This document shows, one piece after another, positions 1 to 64,000 of a stretch of DNA of 64,000 nucleotides. The notes below the pieces were generated by a model that was not told the origin of the DNA, did not search any database, and was given only the letters and a program-made list of their open reading frames with translations. Origin of the DNA: Tahibacter aquaticus (GTDB lineage: Bacteria; Pseudomonadota; Gammaproteobacteria; Xanthomonadales; Rhodanobacteraceae); contig NZ_SNZH01000002.1 in assembly GCF_004363655.1 (NCBI RefSeq), forward strand, positions 434,001 to 498,000, in the 5' to 3' direction. The position numbers were made by a program, and so were the translations under genes. How positions within the stretch are numbered: position 1 is the stretch's first letter; each line of letters opens with the position of its first letter.

Positions 1-720
1 GACGATGCGCAGCCCGCCGTCCGCGGCCTCGATGCGCGCGGGCGCATTCGCCAGCACCTGCGGCTGGCGTGCAAACACGTCGAGTCCGGCGGCGGCAGGA
101 AGGCCGGCGCCGCTGATCTCGACCACGACGCTGTCGCCGTCCATGCGGTAGTGCGCGTTGGCTGCGTCCAGTCTCTGCGGCCGTTGTGCCAGGGCGCGGC
201 GCAGCAGCCCGGCAGCGGCGGCATCGCCGGTTGCGCTGCCGCCGGCGACGACCGGCAGGCTCAGGCTCAGCTCGGCCTTGCCCGGAATGCACTCTTCCTT
301 GCACACCAGCCAGTTCGCCAGCACGCGCAAGCTGGCCGTGCTGCCGGCCGCGGCGGCGGGAACCTCGACGGCGACCGGCAGCACGATCTCGCCGGAATAC
401 CCGAAATTGTATAGGTCGCCAATTTGCAGCCGTTGCGGCGCGGGCCAGTCGATTGCGCCCGCCTGCCAGCCCGCGGGCAAGGTCCATTCCAGCTTGGTGG
501 CCAGGCCCGTATCGCCGGCGTTGATCCAGTAGGTATGCCATTCCGGTTCGTGCGCCAGGCGCAGGCCCAGCCAGTTCGGCGCGCCGGCAACTAGGGCCGT
601 ATGTTCGGCCACCAGTTCCAGCGCCAGGTGGTCGGCGCTCGTCGCCTCGGCGCGTGCAGCGGCGCTGGCGCCAATGGCCAGGCCCAGCAGCGCCAGTAGT
701 CTTGCGAGAAGCCGCACCAT
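1..720 (-). CDS. DsbD/ScsB-family thiol:disulfide interchange protein, N-terminal part
   Basis: Open frame from the ATG at 720 to the left edge of the window, so only the first 240 residues are visible. A signal peptide (about residues 1-25, MVRLLARLLALLGLAIGASA) is followed by a DsbD-type N-terminal periplasmic domain. Diagnostic stretches are EPEWHTYWINAGDTGLATK, GDLYNFGYSGEIVLPV and the paired cysteines in LVCKEECIPGKAEL, which in this family are the periplasmic redox pair. Known family members pass electrons from cytoplasmic thioredoxin across the membrane to periplasmic disulfide proteins. The membrane and C-terminal thioredoxin domains would lie outside the window. GGGA about 7 bases upstream is a plausible ribosome site. 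Family assignment is firm; the subtype (DsbD, ScsB) is not. Confidence 0.85.
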   Translation of the reverse strand, partial: MVRLLARLLALLGLAIGASAAARAEATSADHLALELVAEHTALVAGAPNWLGLRLAHEPEWHTYWINAGDTGLATKLEWTLPAGWQAGAIDWPAPQRLQIGDLYNFGYSGEIVLPVAVEVPAAAAGSTASLRVLANWLVCKEECIPGKAELSLSLPVVAGGSATGDAAAAGLLRRALAQRPQRLDAANAHYRMDGDSVVVEISGAGLPAAAGLDVFARQPQVLANAPARIEAADGGLRIV

Positions 721-933
721 GGAATGTCCCGCGGGCCGGAGTAAGTTGCCAGTGAAGCAGACCGCACGTTAGCGCGACGATTACCGGCGCCGTGCGCCCG
801 CTCGCGACCAGGCGTGGCCCTGGCGCGCCGAGCCGAACCGGCGTTGCCGCGATTGCGCCACAGCGCGCGCGGGCGACAGCGTGCAACGGCCTTTTCCGTC
901 CCTGCTGCTATCGAAGCGGACCCGGGAACATCC

Positions 934-2655
934 ATGCGCGCACTGTTGTATCGCCTCGCCCTGGCCAGCCTGGCCGTCCTGCTGCCGCCGCTGCTGCAGG
1001 CGCAAAGCCAGGATCTGGTCTTCCGCGACCGCTTCGACGCCAGCGACCGTCCCGCCACCCGCGGCGAGGCCGCGCGCTTCCTGACCCAGGCGACGTTCGG
1101 CCCGTCCGACCCGCAGATCGACAGCCTCGCCGCCGGCAGCTATGCCGGCTGGCTGGCGCAGCAGCGCGCCTTGCCGCCCAGCCTGGTGCTGCCATACATG
1201 CGCGCGCAATCCGGCACCACCGATCCGCTGCAGGCAATACCTTTCCACGTGTACAGGCAGGCCTGGTTCGTGCGCGTGCTTGGCGCGCCCGACCAGCTGC
1301 GCCAGCGCGTGGCGTTTGCGCTGAGCGAAATCCTGGTCGTGTCCGAGCGCGGCAACGGGCTGGATAACGATGGCCTGGCCCTGGGCGCCTACTACGACAT
1401 CCTGCTGCGCAATGCGCTGGGCAACTACCGCCAGTTGCTGGAAGAGGTGACCCTGAGCCCGGCCATGGGCCGGTATCTCAGCATGTACCGCAACCGCAAG
1501 CCTGACCCGGCCAACAATATCCAGTCGGACGAGAACTACGCGCGGGAGGTCATGCAGCTGTTCTCCATCGGCCTGGTCAAGCTCAACCGCGACGGTTCGC
1601 CGGTGCTGGCCGGCGGCCAGGCCGTGCCGACCTACGACGGCGACGTGGTGCGCGGCTTCGCCCGCGTCTTCACCGGCTGGGCCTGCCATTGCGGCGCGGG
1701 CCAGCCCTGTCCGGCCGATCCGTTCCCGGTGGAACCGTTCACCTGCAGCACCGAACACGAAATGGTGCCGTACGAGGCCTATCACGACCGCAACGAAAAA
1801 CGCCTGCTCGACGGCGCCGTGCTGCCGGCGGGGCGCGATGCGCGGCCCGAGCTGGAACAGGCGCTGGACCTGTTGTTCAACCATCCCAACGTGGCGCCGT
1901 TCATCGCACGCCAGCTGATCCAGCGCCTGGTCAGCAGCAATCCGTCACCGGCTTACATCGCCCGCGTCGCCGCGGTCTTCGACAACAACGGCCAGGGTGT
2001 GCGCGGCGATCTCGGCGCGACGGTACAGGCCATCCTGCTCGACGACGAGGCGCGCCGCGGACCGCGCAGCCTGCCGTCCACCTTTGGAAAAGTACGCGAG
2101 CCGCTGCTGCGCCTGACCGCGCTGTGGCGCGCCTTCGACGTGGAATGGGAAAACGACGAACTGTTTCCCGACGACCGGGAAATCCACGAAAGCCACAACC
2201 AGTCGCCGTTGCTGTCGCCGTCGGTATTCAATTTCTTCTCGCCCACGTATTCGCCCGGTGGCGCGCTGGTGCAGAACGCGCTGGTCGCGCCGGAAATGCA
2301 GATCGTCACGGCGAACTTCGCCATCCGCCTGGCCAACGACGTGTCCAACCGCGTGTTCTGGGGCTACCGCGGCGGGCCGATGGACGAGTTCGACGACCGC
2401 GTGCGCCTGGTCCTGCTGGACCGCTGGGTGCAGCTGCTACAGCCCGTTGCCGGTGGCAACGAAGCGCCGCCCGGCGCGGTAGACCGCCTGATCGACCGCT
2501 GCGCCGATCTGCTGCTCGGCGGCGAACTGACGCCGGCATTGCGCCAGCGCATCCGCAGCCGCGTACTCGCGCTGCCGCCGGACGAACCGCTGCGCCGCGT
2601 GCAGAACGCGATCTACCTGATCGCCACCTCGCCCGAATTTGCCGTGCAACGTTGA
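934..2655 (+). CDS. DUF1800 domain-containing secreted protein
   Basis: 573 residues. The frame is open further upstream, but the ATG at 934 gives a clean signal peptide (MRALLYRLALASLAVLLPPLLQAQ), so it is preferred over 814. The DUF1800 signature is visible: an N-terminal RFLTQATFGPSDPQID block, the central DENYAREVMQLFSIGLVKLN motif, and the GFARVFTGW and C-terminal SPSVFNFFSP segments. Function of the family is not established; it is nearly always encoded with a DUF1501 protein, as here, where the next gene starts 10 bases after this stop. The pair is probably co-transcribed and exported. Confidence 0.9.
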   Translation: MRALLYRLALASLAVLLPPLLQAQSQDLVFRDRFDASDRPATRGEAARFLTQATFGPSDPQIDSLAAGSYAGWLAQQRALPPSLVLPYMRAQSGTTDPLQAIPFHVYRQAWFVRVLGAPDQLRQRVAFALSEILVVSERGNGLDNDGLALGAYYDILLRNALGNYRQLLEEVTLSPAMGRYLSMYRNRKPDPANNIQSDENYAREVMQLFSIGLVKLNRDGSPVLAGGQAVPTYDGDVVRGFARVFTGWACHCGAGQPCPADPFPVEPFTCSTEHEMVPYEAYHDRNEKRLLDGAVLPAGRDARPELEQALDLLFNHPNVAPFIARQLIQRLVSSNPSPAYIARVAAVFDNNGQGVRGDLGATVQAILLDDEARRGPRSLPSTFGKVREPLLRLTALWRAFDVEWENDELFPDDREIHESHNQSPLLSPSVFNFFSPTYSPGGALVQNALVAPEMQIVTANFAIRLANDVSNRVFWGYRGGPMDEFDDRVRLVLLDRWVQLLQPVAGGNEAPPGAVDRLIDRCADLLLGGELTPALRQRIRSRVLALPPDEPLRRVQNAIYLIATSPEFAVQR

Positions 2656-2665
2656 GGAGTAGCGC

Positions 2666-4099
2666 ATGAGCCCGCACAACCCCGCGTCATCGCGCCGCCG
2701 CTTCCTGCGCCAGAGCCTCGCCGCGCTGGCCGGCGGCGCCGGTTTCTTCGCCGCGCCGCAAAGCCTGTCCCTGCTGAATGCGGCCTGGGCGCAGCAGCCG
2801 TCCTGCAGCGGCGACTACAAGGCACTGGTCTGCGTCTTCCTGCTCGGCGGCAACGACGGCCACAACCTGGTGGTGCCGCGCGGCAGTGTGGAATATGCGC
2901 ACTATGCAACGCGCCGCCGCGGCCTGGCCATCGCGCAGAACCAGCTGCTGCCGATAACGCCGCAGGCGGGCGCGGCGTTTCCGCTCGGCCTGCATCCAGC
3001 TGTGCCGGAACTGGCGCAGTTGTTCGAAACGGGAAAACTGGCCATCGTCGGCAACGTCGGCGCCCTGTTGCAGCCGGTGACGCGGCAGCAGTACGACGAC
3101 CGCAGCGCACGCCTGCCGCCGCAGCTGTTTTCCCATAACGACCAGCAGGCGTTCTGGCAGTCGCTGCAGGCGCGCTCGGCCACCGACACCACGCCGGCCA
3201 GCGGCTGGGCCGGCCGCCTGGCCGACCTGGCCCAGCCGCGCTACAACGCCTGCGCCAGCCTGGCCATGAACCTGTCCCTGGCCGGCGCCAACCCATTCCA
3301 GGTCGGCCGCGGCAGCGAGGCGCTGAGCGTGGACAGCGGCCAGATCAGCGCCATCGAAACCGACCGCGATCCGACCGCCGCCGCCGTGCTGGAAGCAGTC
3401 TACGGCGATGTGCAGAGCAATCTACTGGCCGAGGAATATCGCCGCGCCACGCGCCGTGCCATCGACGACTACGCCGTGCTGCGCAGCGCGCTCGCCGCCG
3501 CCGCGCCGCTGGCCACGCCGTTTCCGCCGCCGCCGGGCGAAGGCGATCCGGCCTCGGCGCGCTTCGCCTTCACTCTGGGCAACCAGCTGCGTCGTGCGGC
3601 GGAACTGATTTCGGTACGCCAGGCGCTGGGGCATAGGCGGCAGATCTTCTTCTGCTCGCTCGGCGGCTTCGACACCCACGATGCGCAAAGCGCCGACCAG
3701 CCGCAGCTGCTGGCCGGCCTGTCGCAGGCATTGGCAGCATTCCACCGCGCCACGCAGGAGCTGGCCGTGGAATCGCAGGTGACCACTTTTGCGGCCAGCG
3801 AATTCGGCCGCTCCATGACCAGCAATGGCGACGGTTCCGACCATGGCTGGGGCAATCACTTGTTCGTGCTCGGCGGCGCGGTCGCGGGCCGGCGCGTGTA
3901 CGGCGCGATTCCGGATCTGGCCGCCAGCAGCGAGGATTTTGCGGCCGACGGCAATCTCATTCCGAAAATCGGCGTCGACCAATACGGCGCGACCCTGGCG
4001 CGCTGGTTCGGTATCGAGGATGCCGCTTTGCTCGACGACTGCTTCCCCAATCTGCGCAATTTTGCCCAGCGCGACCTGGGCTTCATGAGCGGGCCATAG
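2666..4099 (+). CDS. DUF1501 domain-containing Tat-exported protein
   Basis: 477 residues, preceded by GAGGAGT. The N-terminus carries a twin-arginine signal (SSRRRFLRQSLAALAGGAGF, residues 8-27), so it is likely exported folded. The DUF1501 core is visible as LVCVFLLGGNDGHNLVVP near residue 52, GLHPAVPELAQLF, SHNDQQAFWQ, the GGFDTHDAQ motif and TTFAASEFGRSMTSNGDGSDHGWGNH. The fold is related to the alkaline phosphatase/sulfatase group, but the substrate is unknown. Partner of the upstream DUF1800 gene; the pair has been seen in many proteobacteria without an assigned role. Confidence 0.9.
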   Translation: MSPHNPASSRRRFLRQSLAALAGGAGFFAAPQSLSLLNAAWAQQPSCSGDYKALVCVFLLGGNDGHNLVVPRGSVEYAHYATRRRGLAIAQNQLLPITPQAGAAFPLGLHPAVPELAQLFETGKLAIVGNVGALLQPVTRQQYDDRSARLPPQLFSHNDQQAFWQSLQARSATDTTPASGWAGRLADLAQPRYNACASLAMNLSLAGANPFQVGRGSEALSVDSGQISAIETDRDPTAAAVLEAVYGDVQSNLLAEEYRRATRRAIDDYAVLRSALAAAAPLATPFPPPPGEGDPASARFAFTLGNQLRRAAELISVRQALGHRRQIFFCSLGGFDTHDAQSADQPQLLAGLSQALAAFHRATQELAVESQVTTFAASEFGRSMTSNGDGSDHGWGNHLFVLGGAVAGRRVYGAIPDLAASSEDFAADGNLIPKIGVDQYGATLARWFGIEDAALLDDCFPNLRNFAQRDLGFMSGP

Positions 4100-4166
4100 G
4101 CTGCAACGAGCGAACGTGCACCGCATCGTCGAGGCAGGCGGCTGTGCGAGGGATGGGTTGCGGCCG

Positions 4167-4195
4167 GCATCGGCCGCCACTTGGGCGGCCGATGC
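4167..4195. terminator. hairpin between convergent genes, likely bidirectional terminator
   Basis: Perfect 12-bp inverted repeat (GCATCGGCCGCC / GGCGGCCGATGC) around a 5-base loop, between the DUF1501 stop (4099) and the convergent beta-helix stop (4217). There is no T-run on either side, so termination is inferred from position and stem strength only. Confidence 0.5.
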
Positions 4196-4216
4196 ACTGC
4201 ACGATCTCGCGAGAGA

Positions 4217-5206
4217 TTACGGACAGGTCGTCACGCTGCCATGCAGTGGCGTGCCACCCTGCACCTGCGGCGACACGGTGCTCGACGTCTCACGGTACAA
4301 CCGCGCGTAACAACCCCCTATTCCTGCGATGTAGGAACGCGCGACGTTGTCGACAAGCACCGTTTCGTGGGTCAGGTTCGAGAACTCGACACCGTTCATG
4401 CCATTGCCGTAGGCACCGCTGTTGGCCAGGATGGTCGAGCCGTAGAAGCCGTCGTTGGCGTTGAAGCTGGATTCGGCCAGCGACAGCAAACCGCTGTCGG
4501 AGAAGACGCCGTCGACGCCGTTGAGCGTCGAGACGATCTGCCGGCCATTGAGACGGCCATTGCTGTAGATGCCGTATTCGCCATTGCGCGATACCGACAG
4601 ATTCTCGACCCCTGTTTCCAGCGACAGGAACAGGCCGACCGAACCGTTGAGATAAGCCTTGACGTTACTGACCTGGCCGCCCTGGTCGACCACGTACAGG
4701 CCGTAGTCGCGGTTGTGCGCGATGACCAGATCGCTCAGCTGGTGGCCCGAGAAAATGTGTTCGGGATTGGCATTTTCGCCCCAGACGCTGATGCCCTTGC
4801 CCGTGCTGCCGATCACCGAGCCGTTGCGCACGCGCGCATGGGGACCGACGATGTCGATCAGCGCGAGTTCGTCCGCTTTTGTAAAGTGGCAGTCGTTGCC
4901 GGTCGATGGCAGGCCGAAGTTCGCTTCACAGCGGTTGCCGCCGTCGACGGTGAAACCGTTGAGGTTCAGCGACACATTCCTGCCGCTGATCGTGATGGCG
5001 CTGAGTCCGGCGGAATTCAGATTGCTGCCGAGAATGTACGAACCCGTCGTGTCTAGCGTCGCCGGAAAGCCGGGTGTATCGCCGGCGGTGATGCCACCGG
5101 CCATGACGGATGCCTGGGTGATGACGACCTGGGCCGGTGCGGCAGCGGCGAACGCCAGGCCGATCGCGGCCAGCGACGCGGCGACGGTGTGCTTGCATGC
5201 AGACAT
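4217..5206 (-). CDS. secreted parallel beta-helix protein, paralogue A
   Basis: 329 residues from the ATG at 5206, chosen over 5260 because AAGGAGT lies 7 bases upstream and the protein then begins with a signal peptide (MSACKHTVAASLAAIGLAFAAAAPAQ). The body has the short repeating strands of a right-handed parallel beta-helix (NVSLNLNGFTVDGG, HARVRNGSVIGSTGKGISVWG, LSDLVIAHNRDYGLYVVDQGG, GVENLSVSRNGEYGIYSNG). It resembles the next gene throughout, including the N-terminal AGGIT.GD.PG.PATL block and the C-terminal GGCYA...CP end, so the two arose by tandem duplication. No catalytic motif was recognised; a carbohydrate-binding or surface role is only a guess from the fold. Confidence 0.8.
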   Translation of the reverse strand: MSACKHTVAASLAAIGLAFAAAAPAQVVITQASVMAGGITAGDTPGFPATLDTTGSYILGSNLNSAGLSAITISGRNVSLNLNGFTVDGGNRCEANFGLPSTGNDCHFTKADELALIDIVGPHARVRNGSVIGSTGKGISVWGENANPEHIFSGHQLSDLVIAHNRDYGLYVVDQGGQVSNVKAYLNGSVGLFLSLETGVENLSVSRNGEYGIYSNGRLNGRQIVSTLNGVDGVFSDSGLLSLAESSFNANDGFYGSTILANSGAYGNGMNGVEFSNLTHETVLVDNVARSYIAGIGGCYARLYRETSSTVSPQVQGGTPLHGSVTTCP

Positions 5207-5250
5207 TGTGTACTCCTTAAAAAAGTGGCGAGGCGAAGGCATACGGTCGC

Positions 5251-6234
5251 TTACGGACACACAGCCAGCGTACCGACGAAGCCGGTGCCGGCGGAGATGG
5301 CGGGAGGAGGGGGATTCGTGTTTCCGACGAGTACGTGCAGATTCGCGTAACAGCCGCCGCTGGGCGGGGCGACGTAGCCGGCGTCGGTGTTGAACGTCGC
5401 GCTGCTCTGGGTGAGCATCCGCGGGTAGTAAAAGCCCGCTCCGCGGTTGGCAGAGGCGCGGCTGAAGCTGACAGCCGCCAGACCGTAGAAGCCGTCGGCG
5501 CCGTTGAGCGAGGCTTCGATCTGCGTGGCCGATCCGCTTTCCATGACGAGGCCTACGCGACCGTTGTAAGTGCTGATGACCTGCCTGGCGACACTGGAGC
5601 TACCGGTTTCGATGCCCATGCCGTTGTTGCGCGAAGCGCGCACGCTTTCGATCGAGCCTTCCTTGGCGAGCAATATGCCGCCCTTGCCGTTGAAGGTCGC
5701 CAGGACGTTGCGCACGACCGTGCCGTCGTCGGACGAGCGGATACCGTAGCCGAGGTTGTTGACGATCTGCAGATCCTCCAACACCGTGCCGCCGGGTTCC
5801 AGCGGCGAACTGGCAACCTGGATGCCGTCACCGAAGCTGCCTTCGACATAGCCGTCGTGTACATGAGAAAACGGCGCCTCGATCAGGATCAGTGGAGCGG
5901 TCGGCGCGCCCACGCAGGTATTGCCCTGATCGTTTGGACCAAGGAAATCGCAGACGTTTGTCGCCATGACGCTGAAGCCGTTGAGGTCGAGATCGACGTT
6001 CGCGGCGGTGATATGGATAGCCGTGTGCGGCTGCTCGGAGAGCGGCCCCATCAGGTTGCCGGTCAGTTTGTACGCGCCCGCTACGCTCAGCGTGGCGGGA
6101 TAGCCCGGCGCATCGCCGGGCGTGATGCCGCCGGCGAGGACGGCGCTCGAGTCGATCGTGACCTGGGCCTGCGCAGCGGTAGCGGCGAAGCCCGCGGCGA
6201 TCAGCGCAAGACACAGAGGGGACATACGTTTCAT
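5251..6234 (-). CDS. secreted parallel beta-helix protein, paralogue B
   Basis: 327 residues; ATG at 6234 preceded by AAGGAGTACTT. Signal peptide MKRMSPLCLALIAAGFAATAAQA, then beta-helix-type repeats (NVDLDLNGFSVMATNVC, HVHDGYVEGSFGDGIQVAS, LEDLQIVNNLGYGIRSSD, SIESVRASRNNGMGIETGSS). Paralogue of the gene 44 bases downstream; the pair is probably one transcript with this gene first. Paired cysteines near the NVC and C-terminal GGCYA/CP segments are conserved in both copies and may form disulfides. Function unknown. Confidence 0.8.
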   Translation of the reverse strand: MKRMSPLCLALIAAGFAATAAQAQVTIDSSAVLAGGITPGDAPGYPATLSVAGAYKLTGNLMGPLSEQPHTAIHITAANVDLDLNGFSVMATNVCDFLGPNDQGNTCVGAPTAPLILIEAPFSHVHDGYVEGSFGDGIQVASSPLEPGGTVLEDLQIVNNLGYGIRSSDDGTVVRNVLATFNGKGGILLAKEGSIESVRASRNNGMGIETGSSSVARQVISTYNGRVGLVMESGSATQIEASLNGADGFYGLAAVSFSRASANRGAGFYYPRMLTQSSATFNTDAGYVAPPSGGCYANLHVLVGNTNPPPPAISAGTGFVGTLAVCP

Positions 6235-6793
6235 AAGTACTCCTTGTCGTGGGGGTGAAACAGCGGCGGCAGTGCAACCCGGCCAATACGCAAGGACGCC
6301 GGGTCAGGCTGCATCGGAAGGTCGGTGGGTGCGGACGCGGCGCGATACCGGCGCTCTTCTGCCGTGCGCCGGGAGAACACCGGCGGTGTGCCATTGAGGC
6401 GAAGCAGTAGTTCAGATCCTGAGACTGCCGCTGCGGCGGCGTCGAATTCCGCCCTTCCCGGCGCCCGTGTTTACGCGGAGCTTTTTCCAGGCGGCGAGCA
6501 GGGGTGCGCCAGACCAGACCTGCCGTATCTGCTGCGCTCGGGTGGGGTCGTCGTCATGACACGCGCCGCACCCGGCGCGGGTGGCCAGCGACGCTGCGAG
6601 GAGCGTATCGGGCAGCTGCGATCTCGTAGCGATGTATAGGGCTCGATGCAGCGCGGCGCGGCAACCCCCAAGTCATCCAGCAGCTGCGGTAGTGCGAGCG
6701 CGGGCAGCTGAGGCGTATCCGTCCGGCGGCGCTATGGCCGCACCGGTGGCCTGTTTCGATGTGACGGCGACAGCGCGGCCGCCGCGCGCAGGT
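6235..6793. other. 559-base gap without a recognised gene
   Basis: Lies upstream of paralogue B and downstream of the small membrane protein. Several frames are open because of the GC content, but none shows a family motif, a signal peptide with a ribosome site, or codon use I would trust. It must contain the promoter for 6234; I see no clear sigma70 boxes. Confidence 0.5.
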
Positions 6794-7243
6794 TCAATTC
6801 CGGCCCCGCGCAGCGGTGCTGGCGGCGTTCGCATCCCAGCGCTCTTTTGCCGCTACGGCGAACAGCAGTGCGACCATCACGGCCAGCACATTCACGGCCA
6901 GGATGAAGTCCGGGTTGCTGGTCAGGCGGAAATCCATGGACAGGCCCAGGCGCAGCAGGTAAAGCGCATCCGGCTGCCTCAGGCTGAAAATCTGCAGCCC
7001 CCAGAACACGGTGCCGGCCAGCAGCACGGCAAACGTCGGCCGGAACAGTTTCCAGACCAGCACGGCCGCCAGCATCAGCAACACCGCCAGCAGCGACACG
7101 GCAACGAACAGATAGCCTGTTGCGCGTACCTGTTCGTTCGCCAGCATGGGCACGATGACGAAGATGCCGACGACCAGGTTGACGGCCGTCCAGGCGTGCA
7201 GCAGCCATTCCAGCGGGGTCTTGTCGATGCGGCGGTGCAGCAT
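6794..7243 (-). CDS. small inner-membrane protein of unknown function
   Basis: 149 residues if started at the ATG at 7243 (MLHRRIDKTPLEWLLHAWTAV). The frame runs further upstream, but that part is arginine-rich and looks non-coding. Four hydrophobic segments are visible: LVVGIFVIVPML, YLFVAVSLLAVLLMLAAVLVW, TFAVLLAGTVFWGLQIF and ILAVNVLAVMVALLFAVAA. No family was recognised. It is a single gene, divergent from the MFS transporter. Confidence 0.6.
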   Translation of the reverse strand: MLHRRIDKTPLEWLLHAWTAVNLVVGIFVIVPMLANEQVRATGYLFVAVSLLAVLLMLAAVLVWKLFRPTFAVLLAGTVFWGLQIFSLRQPDALYLLRLGLSMDFRLTSNPDFILAVNVLAVMVALLFAVAAKERWDANAASTAARGRN

Positions 7244-7582
7244 GGGAGATTCCGGCAATGCAGCGAGGGTAGCGAGGGCGTCGCGCTGGCGGCCAACGGC
7301 ACCGGGTGTGGCAGCCATTTCCTGGCGGATAGACGCCAACCGGAGTCTGCCGCCTTGGCGTCGTATTCGCGAGCCCCGCAGCGCCGGAATGGACGTCGCC
7401 GAATGGCAGCCGCGCCTTAGCGATGCCGCAATTGGCTGCGCCATTGGCGGAAGCGGACCTGTGTGCCAATCGCACGCCTTATTTTGCCGTGCAAATCCCC
7501 GCCGCATCAGCGCCGGCGCCCGCCGCGGTTGGTCCCGGCTGCTCTGCTAGACTGCGCGCCGCCGTAAATCGCAGGAACTGCC
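7244..7582. other. 339-base divergent intergenic region
   Basis: Separates the minus-strand small membrane protein from the plus-strand MFS gene, so it should carry both promoters. No convincing promoter boxes or operator symmetry were found. Confidence 0.4.
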
Positions 7583-8860
7583 GTGTCTTCCCCCGCCGCT
7601 TCCACGCCCGTGCGCCAGGCCGCACTGGTGTTTATTTTCGTGACCGTGCTGATCGATGTGCTGTCCTTCGGCATCATCATTCCGGTGCTGCCGCAGCTGA
7701 TCAAGCAGATGGCGGGCGGCGACACGGGCGACGCGGCACACTGGGTAGGGCTGCTCGGCACCGTGTTCGCCGTCGTCCAGTTCGTCTTCAATCCGATCCA
7801 GGGCGCCTTGTCCGACCGCTTCGGCCGTCGCCCGGTCGTGCTGATCTCCAATCTCGGCCTGGGCCTGGATTTCGTGCTCATGGCCCTGGTGCAGACCCTG
7901 CCCTGGCTGCTGCTGGCGCGCGTGATCTCGGGCATGACCTCGGCCAGCTTCAGCACCGCCAATGCCTACATCGCCGACGTGACGCCGCCGGACAAGCGCG
8001 CCGGGGCCTTCGGCATGATCGGCGCGGCGTTCGGCATCGGTTTCGTGCTGGGCCCGGCGCTGGGCGGCCTGCTCGGCGAAATTGACCTGCGCCTGCCGTT
8101 CTGGGTGGCCGCGGGCATGGCCTTGCTGAATTTCTGCTACGGCTTTTTCGTACTGCCCGAATCGCTGCCGAAAGAACGGCGCACGCCGCGCATCGACTGG
8201 CGCCGCGCCAATCCTGTCGGCGCCGTGCTGCTGTTGCTGCAGTATCCGCAGGTATACGCCCTGGCCGTCGTCGTATTCCTTTCGCAACTTGCGCACTATG
8301 TGCTGAATACCACTTTTGTACTGTATGCGGACTACCGCTACGGCTGGGGGCCGCAGGAAGTCGGCTATACCCTGGGCGTGGTCGGCATCTGCAACAGCAT
8401 CGTGCAGGCCGTGCTGGTGGCAAAAATCGTGCGCCGCTACGGCGAGCGCAAGGCGATCCTGGCCGGCCTGTGCTTCGGCGCGATCGGCTTCGCCTGGCAG
8501 GGGCTGGCGACTACCGGCCTGCTGTCGCTGCTGGCGCTGCCGTTCCTGGCCCTGTGGGGCTGTGCCGGCCCGGCCAGCCAGGTGCTGATGACGCGGCAGG
8601 TCGATCCGCACGAACAGGGCCGCCTGCAGGGTTCCCTGTCCGGCCTGGTCAGTTTCTCCGGCATCATCGGTCCGGGTTTGTATACAACGATATTCGCCTG
8701 GGGCATCAGCACCGACAAGGGCTGGCACCTGCCCGGCGCGGCGTTCCTGCTGGCGGCGGTATTGCTCGCCGTCGCCGTGGTAGTGGCCTGGCGCGCCACG
8801 CTCAACCTGCGCGGCTACACGCCGCCGGCAGCGGCGGCCGGGCCGGACCACGCCGCGTGA
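7583..8860 (+). CDS. TetA-like MFS transporter (TCR/Tet family)
   Basis: 425 residues with a GTG start preceded by AGGA. Twelve hydrophobic segments are consistent with the major facilitator fold. MFS motif A is intact ([16 protein letters not shown], between helices 2 and 3), followed by [27 protein letters not shown] and [20 protein letters not shown], which are characteristic of TetA-class drug:proton antiporters. It probably exports a drug or metabolite across the inner membrane; tetracycline itself cannot be inferred from sequence similarity at this level. No TetR-type regulator is next to it. The stop overlaps the start of the EF-hand gene (GTGA). Confidence 0.85.
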
Positions 8861-9204
8861 AGCGCTGCCTGGTCGCTGCCGTTGCGCTGCTGCTGTCCGC
8901 GCCGCTGGCGGCGCAGTTCGCCGACACCACGCGCGACTACCTGCGCGAATACGACCGCGACGGCGACGGCCGCGTCAGCCTGGGCGAATACCAGGACAAG
9001 CTCAGCGACGTGTTTCGCCAGATGGACCGCAACGGCAACGGCATCGTCGACCTGGACGAGTTCGATCCGGCCGTGGTCGGACCGAATACGCGGCCGATTT
9101 CCCTGGCCCGCCATCGCGCCCGCCTGGCCGAGGTATTCCGCCGCCAGGACGTCAACCGCGACGGCTATCTCGACATGCGCGAACTCGGCGCGCCGCCGCG
9201 CTGA
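8857..9204 (+). CDS. secreted EF-hand calcium-binding protein
   Basis: 115 residues. The GTG start at 8857 overlaps the MFS stop by four bases, so translation is likely coupled. A signal peptide ([20 protein letters not shown]) precedes three EF-hand loops with the usual acidic spacing: residues 33-44 (DRDGDGRVSLGE), 57-68 (DRNGNGIVDLDE) and 98-109 (DVNRDGYLDMRE). The protein is likely periplasmic and binds calcium. Why it is coupled to an MFS pump is unclear; it may be chance proximity in the same operon. Confidence 0.85.
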   Translation: MKRCLVAAVALLLSAPLAAQFADTTRDYLREYDRDGDGRVSLGEYQDKLSDVFRQMDRNGNGIVDLDEFDPAVVGPNTRPISLARHRARLAEVFRRQDVNRDGYLDMRELGAPPR

Positions 9205-9236
9205 ACCCGCCGGTGGCGGGCATACCCCGGCGGGTT
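9204..9236. terminator. hairpin between convergent genes
   Basis: Perfect 10-bp inverted repeat (AACCCGCCGG / CCGGCGGGTT) with a 13-base loop, overlapping the EF-hand stop codon and 14 bases from the end of the convergent gene. No T-run; proposed as a shared terminator by position. Confidence 0.4.
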
Positions 9237-9249
9237 CGCCGCAGTGCCG

Positions 9250-9642
9250 TCAGTGCGGACCGTCGCCGTCGACCAGGCGCAGGGACGCCGGCTGGCCCGG
9301 CGCCGACAGCGGCACCTCGTAGGGATCCCAGGCCACGCCCAGGCCGGCCAGCCAATGCCGCCGCACCGCACGGCGCGCCCGCCACAGCGCGCCGGCGCAT
9401 TGGCTGCGGCGTTCGCGCAGCTGGCCGACGCGCTGGGTCTGCTCGGCCTGCTGCAGCCATTGCCGGGCCAGCTCGCCGTCGTCGTCGCACCAGTCTGCCA
9501 GTGCGCCGTCGATCAGTGCGCGGGCGCGGCGCAGTTCGTCCGTCGCCGCGGCCAGATAGTCGAAGGCGAGCAGCTGTACCGCATCCTCGATGCAGTCCAG
9601 AAGTTCCAAAAGTGAATCCGTATAGGGAGTGCGCTTGTGCAT
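9250..9642 (-). CDS. hypothetical protein
   Basis: 130 residues; GGAGG lies 8 bases before the ATG at 9642, which supports a real gene. The protein is mainly helical and rich in Leu, Ala, Arg and Gln (LLELLDCIEDAVQLLAFDYLAAATDELRRAR, ELARQWLQQAEQTQRVGQLRERR) with no signal peptide or membrane segment. No family was recognised. It stands alone, with the EF-hand gene converging on it. Confidence 0.65.
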   Translation of the reverse strand: MHKRTPYTDSLLELLDCIEDAVQLLAFDYLAAATDELRRARALIDGALADWCDDDGELARQWLQQAEQTQRVGQLRERRSQCAGALWRARRAVRRHWLAGLGVAWDPYEVPLSAPGQPASLRLVDGDGPH

Positions 9643-9859
9643 AAACGTGTCCTCCGCGCTGAGGCGTGCAGCGTGCCGGCGTGGCGTCTCTGCCGCTGCG
9701 ACCGCGGTGGGTGGCGGTCACAGATTCACTCTGCGCATAGCGGGAAAAAGCGGCGCTGGTCAGGCCGCGGCCGGTCCGGCGGCGGCAGAGCGCCCGCGAC
9801 TTCCGGCACTGCCGCGCCCGCCCAGATTTGAGAGCATGCGGCCAGGAGGTAACGAAACC

Positions 9860-10057
9860 ATGCTGACTTTCCTGCTCTGGCTGTTGCTGCTGGTGGTGTG
9901 CTGGCCGCTGGCTTTGCTGGCCTTGCTGCTGTATCCGCTGGTCTGGCTGATCAGCCTGCCGTTCCGCCTGGTCGGCATCACCTTGTCGGCGGTGTTCGAA
10001 TTCCTGCGTGCCGTGCTGTTCCTGCCTGCCCGCCTTCTCGGCGCGCGGCCGGCCTGA
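9860..10057 (+). CDS. small hydrophobic membrane protein (65 aa)
   Basis: ATG at 9860 with a strong AGGAGGT site seven bases upstream. Almost the whole protein is hydrophobic: two or three membrane segments (LTFLLWLLLLVVCWPLALLALLLYPLVWLISLPF, GITLSAVFEFLRAVLFLPA). No family was recognised. Its stop codon is immediately followed by the stop of the convergent diguanylate cyclase, with no base between them. Confidence 0.7.
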   Translation: MLTFLLWLLLLVVCWPLALLALLLYPLVWLISLPFRLVGITLSAVFEFLRAVLFLPARLLGARPA

Positions 10058-11893
10058 TCAGTCCAGTGCGCAGACGACGCGGTCGCGTCCGCTGCGCTTG
10101 GCCCGGTACAGCGCCTGGTCGGTCAGGCGCAGCAGATCCGGCAGGCTGCTGGCATGGCGCGAATCGAAGCTGGCCACGCCGATGCTCACCGTGACCTGCA
10201 GCAGCGTGCCTTCCAGCGCCACCGGTTCGGCCGACACGGCCAGGCGCAGCTGTTGCGCCTGGCTGGCCGCGTCGCTGGCGCCCAGGCCGGGCAGCACGGC
10301 CATGAATTCCTCGCCGCCGTAGCGCGCCACGAACGCGCCGGGTGTGCCGCAGGCATCGCGCAGCCGCTGCGCCACCACGCGCAGGCAATCGTCGCCGGCA
10401 ATATGGCCGTGGTTGTCGTTGATCGCCTTGAAGTGGTCGATGTCGATCATCAGCAGACTGAACAGCGGCGAGCCCGATTGCGCTGCCTGCCAGATCGTAT
10501 CCAGCGACTGGTCCAGGTAGCGCCGGTTGTAGGCGCCGGTAAGGCCGTCGCGCAGCGAGGCTTCGCGCAGCTGGCGGTTGGCCTGTTCCAGCCGCTGCGC
10601 CGTGCTGGCCAGTTCCTGTGTGCGTTCGCTGACGCGCTGTTCCAGCAGTTCGCGCGCCTCGCCGGCCATGCGTTCGTTGGCATCGCGCAGCAGGTGAATG
10701 CGGTAGGCCAGCGAGAACGACAGCAGCAGCATTTCTGCGGCCGAGCCGAACTGCACGCTGTATTCGGTCAGCACAGTGCGCGCGATCACGCCGAAGGACG
10801 ACAGCGGCAGGGCGATGCCGCCGGCGATCAGCAAGGTCCAGGCTACCAGGTAGTACCAGGCCGGCCGATAGCCGCGCCGTGCGCAGACCACCGCCGCTGC
10901 AGTCACCACCAGGCCCAGCGCGATCACGCCCAGGTTGAACACGATGGTGATGTCGTAGCGCCAGCGCGTGAAGGCGAATACCAGTAGCAGGGCAAAGCCT
11001 GCCACCAGATAACGCAGCGTCTGGGCCAGGCGCGGCAGGTGGCGCGGCAGGTCGAGAAAGCTCGCCGCGAACATCACCGTCGTGCACAGCACCGCGCCGA
11101 TGGCAAAGGGCAGCGAACTGTTCTGCCACTGCGGCGAGTCTGGCCACAGGTACTGGAAGCCCACGCCGTTGAACGCCAGCATCAGCAGGCCGAAGGCGGC
11201 GACATAGGCGACGTAGTACAGATAGGTCGCATCGCGGATCGAAATCAGCACCGCCAGGTTGTACAGCAGCAACGCCAGCAGCAGGCCGTAGTACAGGCCC
11301 GCGCCGGCCTGGGCGTCGTAGCTGCTGCGGTACAGCTCGTTCGGCGTGTACAGGCGCAGCGGCAGCTGCACGGAGGAGCTGGACTCCACCCGCAGCAGGA
11401 TCTGCAGCGTCTCGCCCGCGCCCAGTTCCAGCGCCTGGTTCGGATAACGGTGCGGTTCGCTGCGTGCAGAAAACGGCAATGCGTCGCCAAGCCGGGCCGC
11501 ATGCAGCTCGCCCTTGCCGTCGCGCCACCACAGGTCGATGCGGTCCAGCCGCGGCTGTTCCACCGTCAGCAGCCAGCGCCGCGCCGGGTTGTCGCGGTTG
11601 TTCAGGCTCAGCGCAAACCAGAACGCATCGTGGCTGAAACCGTAGCTGGCCGCATCGGCGACCGGTTCGAAGCGGCCGTCGCGCCACGCCTGCCAGGCGC
11701 TGTCGACATCCAGCGCATGGGCCGGATCGCGCAGCAGGCCCAGGCCGGGACGCAGGTCAACGCGAAAGCCGCTGTCCTTGCCCAGCACGAACGGTTCCAG
11801 CGCGCAGGCAATAACGCTCCACAACAGCAGCACAAGGCCGCTGCCGCAGAGCAGAGTGTGTCGAAAGCCCCCCTTTCGCATGAACCGGATCAT
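10058..11893 (-). CDS. 7TM-DISM diguanylate cyclase (GGDEF)
   Basis: 611 residues from the ATG at 11893; an alternative ATG at 11881 (MRKGGF) is equally plausible since neither has a strong ribosome site. Order: signal segment, extracytoplasmic 7TMR-DISMED2-type sensor (SGFRVDLRPGLGLLRD, FWFALSLNNRDNPARRWLL), seven membrane helices, a short coiled coil (ELLEQRVSERTQELASTAQRLEQ) and a C-terminal GGDEF domain. The active motif is intact (ARYGGEEFMAVLPG), so it should make cyclic-di-GMP from two GTP. The RxxD product-inhibition site expected five residues before GGEEF is absent (TPGA instead). Confidence 0.88.
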   Translation of the reverse strand: MIRFMRKGGFRHTLLCGSGLVLLLWSVIACALEPFVLGKDSGFRVDLRPGLGLLRDPAHALDVDSAWQAWRDGRFEPVADAASYGFSHDAFWFALSLNNRDNPARRWLLTVEQPRLDRIDLWWRDGKGELHAARLGDALPFSARSEPHRYPNQALELGAGETLQILLRVESSSSVQLPLRLYTPNELYRSSYDAQAGAGLYYGLLLALLLYNLAVLISIRDATYLYYVAYVAAFGLLMLAFNGVGFQYLWPDSPQWQNSSLPFAIGAVLCTTVMFAASFLDLPRHLPRLAQTLRYLVAGFALLLVFAFTRWRYDITIVFNLGVIALGLVVTAAAVVCARRGYRPAWYYLVAWTLLIAGGIALPLSSFGVIARTVLTEYSVQFGSAAEMLLLSFSLAYRIHLLRDANERMAGEARELLEQRVSERTQELASTAQRLEQANRQLREASLRDGLTGAYNRRYLDQSLDTIWQAAQSGSPLFSLLMIDIDHFKAINDNHGHIAGDDCLRVVAQRLRDACGTPGAFVARYGGEEFMAVLPGLGASDAASQAQQLRLAVSAEPVALEGTLLQVTVSIGVASFDSRHASSLPDLLRLTDQALYRAKRSGRDRVVCALD

Positions 11894-11970
11894 AAACGCA
11901 GGCCCGGTCGGGCATGCGTGAAGTCCATCGGATGCGGCAGAATGCGCGCCGCTTTGGCCATAATCCGCCC

Positions 11971-12363
11971 ATGTCTGAACCTGTCGACTGCCCCTGCGGT
12001 TCCGATTGCCCCTATGCCGGCTGCTGCGGGCCGCTGCATGCCGGCGAGCCGGCGGCCACCGCCGAAGCACTGATGCGTTCGCGCTACAGCGCCTATGTAC
12101 TCGGCCTGGAGGCCTACCTGCTGGCCAGCTGGCACCGCAGCACGCGGCCCGCGGCCCTGAACCTGGGGCAGCAAAAGCCCGCCACGCGCTGGCATGGCCT
12201 GAAGGTGCTGCGCTACCACAGCGTCGATGCAAACAACGCATTTGTAGAATTTGTCGCAAAGTTCAAAGTCGGCGGCGGCAGCATGCAGCGCCTGCGCGAA
12301 CTCAGCCGCTTCAAGCGCGAAGACGGACATTGGTATTACATTGGCGGCGAGTGGAGCGCCTGA
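11971..12363 (+). CDS. YchJ family (UPF0225) SEC-C motif protein
   Basis: 130 residues; ATG at 11971 chosen so the protein begins directly with the family's metal-binding motif. The SEC-C cluster CPCGSDCPYAGCCGPLH (residues 7-23) is followed by the YchJ core: ALMRSRYSAYVLGLEAYLLASWH and the C-terminal VEFVAKFKVGGG and HWYYIGGEW. The SEC-C motif binds zinc in other proteins; the cellular role of YchJ is not established. Divergent from the cyclase with 77 bases between starts. Confidence 0.9.
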   Translation: MSEPVDCPCGSDCPYAGCCGPLHAGEPAATAEALMRSRYSAYVLGLEAYLLASWHRSTRPAALNLGQQKPATRWHGLKVLRYHSVDANNAFVEFVAKFKVGGGSMQRLRELSRFKREDGHWYYIGGEWSA

Positions 12364-12713
12364 AGCACGGCGGATACGTGTCGCGCACGGCGAATACCCC
12401 CTCGGCCGCTCGATGGAACCCACTGGGTCAAGCGGGGCGGCCGAATCCCCGCAAAGCCAGGATTGGGCGGGGTTGTAGAGACCAGCAGCAGGGCAGGGAA
12501 GCCACGGTTCCAACGTTTCCCGGCCGTCAAACAGGGCATTGGGCCAGATTTGGGACAATCCTTCCCGAATCGACCCACTAATCAAATCGCTTTCGCATTC
12601 CCAAATCTGTCGTCTTCGATCCCGGCCCGCGCCTTGGGGTCCGCACCGCTCCCGCCGGAGCCGGTACGGAATGCGCCCGCCGCCGATCCCGTCATGCCTA
12701 AGGTCGGGTTGTC
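12364..12713. other. 350-base upstream region of the SDR-RND operon
   Basis: No gene recognised. It holds an 11-bp inverted repeat with widely spaced arms (separate entry) and a lower-GC stretch at about 12545-12610. No adjacent regulator gene is present. Confidence 0.5.
12545..12609. promoter_or_regulatory. inverted repeat with 54-bp arm spacing upstream of SDR-RND operon
   Basis: Arms CAGATTTGGGA (12545-12555) and TCCCAAATCTG (12599-12609) are exact reverse complements. The offset between arms is 54 bp, close to five helical turns, and the downstream arm lies about 105 bases before the first gene of the operon. This could be a pair of operator half-sites bridged by a looping repressor, or the stem of a long hairpin. 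Symmetry is seen; regulation is inferred. Confidence 0.4.
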
Positions 12714-13433
12714 ATGAAATCCAGTGTCATCGTCATCGGTGCCAGCGGTGGTATCGGCAGCGGCGTCGTCGCCCGCCTGCTCGCCGACGGCTACGCCGTG
12801 GTTGCCGTCGGCCGTCATCGCGACACCTTGCTCGGGCTGGCCGACCGGCTCAAGCAGCCGGCCGAGCTGACCCTGCTGCCGGCCAGCGTGGAAAGCGAAA
12901 GCAACGGCCGCGACCTGGTACAGCAGCTGGTCGCCTTGCGCCGCCGCTACGCCGGCGCCGTCGTCGCCATCGGGCCGAACCGCGACTGTGGCCGGCTGAT
13001 GGACCGCGACGAAGTGTTTCTCGAAGACCGTCTGCACGCCCACGTCGTTTCCCAGTTCACTGCCGCGCGCCACCTGGTGCCGTTCCTGGCGCAGGGCTCG
13101 CCCAACGCGCTGTTCCTCAGCATTGCCAGCGGTGCGACGGAAAAGCCCTGGCCCGAGCTGGGCCACTTCTCCATCGCCAGCGCTGCGCTGCGCATGCTGG
13201 GCAAGGTCATCCATGCGGAAAGCCAGGCGCTGCCGGTACGCGTGCAGCAGCTCGCGCTGGATGGCCCCGTGCATACGCATCGCAACGGCGACTACGCCGA
13301 CAGCGAGTGGATCGATGTCGGCCGGGTCGGCCAGGCAGTCAGCGAATTGCTGCAGAACTCCGATGGCACGGCTGCCGTAGTGCGCCTGGATGCCGGCGGC
13401 GTAATGCACCCCGTTTTCGAAAAACCGAATTGA
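12714..13433 (+). CDS. SDR-like protein lacking the catalytic Tyr and Lys
   Basis: 239 residues. The N-terminal nucleotide-binding motif is intact (VIVIGASGGIGSG, residues 5-17), as is the overall Rossmann pattern with ASVESESNGRDLV and a LFLSIASGAT strand. The catalytic Ser is present (S139), but the expected Tyr 13 residues later is Phe (F152) and the Lys four beyond is Ala (A156); the usual NNAG is replaced by GPNRD. It is therefore unlikely to be an ordinary oxidoreductase and may bind NAD(P) as a sensor or scaffold. It is the first gene of an operon with the RND adaptor and pump, 23 bases upstream of the adaptor. Confidence 0.75.
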   Translation: MKSSVIVIGASGGIGSGVVARLLADGYAVVAVGRHRDTLLGLADRLKQPAELTLLPASVESESNGRDLVQQLVALRRRYAGAVVAIGPNRDCGRLMDRDEVFLEDRLHAHVVSQFTAARHLVPFLAQGSPNALFLSIASGATEKPWPELGHFSIASAALRMLGKVIHAESQALPVRVQQLALDGPVHTHRNGDYADSEWIDVGRVGQAVSELLQNSDGTAAVVRLDAGGVMHPVFEKPN

Positions 13434-13456
13434 AACTGAAGTCCGAAGGAGTGGGT

Positions 13457-14668
13457 ATGAAAACGAACACGCTTCCCGTCTGGCCTGCACTGGCCAATGC
13501 CGGCCTGCTGGTGCTGCTGGGCCTGGCCCTGAGCGGTTGCAGCCAGACCGGTGCCACGCCGCAGATGCCGCCGCCGCCGCAGGTCAGTGTCGCCGCCGTC
13601 GTGCAGCAGGAAATTGCCCTGTGGGACGAATTCACCGGCCGCATCGAGGCGGTGGACAAGGTCGAAATCCGTCCGCGCGTAGCCGGCTACCTGGAAAAAG
13701 TGAACTTCGAGGAAGGTCGCGATGTGAAAAAAGGCGACGTGCTGTTCGAGATCGACGCCCGCGAATACCGCGCGGCGCATGCCCGCGCCGTGGCCGAGGT
13801 CGACCGCGCCCATTCCCGCGTCGCACTGGCCCAGCGCCAGCTGGAGCGCTCGCGCCAGCTGGTCGCCAGCAAACTCGTGGCACGCAACGATCTTGACCAG
13901 CGCGAAGACGACCTGGCCCAGGCCCAGGCCGATCTGAAGGCCACCCAGGCCGCCACCGAACAGACCAAGCTGAACCTCGATTTCACCCGCGTGCTGGCAC
14001 CCATCGACGGCCGCGTCAGCCGCGCCATGGTGACGCCGGGCAACCTGGTCAATCCGGGCGTCAGCCTGCTCACCACGGTGGTGTCGGTCGACCCGGTCTA
14101 CGTGACCTTCGAAGGCGACGAGAACACCTACCTGCGCTACCAGGGCCTGGACCGCCAGGGCGAACGCGCCAGCTCGCGCATCGCCAGCAACCCGGTGCGC
14201 ATGGGCCTGGCCGACGAAGACGGCTATCCGCACGAAGGCGTGATGAACTTCGTCGACAACGAACTGGACGCCGGCACCGGCACCATCCGCGCGCGCGCCG
14301 TGTTCGCCAACAAGAACGGCCAGTTCACGCCGGGCCTGTTCGCGCGCATCCAGCTGCTGGGCAGCGGCAAGCATACGGCGCTGCTGATCAACGACCGTGC
14401 CGTGCAGACCGACCAGGACCGCAAGTTCGTCTACATCCTCGGCCCGGAAAACAAGGCATTGCGCCGCGACGTCAAGCTCGGCCGCCAGGTCGACGGGCTG
14501 CGCATCGTCAGCGACGGACTGGCCGCCAACGACCGCGTCGTGGTCAACGGCGTGCAGAAGGTGTTCTTCCCCGGCATGCCGGTGCAGCCCTTCGAGGTGC
14601 CCATGGACAAGCCCGAGACCGCGCCGCCCGCGCCGGCCCCGGGCGCCGCGGGCGGCAGCGCGCATTAG
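13457..14668 (+). CDS. RND efflux periplasmic adaptor lipoprotein (MexE/AcrA type)
   Basis: 403 residues; the ATG at 13457 is preceded by GAAGGAG. A lipoprotein signal ends in LALSGC (Cys28), predicting an inner-membrane-anchored periplasmic protein. The adaptor layout is clear: barrel-sandwich half FTGRIEAVDKVEIRPRVAGY, helical hairpin (about residues 100-175), second lipoyl half LNLDFTRVLAPIDGRVSRAMV, beta-barrel and membrane-proximal domain (VVVNGVQKVFFPGMPVQPFEV). It links the RND pump encoded next to an outer-membrane channel. No channel (OprM/TolC type) gene is in this operon, so one must be supplied elsewhere. Confidence 0.92.
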   Translation: MKTNTLPVWPALANAGLLVLLGLALSGCSQTGATPQMPPPPQVSVAAVVQQEIALWDEFTGRIEAVDKVEIRPRVAGYLEKVNFEEGRDVKKGDVLFEIDAREYRAAHARAVAEVDRAHSRVALAQRQLERSRQLVASKLVARNDLDQREDDLAQAQADLKATQAATEQTKLNLDFTRVLAPIDGRVSRAMVTPGNLVNPGVSLLTTVVSVDPVYVTFEGDENTYLRYQGLDRQGERASSRIASNPVRMGLADEDGYPHEGVMNFVDNELDAGTGTIRARAVFANKNGQFTPGLFARIQLLGSGKHTALLINDRAVQTDQDRKFVYILGPENKALRRDVKLGRQVDGLRIVSDGLAANDRVVVNGVQKVFFPGMPVQPFEVPMDKPETAPPAPAPGAAGGSAH

Positions 14669-14865
14669 TCCGGCTGCGCGTTCTGCAGCGCTGCCGCCGC
14701 GCCGTGACGGGCGAGGGCCAGATGCCGCCGGCCGGACTGCGCGTCCGCCCGGCCGCCGGCCACCTCGCCGTCAGCAGGCGCCGTGCTTGCCGGCGCTGCC
14801 GTTCTGCCGGCCTTAGCTAGTCCGCATCCCGCATTTCGAAGCATTCCCGGTACAGGAGTACAACC

Positions 14866-17800
14866 GTGGACTTTTCCCGTTTTTTCGTCGACAGGCCGAT
14901 TTTCGCCGCGGTGCTGTCCATCATCATCTTCGTCGCCGGCCTCATCGCCATCCCGATGCTGCCGATCAGCGAATACCCCGACGTGGTGCCGCCGTCGGTA
15001 CAGGTGCGTGCCGTCTATCCCGGCGCCAACCCCAAGACCATTGCCGAAACCGTGGCCGCTCCGCTGGAAGAAGCGATCACCGGCGTGGAAAACATGATCT
15101 ACATGAAGTCGGTCGCCGGTTCCGACGGCGTGATGAGCCTCACCGTCACGTTCAAGATCGGCACTGACATCGACCTGGCCCAGGTGCAGGTGCAGAACCG
15201 CGTCAGCCAGGCCACGCCGCGCCTGCCCGAGGACGTGCGCCGCCTCGGCGTGACCACGCTCAAGCAGTCGCCCAACCTGACCATGGTCGTGCATCTGCTG
15301 TCGCCCAAGGGCAACTACGACATCACCTACCTGCGCAACTACGCCGTGCTGCATATCAAGGACGAGCTGGCGCGCATTTCCGGTGTCGGCCAGGCCCTGA
15401 TCTTCGGCGCCGGCGACTATTCCATGCGCATCTGGCTCTATCCCGACCGCGCCGCTGCGCTGGGCCTGACCGCCGGCGACGTGGTGCGGGCGATCCAGGA
15501 CCAGAACCTGCAGGTGTCGGCCGGCTCCATCGGCGCGCCGCCGCAGAAATCCGCCGCGGAAGTGCAGTTGTCCATCAATACCCAAGGCCGCCTTGTCACC
15601 GAAGAGGAATTCGGCGACGTCGTGGTGAAAAGCGATTCCGCCGGCAATATCACCCGCCTCAAGGACATCGCGCGGATCGAGTTGGGTGCTTCGGAATACG
15701 CCCTGCGTTCGCTGCTGAGCAACCAGCAGGCCGTAGCCATTCCGATCTTCCAGGCGCCGGGCAGCAATGCCATCGCCATGTCCGATTCGGTGCGCGCCAA
15801 GATGACCGAGCTGGCCAAGCAGTTCCCCGAAGGCGTCACCTGGGACGTGGTCTACGACCCGACCGTGTTCGTGCGCGATTCGATCAAGGCCGTCATCACC
15901 ACCTTGTTCGAAGCCATCGCCCTGGTCGTGATCGTGGTGATCCTGTTCCTGCAGACCTGGCGTGCCTCGATCATTCCGCTGCTGGCCGTGCCGGTCTCCG
16001 TCGTCGGTACCTTCGCCGTGCTGTGGATGCTCGGTTTCTCGGTCAACGTGCTGACCCTGTTCGGACTGGTGCTGGCCATCGGCATCGTGGTTGACGACGC
16101 CATCGTCGTGGTGGAAAACGTCGAGCGCAATATCGAGGAAGGCCATGCGCCGCTGGAAGCGGCCCACCGTGCCATGTCGGAAGTGAGCGGCCCCATCGTC
16201 GCCATCGCCCTGGTGCTGTGTGCGGTATTCGTGCCGATTGCCTTCATCGACGGCGTCACCGGCCAGTTCTATCGCCAGTTCGCGGTGACCATCGCCATTT
16301 CCACCGTGATCTCGGCGATCAACTCGCTGACCCTGTCGCCGGCCCTGGCCGCCGCCCTGCTCAGGCCGCACGGTGCGCCCAAGGATCTGCTCACGCGGGC
16401 CATTGATGGCGCCTTCGGCTGGCTGTTCCGGCCGTTCAACCGCTTCTTCCGCAGCGCCAGCGAATCGTATGCCCGCGGCGGGCGTCCGGCGCTCAAGCGT
16501 GCGCCGCTGATGCTCATCGTCTACGCCCTGCTGATCGGCCTGACCGTGGTCGGCTTCCGCGCCGTGCCGGGTGGATTTATTCCCACCCAGGACAAGTTGT
16601 ACTTGTTCGCCGGCGTGAAGCTGCCCGAAGGTGCTTCGCTGGACCGCACCGAAGCGGTGATCCGGCGCATGAGCGCGATCGCGCTGGAAAACCCCGGCGT
16701 GGCCAACGCGGTGGCGTTTCCGGGCCTCAACGGCCTGCAGTTCACCAACACGCCGAACATGGGCACGGTATTCCTGCCGCTGAAACCGTTCCACGAGCGC
16801 GACGGCCTCAGCGCCGAGCAGATCGTGCAGCAGCTCAACGGCCGCTTCTTCGGCGAGATCAAGGAAGGCCTGGTGTTCGCCCTGATGCCGCCGCCGGTGC
16901 TCGGTCTGGGCAATGCGGCCGGCTACGAGATGTACGTGCAGGACCGCTCCGGCCAGGGCTATGGCGAACTGACCCGGCAGATCGAGGCACTCAGCCACAC
17001 CTTGATGCAGACGCCGGGCTTCGAGCGTCCGATCAGCTCGTTCCAGTCCAACGTGCCCCAGCTCACCGCCGACGTCGACCGCACCAAAGCCAAGGAACAG
17101 GGCGTGGCGCTGACAGATTTGTTCGAAACGCTACAGGTATACCTGGGTTCGCGCTACGTCAACGACTTCAACCGTTTCGGCCGCACCTACCAGGTGATCG
17201 CCCAGGCCGATGCAAGCTTCCGCGACGAAGTCAGCGACATTGCCAACCTGAAGACGCGCAACGCCGCCGGCGACATGGTGCCGATCGGCAGCGTGGTGAA
17301 GGTGGGCCAGACCTACGGCCCCGATCCGGTGATCCGCTACAACGGCTATCCGGCCGCCGACCTGCAGGGCGGCATCAATCCGCACCTGATGTCCTCGGCC
17401 CAGTCGGTGCAGGTGGCCGGTGCGCTGGCGCAGCAGATGCTGCCCAACGGCATGAGCTTCGAATGGACCGGCCTGACCTACCAGCAGGTGACCCAGGGCA
17501 AGGCCGCGCTGCTGGTCTTCCCGCTGTGCGTGCTGCTGGTCTTCCTGGTGCTGGCGGCGCTGTACGAATCCTGGTCGCTGCCGCTGTCGGTGATCCTGAT
17601 CGTGCCGATGTGCATGCTGTCGGCGATTGCCGGCGTCTGGCTGACCGGCGGCGACAACAACATCTTCACCCAGATCGGCCTGGTGGTGCTGATGGGCCTG
17701 GCCTGCAAGAACGCCATCCTGATCGTGGAATTCGCGCGCGAGCTGGAAATGAAACAGGGCATGACGATTGTCGATGCGGCACTGGAAGCCTGCCGCCTGC

Positions 17801-18042
17801 GCCTGCGTCCCATCCTGATGACCAGCCTGGCCTTCATCATGGGCGTGCTGCCGCTGGTATTCGCCCACGGCGCCGGCGCGGAAATCCGTCACGCCATGGG
17901 CGTCACGGTATTCGCCGGCATGCTCGGCGTGACCGTGTTCGGCCTGTTCCTCACGCCGGTGTTCTACGTGATCATCCGCAAGCTGGCCACGCGCGGAAAA
18001 CCGGCAGTGCCACGCGTGGCGAAGCCGGCCGTGGCGCATTGA
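14866..18042 (+). CDS. RND multidrug efflux permease (HAE-1, MexF-like)
   Basis: 1058 residues; GTG start with ACAGGAG seven bases upstream, giving the canonical N-terminus MDFSRFFVDRPIFAAVLSII. Length and motifs match HAE-1 family pumps: ISEYPDVVPPSVQVRAVYPGAN, the TM4 proton-relay aspartates D410-D411 in GIVVDDAIVVVENVERN, and the second-half LVVLMGLACKNAILIVEFA. The protein should be a homotrimeric proton-drug antiporter capturing substrates from periplasm and membrane. Substrates cannot be predicted. It follows its adaptor by 197 bases and is followed by a strong terminator. Confidence 0.93.
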   Translation: MDFSRFFVDRPIFAAVLSIIIFVAGLIAIPMLPISEYPDVVPPSVQVRAVYPGANPKTIAETVAAPLEEAITGVENMIYMKSVAGSDGVMSLTVTFKIGTDIDLAQVQVQNRVSQATPRLPEDVRRLGVTTLKQSPNLTMVVHLLSPKGNYDITYLRNYAVLHIKDELARISGVGQALIFGAGDYSMRIWLYPDRAAALGLTAGDVVRAIQDQNLQVSAGSIGAPPQKSAAEVQLSINTQGRLVTEEEFGDVVVKSDSAGNITRLKDIARIELGASEYALRSLLSNQQAVAIPIFQAPGSNAIAMSDSVRAKMTELAKQFPEGVTWDVVYDPTVFVRDSIKAVITTLFEAIALVVIVVILFLQTWRASIIPLLAVPVSVVGTFAVLWMLGFSVNVLTLFGLVLAIGIVVDDAIVVVENVERNIEEGHAPLEAAHRAMSEVSGPIVAIALVLCAVFVPIAFIDGVTGQFYRQFAVTIAISTVISAINSLTLSPALAAALLRPHGAPKDLLTRAIDGAFGWLFRPFNRFFRSASESYARGGRPALKRAPLMLIVYALLIGLTVVGFRAVPGGFIPTQDKLYLFAGVKLPEGASLDRTEAVIRRMSAIALENPGVANAVAFPGLNGLQFTNTPNMGTVFLPLKPFHERDGLSAEQIVQQLNGRFFGEIKEGLVFALMPPPVLGLGNAAGYEMYVQDRSGQGYGELTRQIEALSHTLMQTPGFERPISSFQSNVPQLTADVDRTKAKEQGVALTDLFETLQVYLGSRYVNDFNRFGRTYQVIAQADASFRDEVSDIANLKTRNAAGDMVPIGSVVKVGQTYGPDPVIRYNGYPAADLQGGINPHLMSSAQSVQVAGALAQQMLPNGMSFEWTGLTYQQVTQGKAALLVFPLCVLLVFLVLAALYESWSLPLSVILIVPMCMLSAIAGVWLTGGDNNIFTQIGLVVLMGLACKNAILIVEFARELEMKQGMTIVDAALEACRLRLRPILMTSLAFIMGVLPLVFAHGAGAEIRHAMGVTVFAGMLGVTVFGLFLTPVFYVIIRKLATRGKPAVPRVAKPAVAH

Positions 18043-18072
18043 AGACCCGATAGCCGTACGCGTGTTGCCTGA

Positions 18073-18109
18073 AGCAGAACGCCCCGCCTTTGCGGGGCGT
18101 TCTGCTTTT
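18073..18109 (+). terminator. Rho-independent terminator of the SDR-RND operon
   Basis: Perfect 15-bp stem (AGCAGAACGCCCCGC / GCGGGGCGTTCTGCT) with a CTTT loop, followed by TTT, 30 bases after the pump's stop. Confidence 0.9.
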
Positions 18110-18230
18110 CACTACTCGCCCGGCCGAAGCCGCCGCCACTGCCGTACGCAGCCGCGTTGGCTGCGCCATACCGGCGACCTTCAAATCGCGGCACACTGCC
18201 GCATCTTGGCCCGACCTGCAGGAGTCGACG

Positions 18231-18302
18231 ATGAGTACAGTCCTGGTCACCGACGGTTCGGGTTTTGTCGGGAGCCTGATCAGGTTTGGTGGGGTGTCGT
18301 GA
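18231..18302 (+). pseudogene. remnant of NAD-dependent epimerase N-terminus (23 codons)
   Basis: ATG with AGGAG seven bases upstream, encoding MSTVLVTDGSGFVGSLI and then six unrelated residues before a stop. The first 17 residues read like the N-terminus of extended-SDR epimerases and reductases (TVLVTGGSGFVGS), with the second Gly of the GxxGxxG motif region changed to Asp. The rest of the gene is gone, so this is a 5-prime remnant joined to foreign sequence after about position 18280. Its stop overlaps the GTG of the zinc-ribbon gene (GTGA), so the surviving start region may drive coupled translation of that gene. Confidence 0.6.
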
Positions 18303-18700
18303 CACGCGGCCTTTCGGTTGTCGATCCAACCCAGTGGGCATCGAACTGCAAAGGCGTGCGCGACTACCATGATCCTCCGACGCACTACATCGACATACAT
18401 TACCGCTGCAATGCCTGCGGTCAGCAGGCGGTATTTTCCGCGACCGAGCAGAAGCATACCTATGAGGTAAGAAAGCAGCATATCAACCGGCGGCGAACGC
18501 TATGCCCCGCCTGCAATGGCGAACATTACCGCTTGCGCTTGCGCGACCGGGAAATGCAGCGCCGCTGGTTGGCTGAGCGAGCCACGCTCAGGCATGACCG
18601 GGTATTTGTGGAGGAATGGCTTCTTGTGCTGGTTGCGGCGGCCAGATACCGCAGAGGTGTCAATCTCGGCATGATCAAGCGGCTCAGGAAACTGCTGTAG
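18299..18700 (+). CDS. zinc-ribbon domain protein (zf_Tbcl-like)
   Basis: 133 residues from a GTG at 18299; the frame is open upstream, but residues before this point overlap the terminator region and look non-coding. Two CxxC pairs (C37/C40 in RCNACG and C69/C72 in CPAC) flank the segment FSATEQKHTYEVRKQHINRRR, which matches the pattern of the probable zinc-ribbon domain family in which an aromatic QK..YEV motif lies between the knuckles. The C-terminal half is basic. Function is unknown. The gene lies in an accessory patch and may be a recent arrival behind the epimerase remnant. Confidence 0.65.
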   Translation: MTRGLSVVDPTQWASNCKGVRDYHDPPTHYIDIHYRCNACGQQAVFSATEQKHTYEVRKQHINRRRTLCPACNGEHYRLRLRDREMQRRWLAERATLRHDRVFVEEWLLVLVAAARYRRGVNLGMIKRLRKLL

Positions 18701-18909
18701 TCCGGCCTGTCCAAGCTGGCTGCATCGAAATTGTTGTCGTGCCGGAGGTGTCGTCGATTTCTGACTGACGTGGTTTCTGCAGCGGTGATCGAGGCGATGC
18801 AATCCATCGGCAATCGCTGCTTTGCCGCGTTACTTTATTGCGGCAAGATCTACGAATGAGGCGGCTCCTGACTTACTCGGGCCAACTCGCCGCGAATACA
18901 GGAATGATC

Positions 18910-19377
18910 GTGAAGATACTGCTCGCCATCGTATTGCTGGCCCTATCCACCGCATTGTGTGCGCAGGCACCGACAACGGTGGACACGAACCAGGTCGAGA
19001 TAGCGCCGTACCGGCACAAGACCTTGCCGCCAGCCCTGCTGACCCGCATCCGTGCGCTGACGGACACTTTCGAGTCCGTCGACGGCATTTCCTACGAGCA
19101 GGCCATCGACCTGTATCGTCGCGACGTCAATCCCGAGGATGGGCTTGTCCTGTACGAGGAAATGGCACGCGCCTACCGGCAATTCTGCGCGGCGCGCTGT
19201 GCGGCGAAGAACGAGAAGGTCGAGGTGTATCAGCTGCTGCTGTTGCGCACGATGTTTCCGTCCGAGCAGGCCGTGGCCAGGATGACCTTGCACGTGCTCA
19301 GCGCGGCGGAAGCGCGCAGCGTTGTCGGGCTTTATTCCTTGCCGGCGAAACCGATACCGGTATACAAGACCGAATAG
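18910..19377 (+). CDS. secreted hypothetical protein
   Basis: 155 residues from the GTG at 18910, preferred because AGGA is six bases upstream and the product begins as a classical signal peptide (MKILLAIVLLALSTALCAQ); an ATG at 18904 in the same frame would sit directly on that AGGA. The mature part is mostly helical and acidic/basic mixed (YEQAIDLYRRDVNPEDGLVLYEEMARAYRQFC) and has a close cysteine pair (FCAARC). No family was recognised. Likely periplasmic. Confidence 0.6.
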   Translation: MKILLAIVLLALSTALCAQAPTTVDTNQVEIAPYRHKTLPPALLTRIRALTDTFESVDGISYEQAIDLYRRDVNPEDGLVLYEEMARAYRQFCAARCAAKNEKVEVYQLLLLRTMFPSEQAVARMTLHVLSAAEARSVVGLYSLPAKPIPVYKTE

Positions 19378-19456
19378 GCGTTTGCGCCTTGGCGTGCGCT
19401 CCGCGGCAGAACGCATCGGACCCATCCGCTTCACTCCGGCAAGCCCCATTCGCGCC

Positions 19457-19879
19457 ATGGACAGACAGGAACACGCACAGCAAAACGTCCATGCCGGTGT
19501 GGTGAATCGCGGCGATCTGTTCTGGATTGCTGCGGACGAATCTCGCGGTTCCATTCCCGGTCATCCGCATCCGCATCTGGTCGTGCAAGACGATGTGTTC
19601 AACCACTCGCGCATCAGCACCGTGGTGGTCTGCGCCCTGAGCACGAACATGAATCGCGCCAGCGAGCCGGGCAATGTGTTGCTCGATCCCGGCGAAGGTG
19701 GCTTGAGCCGGCAAAGTGTTGTCGTGGTGTCGCAGGTGTCGTCGCTGTACAAGACACGACTGGGCGAGCGCATCGGCGCGTTGTCCGACGCACGCGTCGA
19801 GCAGGTACTGGCCGGCCTGCGCTTTCTGCAATCGGCCTTCTTCCATCCACGCAACCGAACACCTGGTGGGCAAGCATGA
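19457..19879 (+). CDS. MazF/PemK-like protein, no antitoxin gene adjacent
   Basis: 140 residues from the ATG at 19457. The MazF/PemK fold signature is visible: VNRGDLFWIAADESRGS..GHPHPHLVVQDDVFNHSRISTVVVCALSTN, then GNVLLDPGEGGLSRQSVVVVSQVSSLYKTRLGERIGALSD, including the conserved R-G-D-x-x-W start and the SxL sheet. Family members cut single-stranded mRNA at short motifs. No MazE-like or other antitoxin gene precedes it; the gene before it encodes a secreted protein. The last four bases overlap the cysteine-hydrolase start (ATGA), which suggests a coupled pair. It may be a housekeeping PemK-like protein instead of an active toxin. Confidence 0.7.
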   Translation: MDRQEHAQQNVHAGVVNRGDLFWIAADESRGSIPGHPHPHLVVQDDVFNHSRISTVVVCALSTNMNRASEPGNVLLDPGEGGLSRQSVVVVSQVSSLYKTRLGERIGALSDARVEQVLAGLRFLQSAFFHPRNRTPGGQA

Positions 19880-20415
19880 AAAGCGCACTTCTGATCATCG
19901 ATATCCAGCGCGCCCTGTGCAGCGGCGAATGGGCTGCCTTCGATATCGACCGCGTCATCCAACGCATCAACGGCGTCAGCGCCAAGGCGAGAGCCGCTGG
20001 CCTGCCGGTGGTGCTGATCCAGCACGAAGAGAGCGAAGGACCGCTGCAGTTCGACAGCGAAGGCTGGCAGCTTGCCGACGGCCTCGTCACCCATGCCGAC
20101 GACCTGCGCGTGCGCAAGACGGCGACGGATTCCTTCCACGCAACCGAACTGCATGCGCTATTGCAGCAGCGCGGTATCGAGCATCTGATCGTCTGCGGCC
20201 TGCAGAGCGAGTTCTGTGTCGACTCCAGCGTGCGCGGCGCGCTCGCCCTGGGTTACGCGGTCAGCCTCGTCACCGACGCGCATTCCACCGTCGACAACGG
20301 CGTGCTCACCGCCGCGCAGATCTCGGCGCATCACACCGTCACACTGGCCAATGTCAGCAGCTACGCGCAGCGGGTAACGCCAGTGCTGGCCCATGAGCTG
20401 AATGTCGAAGACTGA
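19876..20415 (+). CDS. isochorismatase-family cysteine hydrolase
   Basis: 179 residues, overlapping the previous stop by four bases. The catalytic triad of the isochorismatase-like family is intact: D9 in LLIIDIQ, K81 in RVRKTATDSF and C114 in CGLQSEFCVDSSVRGA. Such enzymes hydrolyse amide or vinyl-ether bonds (nicotinamide, carbamoyl compounds, isochorismate); the sequence does not settle the substrate. A nicotinamidase role is possible but not shown, and the genome already has the NadV route to recycle nicotinamide (48378-50909). Confidence 0.82.
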   Translation: MKSALLIIDIQRALCSGEWAAFDIDRVIQRINGVSAKARAAGLPVVLIQHEESEGPLQFDSEGWQLADGLVTHADDLRVRKTATDSFHATELHALLQQRGIEHLIVCGLQSEFCVDSSVRGALALGYAVSLVTDAHSTVDNGVLTAAQISAHHTVTLANVSSYAQRVTPVLAHELNVED

Positions 20416-20456
20416 CGCTGACCGGCCCGCCGTTCATCACCCCTGGGAGTGTACTT

Positions 20457-20846
20457 GTGCACGCATATGTATCCATCCTGCAGACCTATATGCGCGCCCT
20501 GGGCGAGAGTGACTACGCCACCGTGAAAAGCCTGTTCGCCACTGGCGGCAAGGTGCGGTCGCCATTCCTCGGCGAAATGCCGGCCGGTCCTTTCTTTGAC
20601 CGGCTTGCGGACGCGTCCACGCGCAATGTCATTACCCCAATCGACATCTTCCTCAGCACCACAGACCAGCAGCACGCGACGGCGTATTTCCAGTACGACT
20701 GGACCGTGCGCGACGGCAGCGTGATCACGTTCAAGGTGATGGATCTTTTCTCGTTCGAACCGGGTACCCCTCTGGTGAGCTATCTCGACCTTATCTACGA
20801 CACGCATCCGATCCGGGTATCGGCAGGGAACAAGTACGAACAGTGA
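20457..20846 (+). CDS. NTF2-like / SnoaL-type protein
   Basis: 129 residues with a GTG start preceded by GGGAGT at suitable distance. The pattern fits the NTF2-like cone fold: an N-terminal helix (YVSILQTYMRALGESDYATVKSLFATGGKVRSPFLGEM), then strands with FFDRLADAS, HATAYFQYDWTVRDGSVITFKVMDLFSFE and VSYLDLIYDTHPIR. Members bind small hydrophobic molecules or act as isomerases or dehydratases; nothing identifies a ligand here. Likely last gene of the short operon starting with the MazF-like gene. Confidence 0.7.
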   Translation: MHAYVSILQTYMRALGESDYATVKSLFATGGKVRSPFLGEMPAGPFFDRLADASTRNVITPIDIFLSTTDQQHATAYFQYDWTVRDGSVITFKVMDLFSFEPGTPLVSYLDLIYDTHPIRVSAGNKYEQ

Positions 20847-21592
20847 CTTCCCTTTGCGGGTTGTACGGAAAAGAAGCGGGCAGGCGGCGTCGAGGACAGC
20901 CACGCTGCGAAGCGTCTATCTTCGCCAGGATTTGCCGCTAAGCCGCCGCCGCCACCCGCGGCCACGGATCAGCGGGTGCGCTGCGCCGCGTGCTTACGTC
21001 CTGCCCGGCCTGGCACCCTGAGCCGGTTGCTCGACCTCGCTTTCGGGCAAAAAGCCCGAAGCGCGACGCTTTTTTCGCGGCGCTCCGCGCTGCGACCGCG
21101 GAATGCCGCGCTTTGACGGTCGCACTTCGCCCGTGTTGCGCGGAACACGACGCTTTGACGGCGGCGCTCCACCCTTTTCACGCGGAATGCCGCGATTTGA
21201 CCGCGGCGTTTCGCGCTTTGGGCGCGGAAGACGGCGCGTTGGTCGTGGCATTGCGCCCTTTCAGCGCGGAACGCCGAGCTGCGAGCGCGGCATTCCGCGC
21301 CTGAAGGGTGGCGTGTCGTGGTTTTGCTGCCGCGTGTGAAACGCGGCGCGCTGCGCGGGAAATCCGTCGTGTGCCGGGTCATCCGGTGCGCGTTTGGTCA
21401 GTGCCCTTCCACCCCGATCTGCCTGGGTAGCGCGCCGATGAGCGCAGCAAACTGCGCCGCCGACGCGCTGCAGCACTCACTTTGGCGAAGTGGCAAAACC
21501 AGCGCATTGCTATCTGCAACCCCGACACAGCATCGCGCATCGAAGCCACGCCCGCGGCGGACCGATGCCGCACCACCTGCCCAGGAGTCGCC
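20847..21592. other. 746-base gap dominated by a 42-bp tandem repeat
   Basis: No gene was recognised. Its central third is the minisatellite at 21058-21310. Frames on both strands are open across it because the unit length is a multiple of three and stop codons are rare at this GC, which does not show coding. Confidence 0.5.
21058..21310. repeat. degenerate minisatellite, six units of 42-43 bp
   Basis: Units begin at 21058 (43 bp), 21101, 21143, 21185, 21227 and 21269 (42 bp each). Each starts GAA(T/C/G)xCGxCGxxxTTGAC-like and ends near CGCG. Divergence between units is high, so this is an old array. Read in frame it would give 14-residue repeats on either strand (for example the FRA..AKxxxQSAA type on minus), but no start with a ribosome site supports translation. 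Confidence 0.75.
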
Positions 21593-22579
21593 ATGCAGTC
21601 CCCCGCACACAGGTCTTCACCCATTGCCCGCTGGTTGCGCTTGACCGCTTCGCTTTCACTGCTGCTGGTGCCGTCACTGGCCGCCGCGACCTTCTCCATC
21701 GTCGCCTGCGACAAGGCCGGCAACTGCGGTGTTGCCGTGGCGACCAACAACCTGGCGGTCGGCGCCAGCGTGCCGTATGCACAAGCGCGCGTCGGCGCAC
21801 TGGTCAGCCAGTTCGAGACGAATCCGAATTACGGCCCCAAGGGACTGGCCTTGCTGTCGGCCGGCAAATCGCCGGAAGCGGCCATCAAGGCCCTGCTCGA
21901 CGGCGACGGCCATTTCGACGGCACAGGCATCGAAGAACGCCAGGTCGCCATCGTCGATGCCAAGGGCCATTCCTTCGCCTATACCGGTACCGATGCGCTG
22001 GCATCGGCCTGGGCCGGCGCGCACCACGACGAAGGCTACTCCGTGCAGGGTAACGGCCTTGCCGGCGAAGCGGTGCTGGCGGCGATGCGCCGTGCGTATC
22101 AATCGACATCCGGCAGCTTGGCCGAGCGGCTGATGGCCGGCCTCGAAGCGGGCCAGGATGCCGGCGGCCAGAGCAGCGGAAAACGCTCGGCCGCCTTGCT
22201 CGTCCGCACGGTCGACGGTGGCTGGCAAGATATCGACTTGCGTATCGATGCGGCTGCCGAACCGATTCCCGATCTGCGCCGATTGCTCGATCAGCACTAC
22301 GCGCATCAAGCCATCATCCGTGCCGAACGCCAGGCCGGCAAAGGCAATCGCGACGAAGCGCGCCTGTCCATCGCCGAGGCATTGCGCCGCAGCCATGGTT
22401 GGGATCGCATCTGGCGCCGCGCGGCGCGCCTGGCCATGAGCATGGACGACAGCGGCCGCGCGTTGGACTACCTCGGTGTATTTCTGTCGCTCAACCCCGC
22501 GTGGGCGCGCCGCGAAATGCAGGACGAGATCTATGCGCCGTTGCGGAGCAATGCGCAGTTCAAAGCGTGGAGCAATTGA
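21593..22579 (+). CDS. DUF1028 family protein (Ntn-hydrolase-like), secreted
   Basis: 328 residues; ATG at 21593 with CAGGAG upstream. A signal peptide (LTASLSLLLVPSLAAA) leads directly into the DUF1028 start ATFSIVACDKAGNCGVAVATNNLAVGASVPYAQARVGALVSQ, which would leave Thr near the mature N-terminus, as in Ntn-type hydrolases. Further family motifs are GPKGLALLSAGKSPEAAIKALLDGD and YSVQGNGLAGEAVLAAM. The C-terminal part (about residue 235 onward) resembles tetratricopeptide helices (DEARLSIAEALRRSHGWDRIWRRAARLAMSMDDSGRALDYLGVFLSLNP). The enzymatic activity of the family is unproven. Confidence 0.85.
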   Translation: MQSPAHRSSPIARWLRLTASLSLLLVPSLAAATFSIVACDKAGNCGVAVATNNLAVGASVPYAQARVGALVSQFETNPNYGPKGLALLSAGKSPEAAIKALLDGDGHFDGTGIEERQVAIVDAKGHSFAYTGTDALASAWAGAHHDEGYSVQGNGLAGEAVLAAMRRAYQSTSGSLAERLMAGLEAGQDAGGQSSGKRSAALLVRTVDGGWQDIDLRIDAAAEPIPDLRRLLDQHYAHQAIIRAERQAGKGNRDEARLSIAEALRRSHGWDRIWRRAARLAMSMDDSGRALDYLGVFLSLNPAWARREMQDEIYAPLRSNAQFKAWSN

Positions 22580-22615
22580 GTCGCCTGTAATGCGTCGACC
22601 GGCGACGGTCATGAC

Positions 22616-22643
22616 GTGACATGGCAGACTCTGCGCATATGTT
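22616..22643 (+). promoter_or_regulatory. possible sigma70 promoter for cas1
   Basis: GTGACA (22616-22621), 16-bp spacer, TATGTT (22638-22643). Transcription would begin near 22650, just ahead of the cas1 ATG at 22666, which agrees with the start chosen by homology. Five of six and four of six matches to consensus. Confidence 0.35.
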
Positions 22644-22665
22644 CCCTTTGTCGCCGGGGCCGCGT

Positions 22666-23646
22666 ATGTCAGACCTGTCGCCGACCGATCTCAAGAGCAT
22701 TCTGCATTCGAAGCGGGCAAACCTCTACTACCTCGAACATTGCCGCGTCCTCGTCAACGGCGGCCGCGTCGAATACGTCACCGACGAGGGCAAGCGTTCG
22801 CTTTACTGGAATATTCCCATTGCCAATACGACGACCCTGCTGCTGGGCACGGGCACCTCGGTCACCCAGGCCGCCATGCGCGAGCTGGCCAAGGCCGGCG
22901 TGCTGGTCGGGTTCTGCGGTGGCGGCGGTACGCCCTTGTTCAGTGCCAACGAGGTCGATTTCGATATCGCGTGGTTTTGTCCACAAAGTGAATACCGGCC
23001 CACGCAGTATCTGCAGGCGTGGGTACGCTTCTGGTTCGACGAACCGTCTCGCTTGGCGGCAGCCAGGGCATTGCAGCAGGCCCGCCTGCAGCGCATCGAA
23101 AAGCACTGGACTACCAGCCGCGAGCTGAAACAGGGCGGTTTCGTTATTGCCGCCGACAGCCTGAACGAACTGCTGCAGCGAAGTCGCGAGGGGATAGAAA
23201 GCGCCGCGGACAATGCGTCTTTGCTGACCGACGAAGCGCGCCTGAGCAAAGCCCTGTTCAAACTATGCGCCCAGGCAACGCGCTACGGCGAGTTCACGCG
23301 TGCCAAGCGCGGCAGCGGTGCCGATCCGGCCAATCGCTTTCTCGACCACGGCAACTACCTGGCCTACGGCCTCGCCGCGAGCGCGTGCTGGGTATTGGGC
23401 CTGCCGCATGGCCTGGCGGTACTGCATGGCAAAACGCGGCGCGGCGGCCTGGTATTCGATGCCGCCGACCTGGTCAAAGACGCCATTATCCTGCCGCAGG
23501 CTTTTCTTTCGGCTGTGCGCGGCGATGACGAGCAGGCCTTCCGCCAGGCGTGCATCGAAGCGCTGACACGTACCGAGTCGCTTGATTTCATGATCGAAAC
23601 GCTACAGCAGATCGCCTTGTCGACGGCCGCGAAAATTTCGCCATGA
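22666..23646 (+). CDS. cas1: type I-F CRISPR-associated Cas1 integrase
   Basis: 326 residues. The frame extends upstream to 22621, but the I-F family starts at MSDLSPTDLKSILHSKRANLYYLEHC, so the ATG at 22666 is used. Metal-binding catalytic residues are in place: E190, H254 (LAVLHGKTRRGG) and D265/D268 (LVFDAADLVKD). Other family stretches are YWNIPIANTTTLLLGTGTSVTQAAMREL and FCGGGGTPLFSANEVD. Cas1 works with the Cas2 domain of the next gene to cut and insert new spacers at the leader end of the array. The stop overlaps the cas2-3 start (ATGA). Confidence 0.97.
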   Translation: MSDLSPTDLKSILHSKRANLYYLEHCRVLVNGGRVEYVTDEGKRSLYWNIPIANTTTLLLGTGTSVTQAAMRELAKAGVLVGFCGGGGTPLFSANEVDFDIAWFCPQSEYRPTQYLQAWVRFWFDEPSRLAAARALQQARLQRIEKHWTTSRELKQGGFVIAADSLNELLQRSREGIESAADNASLLTDEARLSKALFKLCAQATRYGEFTRAKRGSGADPANRFLDHGNYLAYGLAASACWVLGLPHGLAVLHGKTRRGGLVFDAADLVKDAIILPQAFLSAVRGDDEQAFRQACIEALTRTESLDFMIETLQQIALSTAAKISP

Positions 23647-26600
23647 ACATTCTTCTGGTGTCGCAGTGCGACAAGCGTGCGCTGGTCGAAAGCCGCCGCA
23701 TCCTCGACCAGTTTGCCGAGCGCCGCGGCGAGCGTACCTGGCAGACGCCGATTACCCAGGTGGGCCTGGATACCTTGCGCCGCCTGCTGCGCAAGACGGC
23801 GCGCAAGAACACGGCTGTCGCTTGTCACTGGATACGCGGCCTCGACCACAGCGAATTGCTCTGGATCGTCGGCGACGCGAGCCGTTTCAATGCACAGGGC
23901 GCCGTACCCACCGATACGACGACGCGCAACGTGCTGAAGAGCGACAGCGAGAACGACTGGCATACCGGCGAGGACATTCGCCTGATCGCATCGCTGGCAG
24001 CACTGCTGCATGACCTGGGCAAGGCAAGTCAGGCATTTCAGGACCGCCTGTTCGCCAAGGGCGTAGTCGGGCGCAACGACTACCGCCACGAATGGGTCTC
24101 GCTTCGTCTGTTCCAGGCGTTCGTCGGCGATAGCACCGATGCCGAGTGGTTGCAGCGGCTGGTCGAACCCAGCGCCGCCGACGATGCAAGCTGGATCGGC
24201 CGCTTGCAGCGTGACGGCATCGATGCTGTCGATACCAGGCCGTTTTCGACCATGCCCTCGCTGGCACAGGCCGTTGGTTGGCTGGTGCTTACACATCATC
24301 GATTGCCGATGAAGCCGGACAGGGAAAAGCCGCTTTCCGCCCGGCGCTGGGGCGAAAAACTCAAGGCGTTCGGCGATGCCGACAACCTGCTGCTGCAGAT
24401 CGAAGCGGGCTGGAACGAAACACCGGGCAGCAGCGAAAGAAAGAAGATCGAACCCTACTGGGCCTGTGGCCCATTGCCTACGTTGACGCCGCTCTGGCGC
24501 AAGCGTGCGGCGCGCATTGCCCGGCGTCTGCTGGAGCGGCAATCGACGCGGCACAGCCAGGGCTGGCTCGACAACGTTTATGTCATGCACCTGGCTCGCT
24601 TGAGCCTGATGCTGGCCGATCACCACTATTCCAGCCTGCGCGAGCCATCCGTGCGCGTGAAGGGAGAGAAAGACTATCCGCTCTACGCCAACACGGATCG
24701 CCAAAGCGGCCAGCCTTGCCAGCGCCTCGACGAACATCTCCTGGGCGTGGAAAAGCACGCCGGCATCATCGCCAGCGCGCTACCAGAGCTGGCCCGTGCG
24801 CTGCCGCGCCTTGCCCGGCACAAAGGCCTGCGCCGGCGTAGCGACAACGACGCTTTTCGCTGGCAGGACCGGGCCTCGGATACAGCAGCTGCTTTGCGCG
24901 AACGCGCTGCGCGGCAAGGCGCGTTCATCGTCAACATGGCGTCGACGGGTTGCGGCAAGACCTTGGCCAACTTGCGCATCATGAATGCGCTGGCCGATCC
25001 GCAGCACGGCGTGCGCTGTTCCATCGCGCTCGGGTTACGCACGTTGACGCTGCAGACTGGCCAAGCATTGTCGAAACGCCTGGGCCTGTCCGATGACGAA
25101 ATCGCCGTGCGCGTCGGCGGCGCGGCAAATCGCAAGCTACAGCGCTTCTATGCGCGAAGTGCCGAGGCCAGCGGCTCGGCTTCTGTGCAAGGCTTGCTCG
25201 ACGAAGACAGCCGCGTGCTCTACGAAGGCAATATCGATCATCCCGTGCTGGCGCGCACCGTGCACGATGCGCGCGCGCGCGCCTTGCTGGCGGCGCCCGT
25301 CCTGGTCTGCACGGTCGATCATCTAGTGCCGGCGACCGAGAGCTGCCGTGGCGGCCATCAGATCATGCCGATGTTGCGGCTGATGAGCAGCGATCTGATC
25401 CTAGACGAACTGGACGACTACGACGTCGACGATCTGCCCGCGCTGACGCGGCTGGTCTACTGGGCCGGCATGCTCGGCGCACGTCTGTTGCTGTCGTCGG
25501 CGACGTTACCGCCCGCGCTGGTGCAGGGCATGTTTCTCGCCTACCAAGCCGGGCGTCGTTGTTTTCAGGCCAATCGCGGCGAAAGGCCGGGCGAGGCTGC
25601 GCCGGTCTGCTGCGCCTGGTTCGACGAATTTAACCAGCAGACGCAGGACTGCGCGGACGAACACGCCTTCCAGCAACAGCACCAGGGTTTCGCACAGCGG
25701 CGGCAGCAACGGTTGGCCGACGATAGTGTCCGGCGCCGCGCGCGACTGGTCGAACTGCGCCCGGTGGCGACGAAGCGCGAAGAGATACGTCGCGAATTCG
25801 CTGCCTGCGTGCGGCGCGAAGCATTGGCGTTACATGGCCAGCATTGCAGCACCGATCCGCGTAGCGGCAAGCGCGTGAGTTTCGGCGTGGTGCGAATGGC
25901 GAATATCGAGCCGCTGATCGACGTGGCGCGCGAGCTGTATCGGCTCGGTTCCCCGGCCGACTACCAGATTCACCTGTGTGTCTATCACGCGCGCTTTCCA
26001 CTGCTATTGCGCTCGGCGATAGAGCGGCGGCTGGACGCGGCCCTGGACCGGCACGCGGAAAACGCTGTGTTCGAGCTGGCCGCTATTCGACAGGCGATCG
26101 ACGCGCACGCGGCTTCGCATCACCTATTCATCGTGCTGGGCAGTCCGGTGATCGAGGTGGGACGCGACCACTGCTATGACTGGGCCGTAGCCGAGCCGTC
26201 GTCGCTGCGTTCGCTGATCCAGTTGGCGGGCCGCGTACGCCGGCATCGCTCCGGTGCCTGTGTCAGTCCGAACATTGCCCTGCTCAGCACCAATCTGAAG
26301 CACCTGGAAAACCCTAGCGCCATCGCATTCTGCCGGCCTGGCTTCGAGCAGGACGACGAGCGATTCAAGCTGCATTCGCACCAGCTCGGCGATCTGCTGG
26401 GCGAACTGCTGGACCCGGACGGGCAAAGCATCATCGATGCACGGCCACGCATCGCCGAGCCGGAGCCGTTGCTGGCGCAACACCGTCTCAGCGATCTGGA
26501 GCACGCGCGCCTGCGTCACACGATGCTACCGCCGGCCGTCGTGAAGCCGTCGCGCCGGGAGATGGCCGCCGGCTATGCGCAGCTGCCGCGCGAACTCAAT

Positions 26601-27008
26601 GCCAGCAGCATCTGGGACAGGCCCGGTATGCACCTGACCGGTGCGCTGCCGCAGCAGCAGCCGTTTCGCCTGAGTGCACCCGATATCGAGCTGGTGCTGA
26701 TGCCCAACGACGAGGGCGACGACTACGCGATCTACGAAATCCGCGACGGTGGCCAGGTGATCGGCGGGCGCCGTGGCGAGGCGGTGTATGTGCTGTGCGA
26801 GAGGAACCTCGTTCCCGAGGCAGAGGTTGTCGGCGAGGGCATCTGCGCGTGGGGCAGGGATGACTATCTGGAACTACTGACCGAAGTTGCCGCGGCCTGG
26901 GACATGCCACTGAGCGAATGCGCGCTGCAGCTGGGCCAGGTGAGTGTACGGCCGAGCGAGCGGGGGTGGTGGTTTCATCCGGTGTTGGGGGTTTTCAGGC
27001 GCCGGTGA
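23643..27008 (+). CDS. cas3: Cas2-Cas3 fusion helicase-nuclease, type I-F
   Basis: 1121 residues. The N-terminal about 95 residues are a Cas2 domain (MNILLVSQCDKRALVESRRI), the hallmark fusion of type I-F. An HD nuclease follows, with H107, H123-D124 in LLHDLGKA, H149 and H218-H219. The superfamily 2 helicase has Walker A at about 433-440 (ASTGCGKT), DExx-like LILDELDDYD at about 585-594 and the C-terminal SPVIEVGRDHCYDWAV/AGRVRRH motifs. It has a double role: with Cas1 in spacer integration, and recruited by the Csy complex to unwind and degrade target DNA. All key motifs are intact, so the system looks functional. The gene ends 461 bases before csy1, much longer than other gaps in the locus. 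Confidence 0.97.
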   Translation: MNILLVSQCDKRALVESRRILDQFAERRGERTWQTPITQVGLDTLRRLLRKTARKNTAVACHWIRGLDHSELLWIVGDASRFNAQGAVPTDTTTRNVLKSDSENDWHTGEDIRLIASLAALLHDLGKASQAFQDRLFAKGVVGRNDYRHEWVSLRLFQAFVGDSTDAEWLQRLVEPSAADDASWIGRLQRDGIDAVDTRPFSTMPSLAQAVGWLVLTHHRLPMKPDREKPLSARRWGEKLKAFGDADNLLLQIEAGWNETPGSSERKKIEPYWACGPLPTLTPLWRKRAARIARRLLERQSTRHSQGWLDNVYVMHLARLSLMLADHHYSSLREPSVRVKGEKDYPLYANTDRQSGQPCQRLDEHLLGVEKHAGIIASALPELARALPRLARHKGLRRRSDNDAFRWQDRASDTAAALRERAARQGAFIVNMASTGCGKTLANLRIMNALADPQHGVRCSIALGLRTLTLQTGQALSKRLGLSDDEIAVRVGGAANRKLQRFYARSAEASGSASVQGLLDEDSRVLYEGNIDHPVLARTVHDARARALLAAPVLVCTVDHLVPATESCRGGHQIMPMLRLMSSDLILDELDDYDVDDLPALTRLVYWAGMLGARLLLSSATLPPALVQGMFLAYQAGRRCFQANRGERPGEAAPVCCAWFDEFNQQTQDCADEHAFQQQHQGFAQRRQQRLADDSVRRRARLVELRPVATKREEIRREFAACVRREALALHGQHCSTDPRSGKRVSFGVVRMANIEPLIDVARELYRLGSPADYQIHLCVYHARFPLLLRSAIERRLDAALDRHAENAVFELAAIRQAIDAHAASHHLFIVLGSPVIEVGRDHCYDWAVAEPSSLRSLIQLAGRVRRHRSGACVSPNIALLSTNLKHLENPSAIAFCRPGFEQDDERFKLHSHQLGDLLGELLDPDGQSIIDARPRIAEPEPLLAQHRLSDLEHARLRHTMLPPAVVKPSRREMAAGYAQLPRELNASSIWDRPGMHLTGALPQQQPFRLSAPDIELVLMPNDEGDDYAIYEIRDGGQVIGGRRGEAVYVLCERNLVPEAEVVGEGICAWGRDDYLELLTEVAAAWDMPLSECALQLGQVSVRPSERGWWFHPVLGVFRRR

Positions 27009-27019
27009 ATTGGCGCCTG
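26996..27019. terminator. 8-bp hairpin over the cas2-3 stop codon
   Basis: CAGGCGCC (26996-27003) pairs with GGCGCCTG (27012-27019) around an 8-base loop. No T-run follows in either direction. It may weakly separate the cas1-cas3 transcript from csy1 and also mark the 3-prime end of the minus-strand mini-array transcript. Confidence 0.35.
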
Positions 27020-27020
27020 G

Positions 27021-27048
27021 AGACCCTACTGCCTGTGCGGCAGTTTAA
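27021..27048 (-). repeat. degenerate I-F repeat 2 (reverse orientation)
   Basis: About 16 of 28 positions match; the hairpin core (CTGCC, loop GCACA, GGCAG) is intact while both flanks have diverged. Confidence 0.65.
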
Positions 27049-27068
27049 GTTGATCGTGCCGAAGTAGT

Positions 27069-27096
27069 TTTCTGAGCTGCCTATCCGGCAGTGAGC
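27069..27096 (-). repeat. degenerate I-F repeat 1 (reverse orientation)
   Basis: Differs from the array consensus only at repeat positions 2 (T to C), 12 (C to G) and 13 (G to A); the last two are in the loop. Confidence 0.9.
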
Positions 27097-27182
27097 ATGA
27101 AACTGGCTTGGCAGCAGATCGAGAGCGCGAACCGATTGTTAGAAACACACGTTCCGGGGCGCGCCAGGGCATTGTAGCGGAT

Positions 27183-27218
27183 AAGTGCCGACGTAGTGGA
27201 AAGTGCCGACGTAGTGGA
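27183..27218. repeat. exact 18-bp tandem repeat carrying two guide-matched target sites
   Basis: Units 27183-27200 and 27201-27218 are identical (AAGTGCCGACGTAGTGGA). On the minus strand each contains CC followed by ACTACGTCGGCAC, matching the first 13 nt of the mini-array spacer (ACTACTTCGGCAC) at every position except 6. CC is the known type I-F PAM and lies on the correct side. The second unit ends two bases before the -35 box of the csy1-facing promoter. Proposed operators for Csy-complex binding. Confidence 0.75.
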
Positions 27219-27219
27219 T

Positions 27220-27247
27220 TTGACAAGCACCTGTGACAGCCTATACT
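27220..27247 (+). promoter_or_regulatory. near-consensus sigma70 promoter facing csy1
   Basis: TTGACA (27220-27225), 16-bp spacer, TATACT (27242-27247); predicted start near 27254. It is the only clear promoter between cas2-3 and csy1. Its -35 box directly abuts the tandem guide-matched sites, so a bound Csy complex would block RNA polymerase. Confidence 0.8.
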
Positions 27248-27253
27248 CGGCGC

Positions 27254-27281
27254 ACCCTCGGGTGGGCAAACACCCGAGGGT
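27254..27281 (+). promoter_or_regulatory. 5-prime leader hairpin of the csy-side transcript
   Basis: Perfect 11-bp stem (ACCCTCGGGTG / CACCCGAGGGT) with GGCAAA loop, placed at the predicted transcription start. No T-run follows, so it more likely stabilises or structures the 5-prime end than terminates. Confidence 0.55.
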
Positions 27282-27349
27282 ATTTCGCAAACATCAACGC
27301 TTCGCGGCGTGAGCCCAACTGCAGGGTTTCGTTGCATACAGGAGGCTGT

Positions 27350-27388
27350 GTGATTAGCTATCGCACGCTCAGGAGAGCATTTCGATGA
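27350..27388 (+). CDS. candidate 12-codon mini-ORF with AGG-AGA pair (CreT-like)
   Basis: GTG at 27350 after AGGAGG (27340-27345) encodes MISYRTLRRAFR and stops at 27386-27388. Codons 8 and 9 are AGG-AGA, both rare in a genome this GC-rich. Its stop overlaps a second start (ATG AAC TAG at 27385-27393) that has its own AGGAG (27371-27375), formed by the same AGG-AGA stretch. The arrangement recalls CreT toxin RNAs of CRISPR-associated CreTA modules, where a short ORF with strong ribosome site and consecutive rare arginine codons ties up a scarce tRNA. The spacing to the GTG is short (4 nt). No experimental or homology evidence. Confidence 0.35.
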   Translation: MISYRTLRRAFR

Positions 27389-27408
27389 ACTAGGCGAACA
27401 GCCGGAAT

Positions 27409-27430
27409 CCCCGGAGTACAGACTCCGGGG
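27409..27430 (+). terminator. 9-bp hairpin between mini-ORF and csy1 (attenuator or terminator)
   Basis: CCCCGGAGT / ACTCCGGGG with ACAG loop, followed by AATTCTACGTTTT: a GC-rich stem with only a short delayed T-run, so termination would be partial. GGGAATTC (27428-27435) overlaps its 3-prime arm and is complementary to GAATTCCC (27462-27469), the csy1 ribosome-site region, allowing an alternative fold. Confidence 0.5.
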
Positions 27431-27469
27431 AATTCTACGTTTTCAGCAAGCTGACGACTAGGAATTCCC

Positions 27470-28819
27470 ATGATCGATCAACCCGACAGTACTCGACGTG
27501 CTGCGTTTCGTGCCGCCATCGAACGGTTCCTGCAAGAACGCCGCGACGCCAAGCTCGAAAAACTGCCCGAAGACGCTCAAAACCGCGAAGCACTGCTGGC
27601 CCAGTTCCAGGCGGCCAGCTGGATCGAAGACGCCGCACGGCGTGTCAGCCAGATCCAGGCCGTAACCCACTCCCTCAAAGCCATCCACCCGGATGCACGC
27701 GGCACCAACCTCTACTGTCCGCCGGCGCTATTGCCCGGTCATGCCGAATTGGGCAGTCATGTACTCGGTGGCGATTTCGCCGGCGACGTTGTCGGCAATG
27801 CTGCCGCGCTGGATGTATACAAATTCCTGCGTCTGCAGGCCAACGGCATGACCTTGCTCGATGCGCTGCTGGCCGACGATCCCGATCTGCTGGCCGCTTT
27901 CAGCAGCGATCCCGACCAGGCCGGCGCCTGGTGCAAGGCCTTCGCCAATCTGGTGCAGCCACGTGGTGAACTGGCCTCGCATACCCATGCCAAGCAGGTC
28001 TACTGGCTGGTCGACGAGATGCCAACCGAAGACAGCGCCTACCATTTGCTGGCGCCGCTCTACGCATCGTCGCTCACCCAGCGTGTGCATACGACCATCA
28101 ACGACGATCGCTTCAGCGATGCGGCAAAAGCCGCCCGCGAAGCGCGGCGGGAAAAACGCGATCATCCGGCTGGCTTTGCGGAATATCCCCATCTGGCCGT
28201 GCAGAAGCTCGGTGGTACCAAGCCGCAGAACATCAGCCAGCTCAATAGCGAGCGTGGCGGCGCGAACTACCTGCTGGCTTCATTGCCGCCGCAGTGGAAA
28301 TCGAAAGTTCGTCCGCCGTTGAATATCGATTCGGTATTCAGCCGGTTCGGTGCGCGCGACCTCGTGCACACATTGGTGGCGGAACTGCGCGAGTTTCTCG
28401 AAGGCGATCCCACCAGCATCAAGCCGACGCGGGATTTTCGCGAAGACCTGTTCGACCGCCTCGTCGATGAACTGGCCTGGTTCGCCAGCGAACTCCACGA
28501 TGCGCTGAGCCCAGGCTGGAGTACTGCACCTGCCTGTCAGCTGCCCATGGCCGAACAACTCTGGCTCGACCCCGGCCGCGCTACCCACGACGACGAGTTC
28601 CATCGCCACTGGCAACGGCTGGACTGGCCCGAGGAAATCGGCCGCAGCTTCGGCTACTGGCTCAACAGCGAGCTGAAGGGCCGCCTGCCCGTTGGCCTGG
28701 TCGAGCTGCGCGAGTGGGCCAAGGAACTGCTGGGCGACGAAATCTGGATGGCGCACCTGAAGAACCTGGGCCGCCAGATGGCGCGAGACCGACGTGCCGC
28801 CAAAGGAGATGCCGCATGA
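27470..28819 (+). CDS. csy1: Csy1 (Cas8f), large subunit of the type I-F Csy complex
   Basis: 449 residues; ATG at 27470 with TAGGA ten bases upstream, a site that may be masked by upstream RNA. The family is recognisable from the N-terminal helical part (RRAAFRAAIERFLQERRDAKLEKL), HPDARGTNLYC, the central VGNAAALDVYKFL, THAKQVYWLVDE and VQKLGGTKPQNISQLNSERGGANYLL. Csy1 pairs with Csy2 at the crRNA handle end and recognises the CC PAM on target DNA. The gene begins a tightly packed csy1-csy2-csy3-cas6f run; its stop overlaps csy2 (ATGA). Confidence 0.97.
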   Translation: MIDQPDSTRRAAFRAAIERFLQERRDAKLEKLPEDAQNREALLAQFQAASWIEDAARRVSQIQAVTHSLKAIHPDARGTNLYCPPALLPGHAELGSHVLGGDFAGDVVGNAAALDVYKFLRLQANGMTLLDALLADDPDLLAAFSSDPDQAGAWCKAFANLVQPRGELASHTHAKQVYWLVDEMPTEDSAYHLLAPLYASSLTQRVHTTINDDRFSDAAKAAREARREKRDHPAGFAEYPHLAVQKLGGTKPQNISQLNSERGGANYLLASLPPQWKSKVRPPLNIDSVFSRFGARDLVHTLVAELREFLEGDPTSIKPTRDFREDLFDRLVDELAWFASELHDALSPGWSTAPACQLPMAEQLWLDPGRATHDDEFHRHWQRLDWPEEIGRSFGYWLNSELKGRLPVGLVELREWAKELLGDEIWMAHLKNLGRQMARDRRAAKGDAA

Positions 28820-29817
28820 GCGATACCTTGGCCGAAAGCAGGGGCCTGCTGATCCTGCCGCGCCTGCGGGTACAGAACGCCAACGCCATTTCCAGCCCAT
28901 TCACTCACGGCTTTCCTGCCATCACCGCCTTTCTCGGGCTGATGTGGGCGCTGGAGCGAAAACTGGCTGGGCGCTATCCGCTGTTCTTCACCGGTGTCGG
29001 TGTGATCTGCCATCACCACGAGGAACAGGTTGCCACCGCTGGCTTCACACGCGCATTCCGGCTTACCCGCAACCCGATCGACAAGGACGGTAGCACCGCC
29101 GCCATCGTCGAGGAGGGTCGTATACATCTGGACATTACGCTGGTGTTCGGCGTCAGCGGCACGGTGCTCGAAGCGGATTGGGCTATTCGCCGCGAATGTG
29201 CCGATCAGGTAGCCGCAGAGCTTGCACAGATGCGTATCGCTGGCGGCACGGTATTGCCCGGCGCAGCGGCAGGAATTCATGCCACAAGGCCGCACCTCGA
29301 AGCTTTTCCGGACGCCGCCAACGACCGGCCGAAATGGTTCAGCAACTTGCGCCGGCGCTGGCTGCCCGGCTTTGCCCTGGTCGCGCGCGACGACCTGCTG
29401 GCCGACAGGCTGGCGCAGTTGCGTAGGAAAGATGCGACCGCGACAACGCTGGATGCATGGCTGGATCTGGTGCGTCTCAACTGCATGCCACCACCGCAGG
29501 ACGAGACCGCGGCGACCGAGAAGAAAACATCTGCCGTCGAGTGGATCTACGAAAAGAAGCCTGGCTGGATAGTGCCGATTCCGGTCGGCTACGGTGCGCT
29601 GACACCGCTGCAGACTGCCGGCAGCGTGCGCAACGCGCGCGATGCGACAACACCGTTCCGTTTCGTCGAAAGCCTTTACTCCATCGGCCAGTGGATAGCG
29701 CCGCATCGGCTCGATTCCTGGCGTCAATTGCTCTGGTACGGACATAGCGACATCGAGACAGGCCGCTATCGCGCCTGCAACGACTACATCGCTGCCACGT
29801 CCACTCATCCGCACTGA
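28816..29817 (+). CDS. csy2: Csy2 (Cas5f), type I-F Csy complex
   Basis: 333 residues; start overlaps the csy1 stop, with AAGGAG upstream. Typical Csy2 start GLLILPRLRVQNANAISSPFTHGFPAITAFLGLMWALERKL and the glycine-rich GVGVICHHHEEQV segment are present, as is the C-terminal YSIGQWIAPHRLDSWRQLLWYG. It is a RAMP-type protein that binds the 8-nt 5-prime handle of crRNA and forms the tail of the Csy complex with Csy1. Length is normal and no defects are seen. Confidence 0.97.
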   Translation: MSDTLAESRGLLILPRLRVQNANAISSPFTHGFPAITAFLGLMWALERKLAGRYPLFFTGVGVICHHHEEQVATAGFTRAFRLTRNPIDKDGSTAAIVEEGRIHLDITLVFGVSGTVLEADWAIRRECADQVAAELAQMRIAGGTVLPGAAAGIHATRPHLEAFPDAANDRPKWFSNLRRRWLPGFALVARDDLLADRLAQLRRKDATATTLDAWLDLVRLNCMPPPQDETAATEKKTSAVEWIYEKKPGWIVPIPVGYGALTPLQTAGSVRNARDATTPFRFVESLYSIGQWIAPHRLDSWRQLLWYGHSDIETGRYRACNDYIAATSTHPH

Positions 29818-29834
29818 ATTCGAGGAGTCATGCC

Positions 29835-30875
29835 ATGTCCGATACCGCCATCAAGACCGCATCCGTGCTCGCCTTCGAACGCAAGCTCGATCCGTCCGAC
29901 GCACTGTTTCACTCGGCAAGCTGGGCCAGCCGGAACGACGAAGCCACGTGCAAGCCGATAGCTATCCGCACGAAATCCGTGCGTGGCACCATTTCCAATC
30001 GCCTGAAAACCAAAGAACAGGATCCGGCCAAACTCGACGCTATGGTTGAAAAACCCAATCTGCAGACGGTCGACGTTGCGGCACTGCCCGGCGATGCCGA
30101 TACCCTGTGCGTCAGCTTTACCTTGCGCGTGCTGGCCGGCACCGGCAAGCCATCCGCCTGCAACGACGCGGCGTATCAGCAACGCCTGCTGCAGACCGTC
30201 GACGGCTATATCAAGGCCAATGGCTTTGGCGAACTGGCGCGTCGCTACGCCGGCAATCTGGCCAACGGCCGCTTTCTTTGGCGCAACCGCATCGGTGCCG
30301 AACAGGTCGAGATTCGCATCGACCATCTGGTCGATGGCAAGGCGGCAAAAAGCTGGACCTTCGCCGACGCCTTGTCGCTGTCGCTACGCAACTTCGATGC
30401 CACCGGGGACGATCTGAAGGCCATCGCCGAAATCGGCACGCTGATCGCAGAAGGTCTGAACGGCGATCGTCACGTGCTGCTGCGCATCCGGGCCTGCGTG
30501 CGCATCGGTGTCGGCCAGGAAGTATTTCCTTCGCAGGAGTTGATCCTCGACGACCGCGCCAAAGGCAACAAGAGCAAGACGCTCTATGCCGTCAACGATA
30601 TTGCCGGCATCCACTCGCAGAAAATCGGCAATGCCTTGCGCACCATCGATACCTGGTATCCGGAGCAGGGCGATCTCGGACCCATCGCCGTGGAGCCCTA
30701 CGGTTCCGTGACGACACTGGGCAAGGCCTATCGCAAACCCAAGAAAGACGGCGGCGCCGACTTCTATTCGCTGCTGGACAACTGGGTGCTCAAGGGCAAG
30801 GCACCAGGTGCGGGTGACCAGCACTACGTGATTGCCGTACTCGTTCGTGGCGGTGTATTCGGCGAAGGGGGTTGA
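29835..30875 (+). CDS. csy3: Csy3 (Cas7f), backbone subunit of the Csy complex
   Basis: 346 residues; GAGGAG precedes the ATG. Csy3 signature at the N-terminus (SVLAFERKLDPSDALFHSASW) and AIRTKSVRGTISNRLK, plus GNLANGRFLWRNRIGAEQVEIRI and EPYGSVTTLGKAYRKP. Six copies assemble along the guide; each thumb flips out every sixth guide base, so mismatches at positions 6, 12, 18 and so on are tolerated. That known property bears directly on the mini-array target match (mismatch at position 6). Confidence 0.97.
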   Translation: MSDTAIKTASVLAFERKLDPSDALFHSASWASRNDEATCKPIAIRTKSVRGTISNRLKTKEQDPAKLDAMVEKPNLQTVDVAALPGDADTLCVSFTLRVLAGTGKPSACNDAAYQQRLLQTVDGYIKANGFGELARRYAGNLANGRFLWRNRIGAEQVEIRIDHLVDGKAAKSWTFADALSLSLRNFDATGDDLKAIAEIGTLIAEGLNGDRHVLLRIRACVRIGVGQEVFPSQELILDDRAKGNKSKTLYAVNDIAGIHSQKIGNALRTIDTWYPEQGDLGPIAVEPYGSVTTLGKAYRKPKKDGGADFYSLLDNWVLKGKAPGAGDQHYVIAVLVRGGVFGEGG

Positions 30876-30876
30876 G

Positions 30877-31461
30877 ATGGACCATTATCTCGACCTGATG
30901 CTACGCCCCGATCCCGAGATTGCCGCCAACGTGCTGCTGGGTGCGTTGTACAGCAAACTTCACCGCGCACTGGCGTACTTGCAGCGCGACGATATTGGCG
31001 TGAGCTTTCCGTCTGTGGACAACGCGCGCAATGGCCTGGGCACCACCTTGCGCATTCACGGCACTACGCACGCAGTGCATGCGTTGCAGGCAACGGCATG
31101 GCTGAACACCATGCGCGATCACGTTGCCAATAGCGACCTACAGGCAGTGCCGGAATCGTGCCGCTACCGTGGCGTAAGACGCGTACAAGCCAAGAGCAAT
31201 CCCGAACGCCTGCGTCGCCGCCTGATGAAGCGCCACGGCATCGATGCCGCCGCCGCCGCCGAACGAATTCCCGATACCGCGCGGGAAACCCTCGACCTGC
31301 CGTTCATCCGCCTTGCCAGCGCCAGCACGGGGCAGCCATTCCTGATCTTCATCGACCACGGTCCATTGCAGGACAAAGCCACTCACGGACGCTTCAACAG
31401 CTATGGGCTTGGCCAGGGGGCGACCATTCCCTGGTTTCGACCCTTTTTCTCGGACCGCTGA
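30877..31461 (+). CDS. cas6f: Cas6f (Csy4), crRNA-processing endoribonuclease
   Basis: 194 residues; the ATG is one base after the csy3 stop. N-terminus MDHYLDLMLRPDPE is canonical. Catalytic H29 (KLHRAL) and S148 (LASASTGQ) align with the characterised Pseudomonas enzyme, as do the repeat-contacting R102 and Q104 and the arginine-rich helix AKSNPERLRRRLMKRH. It cuts each repeat after G20, at the base of the CTGCC/GGCAG hairpin, leaving an 8-nt handle, and stays bound to the 3-prime hairpin. Directly followed by the leader and array. Confidence 0.97.
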   Translation: MDHYLDLMLRPDPEIAANVLLGALYSKLHRALAYLQRDDIGVSFPSVDNARNGLGTTLRIHGTTHAVHALQATAWLNTMRDHVANSDLQAVPESCRYRGVRRVQAKSNPERLRRRLMKRHGIDAAAAAERIPDTARETLDLPFIRLASASTGQPFLIFIDHGPLQDKATHGRFNSYGLGQGATIPWFRPFFSDR

Positions 31462-31569
31462 TGTGATGCTGTTGAATCAATGACTTGCAGCTGCCCGGAT
31501 TGTTTGGGTGGTTGTGGTTTTGTTGAGGTAAGTGATTGGAACCTGGGGAGGTTGGAGGTTTTGGCTGTT
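31462..31569 (+). promoter_or_regulatory. CRISPR leader
   Basis: 108 bases between the cas6f stop and the first repeat, T/G-rich near the array (GGTTGTGGTTTTGTTGAGG). Contains one consensus IHF site. Orientation of repeats (handle side pointing away) and the degenerate repeats at the far end confirm this as the leader end where new spacers enter. Confidence 0.8.
31475..31487 (+). promoter_or_regulatory. IHF-binding site in the leader
   Basis: AATCAATGACTTG matches the IHF consensus WATCAANNNNTTR at every defined position. Its end is 82 bases from the first repeat. IHF bending of the leader is known to guide Cas1-Cas2 integration in type I-E and I-F systems. Confidence 0.7.
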
Positions 31570-34500
31570 GTTCACTGCCGCGTAGGCAGCTCAGAAATCG
31601 GATCGACGGGGCGGCAGCAGGCCATGACCGTTCACTGCCGCGTAGGCAGCTCAGAAATGTTCCGATTGCGGATGTTTCGATTACGGATTGTTCACTGCCG
31701 CGTAGGCAGCTCAGAAAAGACCACGGACGACCTCAGCAACATCGTGGACGTTCACTGCCGCGTAGGCAGCTCAGAAAATTCCAAGGTCGATAACGAGTCT
31801 TTCCAGGGCGTTCACTGCCGCGTAGGCAGCTCAGAAAACCGCCGCCAACGCTGCGCGGGCGAACGCCAGGTTCACTGCCGCGTAGGCAGCTCAGAAAAAT
31901 GGGACCGGTGCCGGAACGTGCCTTTGCCGGTTCACTGCCGCGTAGGCAGCTCAGAAAAGGTCGTGAACGCACCAGCGCCGGCAAGCACGGTTCACTGCCG
32001 CGTAGGCAGCTCAGAAAACGTTGCCGAGCGTCGCATGGTAGAAGTCCGTGTTCACTGCCGCGTAGGCAGCTCAGAAATACGGCCGACAATTCGGCTTGCA
32101 CCGCATCGAGTTCACTGCCGCGTAGGCAGCTCAGAAATTTATCTCGATCCGGCTCGCGTGTTACTTCGGGTTCACTGCCGCGTAGGCAGCTCAGAAATGG
32201 GATGGCGGCCGGGATAGCCGCCCTTTTCATGTTCACTGCCGCGTAGGCAGCTCAGAAAATCTGCGTGGGACACACCGGGCCGGAAGTGAAGTTCACTGCC
32301 GCGTAGGCAGCTCAGAAATCAATGCGATACGCGCTGCTGATCCTCCTAAGGTTCACTGCCGCGTAGGCAGCTCAGAAAGGACTGCGCCCAGCCACCGCCG
32401 AACGATGCATGTTCACTGCCGCGTAGGCAGCTCAGAAATGTCTCAGATTCCGCGCCGACGCAATCGTCGGGTTCACTGCCGCGTAGGCAGCTCAGAAAAC
32501 TCTTGGTGACGTTGACGCCCGAGGCCTCAGGTTCACTGCCGCGTAGGCAGCTCAGAAAGCGCCTCGTCGCGCTCGCGCATGTAGCTTTCGGTTCACTGCC
32601 GCGTAGGCAGCTCAGAAAATTACGAGTGGAACGCTCTGGCCGGACTGAGCGTTCACTGCCGCGTAGGCAGCTCAGAAAATACGCCAGCCAGTAGCCGGCA
32701 GCGCACAGCAGTTCACTGCCGCGTAGGCAGCTCAGAAACAATCGAGCCAGCGCCCGAGACTGACCAGCAGGTTCACTGCCGCGTAGGCAGCTCAGAAATT
32801 TGCTTAACCGCACGGTCGCCGTGCTTGCGAGTTCACTGCCGCGTAGGCAGCTCAGAAACGTACTGGTCCCGCGCCCACGGCACGTACGTCGTTCACTGCC
32901 GCGTAGGCAGCTCAGAAAGACGACGGTTCACAGGGGCCGCCGGCACAAGGGTTCACTGCCGCGTAGGCAGCTCAGAAAGCCAGGATCTGGACACGCCGCG
33001 CCACATTGCCGTTCACTGCCGCGTAGGCAGCTCAGAAAAGCATCTGCCCGATACCCGGCGCGTCTTTGAAGTTCACTGCCGCGTAGGCAGCTCAGAAAAG
33101 CCAACGGATCATGGGACAGGCTCCAGCTGCGTTCACTGCCGCGTAGGCAGCTCAGAAAGTACATGGCGAATTGCAAGAGCGGGTACCCTGGTTCACTGCC
33201 GCGTAGGCAGCTCAGAAATGCGAACACAGCCCACACGAACCCGTGCCGCGGTTCACTGCCGCGTAGGCAGCTCAGAAATCGACGAGATCCTGCGCCGCTT
33301 CCCGCATCAGGTTCACTGCCGCGTAGGCAGCTCAGAAATGTCGGCGTGCATTGGCACGCGTGTGTTCATGGTTCACTGCCGCGTAGGCAGCTCAGAAAAC
33401 ATCATAGTTACGCCAGCGGAAGCACGGTCTGTTCACTGCCGCGTAGGCAGCTCAGAAAATTCAGCCATGCGAGCTGCAAATTCTGCTTCGGTTCACTGCC
33501 GCGTAGGCAGCTCAGAAATGGTGACCGACCTGGCCGACAACAGCGACGAAGTTCACTGCCGCGTAGGCAACTCAGAAAACGTCAACGCCCAATGCGGCGG
33601 ACGCTCCCAAGTTCACTGCCGCGTAGGCAGCTCAGAAAATGAACCGCTGCATTAGCCCGTCCTCGGGCAGGTTCACTGCCGCGTAGGCAGCTCAGAAATT
33701 ATGGATGAGTAGGCCGGACTGGATCTTGTCGTTCACTGCCGCGTAGGCAGCTCAGAAAATGAAACCGCACCTGCATCGCGTCAACTTCGGGTTCACTGCC
33801 GCGTAGGCAGCTCAGAAAACGACGGATAAAGACGGGAGGCGTTATTGGTGGTTCACTGCCGCGTAGGCAGCTCAGAAAAGGGACGGTCAGTGTCAGCGCC
33901 GGGCCGACGGGTTCACTGCCGCGTAGGCAGCTCAGAAAATTCGTTCTGCGGCAGATTGCCGGGCTTAAGAGTTCACTGCCGCGTAGGCAGCTCAGAAAAC
34001 CTCGCCTGTATCGCCGGGCTCTCCGGGCGGGTTCACTGCCGCGTAGGCAGCTCAGAAAATATCGCGTCCGTCACCGGTGGCAGTTGATGCGTTCACTGCC
34101 GCGTAGGCAGCTCAGAAAACTGCCTGCGGGAGCACCACAGACCGCCCTGTGTTCACTGCCGCGTAGGCAGCTCAGAAAGAAAGGGCCAGGTAGAACGCGT
34201 CGGAAAACTGGTTCACTGCCGCGTAGGCAGCTCAGAAAGATGCGGTCTACGGCGACGCCACCGACACGTGGTTCACTGCCGCGTAGGCAGCTCAGAAATG
34301 GCCGCGATGAATCTGGTATCGCGTACGCAGGTTCACTGCCGCGTAGGCAGCTCAGAAAGACAGGAAGGCCGCCCATGGCTGACATGACCGGTTCACTGCC
34401 GCGTAGGCAGCTCAGAAAAGCCCGGTTTCCTGGGCTTGGCTGGAGGTCAGGGTTCACTGCCGCGTAGGCAGCTCAGAAACGTCACGCCGCCGAATCGAAG

Positions 34501-37500
34501 TGCTGGGACGCGTTCACTGCCGCGTAGGCAGCTCAGAAATCGTACAGGCTACCAACCAAGGCCAGGCCATCGTTCACTGCCGCGTAGGCAGCTCAGAAAA
34601 TGGGTTAGTAGCGCCCGCGTCGCCGCGCTAGGTTCACTGCCGCGTAGGCAGCTCAGAAAGTTTGTGTAACCGTTTCGGTAACGGTTCCGGCGTTCACTGC
34701 CGCGTAGGCAGCTCAGAAACGCTGCGTAGCTGGGCGGCCACAGCGCTTGAAGTTCACTGCCGCGTAGGCAGCTCAGAAAATGTATCGCAGGCCAAGGCAG
34801 ATGAAGCGCTCGTTCACTGCCGCGTAGGCAGCTCAGAAAATCCCGGCGCACGAGATTCAGATACGGGTGTTGTTCACTGCCGCGTAGGCAGCTCAGAAAT
34901 AGCTACCACGGAGTTCAGCGAATGAGCACGAGTTCACTGCCGCGTAGGCAGCTCAGAAAATTTGCTGGGGCGACCGCCGAGATTCATGCGCGTTCACTGC
35001 CGCGTAGGCAGCTCAGAAAACGTCCCAGCGCGGGCAGACCACGGGGTATTCGTTCACTGCCGCGTAGGCAGCTCAGAAATACAATTTCCTTTGGCACGAA
35101 TCTCTCCGTCTGTTCACTGCCGCGTAGGCAGCTCAGAAAGGCATCGTGACAGAAGCGCGGAAGGGGCTGGAGTTCACTGCCGCGTAGGCAGCTCAGAAAA
35201 TACGCGATCACGCGGGCAGGCGGACGCATCGGTTCACTGCCGCGTAGGCAGCTCAGAAAACGCCGAGCCTGGCTGTCGGCGCACACACCATGTTCACTGC
35301 CGCGTAGGCAGCTCAGAAATGAAACGGGATGAAGTAGCAGCGATTATCCGCGTTCACTGCCGCGTAGGCAGCTCAGAAAGCCGCGCAATGTCGGTAAAGT
35401 GGAAACAGACGGTTCACTGCCGCGTAGGCAGCTCAGAAAACTGAAAAAACTCATTGATGCGGGGAGCGGTAGTTCACTGCCGCGTAGGCAGCTCAGAAAT
35501 TTCTGTTCGGACCAACGAAGCTGGCGTGTTGGTTCACTGCCGCGTAGGCAGCTCAGAAACTCGGCCGGCGGGCTGCTGAACTCGATGAACGGTTCACTGC
35601 CGCGTAGGCAGCTCAGAAACATTCGTCCCACTCAAGACGGCCTTTCGTGACGTTCACTGCCGCGTAGGCAGCTCAGAAAAGGTAGTTCGGCCGGTACTTG
35701 GCGTAATCCTCGTTCACTGCCGCGTAGGCAGCTCAGAAAAGGCCGGTTCGTACCGCTACGCCGCTACCGTCGTTCACTGCCGCGTAGGCAGCTCAGAAAA
35801 ATCCTTGCCGCCAGCATTGCTCAGTGAGTCCGTTCACTGCCGCGTAGGCAGCTCAGAAATGACCCGGCTGAACTCCGAGCAGCTCGATCCGAGTTCACTG
35901 CCGCGTAGGCAGCTCAGAAATATTCCACAGGCGAGCAAGCCCTTTAGCCGGCGTTCACTGCCGCGTAGGCAGCTCAGAAATCGAACTTCGCGCGGTGCCG
36001 CTCGATGATGTTGTTCACTGCCGCGTAGGCAGCTCAGAAAACTCGAAACCCGTCTACGCGCGTTGTCCCGGCGTTCACTGCCGCGTAGGCAGCTCAGAAA
36101 ATGAAATCGGCATGCGGCTCGCCCTGCTCGTTGTTCACTGCCGCGTAGGCAGCTCAGAAAACGTAGCTCTGCGGCGCTTCCGTGATGCTGTCGTTCACTG
36201 CCGCGTAGGCAGCTCAGAAAGTCCAAACTCGCCGCGGCGCTTCCCCCGTCCGGTTCACTGCCGCGTAGGCAGCTCAGAAATTGCTGTCCGTCGGCGCCAT
36301 GATCCAGTCGTGGTTCACTGCCGCGTAGGCAGCTCAGAAACCGAATACGAGTGGATCCACAAGCGGTCGCCGGTTCACTGCCGCGTAGGCAGCTCAGAAA
36401 ATGCCAGGCGTGCCGTTGGAATAGCTGACCAGGTTCACTGCCGCGTAGGCAGCTCAGAAATGACTCCACCGTTATGACGGCTTTTATCGTCTGTTCACTG
36501 CCGCGTAGGCAGGCAGCTCAGAAATGCAGATGGCGGTTGGCTTCGCGCGGGATCTGGTTCACTGCCGCGTAGGCAGCTCAGAAATGGCCGGGCTGAGTGC
36601 AACGCAGATTCAGTACGTTCACTGCCGCGTAGGCAGCTCAGAAAATTACGCGAACGCCCTGCGCAACCTCCGCACGGTTCACTGCCGCGTAGGCAGCTCA
36701 GAAAAGCATCCGGGCTATCTGTGCGGGAGGGGCTGAGTTCACTGCCGCGTAGGCAGCTCAGAAATGGTCGGCGTTGCAGGGGGAGGGTGATGGACAGTTC
36801 ACTGCCGCGTAGGCAGCTCAGAAAAAGCAGCTTCTTCCTCGCTGCTAAGAATCCCGGTTCACTGCCGCGTAGGCAGCTCAGAAAACGGGCACGGTTGCAC
36901 ACCGGCGCCACGAGGAGTTCACTGCCGCGTAGGCAGCTCAGAAATCAGCCGGTTCCGGAGCAGGCGGCTTTGGGAGGTTCACTGCCGCGTAGGCAGCTCA
37001 GAAATCGGTGACGGAGTTCGGAAAGCCGGCGTCCGAGTTCACTGCCGCGTAGGCAGCTCAGAAACGATCCGCCTAGGCGTGAAGGCGTGGTTTGCCGGTT
37101 CACTGCCGCGTAGGCAGCTCAGAAATACAAACAGGAAATCGAATTCAATCCGCAAGGGTTCACTGCCGCGTAGGCAGCTCAGAAAAGGTCCAGCGCATGC
37201 AGGCGGGACATCTCGCGGTTCACTGCCGCGTAGGCAGCTCAGAAATTGTCGATCTGCGCATCGAGCGCCGCAATGTCGTTCACTGCCGCGTAGGCAGCTC
37301 AGAAACGCTCGCGACGCGGGTACAGGTCGGCGAAGGTGTTCACTGCCGCGTAGGCAGCTCAGAAAAAGGAAGTGCTCTGTGGCCGCCGCTGAACTCAGTT
37401 CACTGCCGCGTAGGCAGCTCAGAAAATTCCGAGAGCCAAACCTTGCGGGCGCGTAGTGTTCACTGCCGCGTAGGCAGCTCAGAAAAACGATCAGCTGCTG

Positions 37501-38266
37501 ATGCGGCAGCTGGGCGGTTCACTGCCGCGTAGGCAGCTCAGAAATCGCGCGGGTCGAACTTGTCGTTGGTCTTGCGGTTCACTGCCGCGTAGGCAGCTCA
37601 GAAATCCCTCAACCCATCGCATAGCGGAGTTTCGAGGTTCACTGCCGCGTAGGCAGCTCAGAAAATCTGCGATGCACTCGCGATCACGCCGTCGACGTTC
37701 ACTGCCGCGTAGGCAGCTCAGAAAGTGCCGAATGTTCGCGCCGACGAGTTCCGCGCCGTTCACTGCCGCGTAGGCAGCTCAGAAAAGAACCAGTTCCGCG
37801 CCATCACGGCGCCCTGGGGTTCACTGCCGCGTAGGCAGCTCAGAAATCCGTCACTTTGACGCGGATGCAGCGGTAGCCGTTCACTGCCGCGTAGGCAGCT
37901 CAGAAAAACGACCTCACCATCAACATGGCCAATCGTGCGTTCACTGCCGCGTAGGCAGCTCAGAAAATCAGGCCGAACTCAGGAGCGGCCTGCACCTGGT
38001 TCACTGCCGCGTAGGCAGCTCAGAAATCTGTGATCAGCGCAAGATCGCGCTGGCTGGTGTTCACTGCCGCGTAGGCAGCTCAGAAATCAGCGCAGGCCAT
38101 GGCCGGCGTGAAGTACTGGTTCACTGCCGCGTAGGCAGATCAGAAAAGCGAGATCATCAACCGCACGCACTACGACTTGTTCACTGCCGCGTAGGCAGCT
38201 CAGAAATCCCCACACACTCCCGCGCCTCGTCGCGCTGCATTCACTGCCGCGCAGGCAGCCCAGAAA
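31570..38266 (+). CRISPR. type I-F CRISPR array, 112 repeats and 111 spacers
   Basis: 28-bp repeats begin GTTCACTGCC, loop GCGTA, then GGCAG and end CTCAGAAA. Counted by start positions: 31570-32170 (11), 32231-34391 (37), 34452-35832 (24), 35893-36493 (11), 36557-37037 (9), 37098-37458 (7), 37517-37697 (4), 37758 (1), 37819-38239 (8). Spacers are 32 nt except 33 nt after the repeats at 32170, 34391, 35832, 37037, 37697 and 37758, and 31 nt after 37458. Variant repeats: 33551 (G20A), 36493 (4-nt duplication), 38119 (C21A), 38239 (G1A, T14C, T22C). Almost all other repeats look identical, which suggests an active array. Spacer origins were not searched. Confidence 0.99.
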
Positions 38267-38334
38267 CCCCAAAACAACTGCGCTACGGCGGCAGAAGTAC
38301 CTGCCACTGGCGCCAGATTAAAGGCTGAAGCTCA

Positions 38335-39552
38335 CTACTTCTTGCAACTCGCCTCCGCATCGGCCTTGCTCGCATCCGCCGCCCACAGGCAGACAACGCG
38401 ATCCAGTGCCAGCCCGCTGCGTGAGTTGCTGAAGAACACAATGCCGTCGCGGGATTGCGGGCGCAGGAGGAATTTGGCGCGGAAACCGGCCTGGTTGCGG
38501 CCGTCGTGGCCGACGGCGATGCTGCCGTCGCTTTGTTTTTCGATGAAGTGGCCCAGGCCATAGACGGCATCGCCGGCGGCGCCCGCGGTGGTCAGCGCGG
38601 CGGGTGTATACATATCGACAACATCCTCGCGGGACAGCAGGCTTTTGCGCTCGCCGTTGGCGGCGGCCATGCTGGCGCGCATCCACAGGGCGAAGTCGTT
38701 CACTGTCGTGGTCAGGGTCGATGGGGCTTGTTCGACGTAGTAGCGCATGGGGACGGGGCTGCCGTCGTCGCCATGGCCTTCGGCGGCGCTGGCGATGATC
38801 TGCGGTGTCATGGCGATACTGCTGTGTTTCATGCCCAGTGGCTGGAACAGCAGTTCGCGCGCAAGATCGGAATACTGCCGCCGGGTGGTGCGTTCGATGG
38901 CGAGCTGCAGCAGGGTGTAGCCGCCGCCGGAATACTGGAATTTGCTGCCGGCCGGCGCGAACAGTTCCACGGCGCCGCGTCCGTTGGTTTTGCCGGCGAG
39001 GGATTCTTCCAGCGTCGGCAATTCCTTGTAGTCCAGCCAGCCTTGATAGCCGCCCAGGCTGGTGCCGGCGGTATGCGACAGCAGATGGCGCACGGTGATG
39101 GCGCGATGGTCGAAGGTGCTGGCCGCCAGCGGCCAGGGCGAGACGAGGTCGGCGGCGTGCTGGTCGAGCGTGATGGCGCCTTGTTTCGCCAGGCGCAGGG
39201 TGACCCAGGCGGCAATGGGCTTGGACAGCGAGGCGGCGACGAAGACCGTGTCGGGCGTCACGGGAATCTTGCCGGCATGGTCGGCAAAGCCGAAACCCTT
39301 TGCGTAGACCAGTTCGCCGTCGACGACAAGGCCGACCGCTGCACCTTTGATATTCGCGGTCCGCATGATTTCGGGCACTTCGCTCTCGATTACCCGCGCA
39401 AAAGCCGGCGCCGTCGGCGTCTTTCTGTCGGCCAGTGCGGGCGCGCTCGCCGCCATGGCGCCGAGCAAGGCGAATGAAGTCAGCAAGGTGCCCGACCGCA
39501 AGGCGCGCTGGGCTGCCGCGGGGACGGGGCGTCCGTGTTCTGCGTTTGGCAT
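38335..39552 (-). CDS. serine hydrolase, beta-lactamase/penicillin-binding-like
   Basis: 405 residues from the ATG at 39552. The frame continues upstream, but that part is non-coding in character. A signal-like segment (GTLLTSFALLGAMAASAPALA, about 21-41) suggests export. The nucleophile motif SxxK is present (S108-K111 in VAASLSKPIAAW), with YSG in KFQYSGGGYTLLQLAIE in place of YxN and HDG in VGHDGRNQAG near the C-terminus, so all three class C-like motifs are accounted for. Members hydrolyse esters, D-peptides or beta-lactams; substrate unknown. Upstream ribosome site is weak. Confidence 0.85.
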   Translation of the reverse strand: MPNAEHGRPVPAAAQRALRSGTLLTSFALLGAMAASAPALADRKTPTAPAFARVIESEVPEIMRTANIKGAAVGLVVDGELVYAKGFGFADHAGKIPVTPDTVFVAASLSKPIAAWVTLRLAKQGAITLDQHAADLVSPWPLAASTFDHRAITVRHLLSHTAGTSLGGYQGWLDYKELPTLEESLAGKTNGRGAVELFAPAGSKFQYSGGGYTLLQLAIERTTRRQYSDLARELLFQPLGMKHSSIAMTPQIIASAAEGHGDDGSPVPMRYYVEQAPSTLTTTVNDFALWMRASMAAANGERKSLLSREDVVDMYTPAALTTAGAAGDAVYGLGHFIEKQSDGSIAVGHDGRNQAGFRAKFLLRPQSRDGIVFFSNSRSGLALDRVVCLWAADASKADAEASCKK

Positions 39553-39878
39553 GGGTGGTAGCTCTTGGAATATTTCTACAAGGCAACAAAGGGTGCGGCA
39601 GGTCGCCGGACCCTGGCGGGATTTGCGCAGGTGGTCGTGGTGAGCCAAGGTCCACGCCGATCGGCGGGGTAGGCGCGGGCTTCGATGCGGCGCTCCGCAG
39701 AATGGTTTAAGCGCAGCGTGACGGCAGCCTTGCGCGTGCAGTGCGCTTCGGCAAGCCAACGGCGGGTGCTGCGACAGCGGTGCCGCTACGGCGTGCAGCA
39801 GCGACGAACGCTGGCGATTTTGAACTCTGCTGCAGTGCCACCACTCTAGTGCGGCCTGAAATAGGCAAGGAACGAAGC
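39553..39878. other. 326-base divergent intergenic region
   Basis: Separates the serine hydrolase (minus) and the M28 peptidase (plus). Contains AAGGA for the latter at about 39868. No clear promoter, operator or small gene seen. Confidence 0.4.
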
Positions 39879-40886
39879 ATGCGACTGCGTCATCGGCTGG
39901 TGGTGTGGAGCCTGTTCGCCGGGCTGGTCGTGGCGGCCGTCGCCACGGTGGTACAGCCGCGGGTGGTGCCGCTGCCGTCGCAGCCGCCGGCGGTCGATGT
40001 GGCCAGGCTGCAGGCCGACGTGAAGCATCTGTCGGTGGACCTGTATCCGCGCAGCTATGACCATTTCGAGAACATCGACCGGGCCGCGCAGTTCATCCGC
40101 GACGAATTCGCCAGGACCGGTGGCACGGTGTCGGAACAGCCGGTGGCGGTACAAGGCGTGACGTATCGCAATATCGTGCTGCGTTTCGGTCCGGAACTGG
40201 GGCCGCTGCTGGTCATCGGCGCGCACTACGATTCCCACGGCGATGTGCAGCTGGCCCGACGCAATGCCGGTGGCGTCTCGCCCTACACGCATACGCCGGG
40301 CGCCGACGACAATGCCAGCGGCACGGCCGGCCTGCTGGAACTGGCGCGGCTGCTGGGCCGCAATCCGCCCCGGCGTCCGGTGGAACTGGTGGCGTATACG
40401 CTGGAGGAGCCGCCGTTCTTCCGCACCGAAGACATGGGCAGTGCCTGGCATGCGCGGGCACTCAAGGCCGCTGGCCGCGAGGTCGAGCTGATGCTGTCGC
40501 TGGAGATGATCGGCTATTTCAGCGACCAGCCCGGCAGCCAGCACTATCCGGCGCCGGGCATGGCTTCGCTGTATTCGGATCGCGGCGATTTCATCCTGCT
40601 TGCCGGCCGAATGGGCGATTTCGGAGCGATACGGCACGTCAAGGCGGTGATGGCCGGCGCCAGCGATCTGCCGGTGCATTCGATCAACGCGCCGCCGCTT
40701 CTGCAGGGCATCGATTTTTCCGATCACCTGAACTACTGGCGCGAAGGCTATCCGGCGCTGATGATCACCGACACGGCGTTCATGCGTAATCCGCACTACC
40801 ATCGCGACAGTGATACGTTTGAAAAACTGGATTATGTGCGCGTGGGCAAGGTGGTGCAGGCGGTTTATGCGCTGACGCACATCTAG
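39879..40886 (+). CDS. M28-family zinc metallopeptidase, membrane-anchored or secreted
   Basis: 335 residues from the ATG at 39879 (AAGGA seven bases upstream). An N-terminal hydrophobic helix (LVVWSLFAGLVVAAVATVV) with no clear cleavage site suggests an anchor. Zinc-site motifs of M28 aminopeptidases are intact: GAHYDSHGD, PGADDNASGTAGLLELAR, YTLEEPPFF, SLEMIGYF and the late histidine in NPHYHRDSDTFEKL. It should remove N-terminal amino acids from peptides in the periplasm. It converges on the second RND pump. Confidence 0.88.
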   Translation: MRLRHRLVVWSLFAGLVVAAVATVVQPRVVPLPSQPPAVDVARLQADVKHLSVDLYPRSYDHFENIDRAAQFIRDEFARTGGTVSEQPVAVQGVTYRNIVLRFGPELGPLLVIGAHYDSHGDVQLARRNAGGVSPYTHTPGADDNASGTAGLLELARLLGRNPPRRPVELVAYTLEEPPFFRTEDMGSAWHARALKAAGREVELMLSLEMIGYFSDQPGSQHYPAPGMASLYSDRGDFILLAGRMGDFGAIRHVKAVMAGASDLPVHSINAPPLLQGIDFSDHLNYWREGYPALMITDTAFMRNPHYHRDSDTFEKLDYVRVGKVVQAVYALTHI

Positions 40887-40983
40887 GCTGGGGCAAGCGG
40901 CAGGCACGCTTCGGCATGGAGATGTCTGCGCAACAAAAGACTCGTGGCGAGGACGTTTTGCCGCTGTCGCTTGTTCGAAGCGG

Positions 40984-41028
40984 CCTGCCGAAGGAGGTTT
41001 CCGCGGGGCGGAGAATTCCTTCGGCAGG
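40984..41028. terminator. long hairpin between convergent genes
   Basis: 12-bp arms CCTGCCGAAGGA and TCCTTCGGCAGG enclose an inner TCCGC/GCGGA stem. It sits between the M28 peptidase (ends 40886) and the convergent RND pump (ends 41100). No T-run; could be a bidirectional terminator or a dispersed palindromic element. Confidence 0.45.
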
Positions 41029-41099
41029 GGTTCCTGGCGGGTGTTCCACCTCGATGTTGGGCGGCGCCTGCGACCTAACCCAACCTGCAACCCAGTTTT

Positions 41100-44000
41100 T
41101 TAATGCGCTGCGGCGGTAGTGCCGTCGAAGTCTTCCTGCGGCACGTGCTTGCGTGCCAGCAGCACGTAGACGACCGGTACGACGAACAGGGTCAGCAACG
41201 TGCCGAAGCCCATGCCGCCGACGATGACCCAGCCGATCTGGTGGCGCGCCTCGGCACCGGCGCCGGAGGCAATGGCCAGCGGCAGGGCACCCAGCACCAT
41301 GGCGCCGGTCGTCATCAGGATGGGGCGCAGGCGCAGGCGCGCGGCTTCGAAGGCCGCTTCGGCCTTGCTGCGGCCCTGTTCCTGCAGCTGGTTGGCGAAT
41401 TCCACGATCATGATGCCGTGCTTGGCGATCAGGCCGACGAGGGTGATCAGGCCGATCTGGGTATAGATGTTCCAGCTGCCGGCCTGGTGGGTGAAGCCGG
41501 TCGACGCCACCCAGTTGACGATGACCAGGCAGGCCAGGCCGCCGAAGGCCGCCAGCGGCACGGAGAACAGGATGATGAAGGGATCGATCCAGCTTTCGAA
41601 CTGCGCCGCCAGCACCAGGTAGATGAACACCAGGGCAAGGGCGAACAGCAGGGCGAAGGCACTGGAAGATTCGCGGAATTCGCGCGACTGGCCGCTGAAG
41701 TCGTACTGCGCGTCGGCGGCGACGTCCTTCACCGCAACCGCCAGCCAGTCCAGCGCTTCGCCCATGCTGTAGCCGGGTGCGAGGCCGGCGCTGATGGTGG
41801 CCGAGCGCAGGCGGTTGAAGTGGTTCAGTTCCTTCGCCGCGACCGACTCGTTGGCGCTGACCAGGTTGGCCATCTGCACCATGCCGCCGCTGGCGTTGCG
41901 CACGTAGATGCTGCTGAGCTGGTCGGGTACGCGGCGGCCTTCGCTGTCCACCTGCACGATGACGTCGTACTGCTCCGAGCCGCGCTTGAAGCGCGTGACC
42001 TGGCGGCCGCCGAGCAGGCTTTCCAGGGTGCGGCCGACTTCGTCCACGCTGGCGCCGACGGTGGCCACCTTGTCGCGGTCCATGTCGATCTTGAGCTGCG
42101 GCTTGTTGAGTTTCAGGTCGGTGTCGGCATTGGTCAGTTGTGGATTTTCGCGAATTTTCGCCAATAGTCCGTCGCTGATTTTTTCCAGGTCTTCCCAGGT
42201 GCCCGTGGTCTGCACGATGAAGGAAATCGGCTGGCCGAAATCGTCGGCGCCCAGCGGCGGTGGCAGTACCGGAAACGCGAGCAGGCCGGGAATGGCCATG
42301 AACTGCGGAAACAGCATGCCCTGCAGGGCGCTGGACGGCATGTCGCGTTCGCTCCAGTCCTTCAGGCCGACGAAGCCGATGGTCTGGGTGACCGAGGGAA
42401 AGCCGACGATCTGGAAATAGCGGTCGACGCCAGGCAGCTGGGCGAAGGTCGCTTCCATCTGCTTGGCATAGCCGTCGGTGTATTCCGGCGTGGCACCTTC
42501 GGGCGCCATGCCGAAGCCGATGACCAGGCCCTGGTCTTCCTGCGGCGCCAGTTCGTTCGGCAGCAGCTTGAGCATGAAGATGCCGAGCAGGCCGGCAAAC
42601 ACCACGGCCGCCGCACCGAGCACGAGTACGCGCTGGCGCATGCTCCATTTCAGCCCGCGTTCGTAGCCGTGCTGCAGGCCGTTGAGTACTTTCTCGCCGA
42701 ATTCATAGGCCTTGCCGTGCTTTTCGCTGTGCTTGAGCAGGCGCGAGCACATCATCGGCGACAGGGTCAGCGCGGTGAAGCCGGACACGATCACCGCGCC
42801 CGCCAGGGTCAGCGCGAACTCGATGAACAGGCGCCCGGTGCGGCCGGTGGAGAAAGCCAGCGGCACGTAGACGGCGGCCAGGGTCAGGGTCATCGCGACA
42901 ATGGCGAAGCCGATTTCCTTCGAGCCTTTCAGCGCCGCCTGCATCGGCGGCATGCCTTGCTCGATATGCCGGTAGATGTTCTCCAGCATCACGATGGCAT
43001 CGTCCACCACCAGGCCGATGGCAAGCACCATGGCGAGCAGGGTCAGCGTGTTGATGGAGAAGCCGAACATGTACATCACCGCGAATGCGCCGATCAGCGA
43101 CACCGGAATGGTGACGATGGGAATCAGCGTGGCGCGGCCCGAGCGCAGGAACAGGAAGATCACGATGACGACCAGCACCATCGCCTCGGCGATGGTGGTA
43201 TAGACCTCGCCGATCGAGCGCTCGATGAAAATGGTGGAATCGTACGCAATTTCCACTTTCATGCCGGCCGGCAGGGTGCGGGTGATTTCCGGCAGCAGTT
43301 TCTGCAGCCCTTCGGAAATGGCCAGCGGGTTGGCGGTGGCCTGCTTGACCACGCCCAGCGGTACGGCGTTGCGGCCGTTGTAGCGGGCGCGGAAGCGGGC
43401 CTGGTCGGCACCCAGTTCCACCCGGGCCACGTCGCTGATGCGCACGGCGTAGCCGTCGGCGCCGCTGCGCAGCACGATGGCGCCGAACTGCTCCGGCGTC
43501 TTCAGGTCGGTTTCCGACAGCACCGAGAATTCGCGCTGGGTGCTTTCGATGCGGCCGGCGGGAATTTCCACGTTCTGCCGGCGCAGCGCGGCTTCCACAT
43601 CGGCCGGGGTCATGGAGTACGCGGCCAGGCGCGCCGGGTCCAGCCACACGCGCATGGCGTACTTGTTGCCGTAGACCTGGGCCTGGGCCACGCCGGCGAT
43701 GTTCTGTACGCGGTCCTTGACCAGGCGCTCGGCCACGTCGGCGATTTCCAGTTCCGAGTGCCGGTCTGAAGAGAACGCCAGGTAGATGATGGGCTGGGCG
43801 TCGGCTTCCTGCTTCTGCACCACCGGTTCGCGCGCTTCCTGTGGCAGGAAATCGCGCGCCAGGGCAACGCGGTCGCGCACATCGGCGGCGGCGGAGTCGG
43901 GATCGCGGTCGAGGCGGAAACGCACGGTGATCTGCGAGGATTCCTCGCGCGAGACCGAGCCGATGTAGTCGATGCCCTCGATGCCGGAGAGCTGTTCCTC

Positions 44001-44201
44001 GATCGGCGTGGTGATCTGCGACTCGACTACCTGGGCGCTGGCGCCGGGATAGGTCGTGGCCACGGTGACCACGGGCGTGTCGACCTTGGGAATCAGGCGC
44101 ACGGCGAGGCGGTCGTAGCAGATGAAGCCGACCAGCAGGATGACCAGGTTCACCACCGTGGCGAATACCGGCCGGTGGATGGAAATATCGGACAAGACCA
44201 T
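41100..44201 (-). CDS. RND multidrug efflux permease (HAE-1), second pump
   Basis: 1033 residues, normal length. N-terminus MVLSDISIHRPVFATVVNLVILLVGF; pore-domain motifs IPKVDTPVVTVATTYPGASAQVVES and SREESSQITVRFRLDRD; TM4 proton-relay aspartates in LAIGLVVDDAIVMLENIYRH; C-terminal half LITLVGLIAKHGIMIVEFANQLQEQG. This type groups with pumps paired to adaptors lacking a lipobox and differs clearly from the MexF-like pump at 14866, so the two are not recent duplicates. It should form a trimeric proton-driven exporter. It lies 12 bases after its adaptor in one operon; no outer-membrane channel gene is present. Confidence 0.93.
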   Translation of the reverse strand: MVLSDISIHRPVFATVVNLVILLVGFICYDRLAVRLIPKVDTPVVTVATTYPGASAQVVESQITTPIEEQLSGIEGIDYIGSVSREESSQITVRFRLDRDPDSAAADVRDRVALARDFLPQEAREPVVQKQEADAQPIIYLAFSSDRHSELEIADVAERLVKDRVQNIAGVAQAQVYGNKYAMRVWLDPARLAAYSMTPADVEAALRRQNVEIPAGRIESTQREFSVLSETDLKTPEQFGAIVLRSGADGYAVRISDVARVELGADQARFRARYNGRNAVPLGVVKQATANPLAISEGLQKLLPEITRTLPAGMKVEIAYDSTIFIERSIGEVYTTIAEAMVLVVIVIFLFLRSGRATLIPIVTIPVSLIGAFAVMYMFGFSINTLTLLAMVLAIGLVVDDAIVMLENIYRHIEQGMPPMQAALKGSKEIGFAIVAMTLTLAAVYVPLAFSTGRTGRLFIEFALTLAGAVIVSGFTALTLSPMMCSRLLKHSEKHGKAYEFGEKVLNGLQHGYERGLKWSMRQRVLVLGAAAVVFAGLLGIFMLKLLPNELAPQEDQGLVIGFGMAPEGATPEYTDGYAKQMEATFAQLPGVDRYFQIVGFPSVTQTIGFVGLKDWSERDMPSSALQGMLFPQFMAIPGLLAFPVLPPPLGADDFGQPISFIVQTTGTWEDLEKISDGLLAKIRENPQLTNADTDLKLNKPQLKIDMDRDKVATVGASVDEVGRTLESLLGGRQVTRFKRGSEQYDVIVQVDSEGRRVPDQLSSIYVRNASGGMVQMANLVSANESVAAKELNHFNRLRSATISAGLAPGYSMGEALDWLAVAVKDVAADAQYDFSGQSREFRESSSAFALLFALALVFIYLVLAAQFESWIDPFIILFSVPLAAFGGLACLVIVNWVASTGFTHQAGSWNIYTQIGLITLVGLIAKHGIMIVEFANQLQEQGRSKAEAAFEAARLRLRPILMTTGAMVLGALPLAIASGAGAEARHQIGWVIVGGMGFGTLLTLFVVPVVYVLLARKHVPQEDFDGTTAAAH

Positions 44202-44213
44202 GGCTGTCTCCCG

Positions 44214-45329
44214 TCAGTGCGCCGGCGCGGCGGGTTGCTGTGCCGCGGGCTTCGCGCCCTGGACCTGTACCTTGGCGCCGGGGCCTATCTTCATCTGGCC
44301 GGCGCTGATGACCTCGTCGTCGGCGCCGATGCCGCTGATGATTTCGACCAGGCCGGGTTTGCGCTGGCCGGTGGTGACTTCCACCAGTTCCGCTTTTCCA
44401 TCTTTGATGATGTAGACATTTTGCTTGCCGCCCTGCGGCCACAGCGCCTGTTCGGGCACCAGCAGCGCGTTCTCGCGCGAACCCAGCACCAGGCTGACAC
44501 GGGCGAACTGGCCGGGGAACAGCTTGCCGTCGGCATTCGGTACGCGGGCACGCAAGGTGACCGAGCGCGTGGCGAGGTCGACCTGCGGGGCGACCGCATA
44601 GACTTCGCCTTCGGAGAACACGTTCGGCCGGGTGTCCTGCCGGTCGCGCTGGGCATCGATGCTGACGGCGATCTTCTGGCCCGGCCGGAAGCGGCCCAGG
44701 TAGACCTCGGGCAGGCTGAAATCGAGCTTGAGCGTATCGGTGGCGACCAGGTCGACCAGGGCATCGCCGATGTTGACGTATTCGCCCGGGCTGACCTTGC
44801 GCAGGCCGGCGGTGCCGGCAAACGGCGCGCGCAGGTCGGTCTTGCCCAGGCGCGTGCGGCTGGAGGCGAGCTTGGCTTCGTCCACCTTGGACTGGGCGCG
44901 CTTGGTGTCGACATCGGCCGGTGCGATCAGTTTGCGTCCGGCCAGGTCCTGCGCGCGCTTGAGCTCGCGTCCGCTGTTGGCGGCATTGGCTTCGGCTTCG
45001 GCTACGTCAGCCTGTACCAGGCTGGCATCGAGGCGGAACAGCGGCGCACCCTTGGCCACTTTCTGGCCTTCCTCGAACAGCACGGCCTCGACCCGGCCGG
45101 CCAGTTCCGGCCGCACGGTGATGGCTTCGTCGGCGCGCAAGGTGCCGACGGCCGACAGTGTCTCGCTGACTGCTTCGACCTTGGGCCTGGCTGCCTCGAC
45201 GATGGTCGGCGGCATTTCGCCGCCGGGCGGGCCCTGGGTATGCGCGGTGGTGCTCAGGCCGATTGCGATGGCAGCGGACAGCGCCAGCAGCGACAGGGAA
45301 TGACGGACAGGGTTTTGGGTGCGCAGCAT
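44214..45329 (-). CDS. RND efflux periplasmic adaptor protein
   Basis: 371 residues from the ATG at 45329, with CCGGAGC upstream and a signal peptide (NPVRHSLSLLALSAAIAIGLSTTAHTQ). No lipobox, so soluble periplasmic. Adaptor elements: ETLSAVGTLRADEAITVRPELAGRV, a helical hairpin (about 95-160), LGKTDLRAPFAGTAGLRKVSPGEYVNIGDALVDLV, barrel TRSVTLRARVPNADGKLFPGQFARVSLVLG and the C-terminal NALLVPEQALWPQGGKQNVYIIKDGKAE domain. First gene of the operon with the pump. Confidence 0.9.
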   Translation of the reverse strand: MLRTQNPVRHSLSLLALSAAIAIGLSTTAHTQGPPGGEMPPTIVEAARPKVEAVSETLSAVGTLRADEAITVRPELAGRVEAVLFEEGQKVAKGAPLFRLDASLVQADVAEAEANAANSGRELKRAQDLAGRKLIAPADVDTKRAQSKVDEAKLASSRTRLGKTDLRAPFAGTAGLRKVSPGEYVNIGDALVDLVATDTLKLDFSLPEVYLGRFRPGQKIAVSIDAQRDRQDTRPNVFSEGEVYAVAPQVDLATRSVTLRARVPNADGKLFPGQFARVSLVLGSRENALLVPEQALWPQGGKQNVYIIKDGKAELVEVTTGQRKPGLVEIISGIGADDEVISAGQMKIGPGAKVQVQGAKPAAQQPAAPAH

Positions 45330-45754
45330 TCGATGCTCCGGCGAGTTGAAATCTTCCGTGGTGGCGTCCCCGAGACGCCAATGGGTGCAGCAGACAGTGA
45401 TGCCGCAGTCTCGCTGCTTAGGCGGGTTTCTGCGCATGCCAGAAGTCGTGCGTTGTGGCCTTGTGGAAGCACGCACAGCGCACGTTTCTGCTGCGCGAGC
45501 AATGAAAACATCAAAAAATTCAAGTGCACGTTTTTGCCCGCACGGGGCGTTGGCAAACGCTGCCGGCAGGCATCGACGTTCAGTTTCGTGGAGGTGGACA
45601 TCGGCGTCCTGTCTGCATGCCTGGCGGCGTTGCTGTGCGGCGGCGCTGCGTCGCGGCCAACACCGCTCAAGCGCGGAATACGGGTTGGTGTGCGGTGGCG
45701 CCATCTGCCTGACGGTCTATCACGCCGGCAGCCGGTTTGCTTATTCCCGCTTGC
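45330..45754. other. 425-base gap upstream of the adaptor gene
   Basis: Between the start of the adaptor and the end of bioD, both on the minus strand. Contains an A/T-rich patch near 45500-45525 that could hold the pump operon promoter, but no boxes match convincingly. No gene or regulator recognised. Confidence 0.4.
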
Positions 45755-46447
45755 TCAATGGCCGGCCAGTGCCTGCAGTGCTGCCACGGCCGGTGCCAGT
45801 GCCGCGTGCGGCGGCTGCGCCGCGCCGCCGTGCGTCAGCAAGCCCAGGCAGGGCGCCGGCATCAGCGCGTGCAAGGTGTCGATGTTTTCCTGCTGCAGGG
45901 GCTGCTGCGCATCGATCGCATTGCCGATCCAGCCGAGCAGGTGGCAGCCGTCGGCGGCGATGGCGCGGGCGCTGAGCAGGGCATGGTTGATGCAGCCCAG
46001 GCGCAGGCCGACGACGAGGATGACCGGCAGCTCCAGCGTCTGCGCAATGGCGGCCTGCATCAGCTGCGGCCCCAGGGGCACGGCCCAGCCGCCGGCGCCT
46101 TCGACCACAACCACATCGGCATTCGTACACAAGGCGGCATGGCAGGCGCGGATGCGCCCGATGTCGATGCGCACGCCGCTGTGCGCCGCGGCCAGGTGCG
46201 GCGCAACGGCGTCGCGCAGCGCGTAGGGATTGCAGACGGCATAGTCGGGCGCGGCATGGCTGGCGCCGATCAGGGCCAGTGCGTCGCTGTTGCGCAGCGC
46301 GCCGTCGATTTCCTCGCATCCGCTGGCGACCGGCTTCATGCCCACCGCGCGCAGGCCGGTGTGGTTGAGTGCGCGCAACAGGGCGACGCTGGCCCAGGTC
46401 TTGCCCACTTCGGTATCGGTGCCGCTGATGAAGACGCTGACGCTCAT
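45755..46447 (-). CDS. bioD: dethiobiotin synthetase
   Basis: 230 residues; AGGA lies upstream of the ATG. The N-terminal P-loop is FISGTDTEVGKTWASVALLRAL, followed by GMKPVASGCEE, NPYALRDAVAPHLAA and VVVEGAGGWAVPLG, all characteristic of BioD. It carries out ATP-dependent ring closure of 7,8-diaminopelargonic acid with CO2 to dethiobiotin, the penultimate step of biotin synthesis. No other bio gene is in the window, so it is separated from the rest of the pathway. Confidence 0.95.
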   Translation of the reverse strand: MSVSVFISGTDTEVGKTWASVALLRALNHTGLRAVGMKPVASGCEEIDGALRNSDALALIGASHAAPDYAVCNPYALRDAVAPHLAAAHSGVRIDIGRIRACHAALCTNADVVVVEGAGGWAVPLGPQLMQAAIAQTLELPVILVVGLRLGCINHALLSARAIAADGCHLLGWIGNAIDAQQPLQQENIDTLHALMPAPCLGLLTHGGAAQPPHAALAPAVAALQALAGH

Positions 46448-46763
46448 GCGGGGTCCTGCCGTGGCCGGCGGCGATTATCGCTGTTGCACTGGCCGGCGGT
46501 GCATGGCACAGGAAATCGGCGCGGATGCGCCGTCTTTTCGCGCCGGGTCTGGATGCTTGCCGTCGGCGCACGCGGGCGGCGGGCACGGCCCTGACTGCGG
46601 CGCGCTGCCGGATGACACGCGCTGCCGGCGATGACGCGGGCGTGTTCGTTGGGCGCGGCCCGCTTCGTTCTGATCGACAGCGGGCCTGGTAGGGATTTGG
46701 CGGTCGCCTGCGTCAAGGTACACACTGCGCGCCGGGATTTCCCCGCTGCACCAAGGAGCTGCA
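46448..46763. other. 316-base divergent intergenic region
   Basis: Between bioD (minus) and the RDD gene (plus). Holds CCAAGGAG, the ribosome site of the RDD gene. No convincing promoter or BirA-type palindrome seen. Confidence 0.4.
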
Positions 46764-47285
46764 ATGGAAGAGCAAAACCCGTATCGCAATCCCACCCGCC
46801 AGGTCGCCGATGTCATTGCCGACGGCGATTCGCTGGCCCTGGCCGACCGCGGTACTCGCCTGGGGGCGGCCATTCTCGATGGCCTGCTGATGCTGGCGAT
46901 CAATCTGCCGGTGATGTGGTTCGGCGGCTATCTGAGCACGGTGATGGCGGCCTCGCAGGCGGGCTTGCGGCCGCCCTTCGGCCTGATGCTGCTGTGGACG
47001 CTGATCGGTTTCGTGCTGTTCCTGCTGGTGCAGGGCATGCCGCTGAACCAGACCGGCCAGACCTGGGGCAAGCGCCTGCTGAAAATCCGCATCGTCGATC
47101 TCAACGGCGACAAGCCGGCGTTTGCGAGACTGATCGCGCTGCGTTATCTGCCGGTGAGTCTGGCCAGCCTGGTTCCGATCATCGGCCCGCTGTTCGGCAT
47201 CATCGACGCGTTGTTCATCTTCCGCGCCGATCGCCGCTGCCTGCATGACCTGATCGCTGGCACGCGGGTCGTCAACGCGCGCTGA
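46764..47285 (+). CDS. RDD family membrane protein
   Basis: 173 residues; ATG preceded by AAGGAGCTGCA. The RDD signature arginine and aspartate are in DRGTRLGAAILDGLLMLAI (residues about 27-45), followed by membrane helices (LPVMWFGGYL, LMLLWTLIGFVLFLLVQGM) and the conserved TWGKRLLKIRIVDLNGDKP and RCLHDLIAGTRVV. Such proteins are inner-membrane and of uncertain function; some act in ion exchange. Single gene followed 67 bases later by the methionine sulfoxide reductase. Confidence 0.88.
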   Translation: MEEQNPYRNPTRQVADVIADGDSLALADRGTRLGAAILDGLLMLAINLPVMWFGGYLSTVMAASQAGLRPPFGLMLLWTLIGFVLFLLVQGMPLNQTGQTWGKRLLKIRIVDLNGDKPAFARLIALRYLPVSLASLVPIIGPLFGIIDALFIFRADRRCLHDLIAGTRVVNAR

Positions 47286-47352
47286 GCCCTGCGCGGACCG
47301 GGCGGGGCGGACGTCGGCTACACTAGGCGTCTGCCCTTGTCCGGATCCGCCC

Positions 47353-47838
47353 ATGTTCGACGCTGTCGCCATCGAAGCCAGCAACAAGACCGAGCTCTAC
47401 GATGGCCTGGCCGAACAACTGCGTGGTCTGCTGCACGGCGAGCGCGACCGCATCGCCAACGCGGCGAATTTCTCCGCCCTGGTGTTCAACGCCCTCGATG
47501 GCGTGAACTGGAGCGGTTTCTATTTCTACGATGGCCACGAACTCGTGGTCGGCCCGTTCCAGGGCAAGCCGGCCTGTGTGCGCATCGCGCTGGGCAAGGG
47601 CGTCTGTGGCACCGCCGCTGCAACGCGCGAGACCCAGGTCGTCGCCGATGTACATGCCTTTCCGGGCCATATCGCCTGCGATGCGGCCTCGCGCTCGGAA
47701 ATCGTCGTGCCCTTGTTCGATGCTGGCGGCCGGCTGGTCGGCGTCTGGGACGTGGACAGTCCGCTACCGGGCCGCTTCGATGAGGAGGATCGCGTCGGCA
47801 TGGAAAAACTCTGCGCGATTTTCCTGGCCTCGCTCTGA
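47353..47838 (+). CDS. free methionine-(R)-sulfoxide reductase, GAF domain (fRMsr/YebR type)
   Basis: 161 residues, a single GAF domain. The three redox cysteines of the family are present at C75 (KPACVRIALGKGVCG), C85 and C109 (HIACDAASRSEIVVPLF), with NWSGFYFYDG and GVWDVDSP as further family motifs. The enzyme reduces free methionine-R-sulfoxide using thioredoxin and helps repair oxidative damage. An appropriate ribosome site is not obvious, but length and motif match the family from residue 1. Confidence 0.92.
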   Translation: MFDAVAIEASNKTELYDGLAEQLRGLLHGERDRIANAANFSALVFNALDGVNWSGFYFYDGHELVVGPFQGKPACVRIALGKGVCGTAAATRETQVVADVHAFPGHIACDAASRSEIVVPLFDAGGRLVGVWDVDSPLPGRFDEEDRVGMEKLCAIFLASL

Positions 47839-47902
47839 GGCCGTAGCGCACACCGATTCACGCCGGGCAAGCCCGGCACCGACACAGGGGTTGGGGAAGT
47901 AC

Positions 47903-48328
47903 ATGGCGAGCAACGACAAAATCCGTAACGTCGGCCCGAAATCCGCTGCCTGGCTGCGCCAGGTCGGCGTGCGCACCATCGAGGACTTGCGTGCGGTCGG
48001 CGTCATCGAAACCTTTCTGAAGGTCAAGCGTGCCGGCTTCCGGCCCAGCCTGAACCTGCTCTATGCAATGCAGGGCGCGCTGGACGATTGCCATTGGGCC
48101 GACCTGCCCGATACCACCAAGGCCGGCCTGGTACAGGCCGCTGAACTGGCCGAGAAAGACAACCCGATCAAGAACCGCTGGGAAAAGGCCGCGGCGCGCA
48201 GTGCGGCGCGCGACGGCACGTCCTCGGCCGATGGTGGCGACGAGGCGGCCCGCGACGAAGGCGATGGCTTCGGCGACGGCGACAGCGGCGTGCGCGAGAT
48301 CACCGGCACCACGCGCGATTTCGATTGA
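47903..48328 (+). CDS. stand-alone TfoX C-terminal domain protein
   Basis: 141 residues from the ATG at 47903. The TfoX_C helix-hairpin-helix-like domain fills the first about 90 residues (IRNVGPKSAAWLRQVGVRTIEDLRAVGVIETFLKVKRAG, LNLLYAMQGALDDCHWADLP). The rest is a low-complexity acidic tail (DGGDEAARDEGDGFGDGDSG). The TfoX N-terminal domain, part of the competence regulator in Haemophilus, is absent, so a competence role cannot be assumed. Possibly co-transcribed with the reductase 64 bases upstream. Confidence 0.82.
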   Translation: MASNDKIRNVGPKSAAWLRQVGVRTIEDLRAVGVIETFLKVKRAGFRPSLNLLYAMQGALDDCHWADLPDTTKAGLVQAAELAEKDNPIKNRWEKAAARSAARDGTSSADGGDEAARDEGDGFGDGDSGVREITGTTRDFD

Positions 48329-48333
48329 TACAT

Positions 48334-48360
48334 GCGGCGGGCGCCGGGTGCGCCCGCCGC
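48334..48360. terminator. hairpin between convergent TfoX_C and nadV genes
   Basis: Perfect 11-bp stem GCGGCGGGCGC / GCGCCCGCCGC with a CGGGT loop, five bases after one stop and 17 before the other; likely a shared terminator though without a T-run. Confidence 0.5.
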
Positions 48361-48377
48361 TGCGTTTGCGCCACGCC

Positions 48378-49793
48378 TTACGCGTTGCTGCGCTCGCGCA
48401 CCTCGGCGAAGGTCCAGTCCTTGAGCAGTTCGCCGTTCTCCCACACCGTGAGCATGGCGTGCTGCCAGCCGGGTTCGGGCACGTGGTCTTCGATGCGTTC
48501 CAGCGTGTCGTCCACCGGCACGGTGCGCCAGCTGCCGAATTCGCGGTGATGCAGCAGGGCCAGGCGGCCGCGCTTGGACTGCTTGCCCGGGTCGGTGACC
48601 GGCGCCTTGAACACGTCGATCCAGCGGCCGTCGATCTTCGCCGCCGAACATTTCAGGGCGAACTTCTGCGTGTCGCGGTTGATGCCCTGCAATAGCGCGC
48701 CGCCCATGCCGAAGGTGAGGTTTTCCGCGCTGTAGCCGGCCTTGGTCACGCGTTCCAGGATGGCGCGGATGCTGTTGGGGTTGATGCCGTCGCCCTGGAT
48801 CACGCGCACATGCCTGAGCACCTTGTAGCCCTTGCCGTTGAGCGTGTGGCCGAAGGCCTGGTCGAGCAGCACCAGGCATTGATGCACCACGTCGACGGGT
48901 TCGCCCGAATCGGGCCGCACCACTACGGTGGCGCCGCTGGCGATGACTTCCTCGCGCAGGGCCTTGCCCCACAGCTCGCGGATGGCGTGGTAGATGTCGT
49001 AGCTGTCCGACACCACGGCGACGATGGCGCCGGGCTTGCCGAACTGGCGCAGCATGTTGCGGTAGGCGTCGACCTCGTGCTCGCGGCCCCAGCTGGTGAT
49101 GGTCGAGTGCTCGGCGGCAGGAATCGAATAGCCGGCCATGGGCTCGTGGTAATACGCCTTGGCGGTCAGCACGCCGGCTACCGTATCGGTGCCGAAGAAA
49201 TTCACCAGATGCGAAGCGGCGCCGAGGCCGGCCGATTCGGCGCTGGATACGCCGCGCGCGCCGAAGTCGTGCAGCTTGAAGCCGATCTGCGCGGCCGGAT
49301 CGTCGCAGGACTGGTCGAGGTAATAGCGGATCGTCTGCTTCAGGTGCCAGCTCTGCGTGGCCACCGTCACCGGATACCACAGGCGCAGCAGCAGGGTTTC
49401 CAGATACGACGGCAGCCAGTAGCAGTCGTCGTCGGTCGACTCGATCGTGACCAGTGCCTGGTGTGTCGGCACCACGCTGCCTTCGGGCACGGCGCGGATG
49501 CGGATCGGCAGGCGCCCGCCGTGCACATCGACGATGCGGCGCCAGCCGGCGTCGTTGAACGGCTCGCCGTGTGCGGCGAAGAAATCGCGCGCCTCGTCCA
49601 CGTCGGCATGGCTGACCGGCCGCGTCAGGTATTCCTTGAGGATGGCCTGCAGGCCAAAGAACAGCGTGCGTTCGTAGACGCCGCCGCGCGATTCCACATA
49701 GAAGAACGACGCTTGCGTACCGGGCGGGTACTGCAGCCAATGGCTGGCCTTGTAGCTGTCGGTATTGAGGACCAGGTTTTCCAGGTGACGCAT
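48378..49793 (-). CDS. nadV: nicotinamide phosphoribosyltransferase
   Basis: 471 residues; AAGGAG precedes the ATG. NAMPT-type sequence throughout: LNTDSYKASHWLQYPPGTQ, YVESRGG, FKLHDFGARGVSSAESAGLGAASHLVNFFGTDT, YSIPAAEHSTITSWG with the active-site histidine, VSDSYDIYHA, VVRPDSGEP, QGDGINP and FGMGGALLQGINRDTQKFALK. Makes nicotinamide mononucleotide from nicotinamide and PRPP, so the cell can recycle nicotinamide directly. It is downstream of nadM in the same direction (81-base gap), and together they give a two-step route to NAD. Confidence 0.96.
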   Translation of the reverse strand: MRHLENLVLNTDSYKASHWLQYPPGTQASFFYVESRGGVYERTLFFGLQAILKEYLTRPVSHADVDEARDFFAAHGEPFNDAGWRRIVDVHGGRLPIRIRAVPEGSVVPTHQALVTIESTDDDCYWLPSYLETLLLRLWYPVTVATQSWHLKQTIRYYLDQSCDDPAAQIGFKLHDFGARGVSSAESAGLGAASHLVNFFGTDTVAGVLTAKAYYHEPMAGYSIPAAEHSTITSWGREHEVDAYRNMLRQFGKPGAIVAVVSDSYDIYHAIRELWGKALREEVIASGATVVVRPDSGEPVDVVHQCLVLLDQAFGHTLNGKGYKVLRHVRVIQGDGINPNSIRAILERVTKAGYSAENLTFGMGGALLQGINRDTQKFALKCSAAKIDGRWIDVFKAPVTDPGKQSKRGRLALLHHREFGSWRTVPVDDTLERIEDHVPEPGWQHAMLTVWENGELLKDWTFAEVRERSNA

Positions 49794-49874
49794 ACGGAAT
49801 CTCCTTCCGCAGATTGGCGCAGGCGGTCTGTCCGGCTGCGGCGCGAGGCTACGTTCGCGCGACGTGTACAGCCT

Positions 49875-50909
49875 TCAGCTCATGCCGAGGAAGTGCTGCA
49901 GGATATGGCAATGATCGTCGTAGAACTGCTCTTCCAGGTTCAGCGCGTCGACGATGGGAATCCACTGCGCCTTGGCCGCATCGTCGGCGCCGCGCACCGG
50001 CGGCAGCTCGCCGCTGACGAATTCGAAATGGTAGGCGTGGGTGATGGTGCGGCCGCGCTGCGAACGATCCGGATGATCGAAGACGCGCTGGCCCTTGAGC
50101 GAACCCTTCAGCACCGGCGCGGGAATCTTCAGCCGGGTTTCCTCGCGCAGTTCGCGCAGGCAGGCGTCGATCAGCATTTCGTTCTGGTCGAGAAAGCCGC
50201 CAGGCAGCGCCCACAGGCCCTTGCCGGGCTCCGCGCCGCGGCGCACCAGCAGCACATGGCCGCTGTGCACCACCACGGCGTCGACAGTGACGAAAGTAGG
50301 CGGGTAGGGCGCGTTTTCCCAGGCCTTGCGGTAGTTGCGCAGGAAGGTGAACTCGCGTGCCAGCTGGGCATAACCCGGCGTGCGGCGGAACGCTTCCAGC
50401 ATGGCGGCAACCGGCGCGGGCACGTTGGCCTTGATCAGCAGCTGGCCGCCTTCGTCGGCGCTGAACAGGTGTTCGCGGATTTCGGTTGCCGACAATACTT
50501 CGCAATGTTGCACATTGCATAATTCCCATTGCGGGAATTCGCGCAGGTAGTAGCTCGATGCGTCCTTGTCGCGGCCGATCAGGCCGACGCGGGCTTCGCC
50601 GCTGCCGCCGTCGGCGGCGATGGCCGCGGCGACCTGGCGCTGCACAGCGCCGATCCAGGCGGCTTCATTGTAGAGATGATCGGAAAGCGGCTGGATCAGC
50701 AGCCGCTCGCTGTCGGCGCCGGCGGCGGCGCGAATCATCACTTCGCGCTCGTTCGCATTCCAGGGGTTGCGGGTGCTACGGGGTTTGCCGGCCGAACCGA
50801 TCAGGACGATGACTTTGTCGGCGAGGACCAGGGCGTGGCGCAGTACAGCGAGATGGCCGTTATGCAGTGGTTCGAAACGGCCGATGAAAACGAGGTAGTC
50901 GTGGCGCAT
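49875..50909 (-). CDS. nadM: bifunctional NMN adenylyltransferase / Nudix hydrolase
   Basis: 344 residues. N-terminal nucleotidyltransferase with the HxGH motif in VFIGRFEPLHNGHLAVLRHAL and the C-terminal ISTxxxR-equivalent LSATEIREHLF; C-terminal Nudix domain with box GGFLDQNEMLIDACLRELREETRL (about residues 229-251). The first domain turns NMN into NAD; the Nudix part in characterised relatives hydrolyses ADP-ribose. First gene of the nadM-nadV pair. The usual glycine near the end of the Nudix box is arginine, a common variation in this fusion family. Confidence 0.93.
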   Translation of the reverse strand: MRHDYLVFIGRFEPLHNGHLAVLRHALVLADKVIVLIGSAGKPRSTRNPWNANEREVMIRAAAGADSERLLIQPLSDHLYNEAAWIGAVQRQVAAAIAADGGSGEARVGLIGRDKDASSYYLREFPQWELCNVQHCEVLSATEIREHLFSADEGGQLLIKANVPAPVAAMLEAFRRTPGYAQLAREFTFLRNYRKAWENAPYPPTFVTVDAVVVHSGHVLLVRRGAEPGKGLWALPGGFLDQNEMLIDACLRELREETRLKIPAPVLKGSLKGQRVFDHPDRSQRGRTITHAYHFEFVSGELPPVRGADDAAKAQWIPIVDALNLEEQFYDDHCHILQHFLGMS

Positions 50910-51039
50910 GAGGTTCCCTCAGCTGGGTTTGCGCTTTGCTGGCGGTCTGTCCGGGCGGGGCGCGGGAGTTATGCTACTTGGGAGCATAAGTGTCTGCAAT
51001 AGGGGATTGCGGGTTTTGTTGGGTGCCTGCCTGCTACAA

Positions 51040-51129
51040 CCGGATTTGTGCGGTGATCCCAACATGTGGAGTCGGCCCGACGTGTGCGGTCAGCCCGATG
51101 TGTCGGCCCCGTCCGATGTGCTGGGGCGG
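51040..51129. repeat. five degenerate 18-bp tandem units
   Basis: Units start at 51040, 51058, 51076, 51094 and 51112, each of the form (C/T)CCGAxGTGTGCGG-like. In frame they would encode a six-residue repeat (PDVCGQ type), but no gene start supports translation. Confidence 0.65.
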
Positions 51130-51154
51130 GCTTGGCTGGCTGGGTGTTGATCCG

Positions 51155-51180
51155 TCTCCTCCACGCTTGCGTGGGGGAGA
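51155..51180. repeat. intergenic palindrome
   Basis: TCTCCTCCACG and CGTGGGGGAGA pair (one G-T) around CTTG, followed by GGGTTGGGGTGAGGG. This arrangement recalls palindromic intergenic elements dispersed in related genomes; copy number cannot be judged from one window. Confidence 0.45.
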
Positions 51181-51385
51181 GGGTTGGGGTGAGGGGGCGG
51201 TGCCGGACTCTGCTTTGCTGCTTGGTTTTCGCGAAGGAGTCCGCCACTGGCAGCCTTGGTCGTTTGTGCGCCTGGCGGCGCGTTTCGCGTGCCGTGGGCG
51301 CGTTTTATCAATGTAAATAAATTGAATCGATTTCGCCGGTGCTGGAACGCCGCAGTTGCGGCACGCGCCTGAAGCTTGCCCCTGC

Positions 51386-53983
51386 CTACCCTTGGCCGGC
51401 CGCCACCGGTTTTTCTTCATCGCCGGCTGTACCGTCGCTGGTGCGCAGGCGGTAGGTATCCCGTCCCGCTGTCTTCGCGGCATAGAGCGCCTGGTCGGCC
51501 AGGGCTACCAGGCCGATCGCATCGAGACCGCCGGTGCTGTAGGCAATGCCGATGCTGGTGGTGACGTGGACGCTGCCGGCGCTGGTGACGATGGCGTCGC
51601 GCATGGTTGCGACGAGTTTGGCGGCAATGGCTTCGGCGGCGGCGGGGTTGGCTGCGGCGTCGATCAGGATGACGAATTCGTCGCCGCCCAGGCGTGCGAC
51701 CAGGTCTTCGCCACGCACGCTGGCGTTGAGGCGGCGGGCGAATTCGACGATGACTTCGTCGCCGACGCGATGGCCCCGGCTGTCGTTGATGCGCTTGAAA
51801 TAGTCGATGTCGAGGTAAAGCAAGGCCAATGGCTGGCCGTTGCGCCGGCTGCGCGCCAGCGCGGCGCCCAGGCGTTCGTCGAAATGGCGGCGGTTGGCCA
51901 CGCCGGTCATGCTGTCGTGGCGCGCAAGCCGGGCCAGTTCGTGCTGGGCCTGCTTGAGGGCGCTGATGTCGAAGGTCAGGGCAAAGAAGCCTTGCACGTT
52001 GCCGTCGGCGGCGCGGTCGGGCACGTAGTGGGCCTGGAACTGGAAATCCAGGCCGTTGCGCTTGATTTCGCCTTCGAAGCGCACGCTCTCTCCGCGCAGC
52101 GCAGCAGCGGCATAGTCGCGCAGGACGGCATATGTCTCCTCGCCGCGCACTTCACGCAAGGTGCGGCCGATCATCGATTCGGGGTTTTCGTCGAAGGCGC
52201 GGCGGTAGAACGCGTTGGTGAAGCGGTAGCGTTCCTGTGTGTCGAACTGGGCGATCAGGGCCGGGATATTGTCGGTCACGGCGAGCAGGCGGCGCTGGCT
52301 TTCGGCCAGGGCTTGCTCGGCTTCGACGCGGGCGCTGATGTCGCGGCCGGAATAGACGATTTCCTGCGCGTCGCTGTCGCCGTCGGCGCGTACCAGCTGG
52401 CCCAGTGCCTCGATCCAGACGTAGTGGCCGTCGCGATGCTGGGCGCGGTAGGTGATGCTGGCGCTGCCGCCGTGGCGGGCGAGCCGGCCTATGGCCTCGC
52501 GCAGTGGGTCGAGGTCGTCGGGGTGGACCAGTTCCCAGCGCGCTTCGTGCAGGTCTTCCGGCGCCCAGCCGAGCATTTCCCGCGCCGAGGGCGAGACGTA
52601 CAGGCGGCGGCCGTCGACGCGCATGCGCACGACCAGGTCGCGGGAATTGTCGGCCAGCATGCGATAGCGGCCTTCGCTTTCGCGGTAGGCCTCGTAGGCA
52701 AGCTGCAGGCGGCGCTTGGCGCGCCATTGCTGGATGAAGAATGCGGCCAGCACCAGCAGCATGATGGCGGCGGTGACGATCAGCGCGGTGGTCAGGCGGC
52801 TGGTCTGGGCCAGTGCGGCGGCACGTTCGGTGGCGAGGATGGCTTCCTGCTTCAGCCGCGCCAGTTCGATCTCGCTCTGGGCGTATTTCAGGCGCGAATC
52901 GAAGTCGGCCGAGGACTTGGCCCGGTCGGCACTGTCGATCTCGCGGCCGAGGTCCACTTCTCGCACTATCAATAATTCCACATCGCCGCGCGGTGCGCGG
53001 CGGCGGATTTCCAGCGGAATCAGTTCGCGCAGTACGCGCAGCTCGTCGCGGTTCTGGTTCAGGCGGCGGAACGAATCCAGCGCCAGGCGCAGTTCCTGCG
53101 CGGCGTCGTCCTCGTTGCTGCCGATGGCGGCCAGGCCGAGTACTTCGTGGCCGAGGCCGGCCAGTTGCGCGTTCTTCAGCTGTACCGCCAGTTCCAGCAC
53201 CTGGTTGCCGGAGCGGCGCTGTATGGCGACATCGTTCTTGCTGCGTGCCATGCGTGCGGTTTCCAGATACAGCTCGGCGCGCAGCTTGGGATCGTTGAGC
53301 GTGCCCAGTGCCTGTTGTGCCTGTTGCAGCGTGGCCTGGGCCTTTTCTGCCTCGCCCAGCTGGGCCTCGGCGCGGGCGCGGTTGCGCAGCAGGCGCACAC
53401 GCATGGCCGGTTCGTCGGCGCTGCCCAGCGCGGCCAGGCCGCGTTCGGCGTATTCCACGCCCAGCGCATGCTTGCCCAGGGAGTAGCTCAGCGAGGAATA
53501 AGCCAGGTAGACATCGGCCGCCAGCACCGGCTGCGGGTGTTCCTGCAGCAGGCGCTGGGCTTCGCCGAGCAGGTGCTCGCCGCGGGAGAAATCCTGCAGG
53601 GCGATGCTGCCGCGGCTGTCGGCGATCAGGCCGCGGATGGTCAGGATGCCGTTGCCGCTGGCGACTGCCGCATCGCGTGCGCGGCTGCCGGCTTCGCGCT
53701 GGCAATTCCAGTCGGCGATGACGCGGCAGGCATTGGCGCGGGCCAGGTAGAGCAGGGCCAGCTGCTGCATGTCGCCGCGCTGCTGGGCTCGCTCGATCTC
53801 GCCGGCGATTTCGTCCATGGCGGCTTCGGGCTGCAGCAGCGCGCGGGTTTCCAGGTCGTGGCGCGGGATGCCGTCGTCGGCGCCGCTCAGGCTGGGCCAC
53901 GCCGCCAGGCATAGCAGCGCAGTCAGCGTCAGGCCGCGGTGCGGACGCAGCATTCGACTTGAGTGCAGCGGGTATTGCCTCAT
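51386..53983 (-). CDS. TPR-PAS-PAS-GGDEF diguanylate cyclase
   Basis: 865 residues from 53983 (an ATG at 53953 is also possible; neither has a strong ribosome site). A signal segment (LTLTALLCLAAWPSLSGA) leads a periplasmic helical-repeat region of about 330 residues resembling TPRs (AYSSLSYSLGKHALGVEYAERGLAALG). Then one membrane helix (TTALIVTAAIMLLVLAAFFIQQW), two PAS domains (YRMLADNSRDLVVRMRVDG; LLAVTDNIPALIAQFDTQERYRFTN) and a GGDEF domain with intact ARLGGDEFVIL and the inhibitory RxxD site (RGED) five residues before it. Expected to make cyclic-di-GMP under product feedback. Confidence 0.9.
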   Translation of the reverse strand: MRQYPLHSSRMLRPHRGLTLTALLCLAAWPSLSGADDGIPRHDLETRALLQPEAAMDEIAGEIERAQQRGDMQQLALLYLARANACRVIADWNCQREAGSRARDAAVASGNGILTIRGLIADSRGSIALQDFSRGEHLLGEAQRLLQEHPQPVLAADVYLAYSSLSYSLGKHALGVEYAERGLAALGSADEPAMRVRLLRNRARAEAQLGEAEKAQATLQQAQQALGTLNDPKLRAELYLETARMARSKNDVAIQRRSGNQVLELAVQLKNAQLAGLGHEVLGLAAIGSNEDDAAQELRLALDSFRRLNQNRDELRVLRELIPLEIRRRAPRGDVELLIVREVDLGREIDSADRAKSSADFDSRLKYAQSEIELARLKQEAILATERAAALAQTSRLTTALIVTAAIMLLVLAAFFIQQWRAKRRLQLAYEAYRESEGRYRMLADNSRDLVVRMRVDGRRLYVSPSAREMLGWAPEDLHEARWELVHPDDLDPLREAIGRLARHGGSASITYRAQHRDGHYVWIEALGQLVRADGDSDAQEIVYSGRDISARVEAEQALAESQRRLLAVTDNIPALIAQFDTQERYRFTNAFYRRAFDENPESMIGRTLREVRGEETYAVLRDYAAAALRGESVRFEGEIKRNGLDFQFQAHYVPDRAADGNVQGFFALTFDISALKQAQHELARLARHDSMTGVANRRHFDERLGAALARSRRNGQPLALLYLDIDYFKRINDSRGHRVGDEVIVEFARRLNASVRGEDLVARLGGDEFVILIDAAANPAAAEAIAAKLVATMRDAIVTSAGSVHVTTSIGIAYSTGGLDAIGLVALADQALYAAKTAGRDTYRLRTSDGTAGDEEKPVAAGQG

Positions 53984-54327
53984 CGTTGCCGGATTCCCGG
54001 GCGCCTTGACGCCGCTCCAGGTTGGCCCTGTGGCGGCGTATCGCGGTTAAGCCCATGTCGATGCGGGCATTGTGCCAGTGCGGCGGCCGGCGCGCTGGAT
54101 GATTCGCCCGATCCGGCGCACTGCCTGCCGCGAGCAGTTGCCGCGGTTGCGGCGGGCGATTGACCGGTGCCTGCGATGACGCGGCCGTCGCCTGCTGCCG
54201 GTTGCCGCCGCCAGGTGTCCGGGCGGCTGCGCCGGGGCGTCTTTGCCGCGTCGCCGCCGGCACTTATGCGCCATCGCCGCGGCGCATGCGCTAGGCTCTG
54301 GCGCCGCAACTGGAGCAGCGCCGCCAC
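53984..54327. other. 344-base divergent intergenic region
   Basis: Between the GGDEF gene (minus) and recC (plus). No gene, promoter or clear symmetry recognised. Confidence 0.4.
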
Positions 54328-57300
54328 ATGCAGCAGGGAATCGTCGTCTATCGTGCCAGCCGCCTGGAGGCCCTGCTGCCGCCGCTGCTGGGTCTGATGG
54401 ATGCCGCGCCGCCGCAGGACGCACTGGCGCCGTATAGCGTGATCGCCGCGCACCCGGGCATCCGCCAGTGGCTGTCGCGCGCCGTGGCGCGGGCGCGCGG
54501 TGCGGGCGGCGTGGCGGCGAACCTGGACATCCAGCTGCCCAGCGCCTGGCTGGACCAGCTGGCCCAGGCCGTCCTGGGCGAGACCGCCGTCGCATTGAAG
54601 CCGTATCGGCGCGAAGCCTTGCGCTGGCGCCTCTACGAACTGCTGCCCGAGGTCGACGATGCCCAGGTGCGCCATTACCTGGAAGGGCTGGACGTGCCGC
54701 GCCGGCGCTTCCAGCTGGCCGACCGCTTGGCGGCGATCTATGCGCGCTACATCGCCTACCGGCCCGACTGGCTGGCGGCCTGGGCGGCCGGCCAGGACAA
54801 GATTCCGCAGCCCAGCTTTCTCGCCCCGCTGTGGCGGCGCCTGCGCCAGCAGATCGGCCAGCCCCATCGCGGCGAACGCCTGAACGCGCTGATGCTGCAA
54901 TTGGACAAAGTATCTGAAGGAACTTTGCCGCACGAGCCGCTGCATGTGTTCGGCGTCTCGCATCTGGCGCCGAGCGAATTCGCCACCTTGTGCGCCGTGG
55001 CGCGGCAGCGGCCGGTGGTGCTGTACGTACCCGACCCGTGCCGCGAGTACTGGGCCGGGCTCAAGCCCGAGCGGCACTACCTGCGCGAACTGGTGCAGCA
55101 CGGCGCGTTCTCGGCCGAATCCGAGCAGCAGTTCTTCGAGCTGGGCCATCCGCTGCTGGCCGACTGGGGCCGCCAGGGCCAGCACTTCATGCTGGAGCTG
55201 GCCAATGCCGACGGCGTAGCGGTGGACATCCGCCACGGCGAAGACGAGGAAACCGTGCTGCCGCCGCAGGCACCGCGGCTGGCGCGGCTGCAGGAAAGCA
55301 TCCGCCAGCTCAGTCCGGCCCTGCTCGCTGCATCCGACGATGCGCGCGCCGACCGCAGCCTGCGCGTACATGCCTGCCATACCCGCCTGCGCGAACTGGA
55401 AGTGCTGCGCGATGCGCTGCTGCGCGCGCGCGAGGAAAACCCCGCGCTGAAGCCGTCCGACATCGTGGTGATGGCGCCGGACATCCAGGCCTATGTGCCG
55501 CTGCTGGCCGCGGTTTTCGGCGAAGCCGGGCGGCAGCAGGGTCTATTGCCTTATCACCTGGCCGACGTGCCGGTGGTCAAGGCGCATCCGCTGCTGGCGG
55601 CGTTTGCCACCTTGCTGGAACTGCCGCAGACGCGGCTGAGCGCGCCGCAGGTGCTGGACCTGCTCGGCGTGCCGGAAATCGCCGTCGCGCTGGGCCTGGA
55701 CGGCAGCGGCGTGCGCCTGCTGGAAAACTGGATAGCACGCAGCCGCATCGCCTGGGCGCTGGACGCGCAGTTCCGCGCCGACGTGGGCGTACCGGCCATC
55801 GACGAACACACCTTCGCCTGGGGCATGGACCGGCTGCTCGCCGGTTATGTACTCGGTGCCGGCGACGAGGAAGAAGCCAGTTCGCTGGTCTTGCCCGACG
55901 GCAGCGTTGTCGTACCGGTGGAAGGCGTGCACGGCGTGCAGGCCGAAGTGCTGGGCGCGCTGGACCGCCTGCTGCAGATGCTGGCGCTGATCTACCGCGA
56001 CGCGCAGCGCTCGCGCAGCCTGAGTGCCTGGTCGCGGCGCTTCGAAGCCATCGTCGACACGCTGTTCCGCGCCGCTTACGGCGACCACGACGCGGCCGCG
56101 GCGCTGGACGAGCTGCGCCGCCTGCTGCGCAGCCTGGCCGGCGAAGCGGCCGATGCCCAGGTCGATGCGGACATCGATTTCAGCGTCGTGCGCGAAGTGC
56201 TGCGCGAACGCCTGCTGGCACTGTCGGAGCGGCAGCGTTTCCTGATGGGCGGCATGACGGTCTGCGGCATGGTGCCGCAACGCGCGATCCCGTTCCGCGT
56301 GGTGGCCGTGCTGGGCCTCAACGACGGCGAATTCCCCCGCGCCGGCGCCGATGCGGGGCTGGACCTGATGGCGCTGCACCGGCGCCTGGGCGACCGCGAC
56401 GTGCGCAGCGACGATCGCTATCTGTTCCTCGAAACCATCATGGCGGCGCGCGAACAGCTGCACCTGAGTTTCATTGGCGAAGGCGTGCGCGACGGCAAGC
56501 CGCGCAATCCCGGCGCGACCCTGGCCGAGCTGATGGCTGTGCTGGACCAGGCCGCGGCCACGGGCGAGGGCGAACCGCTGCGTCCCTGGCTGGTGCGGCA
56601 TCCCCTGCAGCCGTTCGATGCGCGCTATTTCGACGGCAGCGATGCGGCGCTGTTCTCGTATCGTGCCGATCTGATCGGCCTGCTGGGCGAAGGCGGCACG
56701 CCGCCGCCGCCCTTCCTCGGCGCTGCGGCGGCCGTGGCGCCGGCAGCCATCGGCAGTGTTTCCCTGGCCAGCCTGCTGGCGTATTTCCGCCGTCCGGCCG
56801 AACAGATTCTGGTACACCAGCTGGGCCTGCGCCTGGACGCGCTGGAAGACGACCGCCTGGCCGAAAGCGAACCGCTGCAGCCGCAGTTCCAGCGCCTGGA
56901 CCGGATTGCGCCGCGGCTGTTCCACGACAGCATCGCGGCGGAACATTTCCACTTGTCGCCGCAGCCGCCGGACTGGCTGCGCCATGGCGGGCTGTGGCCA
57001 CCGGGGCGTGCCGGCGAGCGCGCCTGGAAAATGCAGCATGCCCAGGTCGACGAATTGCTGGCTGCCGCCGCGCAGGCGGAACTGTTCCGCGCCGGTACGC
57101 CCCGGCGCCTGGCCCAGGCCGTGGACCTGGTGCTGGACGGCGTGCGCGTACAGGGCGAGCTGACGCGCCTGTACCGCAGCGGCCGGTGCGACTGGCTGTT
57201 CGATCTGTTGCCGCAGAAAAAAGAGGCGGAACTGGATTTCGGCGTGCGCGTGCCGCTGTTCCTGGAATGGGCGCTGCATTTGCTGCAGCAGTGGCCGCAG

Positions 57301-57732
57301 CCGCGACCGCTGCAACTGCTGCTGTTGCTGGGCAGCGAGACGGCACCCTGGCAGGCTGGCCTGAACGCCTTTGCGCAGCGTATTGCCGCAGCAGTCGAAC
57401 ACGGCGATGCGGCAGCGCTGCAGCCGCTGGAAGCCGCGCTGCGCCGGCGCGTGGGTGGACTAGTGGAATTGTATGTAACCGCACAGCAGCAGCCGTCGTG
57501 GTATTTCCCGCGCACCAGCTGGGCCGCGGTCGGCGAGGCCGCCGACGAGCGGATTGTTTCGGTCTGGCAGGGCGGCGAGCGGCATACGGGCGAACGCGAC
57601 TACGCGCCGGGCTATGCGCGCCTGCTGGCCGAGGGCCATGTGCTGGAACCCGGCTCGGACGCGCTGTATAGCCTGAAGGCCACGGCGCAGCAGATCTGGG
57701 CGCTGATCGACCTGGCTAGCGGCCATGACTGA
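54328..57732 (+). CDS. recC: exodeoxyribonuclease V subunit RecC
   Basis: 1134 residues, typical length. RecC is recognised from IVVYRASRLEALLPPLL at the start, NLDIQLPSAWLDQLAQAVLG, RPVVLYVPDPCREYWAGL, the ALDRLLQMLALIYRDAQRSRSLSAWSRRFEAIVDTLF helical part, MGGMTVCGMVPQRAIPFRVVAVLGLNDGEFPR and LASLLAYFRRPAEQILVHQLGLRLD. RecC is the helicase-dead subunit that splits the strands and reads Chi. It overlaps recB by eight bases, the first of the recC-recB-recD run. Confidence 0.95.
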   Translation: MQQGIVVYRASRLEALLPPLLGLMDAAPPQDALAPYSVIAAHPGIRQWLSRAVARARGAGGVAANLDIQLPSAWLDQLAQAVLGETAVALKPYRREALRWRLYELLPEVDDAQVRHYLEGLDVPRRRFQLADRLAAIYARYIAYRPDWLAAWAAGQDKIPQPSFLAPLWRRLRQQIGQPHRGERLNALMLQLDKVSEGTLPHEPLHVFGVSHLAPSEFATLCAVARQRPVVLYVPDPCREYWAGLKPERHYLRELVQHGAFSAESEQQFFELGHPLLADWGRQGQHFMLELANADGVAVDIRHGEDEETVLPPQAPRLARLQESIRQLSPALLAASDDARADRSLRVHACHTRLRELEVLRDALLRAREENPALKPSDIVVMAPDIQAYVPLLAAVFGEAGRQQGLLPYHLADVPVVKAHPLLAAFATLLELPQTRLSAPQVLDLLGVPEIAVALGLDGSGVRLLENWIARSRIAWALDAQFRADVGVPAIDEHTFAWGMDRLLAGYVLGAGDEEEASSLVLPDGSVVVPVEGVHGVQAEVLGALDRLLQMLALIYRDAQRSRSLSAWSRRFEAIVDTLFRAAYGDHDAAAALDELRRLLRSLAGEAADAQVDADIDFSVVREVLRERLLALSERQRFLMGGMTVCGMVPQRAIPFRVVAVLGLNDGEFPRAGADAGLDLMALHRRLGDRDVRSDDRYLFLETIMAAREQLHLSFIGEGVRDGKPRNPGATLAELMAVLDQAAATGEGEPLRPWLVRHPLQPFDARYFDGSDAALFSYRADLIGLLGEGGTPPPPFLGAAAAVAPAAIGSVSLASLLAYFRRPAEQILVHQLGLRLDALEDDRLAESEPLQPQFQRLDRIAPRLFHDSIAAEHFHLSPQPPDWLRHGGLWPPGRAGERAWKMQHAQVDELLAAAAQAELFRAGTPRRLAQAVDLVLDGVRVQGELTRLYRSGRCDWLFDLLPQKKEAELDFGVRVPLFLEWALHLLQQWPQPRPLQLLLLLGSETAPWQAGLNAFAQRIAAAVEHGDAAALQPLEAALRRRVGGLVELYVTAQQQPSWYFPRTSWAAVGEAADERIVSVWQGGERHTGERDYAPGYARLLAEGHVLEPGSDALYSLKATAQQIWALIDLASGHD

Positions 57733-60700
57733 AGCGCGCCGCGTCGCGCACTGGCGCGAACTCGCTCTGCACAGCGCCGGCCGCAGCCTGATCGAGGCCA
57801 GCGCTGGCACCGGCAAGACCTGGACCATTGCCGTGCTCTACCTGCGCCTGCTGCTGGAAGGCGAAACGCCGCGGGGGCCGCGGGAGATCGTGGTCAGCAC
57901 GTTTACCGAGGCGGCGGCGCAGGAATTGCGCGAACGCGTGCGCGCGCGCCTGGCCTGGGCGCAGCAGGTGGCCGAGGCTTATTTGCAAAATCCCCTGGTG
58001 GAACTGGCCGCGGACGCGGCCGACGACCTGGCCTGGCTGCGGCAACGCTGGCCGGGCACGGTGCAGGCGCGTGCCGACCTGCTGCGCCTGCGCCTGGCCC
58101 AGGCCGAACTGGACCTGGCGCCGATAGGCACGTTGCACAGCTTGTGCCGGCGAATCCTGGCGGACTTCCCGGTCGAGAGCGGCAGTGCTTTCGCGGCCGG
58201 CGAAGTGATCGCCGAAGGGCCGGTGCTGGAACTGCTGGTCGACGATCTCTGGCGCGAGCTGATGCAGGGCAGCGAGCCGCTGGCCGAAGGCGATGCGCTG
58301 TGGGCAGCGGGTACGCGCGATGCACTGCGCGATGCCTTGCGCAGCGTGCTGGCACCGGGCGTCGGCGTGCGCACGGTGACGCCGGCCCAGCCGCTGTCGG
58401 CGCAGGAATGGCAGCAGCTGTACGTACTGGCACAGCAGCTCGTGGCGGAGCCGGGCCTGTTCAGATTGAGCAATTCGAAATTGCTCACTGCGCTGGGCAG
58501 GTTCGTCGCCGCCTGCGAAGCCGGCCAGCAGCACGCGTTCGATGCCGATTCGATCGGCATGCACGCGCTTGCGCTGGACTCGCAGCTCAAGGCCAAGCAT
58601 CCCGGCCGCGAACAGGCTGTGCAGCAGCTGCAACAGTTGTTCGAGGCCTTGCAGCGCCGCGACAGCCGTGGCGCCGCGAGCAAGGCTGCGGCGCTGGAGC
58701 GCTATCGCGAACGCCTGCTGCAGCGCCGCCGCGAACGCCTGCTGGCGCAGGCGCGGCTGACCTTCAATATGCTGATCGAAGGCGCCGCGGCGGCACTGCG
58801 TGATGCGGAATCGAACCTGGCGCGGCGCCTGGCGCAGCAATGGCCGGTGGCGCTGGTGGACGAGTTCCAGGATACCGACGCGCAGCAATACGGCATTCTC
58901 GATGCGATCTACCGCCAGGGCGACGGCAGTCCGCGCGGCCGTCTGGTCATGATCGGCGACCCCAAGCAGGCGATCTATCGCTTCCGCGGCGGCGACATCC
59001 ACACCTATCTGCAGGCTGCGGCAACGGCGCAGGAAACGCTGCGACTGGATACCAACCGGCGTTCTTCGCAGGCCTATGTCGCGGCGATGAATGCCTGGTA
59101 TGCCGCGGCCGGCCCGGCCCTGAGCGTGGACGAGGCGCATCCGATCGCCTATGTACCGGTCAAGGCCGCCGGCCGCGACGCCACGCCGTACCGCCGCGCC
59201 GACGGCGAGATCGAGCAGGCGGCGCTGGCCTTCCACTATTGCAGCGACGCTCCGCTCAAGGCCGACGCGCGCCGGGCACGTGCGCTGGATGCCTGTGCGG
59301 CGCAGATTGCCGGGCTGCTGCAATCCGGCCGGCGCATTGGCGAGCGTCTGCTGCAGCCGGGCGACATCGCCGTGCTGCTGCCGAAGAATTCACAAGTGGA
59401 ACAGTTGCGCCAGCTGCTGCGGGCGCACGGCGTGCCCTGCGTCGGCGCGGGCAAGCGCAGCGTGTTCCAGGGCGAGCTCGCGCGCGAGCTGCAGATCGTG
59501 CTGTACGCGGTAGACCGCTACCAGGACGATGGCGCGGTGCTGGCGGCGCTGGCCACGCGCTTCGGCGCGCAGGATTTCCAGCAGCTGCGCGCGCTGCACA
59601 ACGATGCGGAAGCCTGGCAGCGCGAACGCCTGCGCTTCGAAACGCTGAGGCGCGAGTGGCAGCGGCACGGCGTGCTGGCGGTGGTGCTGGCACTGGCCGA
59701 TGCGCTGGTCGCGCGCCTGCCGCAGACCGACCAGCGCGAACGCGCCCTGACCGACCTGCGTCACCTGGGCGAACTGCTGCAGCAGCAGGCCGACCAGCTG
59801 GCCGGCAGCGAACAGCTGCTGGCGTGGCTGCACGCGCAGCGTGAATCGCCGGACCAGGGCGAGGCCGCCGACGAACAGCAGCTGCGCCTGGAATCCGATG
59901 CGCAGCGCGTGCGCCTGCTGACCCTGCATGCGAGCAAGGGGCTGGAATTCCCCCTCGTGTTCCTGCCGCTGATGTGGGACCACGGCGGGCGCGAACCCGA
60001 TCTGCCGCTGGTATTCGATCCGTCCAGCGGCCGGCGCCTGGCCGAGCTGCTGCGCGAAGGGCGCGAGCATGCCCTGCGCGAAGTACGCGCCGAAGACCAG
60101 GAAGAACGCTTCCGCGTGCTGTACGTCGCGCTGACCCGGGCCGAGCATGCCTGCCATGTCTACCTGCTGCCGCCGGACCGGCCGCGTGATGGGCGCAGCG
60201 GCGCGGCGCCGCTGGCCGATCCGGACCGCTCGGCGCTGGATGCCACGGTCGCGCGCCTGCAGCAGCACGGCGGCCCGCCGCAGCTGGCGCAACTGGGCTG
60301 GCTGGACGACGACTGGAACTTCGCCCCGGCGCATTACGCCGCGGCATTGCTCGGCCCGGCCACGCTGAGCGCCCGGCGCGAGCCGCCGAAACCACTGTTC
60401 GAACACACCTACAGCTTCACTTCCCTGGTCGCGGCCCGGCGCGAGGACCAGGAAGCCGCGGCGGCCGACGATGAAGGTCCGTTGCTGGAACAGAATGTAG
60501 AAATCAGCGATGTGGACAGTGCCGCGGAACAGCCGGCGGACGCGCGCATCCTGGCGCTGGCAGCGCTGCGCGGGCCGCAGTTCGGCAACGCCGTACATAT
60601 GCTGTTCGAGCAGCGTCACGCGGACGAGCCGCTGGCAGCCCAGGCCGCACTGATCGAACGCAGCCTGCGCGAATACGCCGTGCGGCATGAGGCCATGCCG

Positions 60701-61285
60701 GCGCCGGTCGTGGTCGCTGAACTGGCCGAGCTGGTGCAGCGCACGCTGGATACGCCGATCCTGCCGGGGCTGCGGCTGGGCGCGCTGCCAGCGCGGCGCC
60801 AGCGTGCGGAAATGGGTTTCCAGTTCAGCCTCGACGGCGTGTCGCTGCGCCGCCTGCGCGAGGCCTGCACGCGCCTGGGCGCGGCCGAACTGCTGCCGCC
60901 GCAGTTGCCGGCCACGGTTGTCAGCGGCCTGATGAGCGGCAAGATCGATCTGATCGTCGAGCACGATCAGCGCTTCCACGTACTCGACTACAAGACCAAC
61001 TACCTCGGCGACCGTATTGCCGACTATGCCCCGGCCGCGCTGCAGGCAGCGATGCACGAGCACCACTATCCGTTCCAGGCCCTGCTGTATACGGTCGCGC
61101 TGGAACGCTACCTGCGCCAGCGCCTGCCGCACTACCGGCGCGAGCAGCATCTGGGCGAAAGCATCTATCTGTTCGTGCGCGCTGTCGGCCTGGGGCCGCA
61201 GGCCGGTATCTGGCGGCATCGTTTCGCGCCGGCCCTGCTCGACGCAGTCGATGCGGTATTTGCCGACAGGGATGTTTCCGCATGA
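57725..61285 (+). CDS. recB: exodeoxyribonuclease V subunit RecB
   Basis: 1186 residues. Helicase motif I SLIEASAGTGKTWT (residues 21-34), TFTEAAAQELRERVRARL, GTLHSLCRRILADFPVE, motif II WPVALVDEFQDTDAQQYGILD, DPKQAIYRFRGGDIHTYL and the C-terminal VRLLTLHASKGLEFPLVFLPL are intact. The nuclease domain near the C-terminus has the catalytic pattern GKIDLIVE..FHVLDYKTNYLGD (about 1075-1095). It is the 3-prime to 5-prime helicase and the nuclease of RecBCD, acting in double-strand break repair. RecBCD also breaks down linear phage DNA and its products feed spacer acquisition in other CRISPR types, though no link is shown here. Confidence 0.96.
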   Translation: MTEARRVAHWRELALHSAGRSLIEASAGTGKTWTIAVLYLRLLLEGETPRGPREIVVSTFTEAAAQELRERVRARLAWAQQVAEAYLQNPLVELAADAADDLAWLRQRWPGTVQARADLLRLRLAQAELDLAPIGTLHSLCRRILADFPVESGSAFAAGEVIAEGPVLELLVDDLWRELMQGSEPLAEGDALWAAGTRDALRDALRSVLAPGVGVRTVTPAQPLSAQEWQQLYVLAQQLVAEPGLFRLSNSKLLTALGRFVAACEAGQQHAFDADSIGMHALALDSQLKAKHPGREQAVQQLQQLFEALQRRDSRGAASKAAALERYRERLLQRRRERLLAQARLTFNMLIEGAAAALRDAESNLARRLAQQWPVALVDEFQDTDAQQYGILDAIYRQGDGSPRGRLVMIGDPKQAIYRFRGGDIHTYLQAAATAQETLRLDTNRRSSQAYVAAMNAWYAAAGPALSVDEAHPIAYVPVKAAGRDATPYRRADGEIEQAALAFHYCSDAPLKADARRARALDACAAQIAGLLQSGRRIGERLLQPGDIAVLLPKNSQVEQLRQLLRAHGVPCVGAGKRSVFQGELARELQIVLYAVDRYQDDGAVLAALATRFGAQDFQQLRALHNDAEAWQRERLRFETLRREWQRHGVLAVVLALADALVARLPQTDQRERALTDLRHLGELLQQQADQLAGSEQLLAWLHAQRESPDQGEAADEQQLRLESDAQRVRLLTLHASKGLEFPLVFLPLMWDHGGREPDLPLVFDPSSGRRLAELLREGREHALREVRAEDQEERFRVLYVALTRAEHACHVYLLPPDRPRDGRSGAAPLADPDRSALDATVARLQQHGGPPQLAQLGWLDDDWNFAPAHYAAALLGPATLSARREPPKPLFEHTYSFTSLVAARREDQEAAAADDEGPLLEQNVEISDVDSAAEQPADARILALAALRGPQFGNAVHMLFEQRHADEPLAAQAALIERSLREYAVRHEAMPAPVVVAELAELVQRTLDTPILPGLRLGALPARRQRAEMGFQFSLDGVSLRRLREACTRLGAAELLPPQLPATVVSGLMSGKIDLIVEHDQRFHVLDYKTNYLGDRIADYAPAALQAAMHEHHYPFQALLYTVALERYLRQRLPHYRREQHLGESIYLFVRAVGLGPQAGIWRHRFAPALLDAVDAVFADRDVSA

Positions 61286-63096
61286 GCAGCTACCGCTTCC
61301 GCCGCGACCTTGACGACAGCGCCGCCGAAGTCTGGCGGCCGCTGGACCGCGCGCTGGCGCACTGGGTACGTGCCCACGGCGGTTCGGCCGAACTGGCCGC
61401 CGTCGCTGCCTGGGCCAGCCTGGCCGATGGCCTGGGCGATGCGGCGCTGCCGCTGCGCGGCGAAGACGCGGGCCGGCACGGCATGGCGCGGCTGTCCGAC
61501 GCGGCACTGGCGGCTTTGCGCCAGCAGCCGCTGGTTGGCGACGGCAGCCGGCGCACGCCGTTCGTGCTGGATGCGGACGACCGCTTCGCGCTGTGGCGCA
61601 ACCACGCCGACGAGACCGCGATCGCGGCCTGCCTGCGCCAGCGCCGCAGTGCGGCCGACCCGGTCGACGGCGCCGCGGTCAAGGCCGCCGTCGACGCACT
61701 GTTCGGCGGCGATCGCACACGCCGCGTACAGGCCCAGCGCATGGCCGTCGCCGGCGTGGCCGGGCGCCGGCTGTTCGTGCTCACCGGTGGGCCGGGCACG
61801 GGCAAGACCACTACCGTGCTGCGCATGCTGTTGCTGCTGCAGCGCGTGCAGCCGCAGCGCCTGCTGATACAGGTTGCCGCGCCTACCGGCAAGGCGGCCC
61901 AGCGCCTGCTGCAATCGCTGCGTCAGGGAAAAATGCAATTGTCCCAAGGCGAGCACGCCCTGGGCGAGGAATGGAGTGCGGCGCTGGCCGGCATTGCCGA
62001 CGCCGAGGCACCGACCCTGCACCGGCTGCTGGGCTACGATCCTCGCCGCAATGTATTCACGCGCAACCGGCGCCGGCCGCTGGCGGCCGACATCGTCGTG
62101 GTCGACGAAGCCTCGATGGTCGACCTGGCCCTGCTGCGCGCCCTGCTCGACGCCCTGCGGCCGCAGGCGCGGCTGATCCTGGTGGGCGATGCCGACCAGC
62201 TGACCTCGGTCGCGGCGGGTTCTACCCTGATGGATCTGGTTGCCGCGCTGGAGCCGCAGCGGGCGGCCGAGCTGGTGCGGCTGCAGCACAGTTTTCGCGC
62301 CGAGCGCGAACTGGTACGGGTCAACGAAGCGGTGCGCAGCGGTGACGCGGCGGAGCTGGACGCCGCCCTGGCCGCCGCGCCGCAGCGTGCCCTGCTGCGG
62401 CCTGTCGGCGATGCGGCGGTGCTGGCGGCGGCGCTGCAGCAGTGGGCGCTGCAACTGGCCGGCAGCGGCATTGCCGGCGACGATGCCGATGCGGGCGATG
62501 CGGCGTCGGCGGCGCTGGCCGCGCTGCGCCGGCTGTCCCAGCGCCAGCTGCTGTGCGCACTGCGCGAAGATGCCTTCGGTGCGCTGGCCGCCAATGCGGC
62601 GATCGAAGCGCAGCTGCGCCGGCACTGGCAGGTGGCAGCCGAGGCGCTGTGGTATCCCGGCCGCGCGGTGATGATCACGCGCAACGACTACGCCCTGCGC
62701 CTGTTCAACGGCGACATCGGCCTGTGCCTGGCCGATGCGGACGGCAGCCTGCGCGTCTGGTTCGAAACCGTCGACGCGGCGGGCCAGGCCACGGCGCGCT
62801 GGCTCGCGCCCGACCGCCTGCCCCTGCACGAGGGCGCATTCGCAGTCACCGTACACAAGAGCCAGGGTTCCGAGTACGCCGAGGCCGCCGTGCTGCTGCC
62901 GCCCGATCCCGAGCAGCGCATCCTGTCGCGCCAGCTGCTGTATACCGGTGTGTCGCGGGCCAAACAGCGTCTGCAGATCTGGGCATTGCCGTCGGTGCTG
63001 GCGGCGGCGCTGGCCAGGCCGATACGCCGCGCCGGCGGCCTGGCGGCGAAACTGCGCGACGGCCCGGCGCCGCCGGACCAGTTCGAGCTTTTCTGA
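61282..63096 (+). CDS. recD: exodeoxyribonuclease V subunit RecD
   Basis: 604 residues, starting four bases inside the end of recB. Helicase motifs: Walker A LFVLTGGPGTGKTTTVLRML (about 165-184), PTGKAAQRL, DIVVVDEASMVDLALLRALL, LILVGDADQLTSVAAG, and the C-terminal GAFAVTVHKSQGSEYAEA and LYTGVSRAKQRLQIW. RecD is the 5-prime to 3-prime helicase motor of the complex. The N-terminal about 100 residues are the RecD-specific domain contacting RecC. No defects seen. Confidence 0.96.
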   Translation: MSSYRFRRDLDDSAAEVWRPLDRALAHWVRAHGGSAELAAVAAWASLADGLGDAALPLRGEDAGRHGMARLSDAALAALRQQPLVGDGSRRTPFVLDADDRFALWRNHADETAIAACLRQRRSAADPVDGAAVKAAVDALFGGDRTRRVQAQRMAVAGVAGRRLFVLTGGPGTGKTTTVLRMLLLLQRVQPQRLLIQVAAPTGKAAQRLLQSLRQGKMQLSQGEHALGEEWSAALAGIADAEAPTLHRLLGYDPRRNVFTRNRRRPLAADIVVVDEASMVDLALLRALLDALRPQARLILVGDADQLTSVAAGSTLMDLVAALEPQRAAELVRLQHSFRAERELVRVNEAVRSGDAAELDAALAAAPQRALLRPVGDAAVLAAALQQWALQLAGSGIAGDDADAGDAASAALAALRRLSQRQLLCALREDAFGALAANAAIEAQLRRHWQVAAEALWYPGRAVMITRNDYALRLFNGDIGLCLADADGSLRVWFETVDAAGQATARWLAPDRLPLHEGAFAVTVHKSQGSEYAEAAVLLPPDPEQRILSRQLLYTGVSRAKQRLQIWALPSVLAAALARPIRRAGGLAAKLRDGPAPPDQFELF

Positions 63097-63465
63097 AAGT
63101 TTTACAAGTTTTATTTGTGCAAAATGAAATGCGCCGGTCCGCCACGGGCGGTCGCAACAGTGGCGGTGGACAGGTGAGATAGCGACGCCGCTGGCGACAC
63201 TCTGGATCGCTGCGAGCGCCGGCACCACACTGCCTGGGTTGCACAGCACAACGATACGCCTGGGGACGGCTGCGGCACTTGTCGTGGCGGAGGCATCCTC
63301 GCACGTTGCTGCCTGCGTTCGTAACGGCCGGGGCGCTGTCCCGGTCGGTATGGAGTGGCGCTGTCGTGGTCCTGCCGGTCATCGGCAGGCCCGGGCCGGC
63401 GCTGCCTGAAGCCCGCCGCCGTACCGGCCGGCGGGAACTCGTCTGGGAATCCAAGGGGGTTAGCC
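63097..63465. other. 369-base gap after recD
   Basis: Begins with an AT-rich stretch (63097-63135, AGTTTTACAAGTTTTATTTG) that could hold a promoter for the protease gene; no clear -35/-10 pair. No gene recognised. Confidence 0.4.
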
Positions 63466-64000
63466 GTGGCTGCAAAGACATTTCCTCTCACCATCGAGAT
63501 GGCGGTCTCGAACGGAGTGGTCGACCGCTATGGTTTTTTTCCGTCCGCCGTGCGCCTGCTGGCGGGAACCAGCGTGGTACTCGGCAGCGCCGTGCTGCTG
63601 TCGCCGCGCTGGGCGCTGACGGCGAGCCATCTGTTCCGGCTGCGGCAGGACATCGTGCGTGTGCAGGATTCCGGCAGCCGCCAGACCGTGCGAGCCAAGG
63701 CGGTGTACTGGCGCAGCGGCGAATCCTGCGAACTGGGCCAGCAGCCCTGGCCCAGCCAGGCCGGCAGCCGCGGCGGTGCTGCCGACGAGCTGCTGCTGGT
63801 GGAGCTGCACAGCGATATGAACGCCGGCTACCAGGCTGCAGTACTCAACGATGACGGCCAGCAGGAAGTGCCGGACAGCGAACTGTTCATGGCTGGCTTC
63901 GGCGCCGACGACCACGGCCGTGAAGACCGTCATGTGCGCTATGCCAGCCTGTCCTACAAGGGCGACAGCGCAGGTCGCGGCGCCGCGATCAGCAATGCGG
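63466..64000 (+). CDS. trypsin-like serine protease, N-terminal part
   Basis: GTG at 63466 with AAGGGGG ten bases upstream; open to the right edge, 178 residues visible. The chymotrypsin-fold opening is visible: FFPSAVRLLAGTSVVLGSAVLLSPRWALTASHLF with the catalytic-type histidine H55 in TASH, then D107 in AADELLLVEL, matching the D in the DIALL motif. The catalytic serine (GxSGG) would lie beyond the window. There is no evident signal peptide (MAAKTFPLTIEMAVSNGVVD), which is unusual for this family. Assignment is good but incomplete. Confidence 0.75.
   Translation, partial: MAAKTFPLTIEMAVSNGVVDRYGFFPSAVRLLAGTSVVLGSAVLLSPRWALTASHLFRLRQDIVRVQDSGSRQTVRAKAVYWRSGESCELGQQPWPSQAGSRGGAADELLLVELHSDMNAGYQAAVLNDDGQQEVPDSELFMAGFGADDHGREDRHVRYASLSYKGDSAGRGAAISNA

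What the first reader, a model, noticed from the sequence alone, without database searches (positions are those of the whole stretch)
27183..27218. Duplicate guide-matched operators with CC PAM and a position-6 mismatch beside the csy promoter
The first 13 nt of the mini-array spacer match each of two exact 18-bp tandem units at 12 of 13 positions. Both sites have the type I-F CC PAM on the correct side. The only mismatch is at guide position 6, which the Cas7 thumbs flip out. The guide match ends at 13 nt, so binding without full R-loop and without Cas3 cutting is expected. A rough estimate for one such 13-nt match plus PAM by chance in about 400 bp on both strands is a few in 100,000. The PAM-proximal site abuts the -35 box, ideal for repression by the Csy complex.
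Basis: partly seen in the sequence, partly recalled or inferred. Interest (0 to 1): 0.95.

Follow-up and report, generated by a model that had tools for sequence, protein, structure and literature searches.

The report
CRISPR-guarded RNA toxin beside csy genes
A tiny CRISPR-like guide next to a bacterium's CRISPR genes very likely switches off a neighbouring promoter that makes a small growth-stopping RNA, so a cell that loses its CRISPR complex would poison itself; the promoter may also feed the CRISPR genes themselves.

Summary
A 20-nt minus-strand guide matches two tandem CC-PAM sites at 12 of 13 positions, the mismatch at position 6; no other such sites exist in the genome. Among 129 csy1 loci, 57 carry such mini-arrays. 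Of 57 usable guides, 54 have a CC-PAM match of at least 12/17, against 122 of 7,296 cross-locus controls; mismatches concentrate at positions 6, 12 and 18 (127/161, elsewhere in 1-17 72/818). RNA-guided binding by the Csy complex is well supported.
Behind the promoter lie a strong Shine-Dalgarno and a 12-codon mini-ORF with rare Arg codons AGG-AGA at codons 8-9. Its start codon sits in a hairpin with loop UUAGC, as in the proven Acinetobacter I-F toxin CreT. Tandem rare codons (AGA/AGG, ATA or TTA) follow 22 of 39 targets lying over 140 nt from csy1, 21 of 22 at codons 8-9, against 4 of 3,024 mostly coding control windows.
Best reading: a type I-F CreTA module whose toxin resembles the tRNA-sequestering archaeal CreT. 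A side effect on csy1-4 remains possible. Nothing was tested at the bench.

The parts
27021..27048 (-). second repeat-like sequence of creA (PsiR2): Csy4-type hairpin kept, 5'-handle part lost
   Evidence: sequence; partial CRISPR-DR4 match (18.3 bits, below the gathering score); coordinates
27049..27068 (-). creA guide, 20 nt
27069..27096 (-). first repeat-like sequence (PsiR1), 25 of 28 identical to the array repeat by my count, supplies the 5' handle
   Evidence: Rfam CRISPR-DR4 36.1 bits (gathering 35), E 1.7e-6; only reverse-strand copy in the window at 18 of 28 or better
27183..27218 (.). two identical 18-bp tandem units carrying the operators
   Evidence: family D7
27185..27199 (-). outer target, CC PAM plus 13 nt, 12 of 13 matched, mismatch at position 6
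27203..27217 (-). promoter-proximal target, CC PAM plus 13 nt, 12 of 13 matched, mismatch at position 6; 16 of 20 over the whole guide
27220..27247 (+). promoter TTGACA-16-TATACT thought to be repressed by the Csy-creA complex
   Evidence: 11 of 12; function inferred
27254..27281 (+). perfect 11-bp hairpin at the predicted 5' end of the transcript
27340..27345 (+). Shine-Dalgarno AGGAGG of the mini-ORF
27348..27366 (+). start-codon hairpin (GTG in the 5' arm, UUAGC at nt 5-9 in the loop)
   Evidence: covariation over relatives
27350..27388 (+). creT-like mini-ORF, 12 codons plus stop, GTG ATT AGC TAT CGC ACG CTC AGG AGA GCA TTT CGA TGA
27371..27376 (+). tandem rare Arg codons AGG-AGA at codons 8-9
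   Evidence: AGA is 2 and AGG 12 of 2,784 codons in the six cas genes
27406..27434 (+). GC-rich 3' hairpin after the mini-ORF; no canonical U-tract
   Evidence: one search finds no terminator-like site
22621..23646 (+). cas1f
   Evidence: TIGR03637
23643..27008 (+). cas3f
   Evidence: TIGR02562
27470..28819 (+). csy1 (cas8f)
   Evidence: TIGR02564
28816..29817 (+). csy2 (cas5f)
   Evidence: TIGR02565
29835..30875 (+). csy3 (cas7f)
   Evidence: TIGR02566
30877..31461 (+). csy4 (cas6f)
   Evidence: TIGR02563
31570..38266 (+). canonical I-F CRISPR array, 111 repeats plus one with a 4-nt insertion

Best explanation
This is a type I-F CreTA module, a CRISPR-regulated toxin-antitoxin pair, in the cas3-csy1 gap of a Tahibacter-like bacterium. 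creA, on the minus strand, is a degenerate two-repeat mini-array; Csy4 would cut it into a crRNA-like RNA with a 20-nt guide. The Csy complex carrying it binds one of two duplicate CC-PAM sites beside the -35 box and blocks the promoter. Pairs 1-5 and 7-11 carry most of the recognition, and every sixth base may mismatch. The match is too short for Cas3 cutting (inferred). If Csy is lost or inhibited the promoter opens. The short RNA then loads ribosomes strongly at a start codon held in a hairpin, and they stall at AGG-AGA, codons 8-9. This would tie up the rare arginine tRNA and stop growth, so the cell depends on its Csy complex. Shown by sequence and comparison: the guide-target pairing, PAM, periodic mismatches, promoter-like site, SD, hairpin and tandem rare codons. 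Inferred: transcription, binding, toxicity and tRNA capture. Read-through into csy1-4 may add autoregulation.
For: Pairing: 54 of 57 guides have a CC-PAM target of at least 12/17, control 122 of 7,296; CC 54 and any other dinucleotide at most 3; mismatches at positions 6/12/18 127 of 161 against 72 of 818. Toxin: 22 of 39 targets over 140 nt from csy1 are followed by an SD-led mini-ORF with tandem rare codons, 21 of 22 at codons 8-9; 4 of 3,024 control windows. In the 420 nt before csy1 such a mini-ORF is on the sense strand in 23 of 129 loci and on the antisense strand in 0 of 129. The start-codon hairpin with a YYRGY loop, sought without regard to rare codons, is in 16 of 129 sense gaps, 0 of 129 antisense and 0 of 1,938 control windows; 14 of the 16 also carry tandem rare codons. 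Hairpin covariation score 0.489, shuffles 0.258, none of 500 as high. The window's UUAGC at nt 5-9 and its pairing geometry equal those of the tested Acinetobacter CreT, whose loop letters I deduced from its codons 2 and 3 (PMC10097628). Archaeal CreT toxins with AGA-AGA or AUA-AUA mini-ORFs and a downstream stem-loop were shown to sequester rare tRNAs (PMC8501985). AGA is the joint rarest codon of the cas genes here. L099 and L055 hold the unit away from csy1. T. harae lacks guide, targets and promoter, its mini-ORF has decayed, and csy1-4 frames stay open.
Against: 17 of 39 long-leader loci lack the tandem codons; 4 of those have two different codons at 8-9 of which at least one is uncommon (L023, L032, L063, L093), the other 13 show nothing of the kind by this rule. 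The pattern was found in the set in which it was first counted: 19 of 27 long-leader loci there, but only 3 of 12 among loci read later. Short-leader loci have it in 0 of 17, but only 16-135 nt lie between their target and csy1 while the mini-ORF starts 102-164 nt after the target where present, so most have no room and the contrast proves little. Controls are mostly coding DNA. Two of the hairpin measures do not exceed shuffles: pairs with double change 4 (shuffles 4.5) and further pair types 15 (13.9). The window has AGG-AGA, not AGA-AGA, and a GTG start; AGG is only tenth rarest. In Acinetobacter CreT synonymous change is reported to abolish toxicity at codons 2, 3 and 5 only, so rare codons at 8-9 were apparently not needed there. 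The 3' hairpin has no U-tract and no terminator was found, so the RNA may run into csy1. A strict genome pattern for the AGA-AGA form found 0 of 369 genomes, though it excludes the window's own variant. The Citrobacter I-E CreT has no rare codons.
Confidence: 0.68

Rival explanations
1. CreR-type autorepression, the first reader's view: the guide represses the promoter in order to limit csy1-4 expression, and the structured leader with its mini-ORF is incidental.
For: The promoter at 27220 is the only sigma-70-like site found in the gap and no terminator-like site separates it from csy1. 17 of 56 accepted relatives have the target within 140 nt of csy1 with no mini-ORF of this kind, which is what CreR would look like. 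In Haloarcula deletion of the creTA gap lowered cas8 transcription by 91% (PMC9458426). CreR is described for I-B, I-E and V-A systems.
Against: It does not explain SD and tandem rare codons at codons 8-9 in 21 of 39 long-leader loci (one more has them at 6-7), nor L099, where the unit is separated from csy1 by a DUF2188 gene and a U-rich hairpin, nor T. harae, which keeps open csy1-4 frames without the promoter.
Confidence: 0.2
2. Both at once (overlaps the best explanation): one promoter makes the toxin RNA and, by read-through, the csy mRNA, so the guide is antitoxin and autorepressor together.
For: Same promoter and terminator facts; the Haloarcula creTA gap promoter serves downstream cas genes.
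Against: cas1-cas3-csy may be read from upstream; T. harae lacks the promoter and keeps open csy frames, though expression there is unknown.
Confidence: 0.4
3. Leader-peptide attenuation: ribosomes stalling at rare codons of the mini-ORF change folding of the leader and thereby csy1 transcription or translation; the guide sets the amount of leader.
For: Tandem codons in a short leader ORF followed by a GC-rich hairpin before csy1 resemble amino-acid operon leaders (anatomy; likeness recalled).
Against: The 3' hairpin stands alone in the predicted fold (alternative folds were not searched); no U-tract; the unit lies away from csy1 in L099 and L055.
Confidence: 0.07
4. Chance resemblance or a relic without function.
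For: T. harae shows that such modules decay; nothing was measured.
Against: Chance expectation 0.01 per window; family-wide guide-target co-retention; promoter-like site, SD, hairpin and both repeats present in the window.
Confidence: 0.03

Closest known systems
Acinetobacter sp. WCHA45 type I-F CreTA (PMC10097628)
   Same: Place in the cas3-csy1 gap, divergent two-repeat creA, 20-nt guide, CC PAM, mismatches at 6 and 18, SD plus mini-ORF of similar length (33 bp there, 39 here), start codon in a hairpin stem with UUAGC at nt 5-9 (letters deduced from its codons)
   Different: Here two tandem targets lie upstream of the -35 rather than one downstream of the promoter; the third mismatch there is at 11; here rare Arg codons stand at 8-9, whereas there synonymous changes of codons 2, 3 and 5 are the ones reported to abolish toxicity and rRNA contact was proposed
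Haloarchaeal CreTA, type I-B (PMC8501985; Haloarcula hispanica, Halobacterium hubeiense)
   Same: Mini-ORF with two consecutive rare codons (AGA or AUA), UGA stop and a downstream stem-loop; Cascade-guided repression by partial match
   Different: Archaeal, I-B, shorter ORFs (4 or 6 codons), the H. hubeiense toxin lacks an SD; no start-codon hairpin mentioned in the passages read
Citrobacter rodentium type I-E CreTA (PMC12055562)
   Same: Gap between cas3 and the first Cascade gene, guide on the opposite strand, target at the promoter's upstream edge
   Different: 96-bp ORF, no rare codons; translation of the ORF is needed
CreR, cas-regulating RNAs (Liu 2023, cited in PMC13131331 and PMC12737573)
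   Same: Mini-CRISPR guide with a limited match to a promoter beside cas genes
   Different: Represses cas genes; described for I-B, I-E and V-A; no toxin element
Regulatory mini-arrays of Shmakov et al. 2023 (seen only as a citation; content recalled)
   Same: Mini-arrays next to cas genes with partial promoter matches; as recalled, a I-F1 case was tested
   Different: As recalled, mostly read as control of cas8 promoters; whether tandem rare codons were noted could not be checked

Membership tests
CreTA (CRISPR-regulated toxin-antitoxin) | crRNA-like guide gene with one or two degenerate repeats beside cas genes | tested here: met
CreTA (CRISPR-regulated toxin-antitoxin) | guide partly matches a PAM-flanked site at the toxin promoter | tested here: met
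   family
CreTA (CRISPR-regulated toxin-antitoxin) | small RNA with strong translation signals downstream of the target | tested here: met
   sequence anatomy and conservation only
CreTA (CRISPR-regulated toxin-antitoxin) | the RNA is toxic and toxicity is relieved by guide plus effector | not testable with these tools
   needs expression
tRNA-sequestering CreT | consecutive rare codons in the mini-ORF | tested here: met
   AGG-AGA at codons 8-9; AGA 2 (joint rarest) and AGG 12 (tenth rarest) of 2,784 codons
tRNA-sequestering CreT | stem-loop downstream of the mini-ORF | tested here: met
   27406-27434
tRNA-sequestering CreT | rescue by extra cognate tRNA or by synonymous common codons | not testable with these tools
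   needs expression
Acinetobacter-type I-F CreT | start codon in a hairpin stem, loop nt 5-9 UUAGC | tested here: met
   (TTAGC, the four core pairs form); paper sections
CreR (cas-regulating RNA) | regulated promoter drives cas genes | tested here: inconclusive
   only sigma-70-like site in the gap, no terminator, but toxin-like element in between
CreR (cas-regulating RNA) | no toxin element coupled to the guide | tested here: not met
   toxin-like by anatomy only
Type I-F CRISPR-Cas | cas1, cas3f, csy1-4 and 28-bp repeat array | tested here: met

The most novel reading that the evidence does not exclude
Many type I-F loci of Pseudomonadota carry one CreT toxin family with two parts: a start-codon hairpin with a YYRGY loop, and an interchangeable tandem rare-codon cassette (Arg AGA, Ile ATA or Leu TTA) fixed at codons 8-9. 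It would be guarded by a creA guide that reads its promoter in a 5+1 base rhythm. Mini-arrays upstream of csy1 that look like cas8 autorepressors would then often be antitoxins, and the Leu (TTA) form would be a third tRNA specificity besides the two described for archaea.
Probability: 0.52. Interest if true: 0.78.

Novelty: new variant of a known kind. Interest (0 to 1): 0.65.

Why it matters
CRISPR-guarded RNA toxins explain why costly immune systems are kept and what happens when anti-CRISPR proteins block them. In the papers I could read, tRNA capture is shown only for two archaeal CreTs, and how the Acinetobacter I-F toxin acts was left open. If the reading holds, tRNA capture is widespread in bacterial I-F systems. 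The comparison also offers candidates for true I-F cas autorepression (target at csy1, no mini-ORF) as against toxin guards (long leader with mini-ORF), and shows the every-sixth-base tolerance of the Csy complex as a pattern in natural guide-target pairs.

Tried and rejected
Earlier counts superseded: treated some genome-search loci as if oriented on csy1; one search showed they were not, and searches used flipped sequence. still contained L084 (an ordinary array upstream of csy1) and the duplicate L094; both, with L004 (same contig as L014), were dropped afterwards. L181 (a 32% fragment) was left out. L169's 12-nt spacer was too short and was dropped. (117 loci) scanned L055 and L099 over 700 nt and the rest over 420; one search repeats it over 420 nt for 129 loci and is the one quoted.

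Array detection asks for an I-F-like hairpin and handle, so arrays with other repeats are missed; three loci with the tandem-codon mini-ORF (L026, L075, L087) had no accepted array, and the second mini-array of L055 was seen only by eye. Several loci are close kin (for instance L052 and L060 share guide and target; one search lists pairs that share 120-mers in csy1), so Fisher's test (4.4e-5) is indicative at best, and its short-leader arm has little room for the mini-ORF.

The strict genome pattern was uninformative: nothing in 369 genomes, and by design it excludes AGG-AGA. tRNA gene number was no help: Arg(UCU) and Arg(CCU) are single, but so are nearly all tRNAs of this genome. No Rfam family covers the leader at a convincing score; two weak matches lie far below their gathering scores. 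A promoter for creA on the minus strand was not found by the scan. A start-stop ORF listed for L106 proved to lie 6 nt before the csy1 match and was discarded.

Papers: PMC10097628: outline, first part of Results, sections 9-12 and Discussion, and passages. PMC8501985: abstract, section 14 and passages. PMC12055562, PMC9458426, PMC12737573, PMC13131331, PMC12948488, PMC10651486, PMC11656645: passages. PMC10192219: start of abstract in a listing. Shmakov 2023 is not held; Liu 2023, Li 2021 and Shu 2024 were seen only as citations. Searches for a prior description; none of the listings showed a bacterial I-F CreT with tandem rare codons, but supplements could not be opened and most subscription papers are absent.

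Full report
What was claimed.

The observation. The repeats, the guide and both matches are there at the stated place. With one mismatch allowed, the two sites are the only ones in the 64-kb window, chance 0.01; with position 6 free they are the only two in the 7.27-Mb genome. The promoter-like site TTGACA-16-TATACT starts 2 bp after the PAM. The guide is 20 nt, between a good repeat copy (Rfam CRISPR-DR4, 36.1 bits) and a half-degenerate one (18.3 bits). The locus is a type I-F system: Cas1f, Cas3f and Csy1-4 all exceed NCBIfam cut-offs, followed by an array of 111 repeats plus one with an insertion.

The family test. After dropping L004, L084, L094 and L181, 129 loci remained. 57 of them hold 58 mini-arrays upstream of csy1, all antisense to csy1. 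One spacer of 12 nt was dropped. Of 57 guides, 56 have a CC-PAM target of at least 11/17 and 54 of at least 12/17 within 1.3 kb; in 7,296 comparisons of a guide with another locus the numbers are 667 and 122. Replacing CC by any other dinucleotide gives 0 to 3 hits of at least 12/17. The rejected guide is a farther array of L055.

The rhythm of mismatches. In 55 distinct guide-target pairs mismatches at positions 1-5 are 2 of 275, at 6 47 of 55, at 12 43 of 55, at 18 37 of 51; the other positions 1-17 together 72 of 818. Rates near 75% are what free positions would show, so every sixth base appears not to be read. This agrees with the flipped-out bases of Cas7f complexes (recalled) and broadly with the tested Acinetobacter guide, mismatched at 6, 11 and 18. 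The position-6 mismatch in the window is thus the family rule.

Where the targets lie. 54 accepted targets are on the minus strand. In 39 of them a promoter-like site scoring at least 8 of 12 lies in the 100 nt around the PAM, against 146 of 1,777 control stretches; in 16 of 54 its -35 box starts 2 to 5 nt after the start of the PAM, as in the window. Targets fall in two groups: within 140 nt of csy1 (17) and farther (39).

What the promoter makes. In the window the predicted RNA begins with an 11-bp hairpin, is strongly structured (z -6.5), has AGGAGG at 27340 and a mini-ORF GTG ATT AGC TAT CGC ACG CTC AGG AGA GCA TTT CGA TGA at 27350-27388, then a GC hairpin at 27406-27434. Among long-leader relatives 22 of 39 have an SD-led mini-ORF with tandem rare codons: AGA-AGA 13, ATA-ATA 5, TTA-TTA 2, AGG-AGA 1 (the window), AGA-AGG 1; 21 of 22 at codons 8-9, one at 6-7. 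Control windows, mostly coding DNA from csy1 on: 4 of 3,024. Over the 420 nt before csy1: sense 23 of 129 loci, antisense 0 of 129. Short-leader loci have none (0 of 17), but only 16-135 nt lie between target and csy1 there, so most have no room. The pattern was noticed in the first set (19 of 27 long-leader loci); loci read later gave 3 of 12, so it is commonest nearer the window's csy1 lineage.

The start-codon hairpin. Without using the codons, I asked for an SD-led start codon pairing 1-15, 2-14, 3-13 and 4-12 with a YYRGY loop at nt 5-9. 16 of 129 sense gaps have it, 0 of 129 antisense, 0 of 1,938 control windows; 14 of the 16 also have tandem rare codons, L102 and L169 do not (one search gave 16 of 117 and 15 of 16 with a longer scan for two loci). 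On 21 mini-ORFs aligned without gaps (of the 22; the one with codons at 6-7 was left out; where several starts were possible chose the best-pairing one) the stem shows 24 double-changed cells (shuffles 11.0) and covariation 0.489 (shuffles 0.258; slid versions at most 0.226). The number of double-changed pairs (4; shuffles 4.5) and of further pair types (15; 13.9) is not above shuffles, and the outermost pair tested is not conserved. The geometry matches that shown to be needed in Acinetobacter CreT by mutation, and its codons 2 and 3 (TTT AGC) give the same UUAGC at nt 5-9.

Toxin or csy leader? Three observations favour a stand-alone unit. In L099 the toxin-like unit is followed by a hairpin, a DUF2188 gene and a U-rich hairpin before csy1. 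In L055 it is followed by a further mini-array, seen by eye. In Tahibacter harae (csy1 72% identical) the guide, targets and promoter are missing from a 191-bp gap, only remnants of the second repeat and of the mini-ORF remain, and frames of the size and order of csy1-4 are open. Against it: the window's gap has no other sigma-70-like site and no terminator, and in Haloarcula the creTA gap promoter feeds cas genes. So autoregulation may ride along.

How it works, step by step. Shown by sequence: guide, PAM, operators, promoter-like site, SD, hairpin, rare codons. Inferred from tested relatives: Csy4 processing and Csy-guided repression without Cas3 (Acinetobacter), tRNA capture by tandem AGA or AUA (archaea). 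Purely inferred here: that hairpin and codons act together, that AGG-AGA is as good as AGA-AGA, and that the duplicated operator raises occupancy. Stalling at codons 8-9 would favour peptidyl-tRNA drop-off, known in early elongation (abstract start only).

Placement. It meets the anatomical features of CreTA and of the tRNA-capturing CreT group; the functional features could not be tested. It fails one CreR feature (no toxin element) by anatomy and is undecided on the other. I file it as a new variant: a I-F CreTA that joins the Acinetobacter start-codon hairpin to the archaeal rare-codon cassette, with a doubled operator found only here (1 of 56).

Limits. Related loci are not independent, so p-values are indicative. 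Detection rules were set while looking at the data. No paper I could open describes this combination, but the most relevant one, Shmakov 2023, was not held. After the final recount I lowered the main confidence from 0.70 to 0.68, the novel case from 0.55 to 0.52 and interest from 0.66 to 0.65, because the short-leader contrast proved weak.

Noticed in passing
window 36493-36524: One repeat of the main array carries a 4-nt insertion (GGCAGGCAG); strict counting therefore skips it.
   Followed up: partly
L055 upstream of csy1, about -346 to -100: A second mini-array whose downstream SD-led ORF is a start codon directly followed by a stop (ATG TAA), perhaps another way to trap initiating ribosomes; seen by eye.
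   Followed up: no
L102 (-113): A five-codon version (GTG TTT GGC AAG CAC TAA) with the start-codon hairpin but no rare codons, close to the Acinetobacter form.
   Followed up: no
L051 and L097: Tandem TTA-TTA at codons 8-9, a possible leucine-tRNA specificity not described in the papers read.
   Followed up: partly
17 short-leader loci, e.g. L035, L045, L050, L067: Guide target within 140 nt of csy1 and no mini-ORF: candidates for true I-F cas autorepression.
   Followed up: partly
57 guides: Guide lengths have peaks at 20, 26 and 31 (6, 13 and 5 guides; also 7 at 24), roughly steps of 6, as if whole Cas7 units were dropped; the exact lengths depend on where the second repeat is taken to start.
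   Followed up: no
window 38338-39759 minus, 19876-20412 plus, 21482-22576 plus: Neighbours: a beta-lactamase-family protein (PF00144), an isochorismatase-domain protein and a DUF1028 protein.
   Followed up: no
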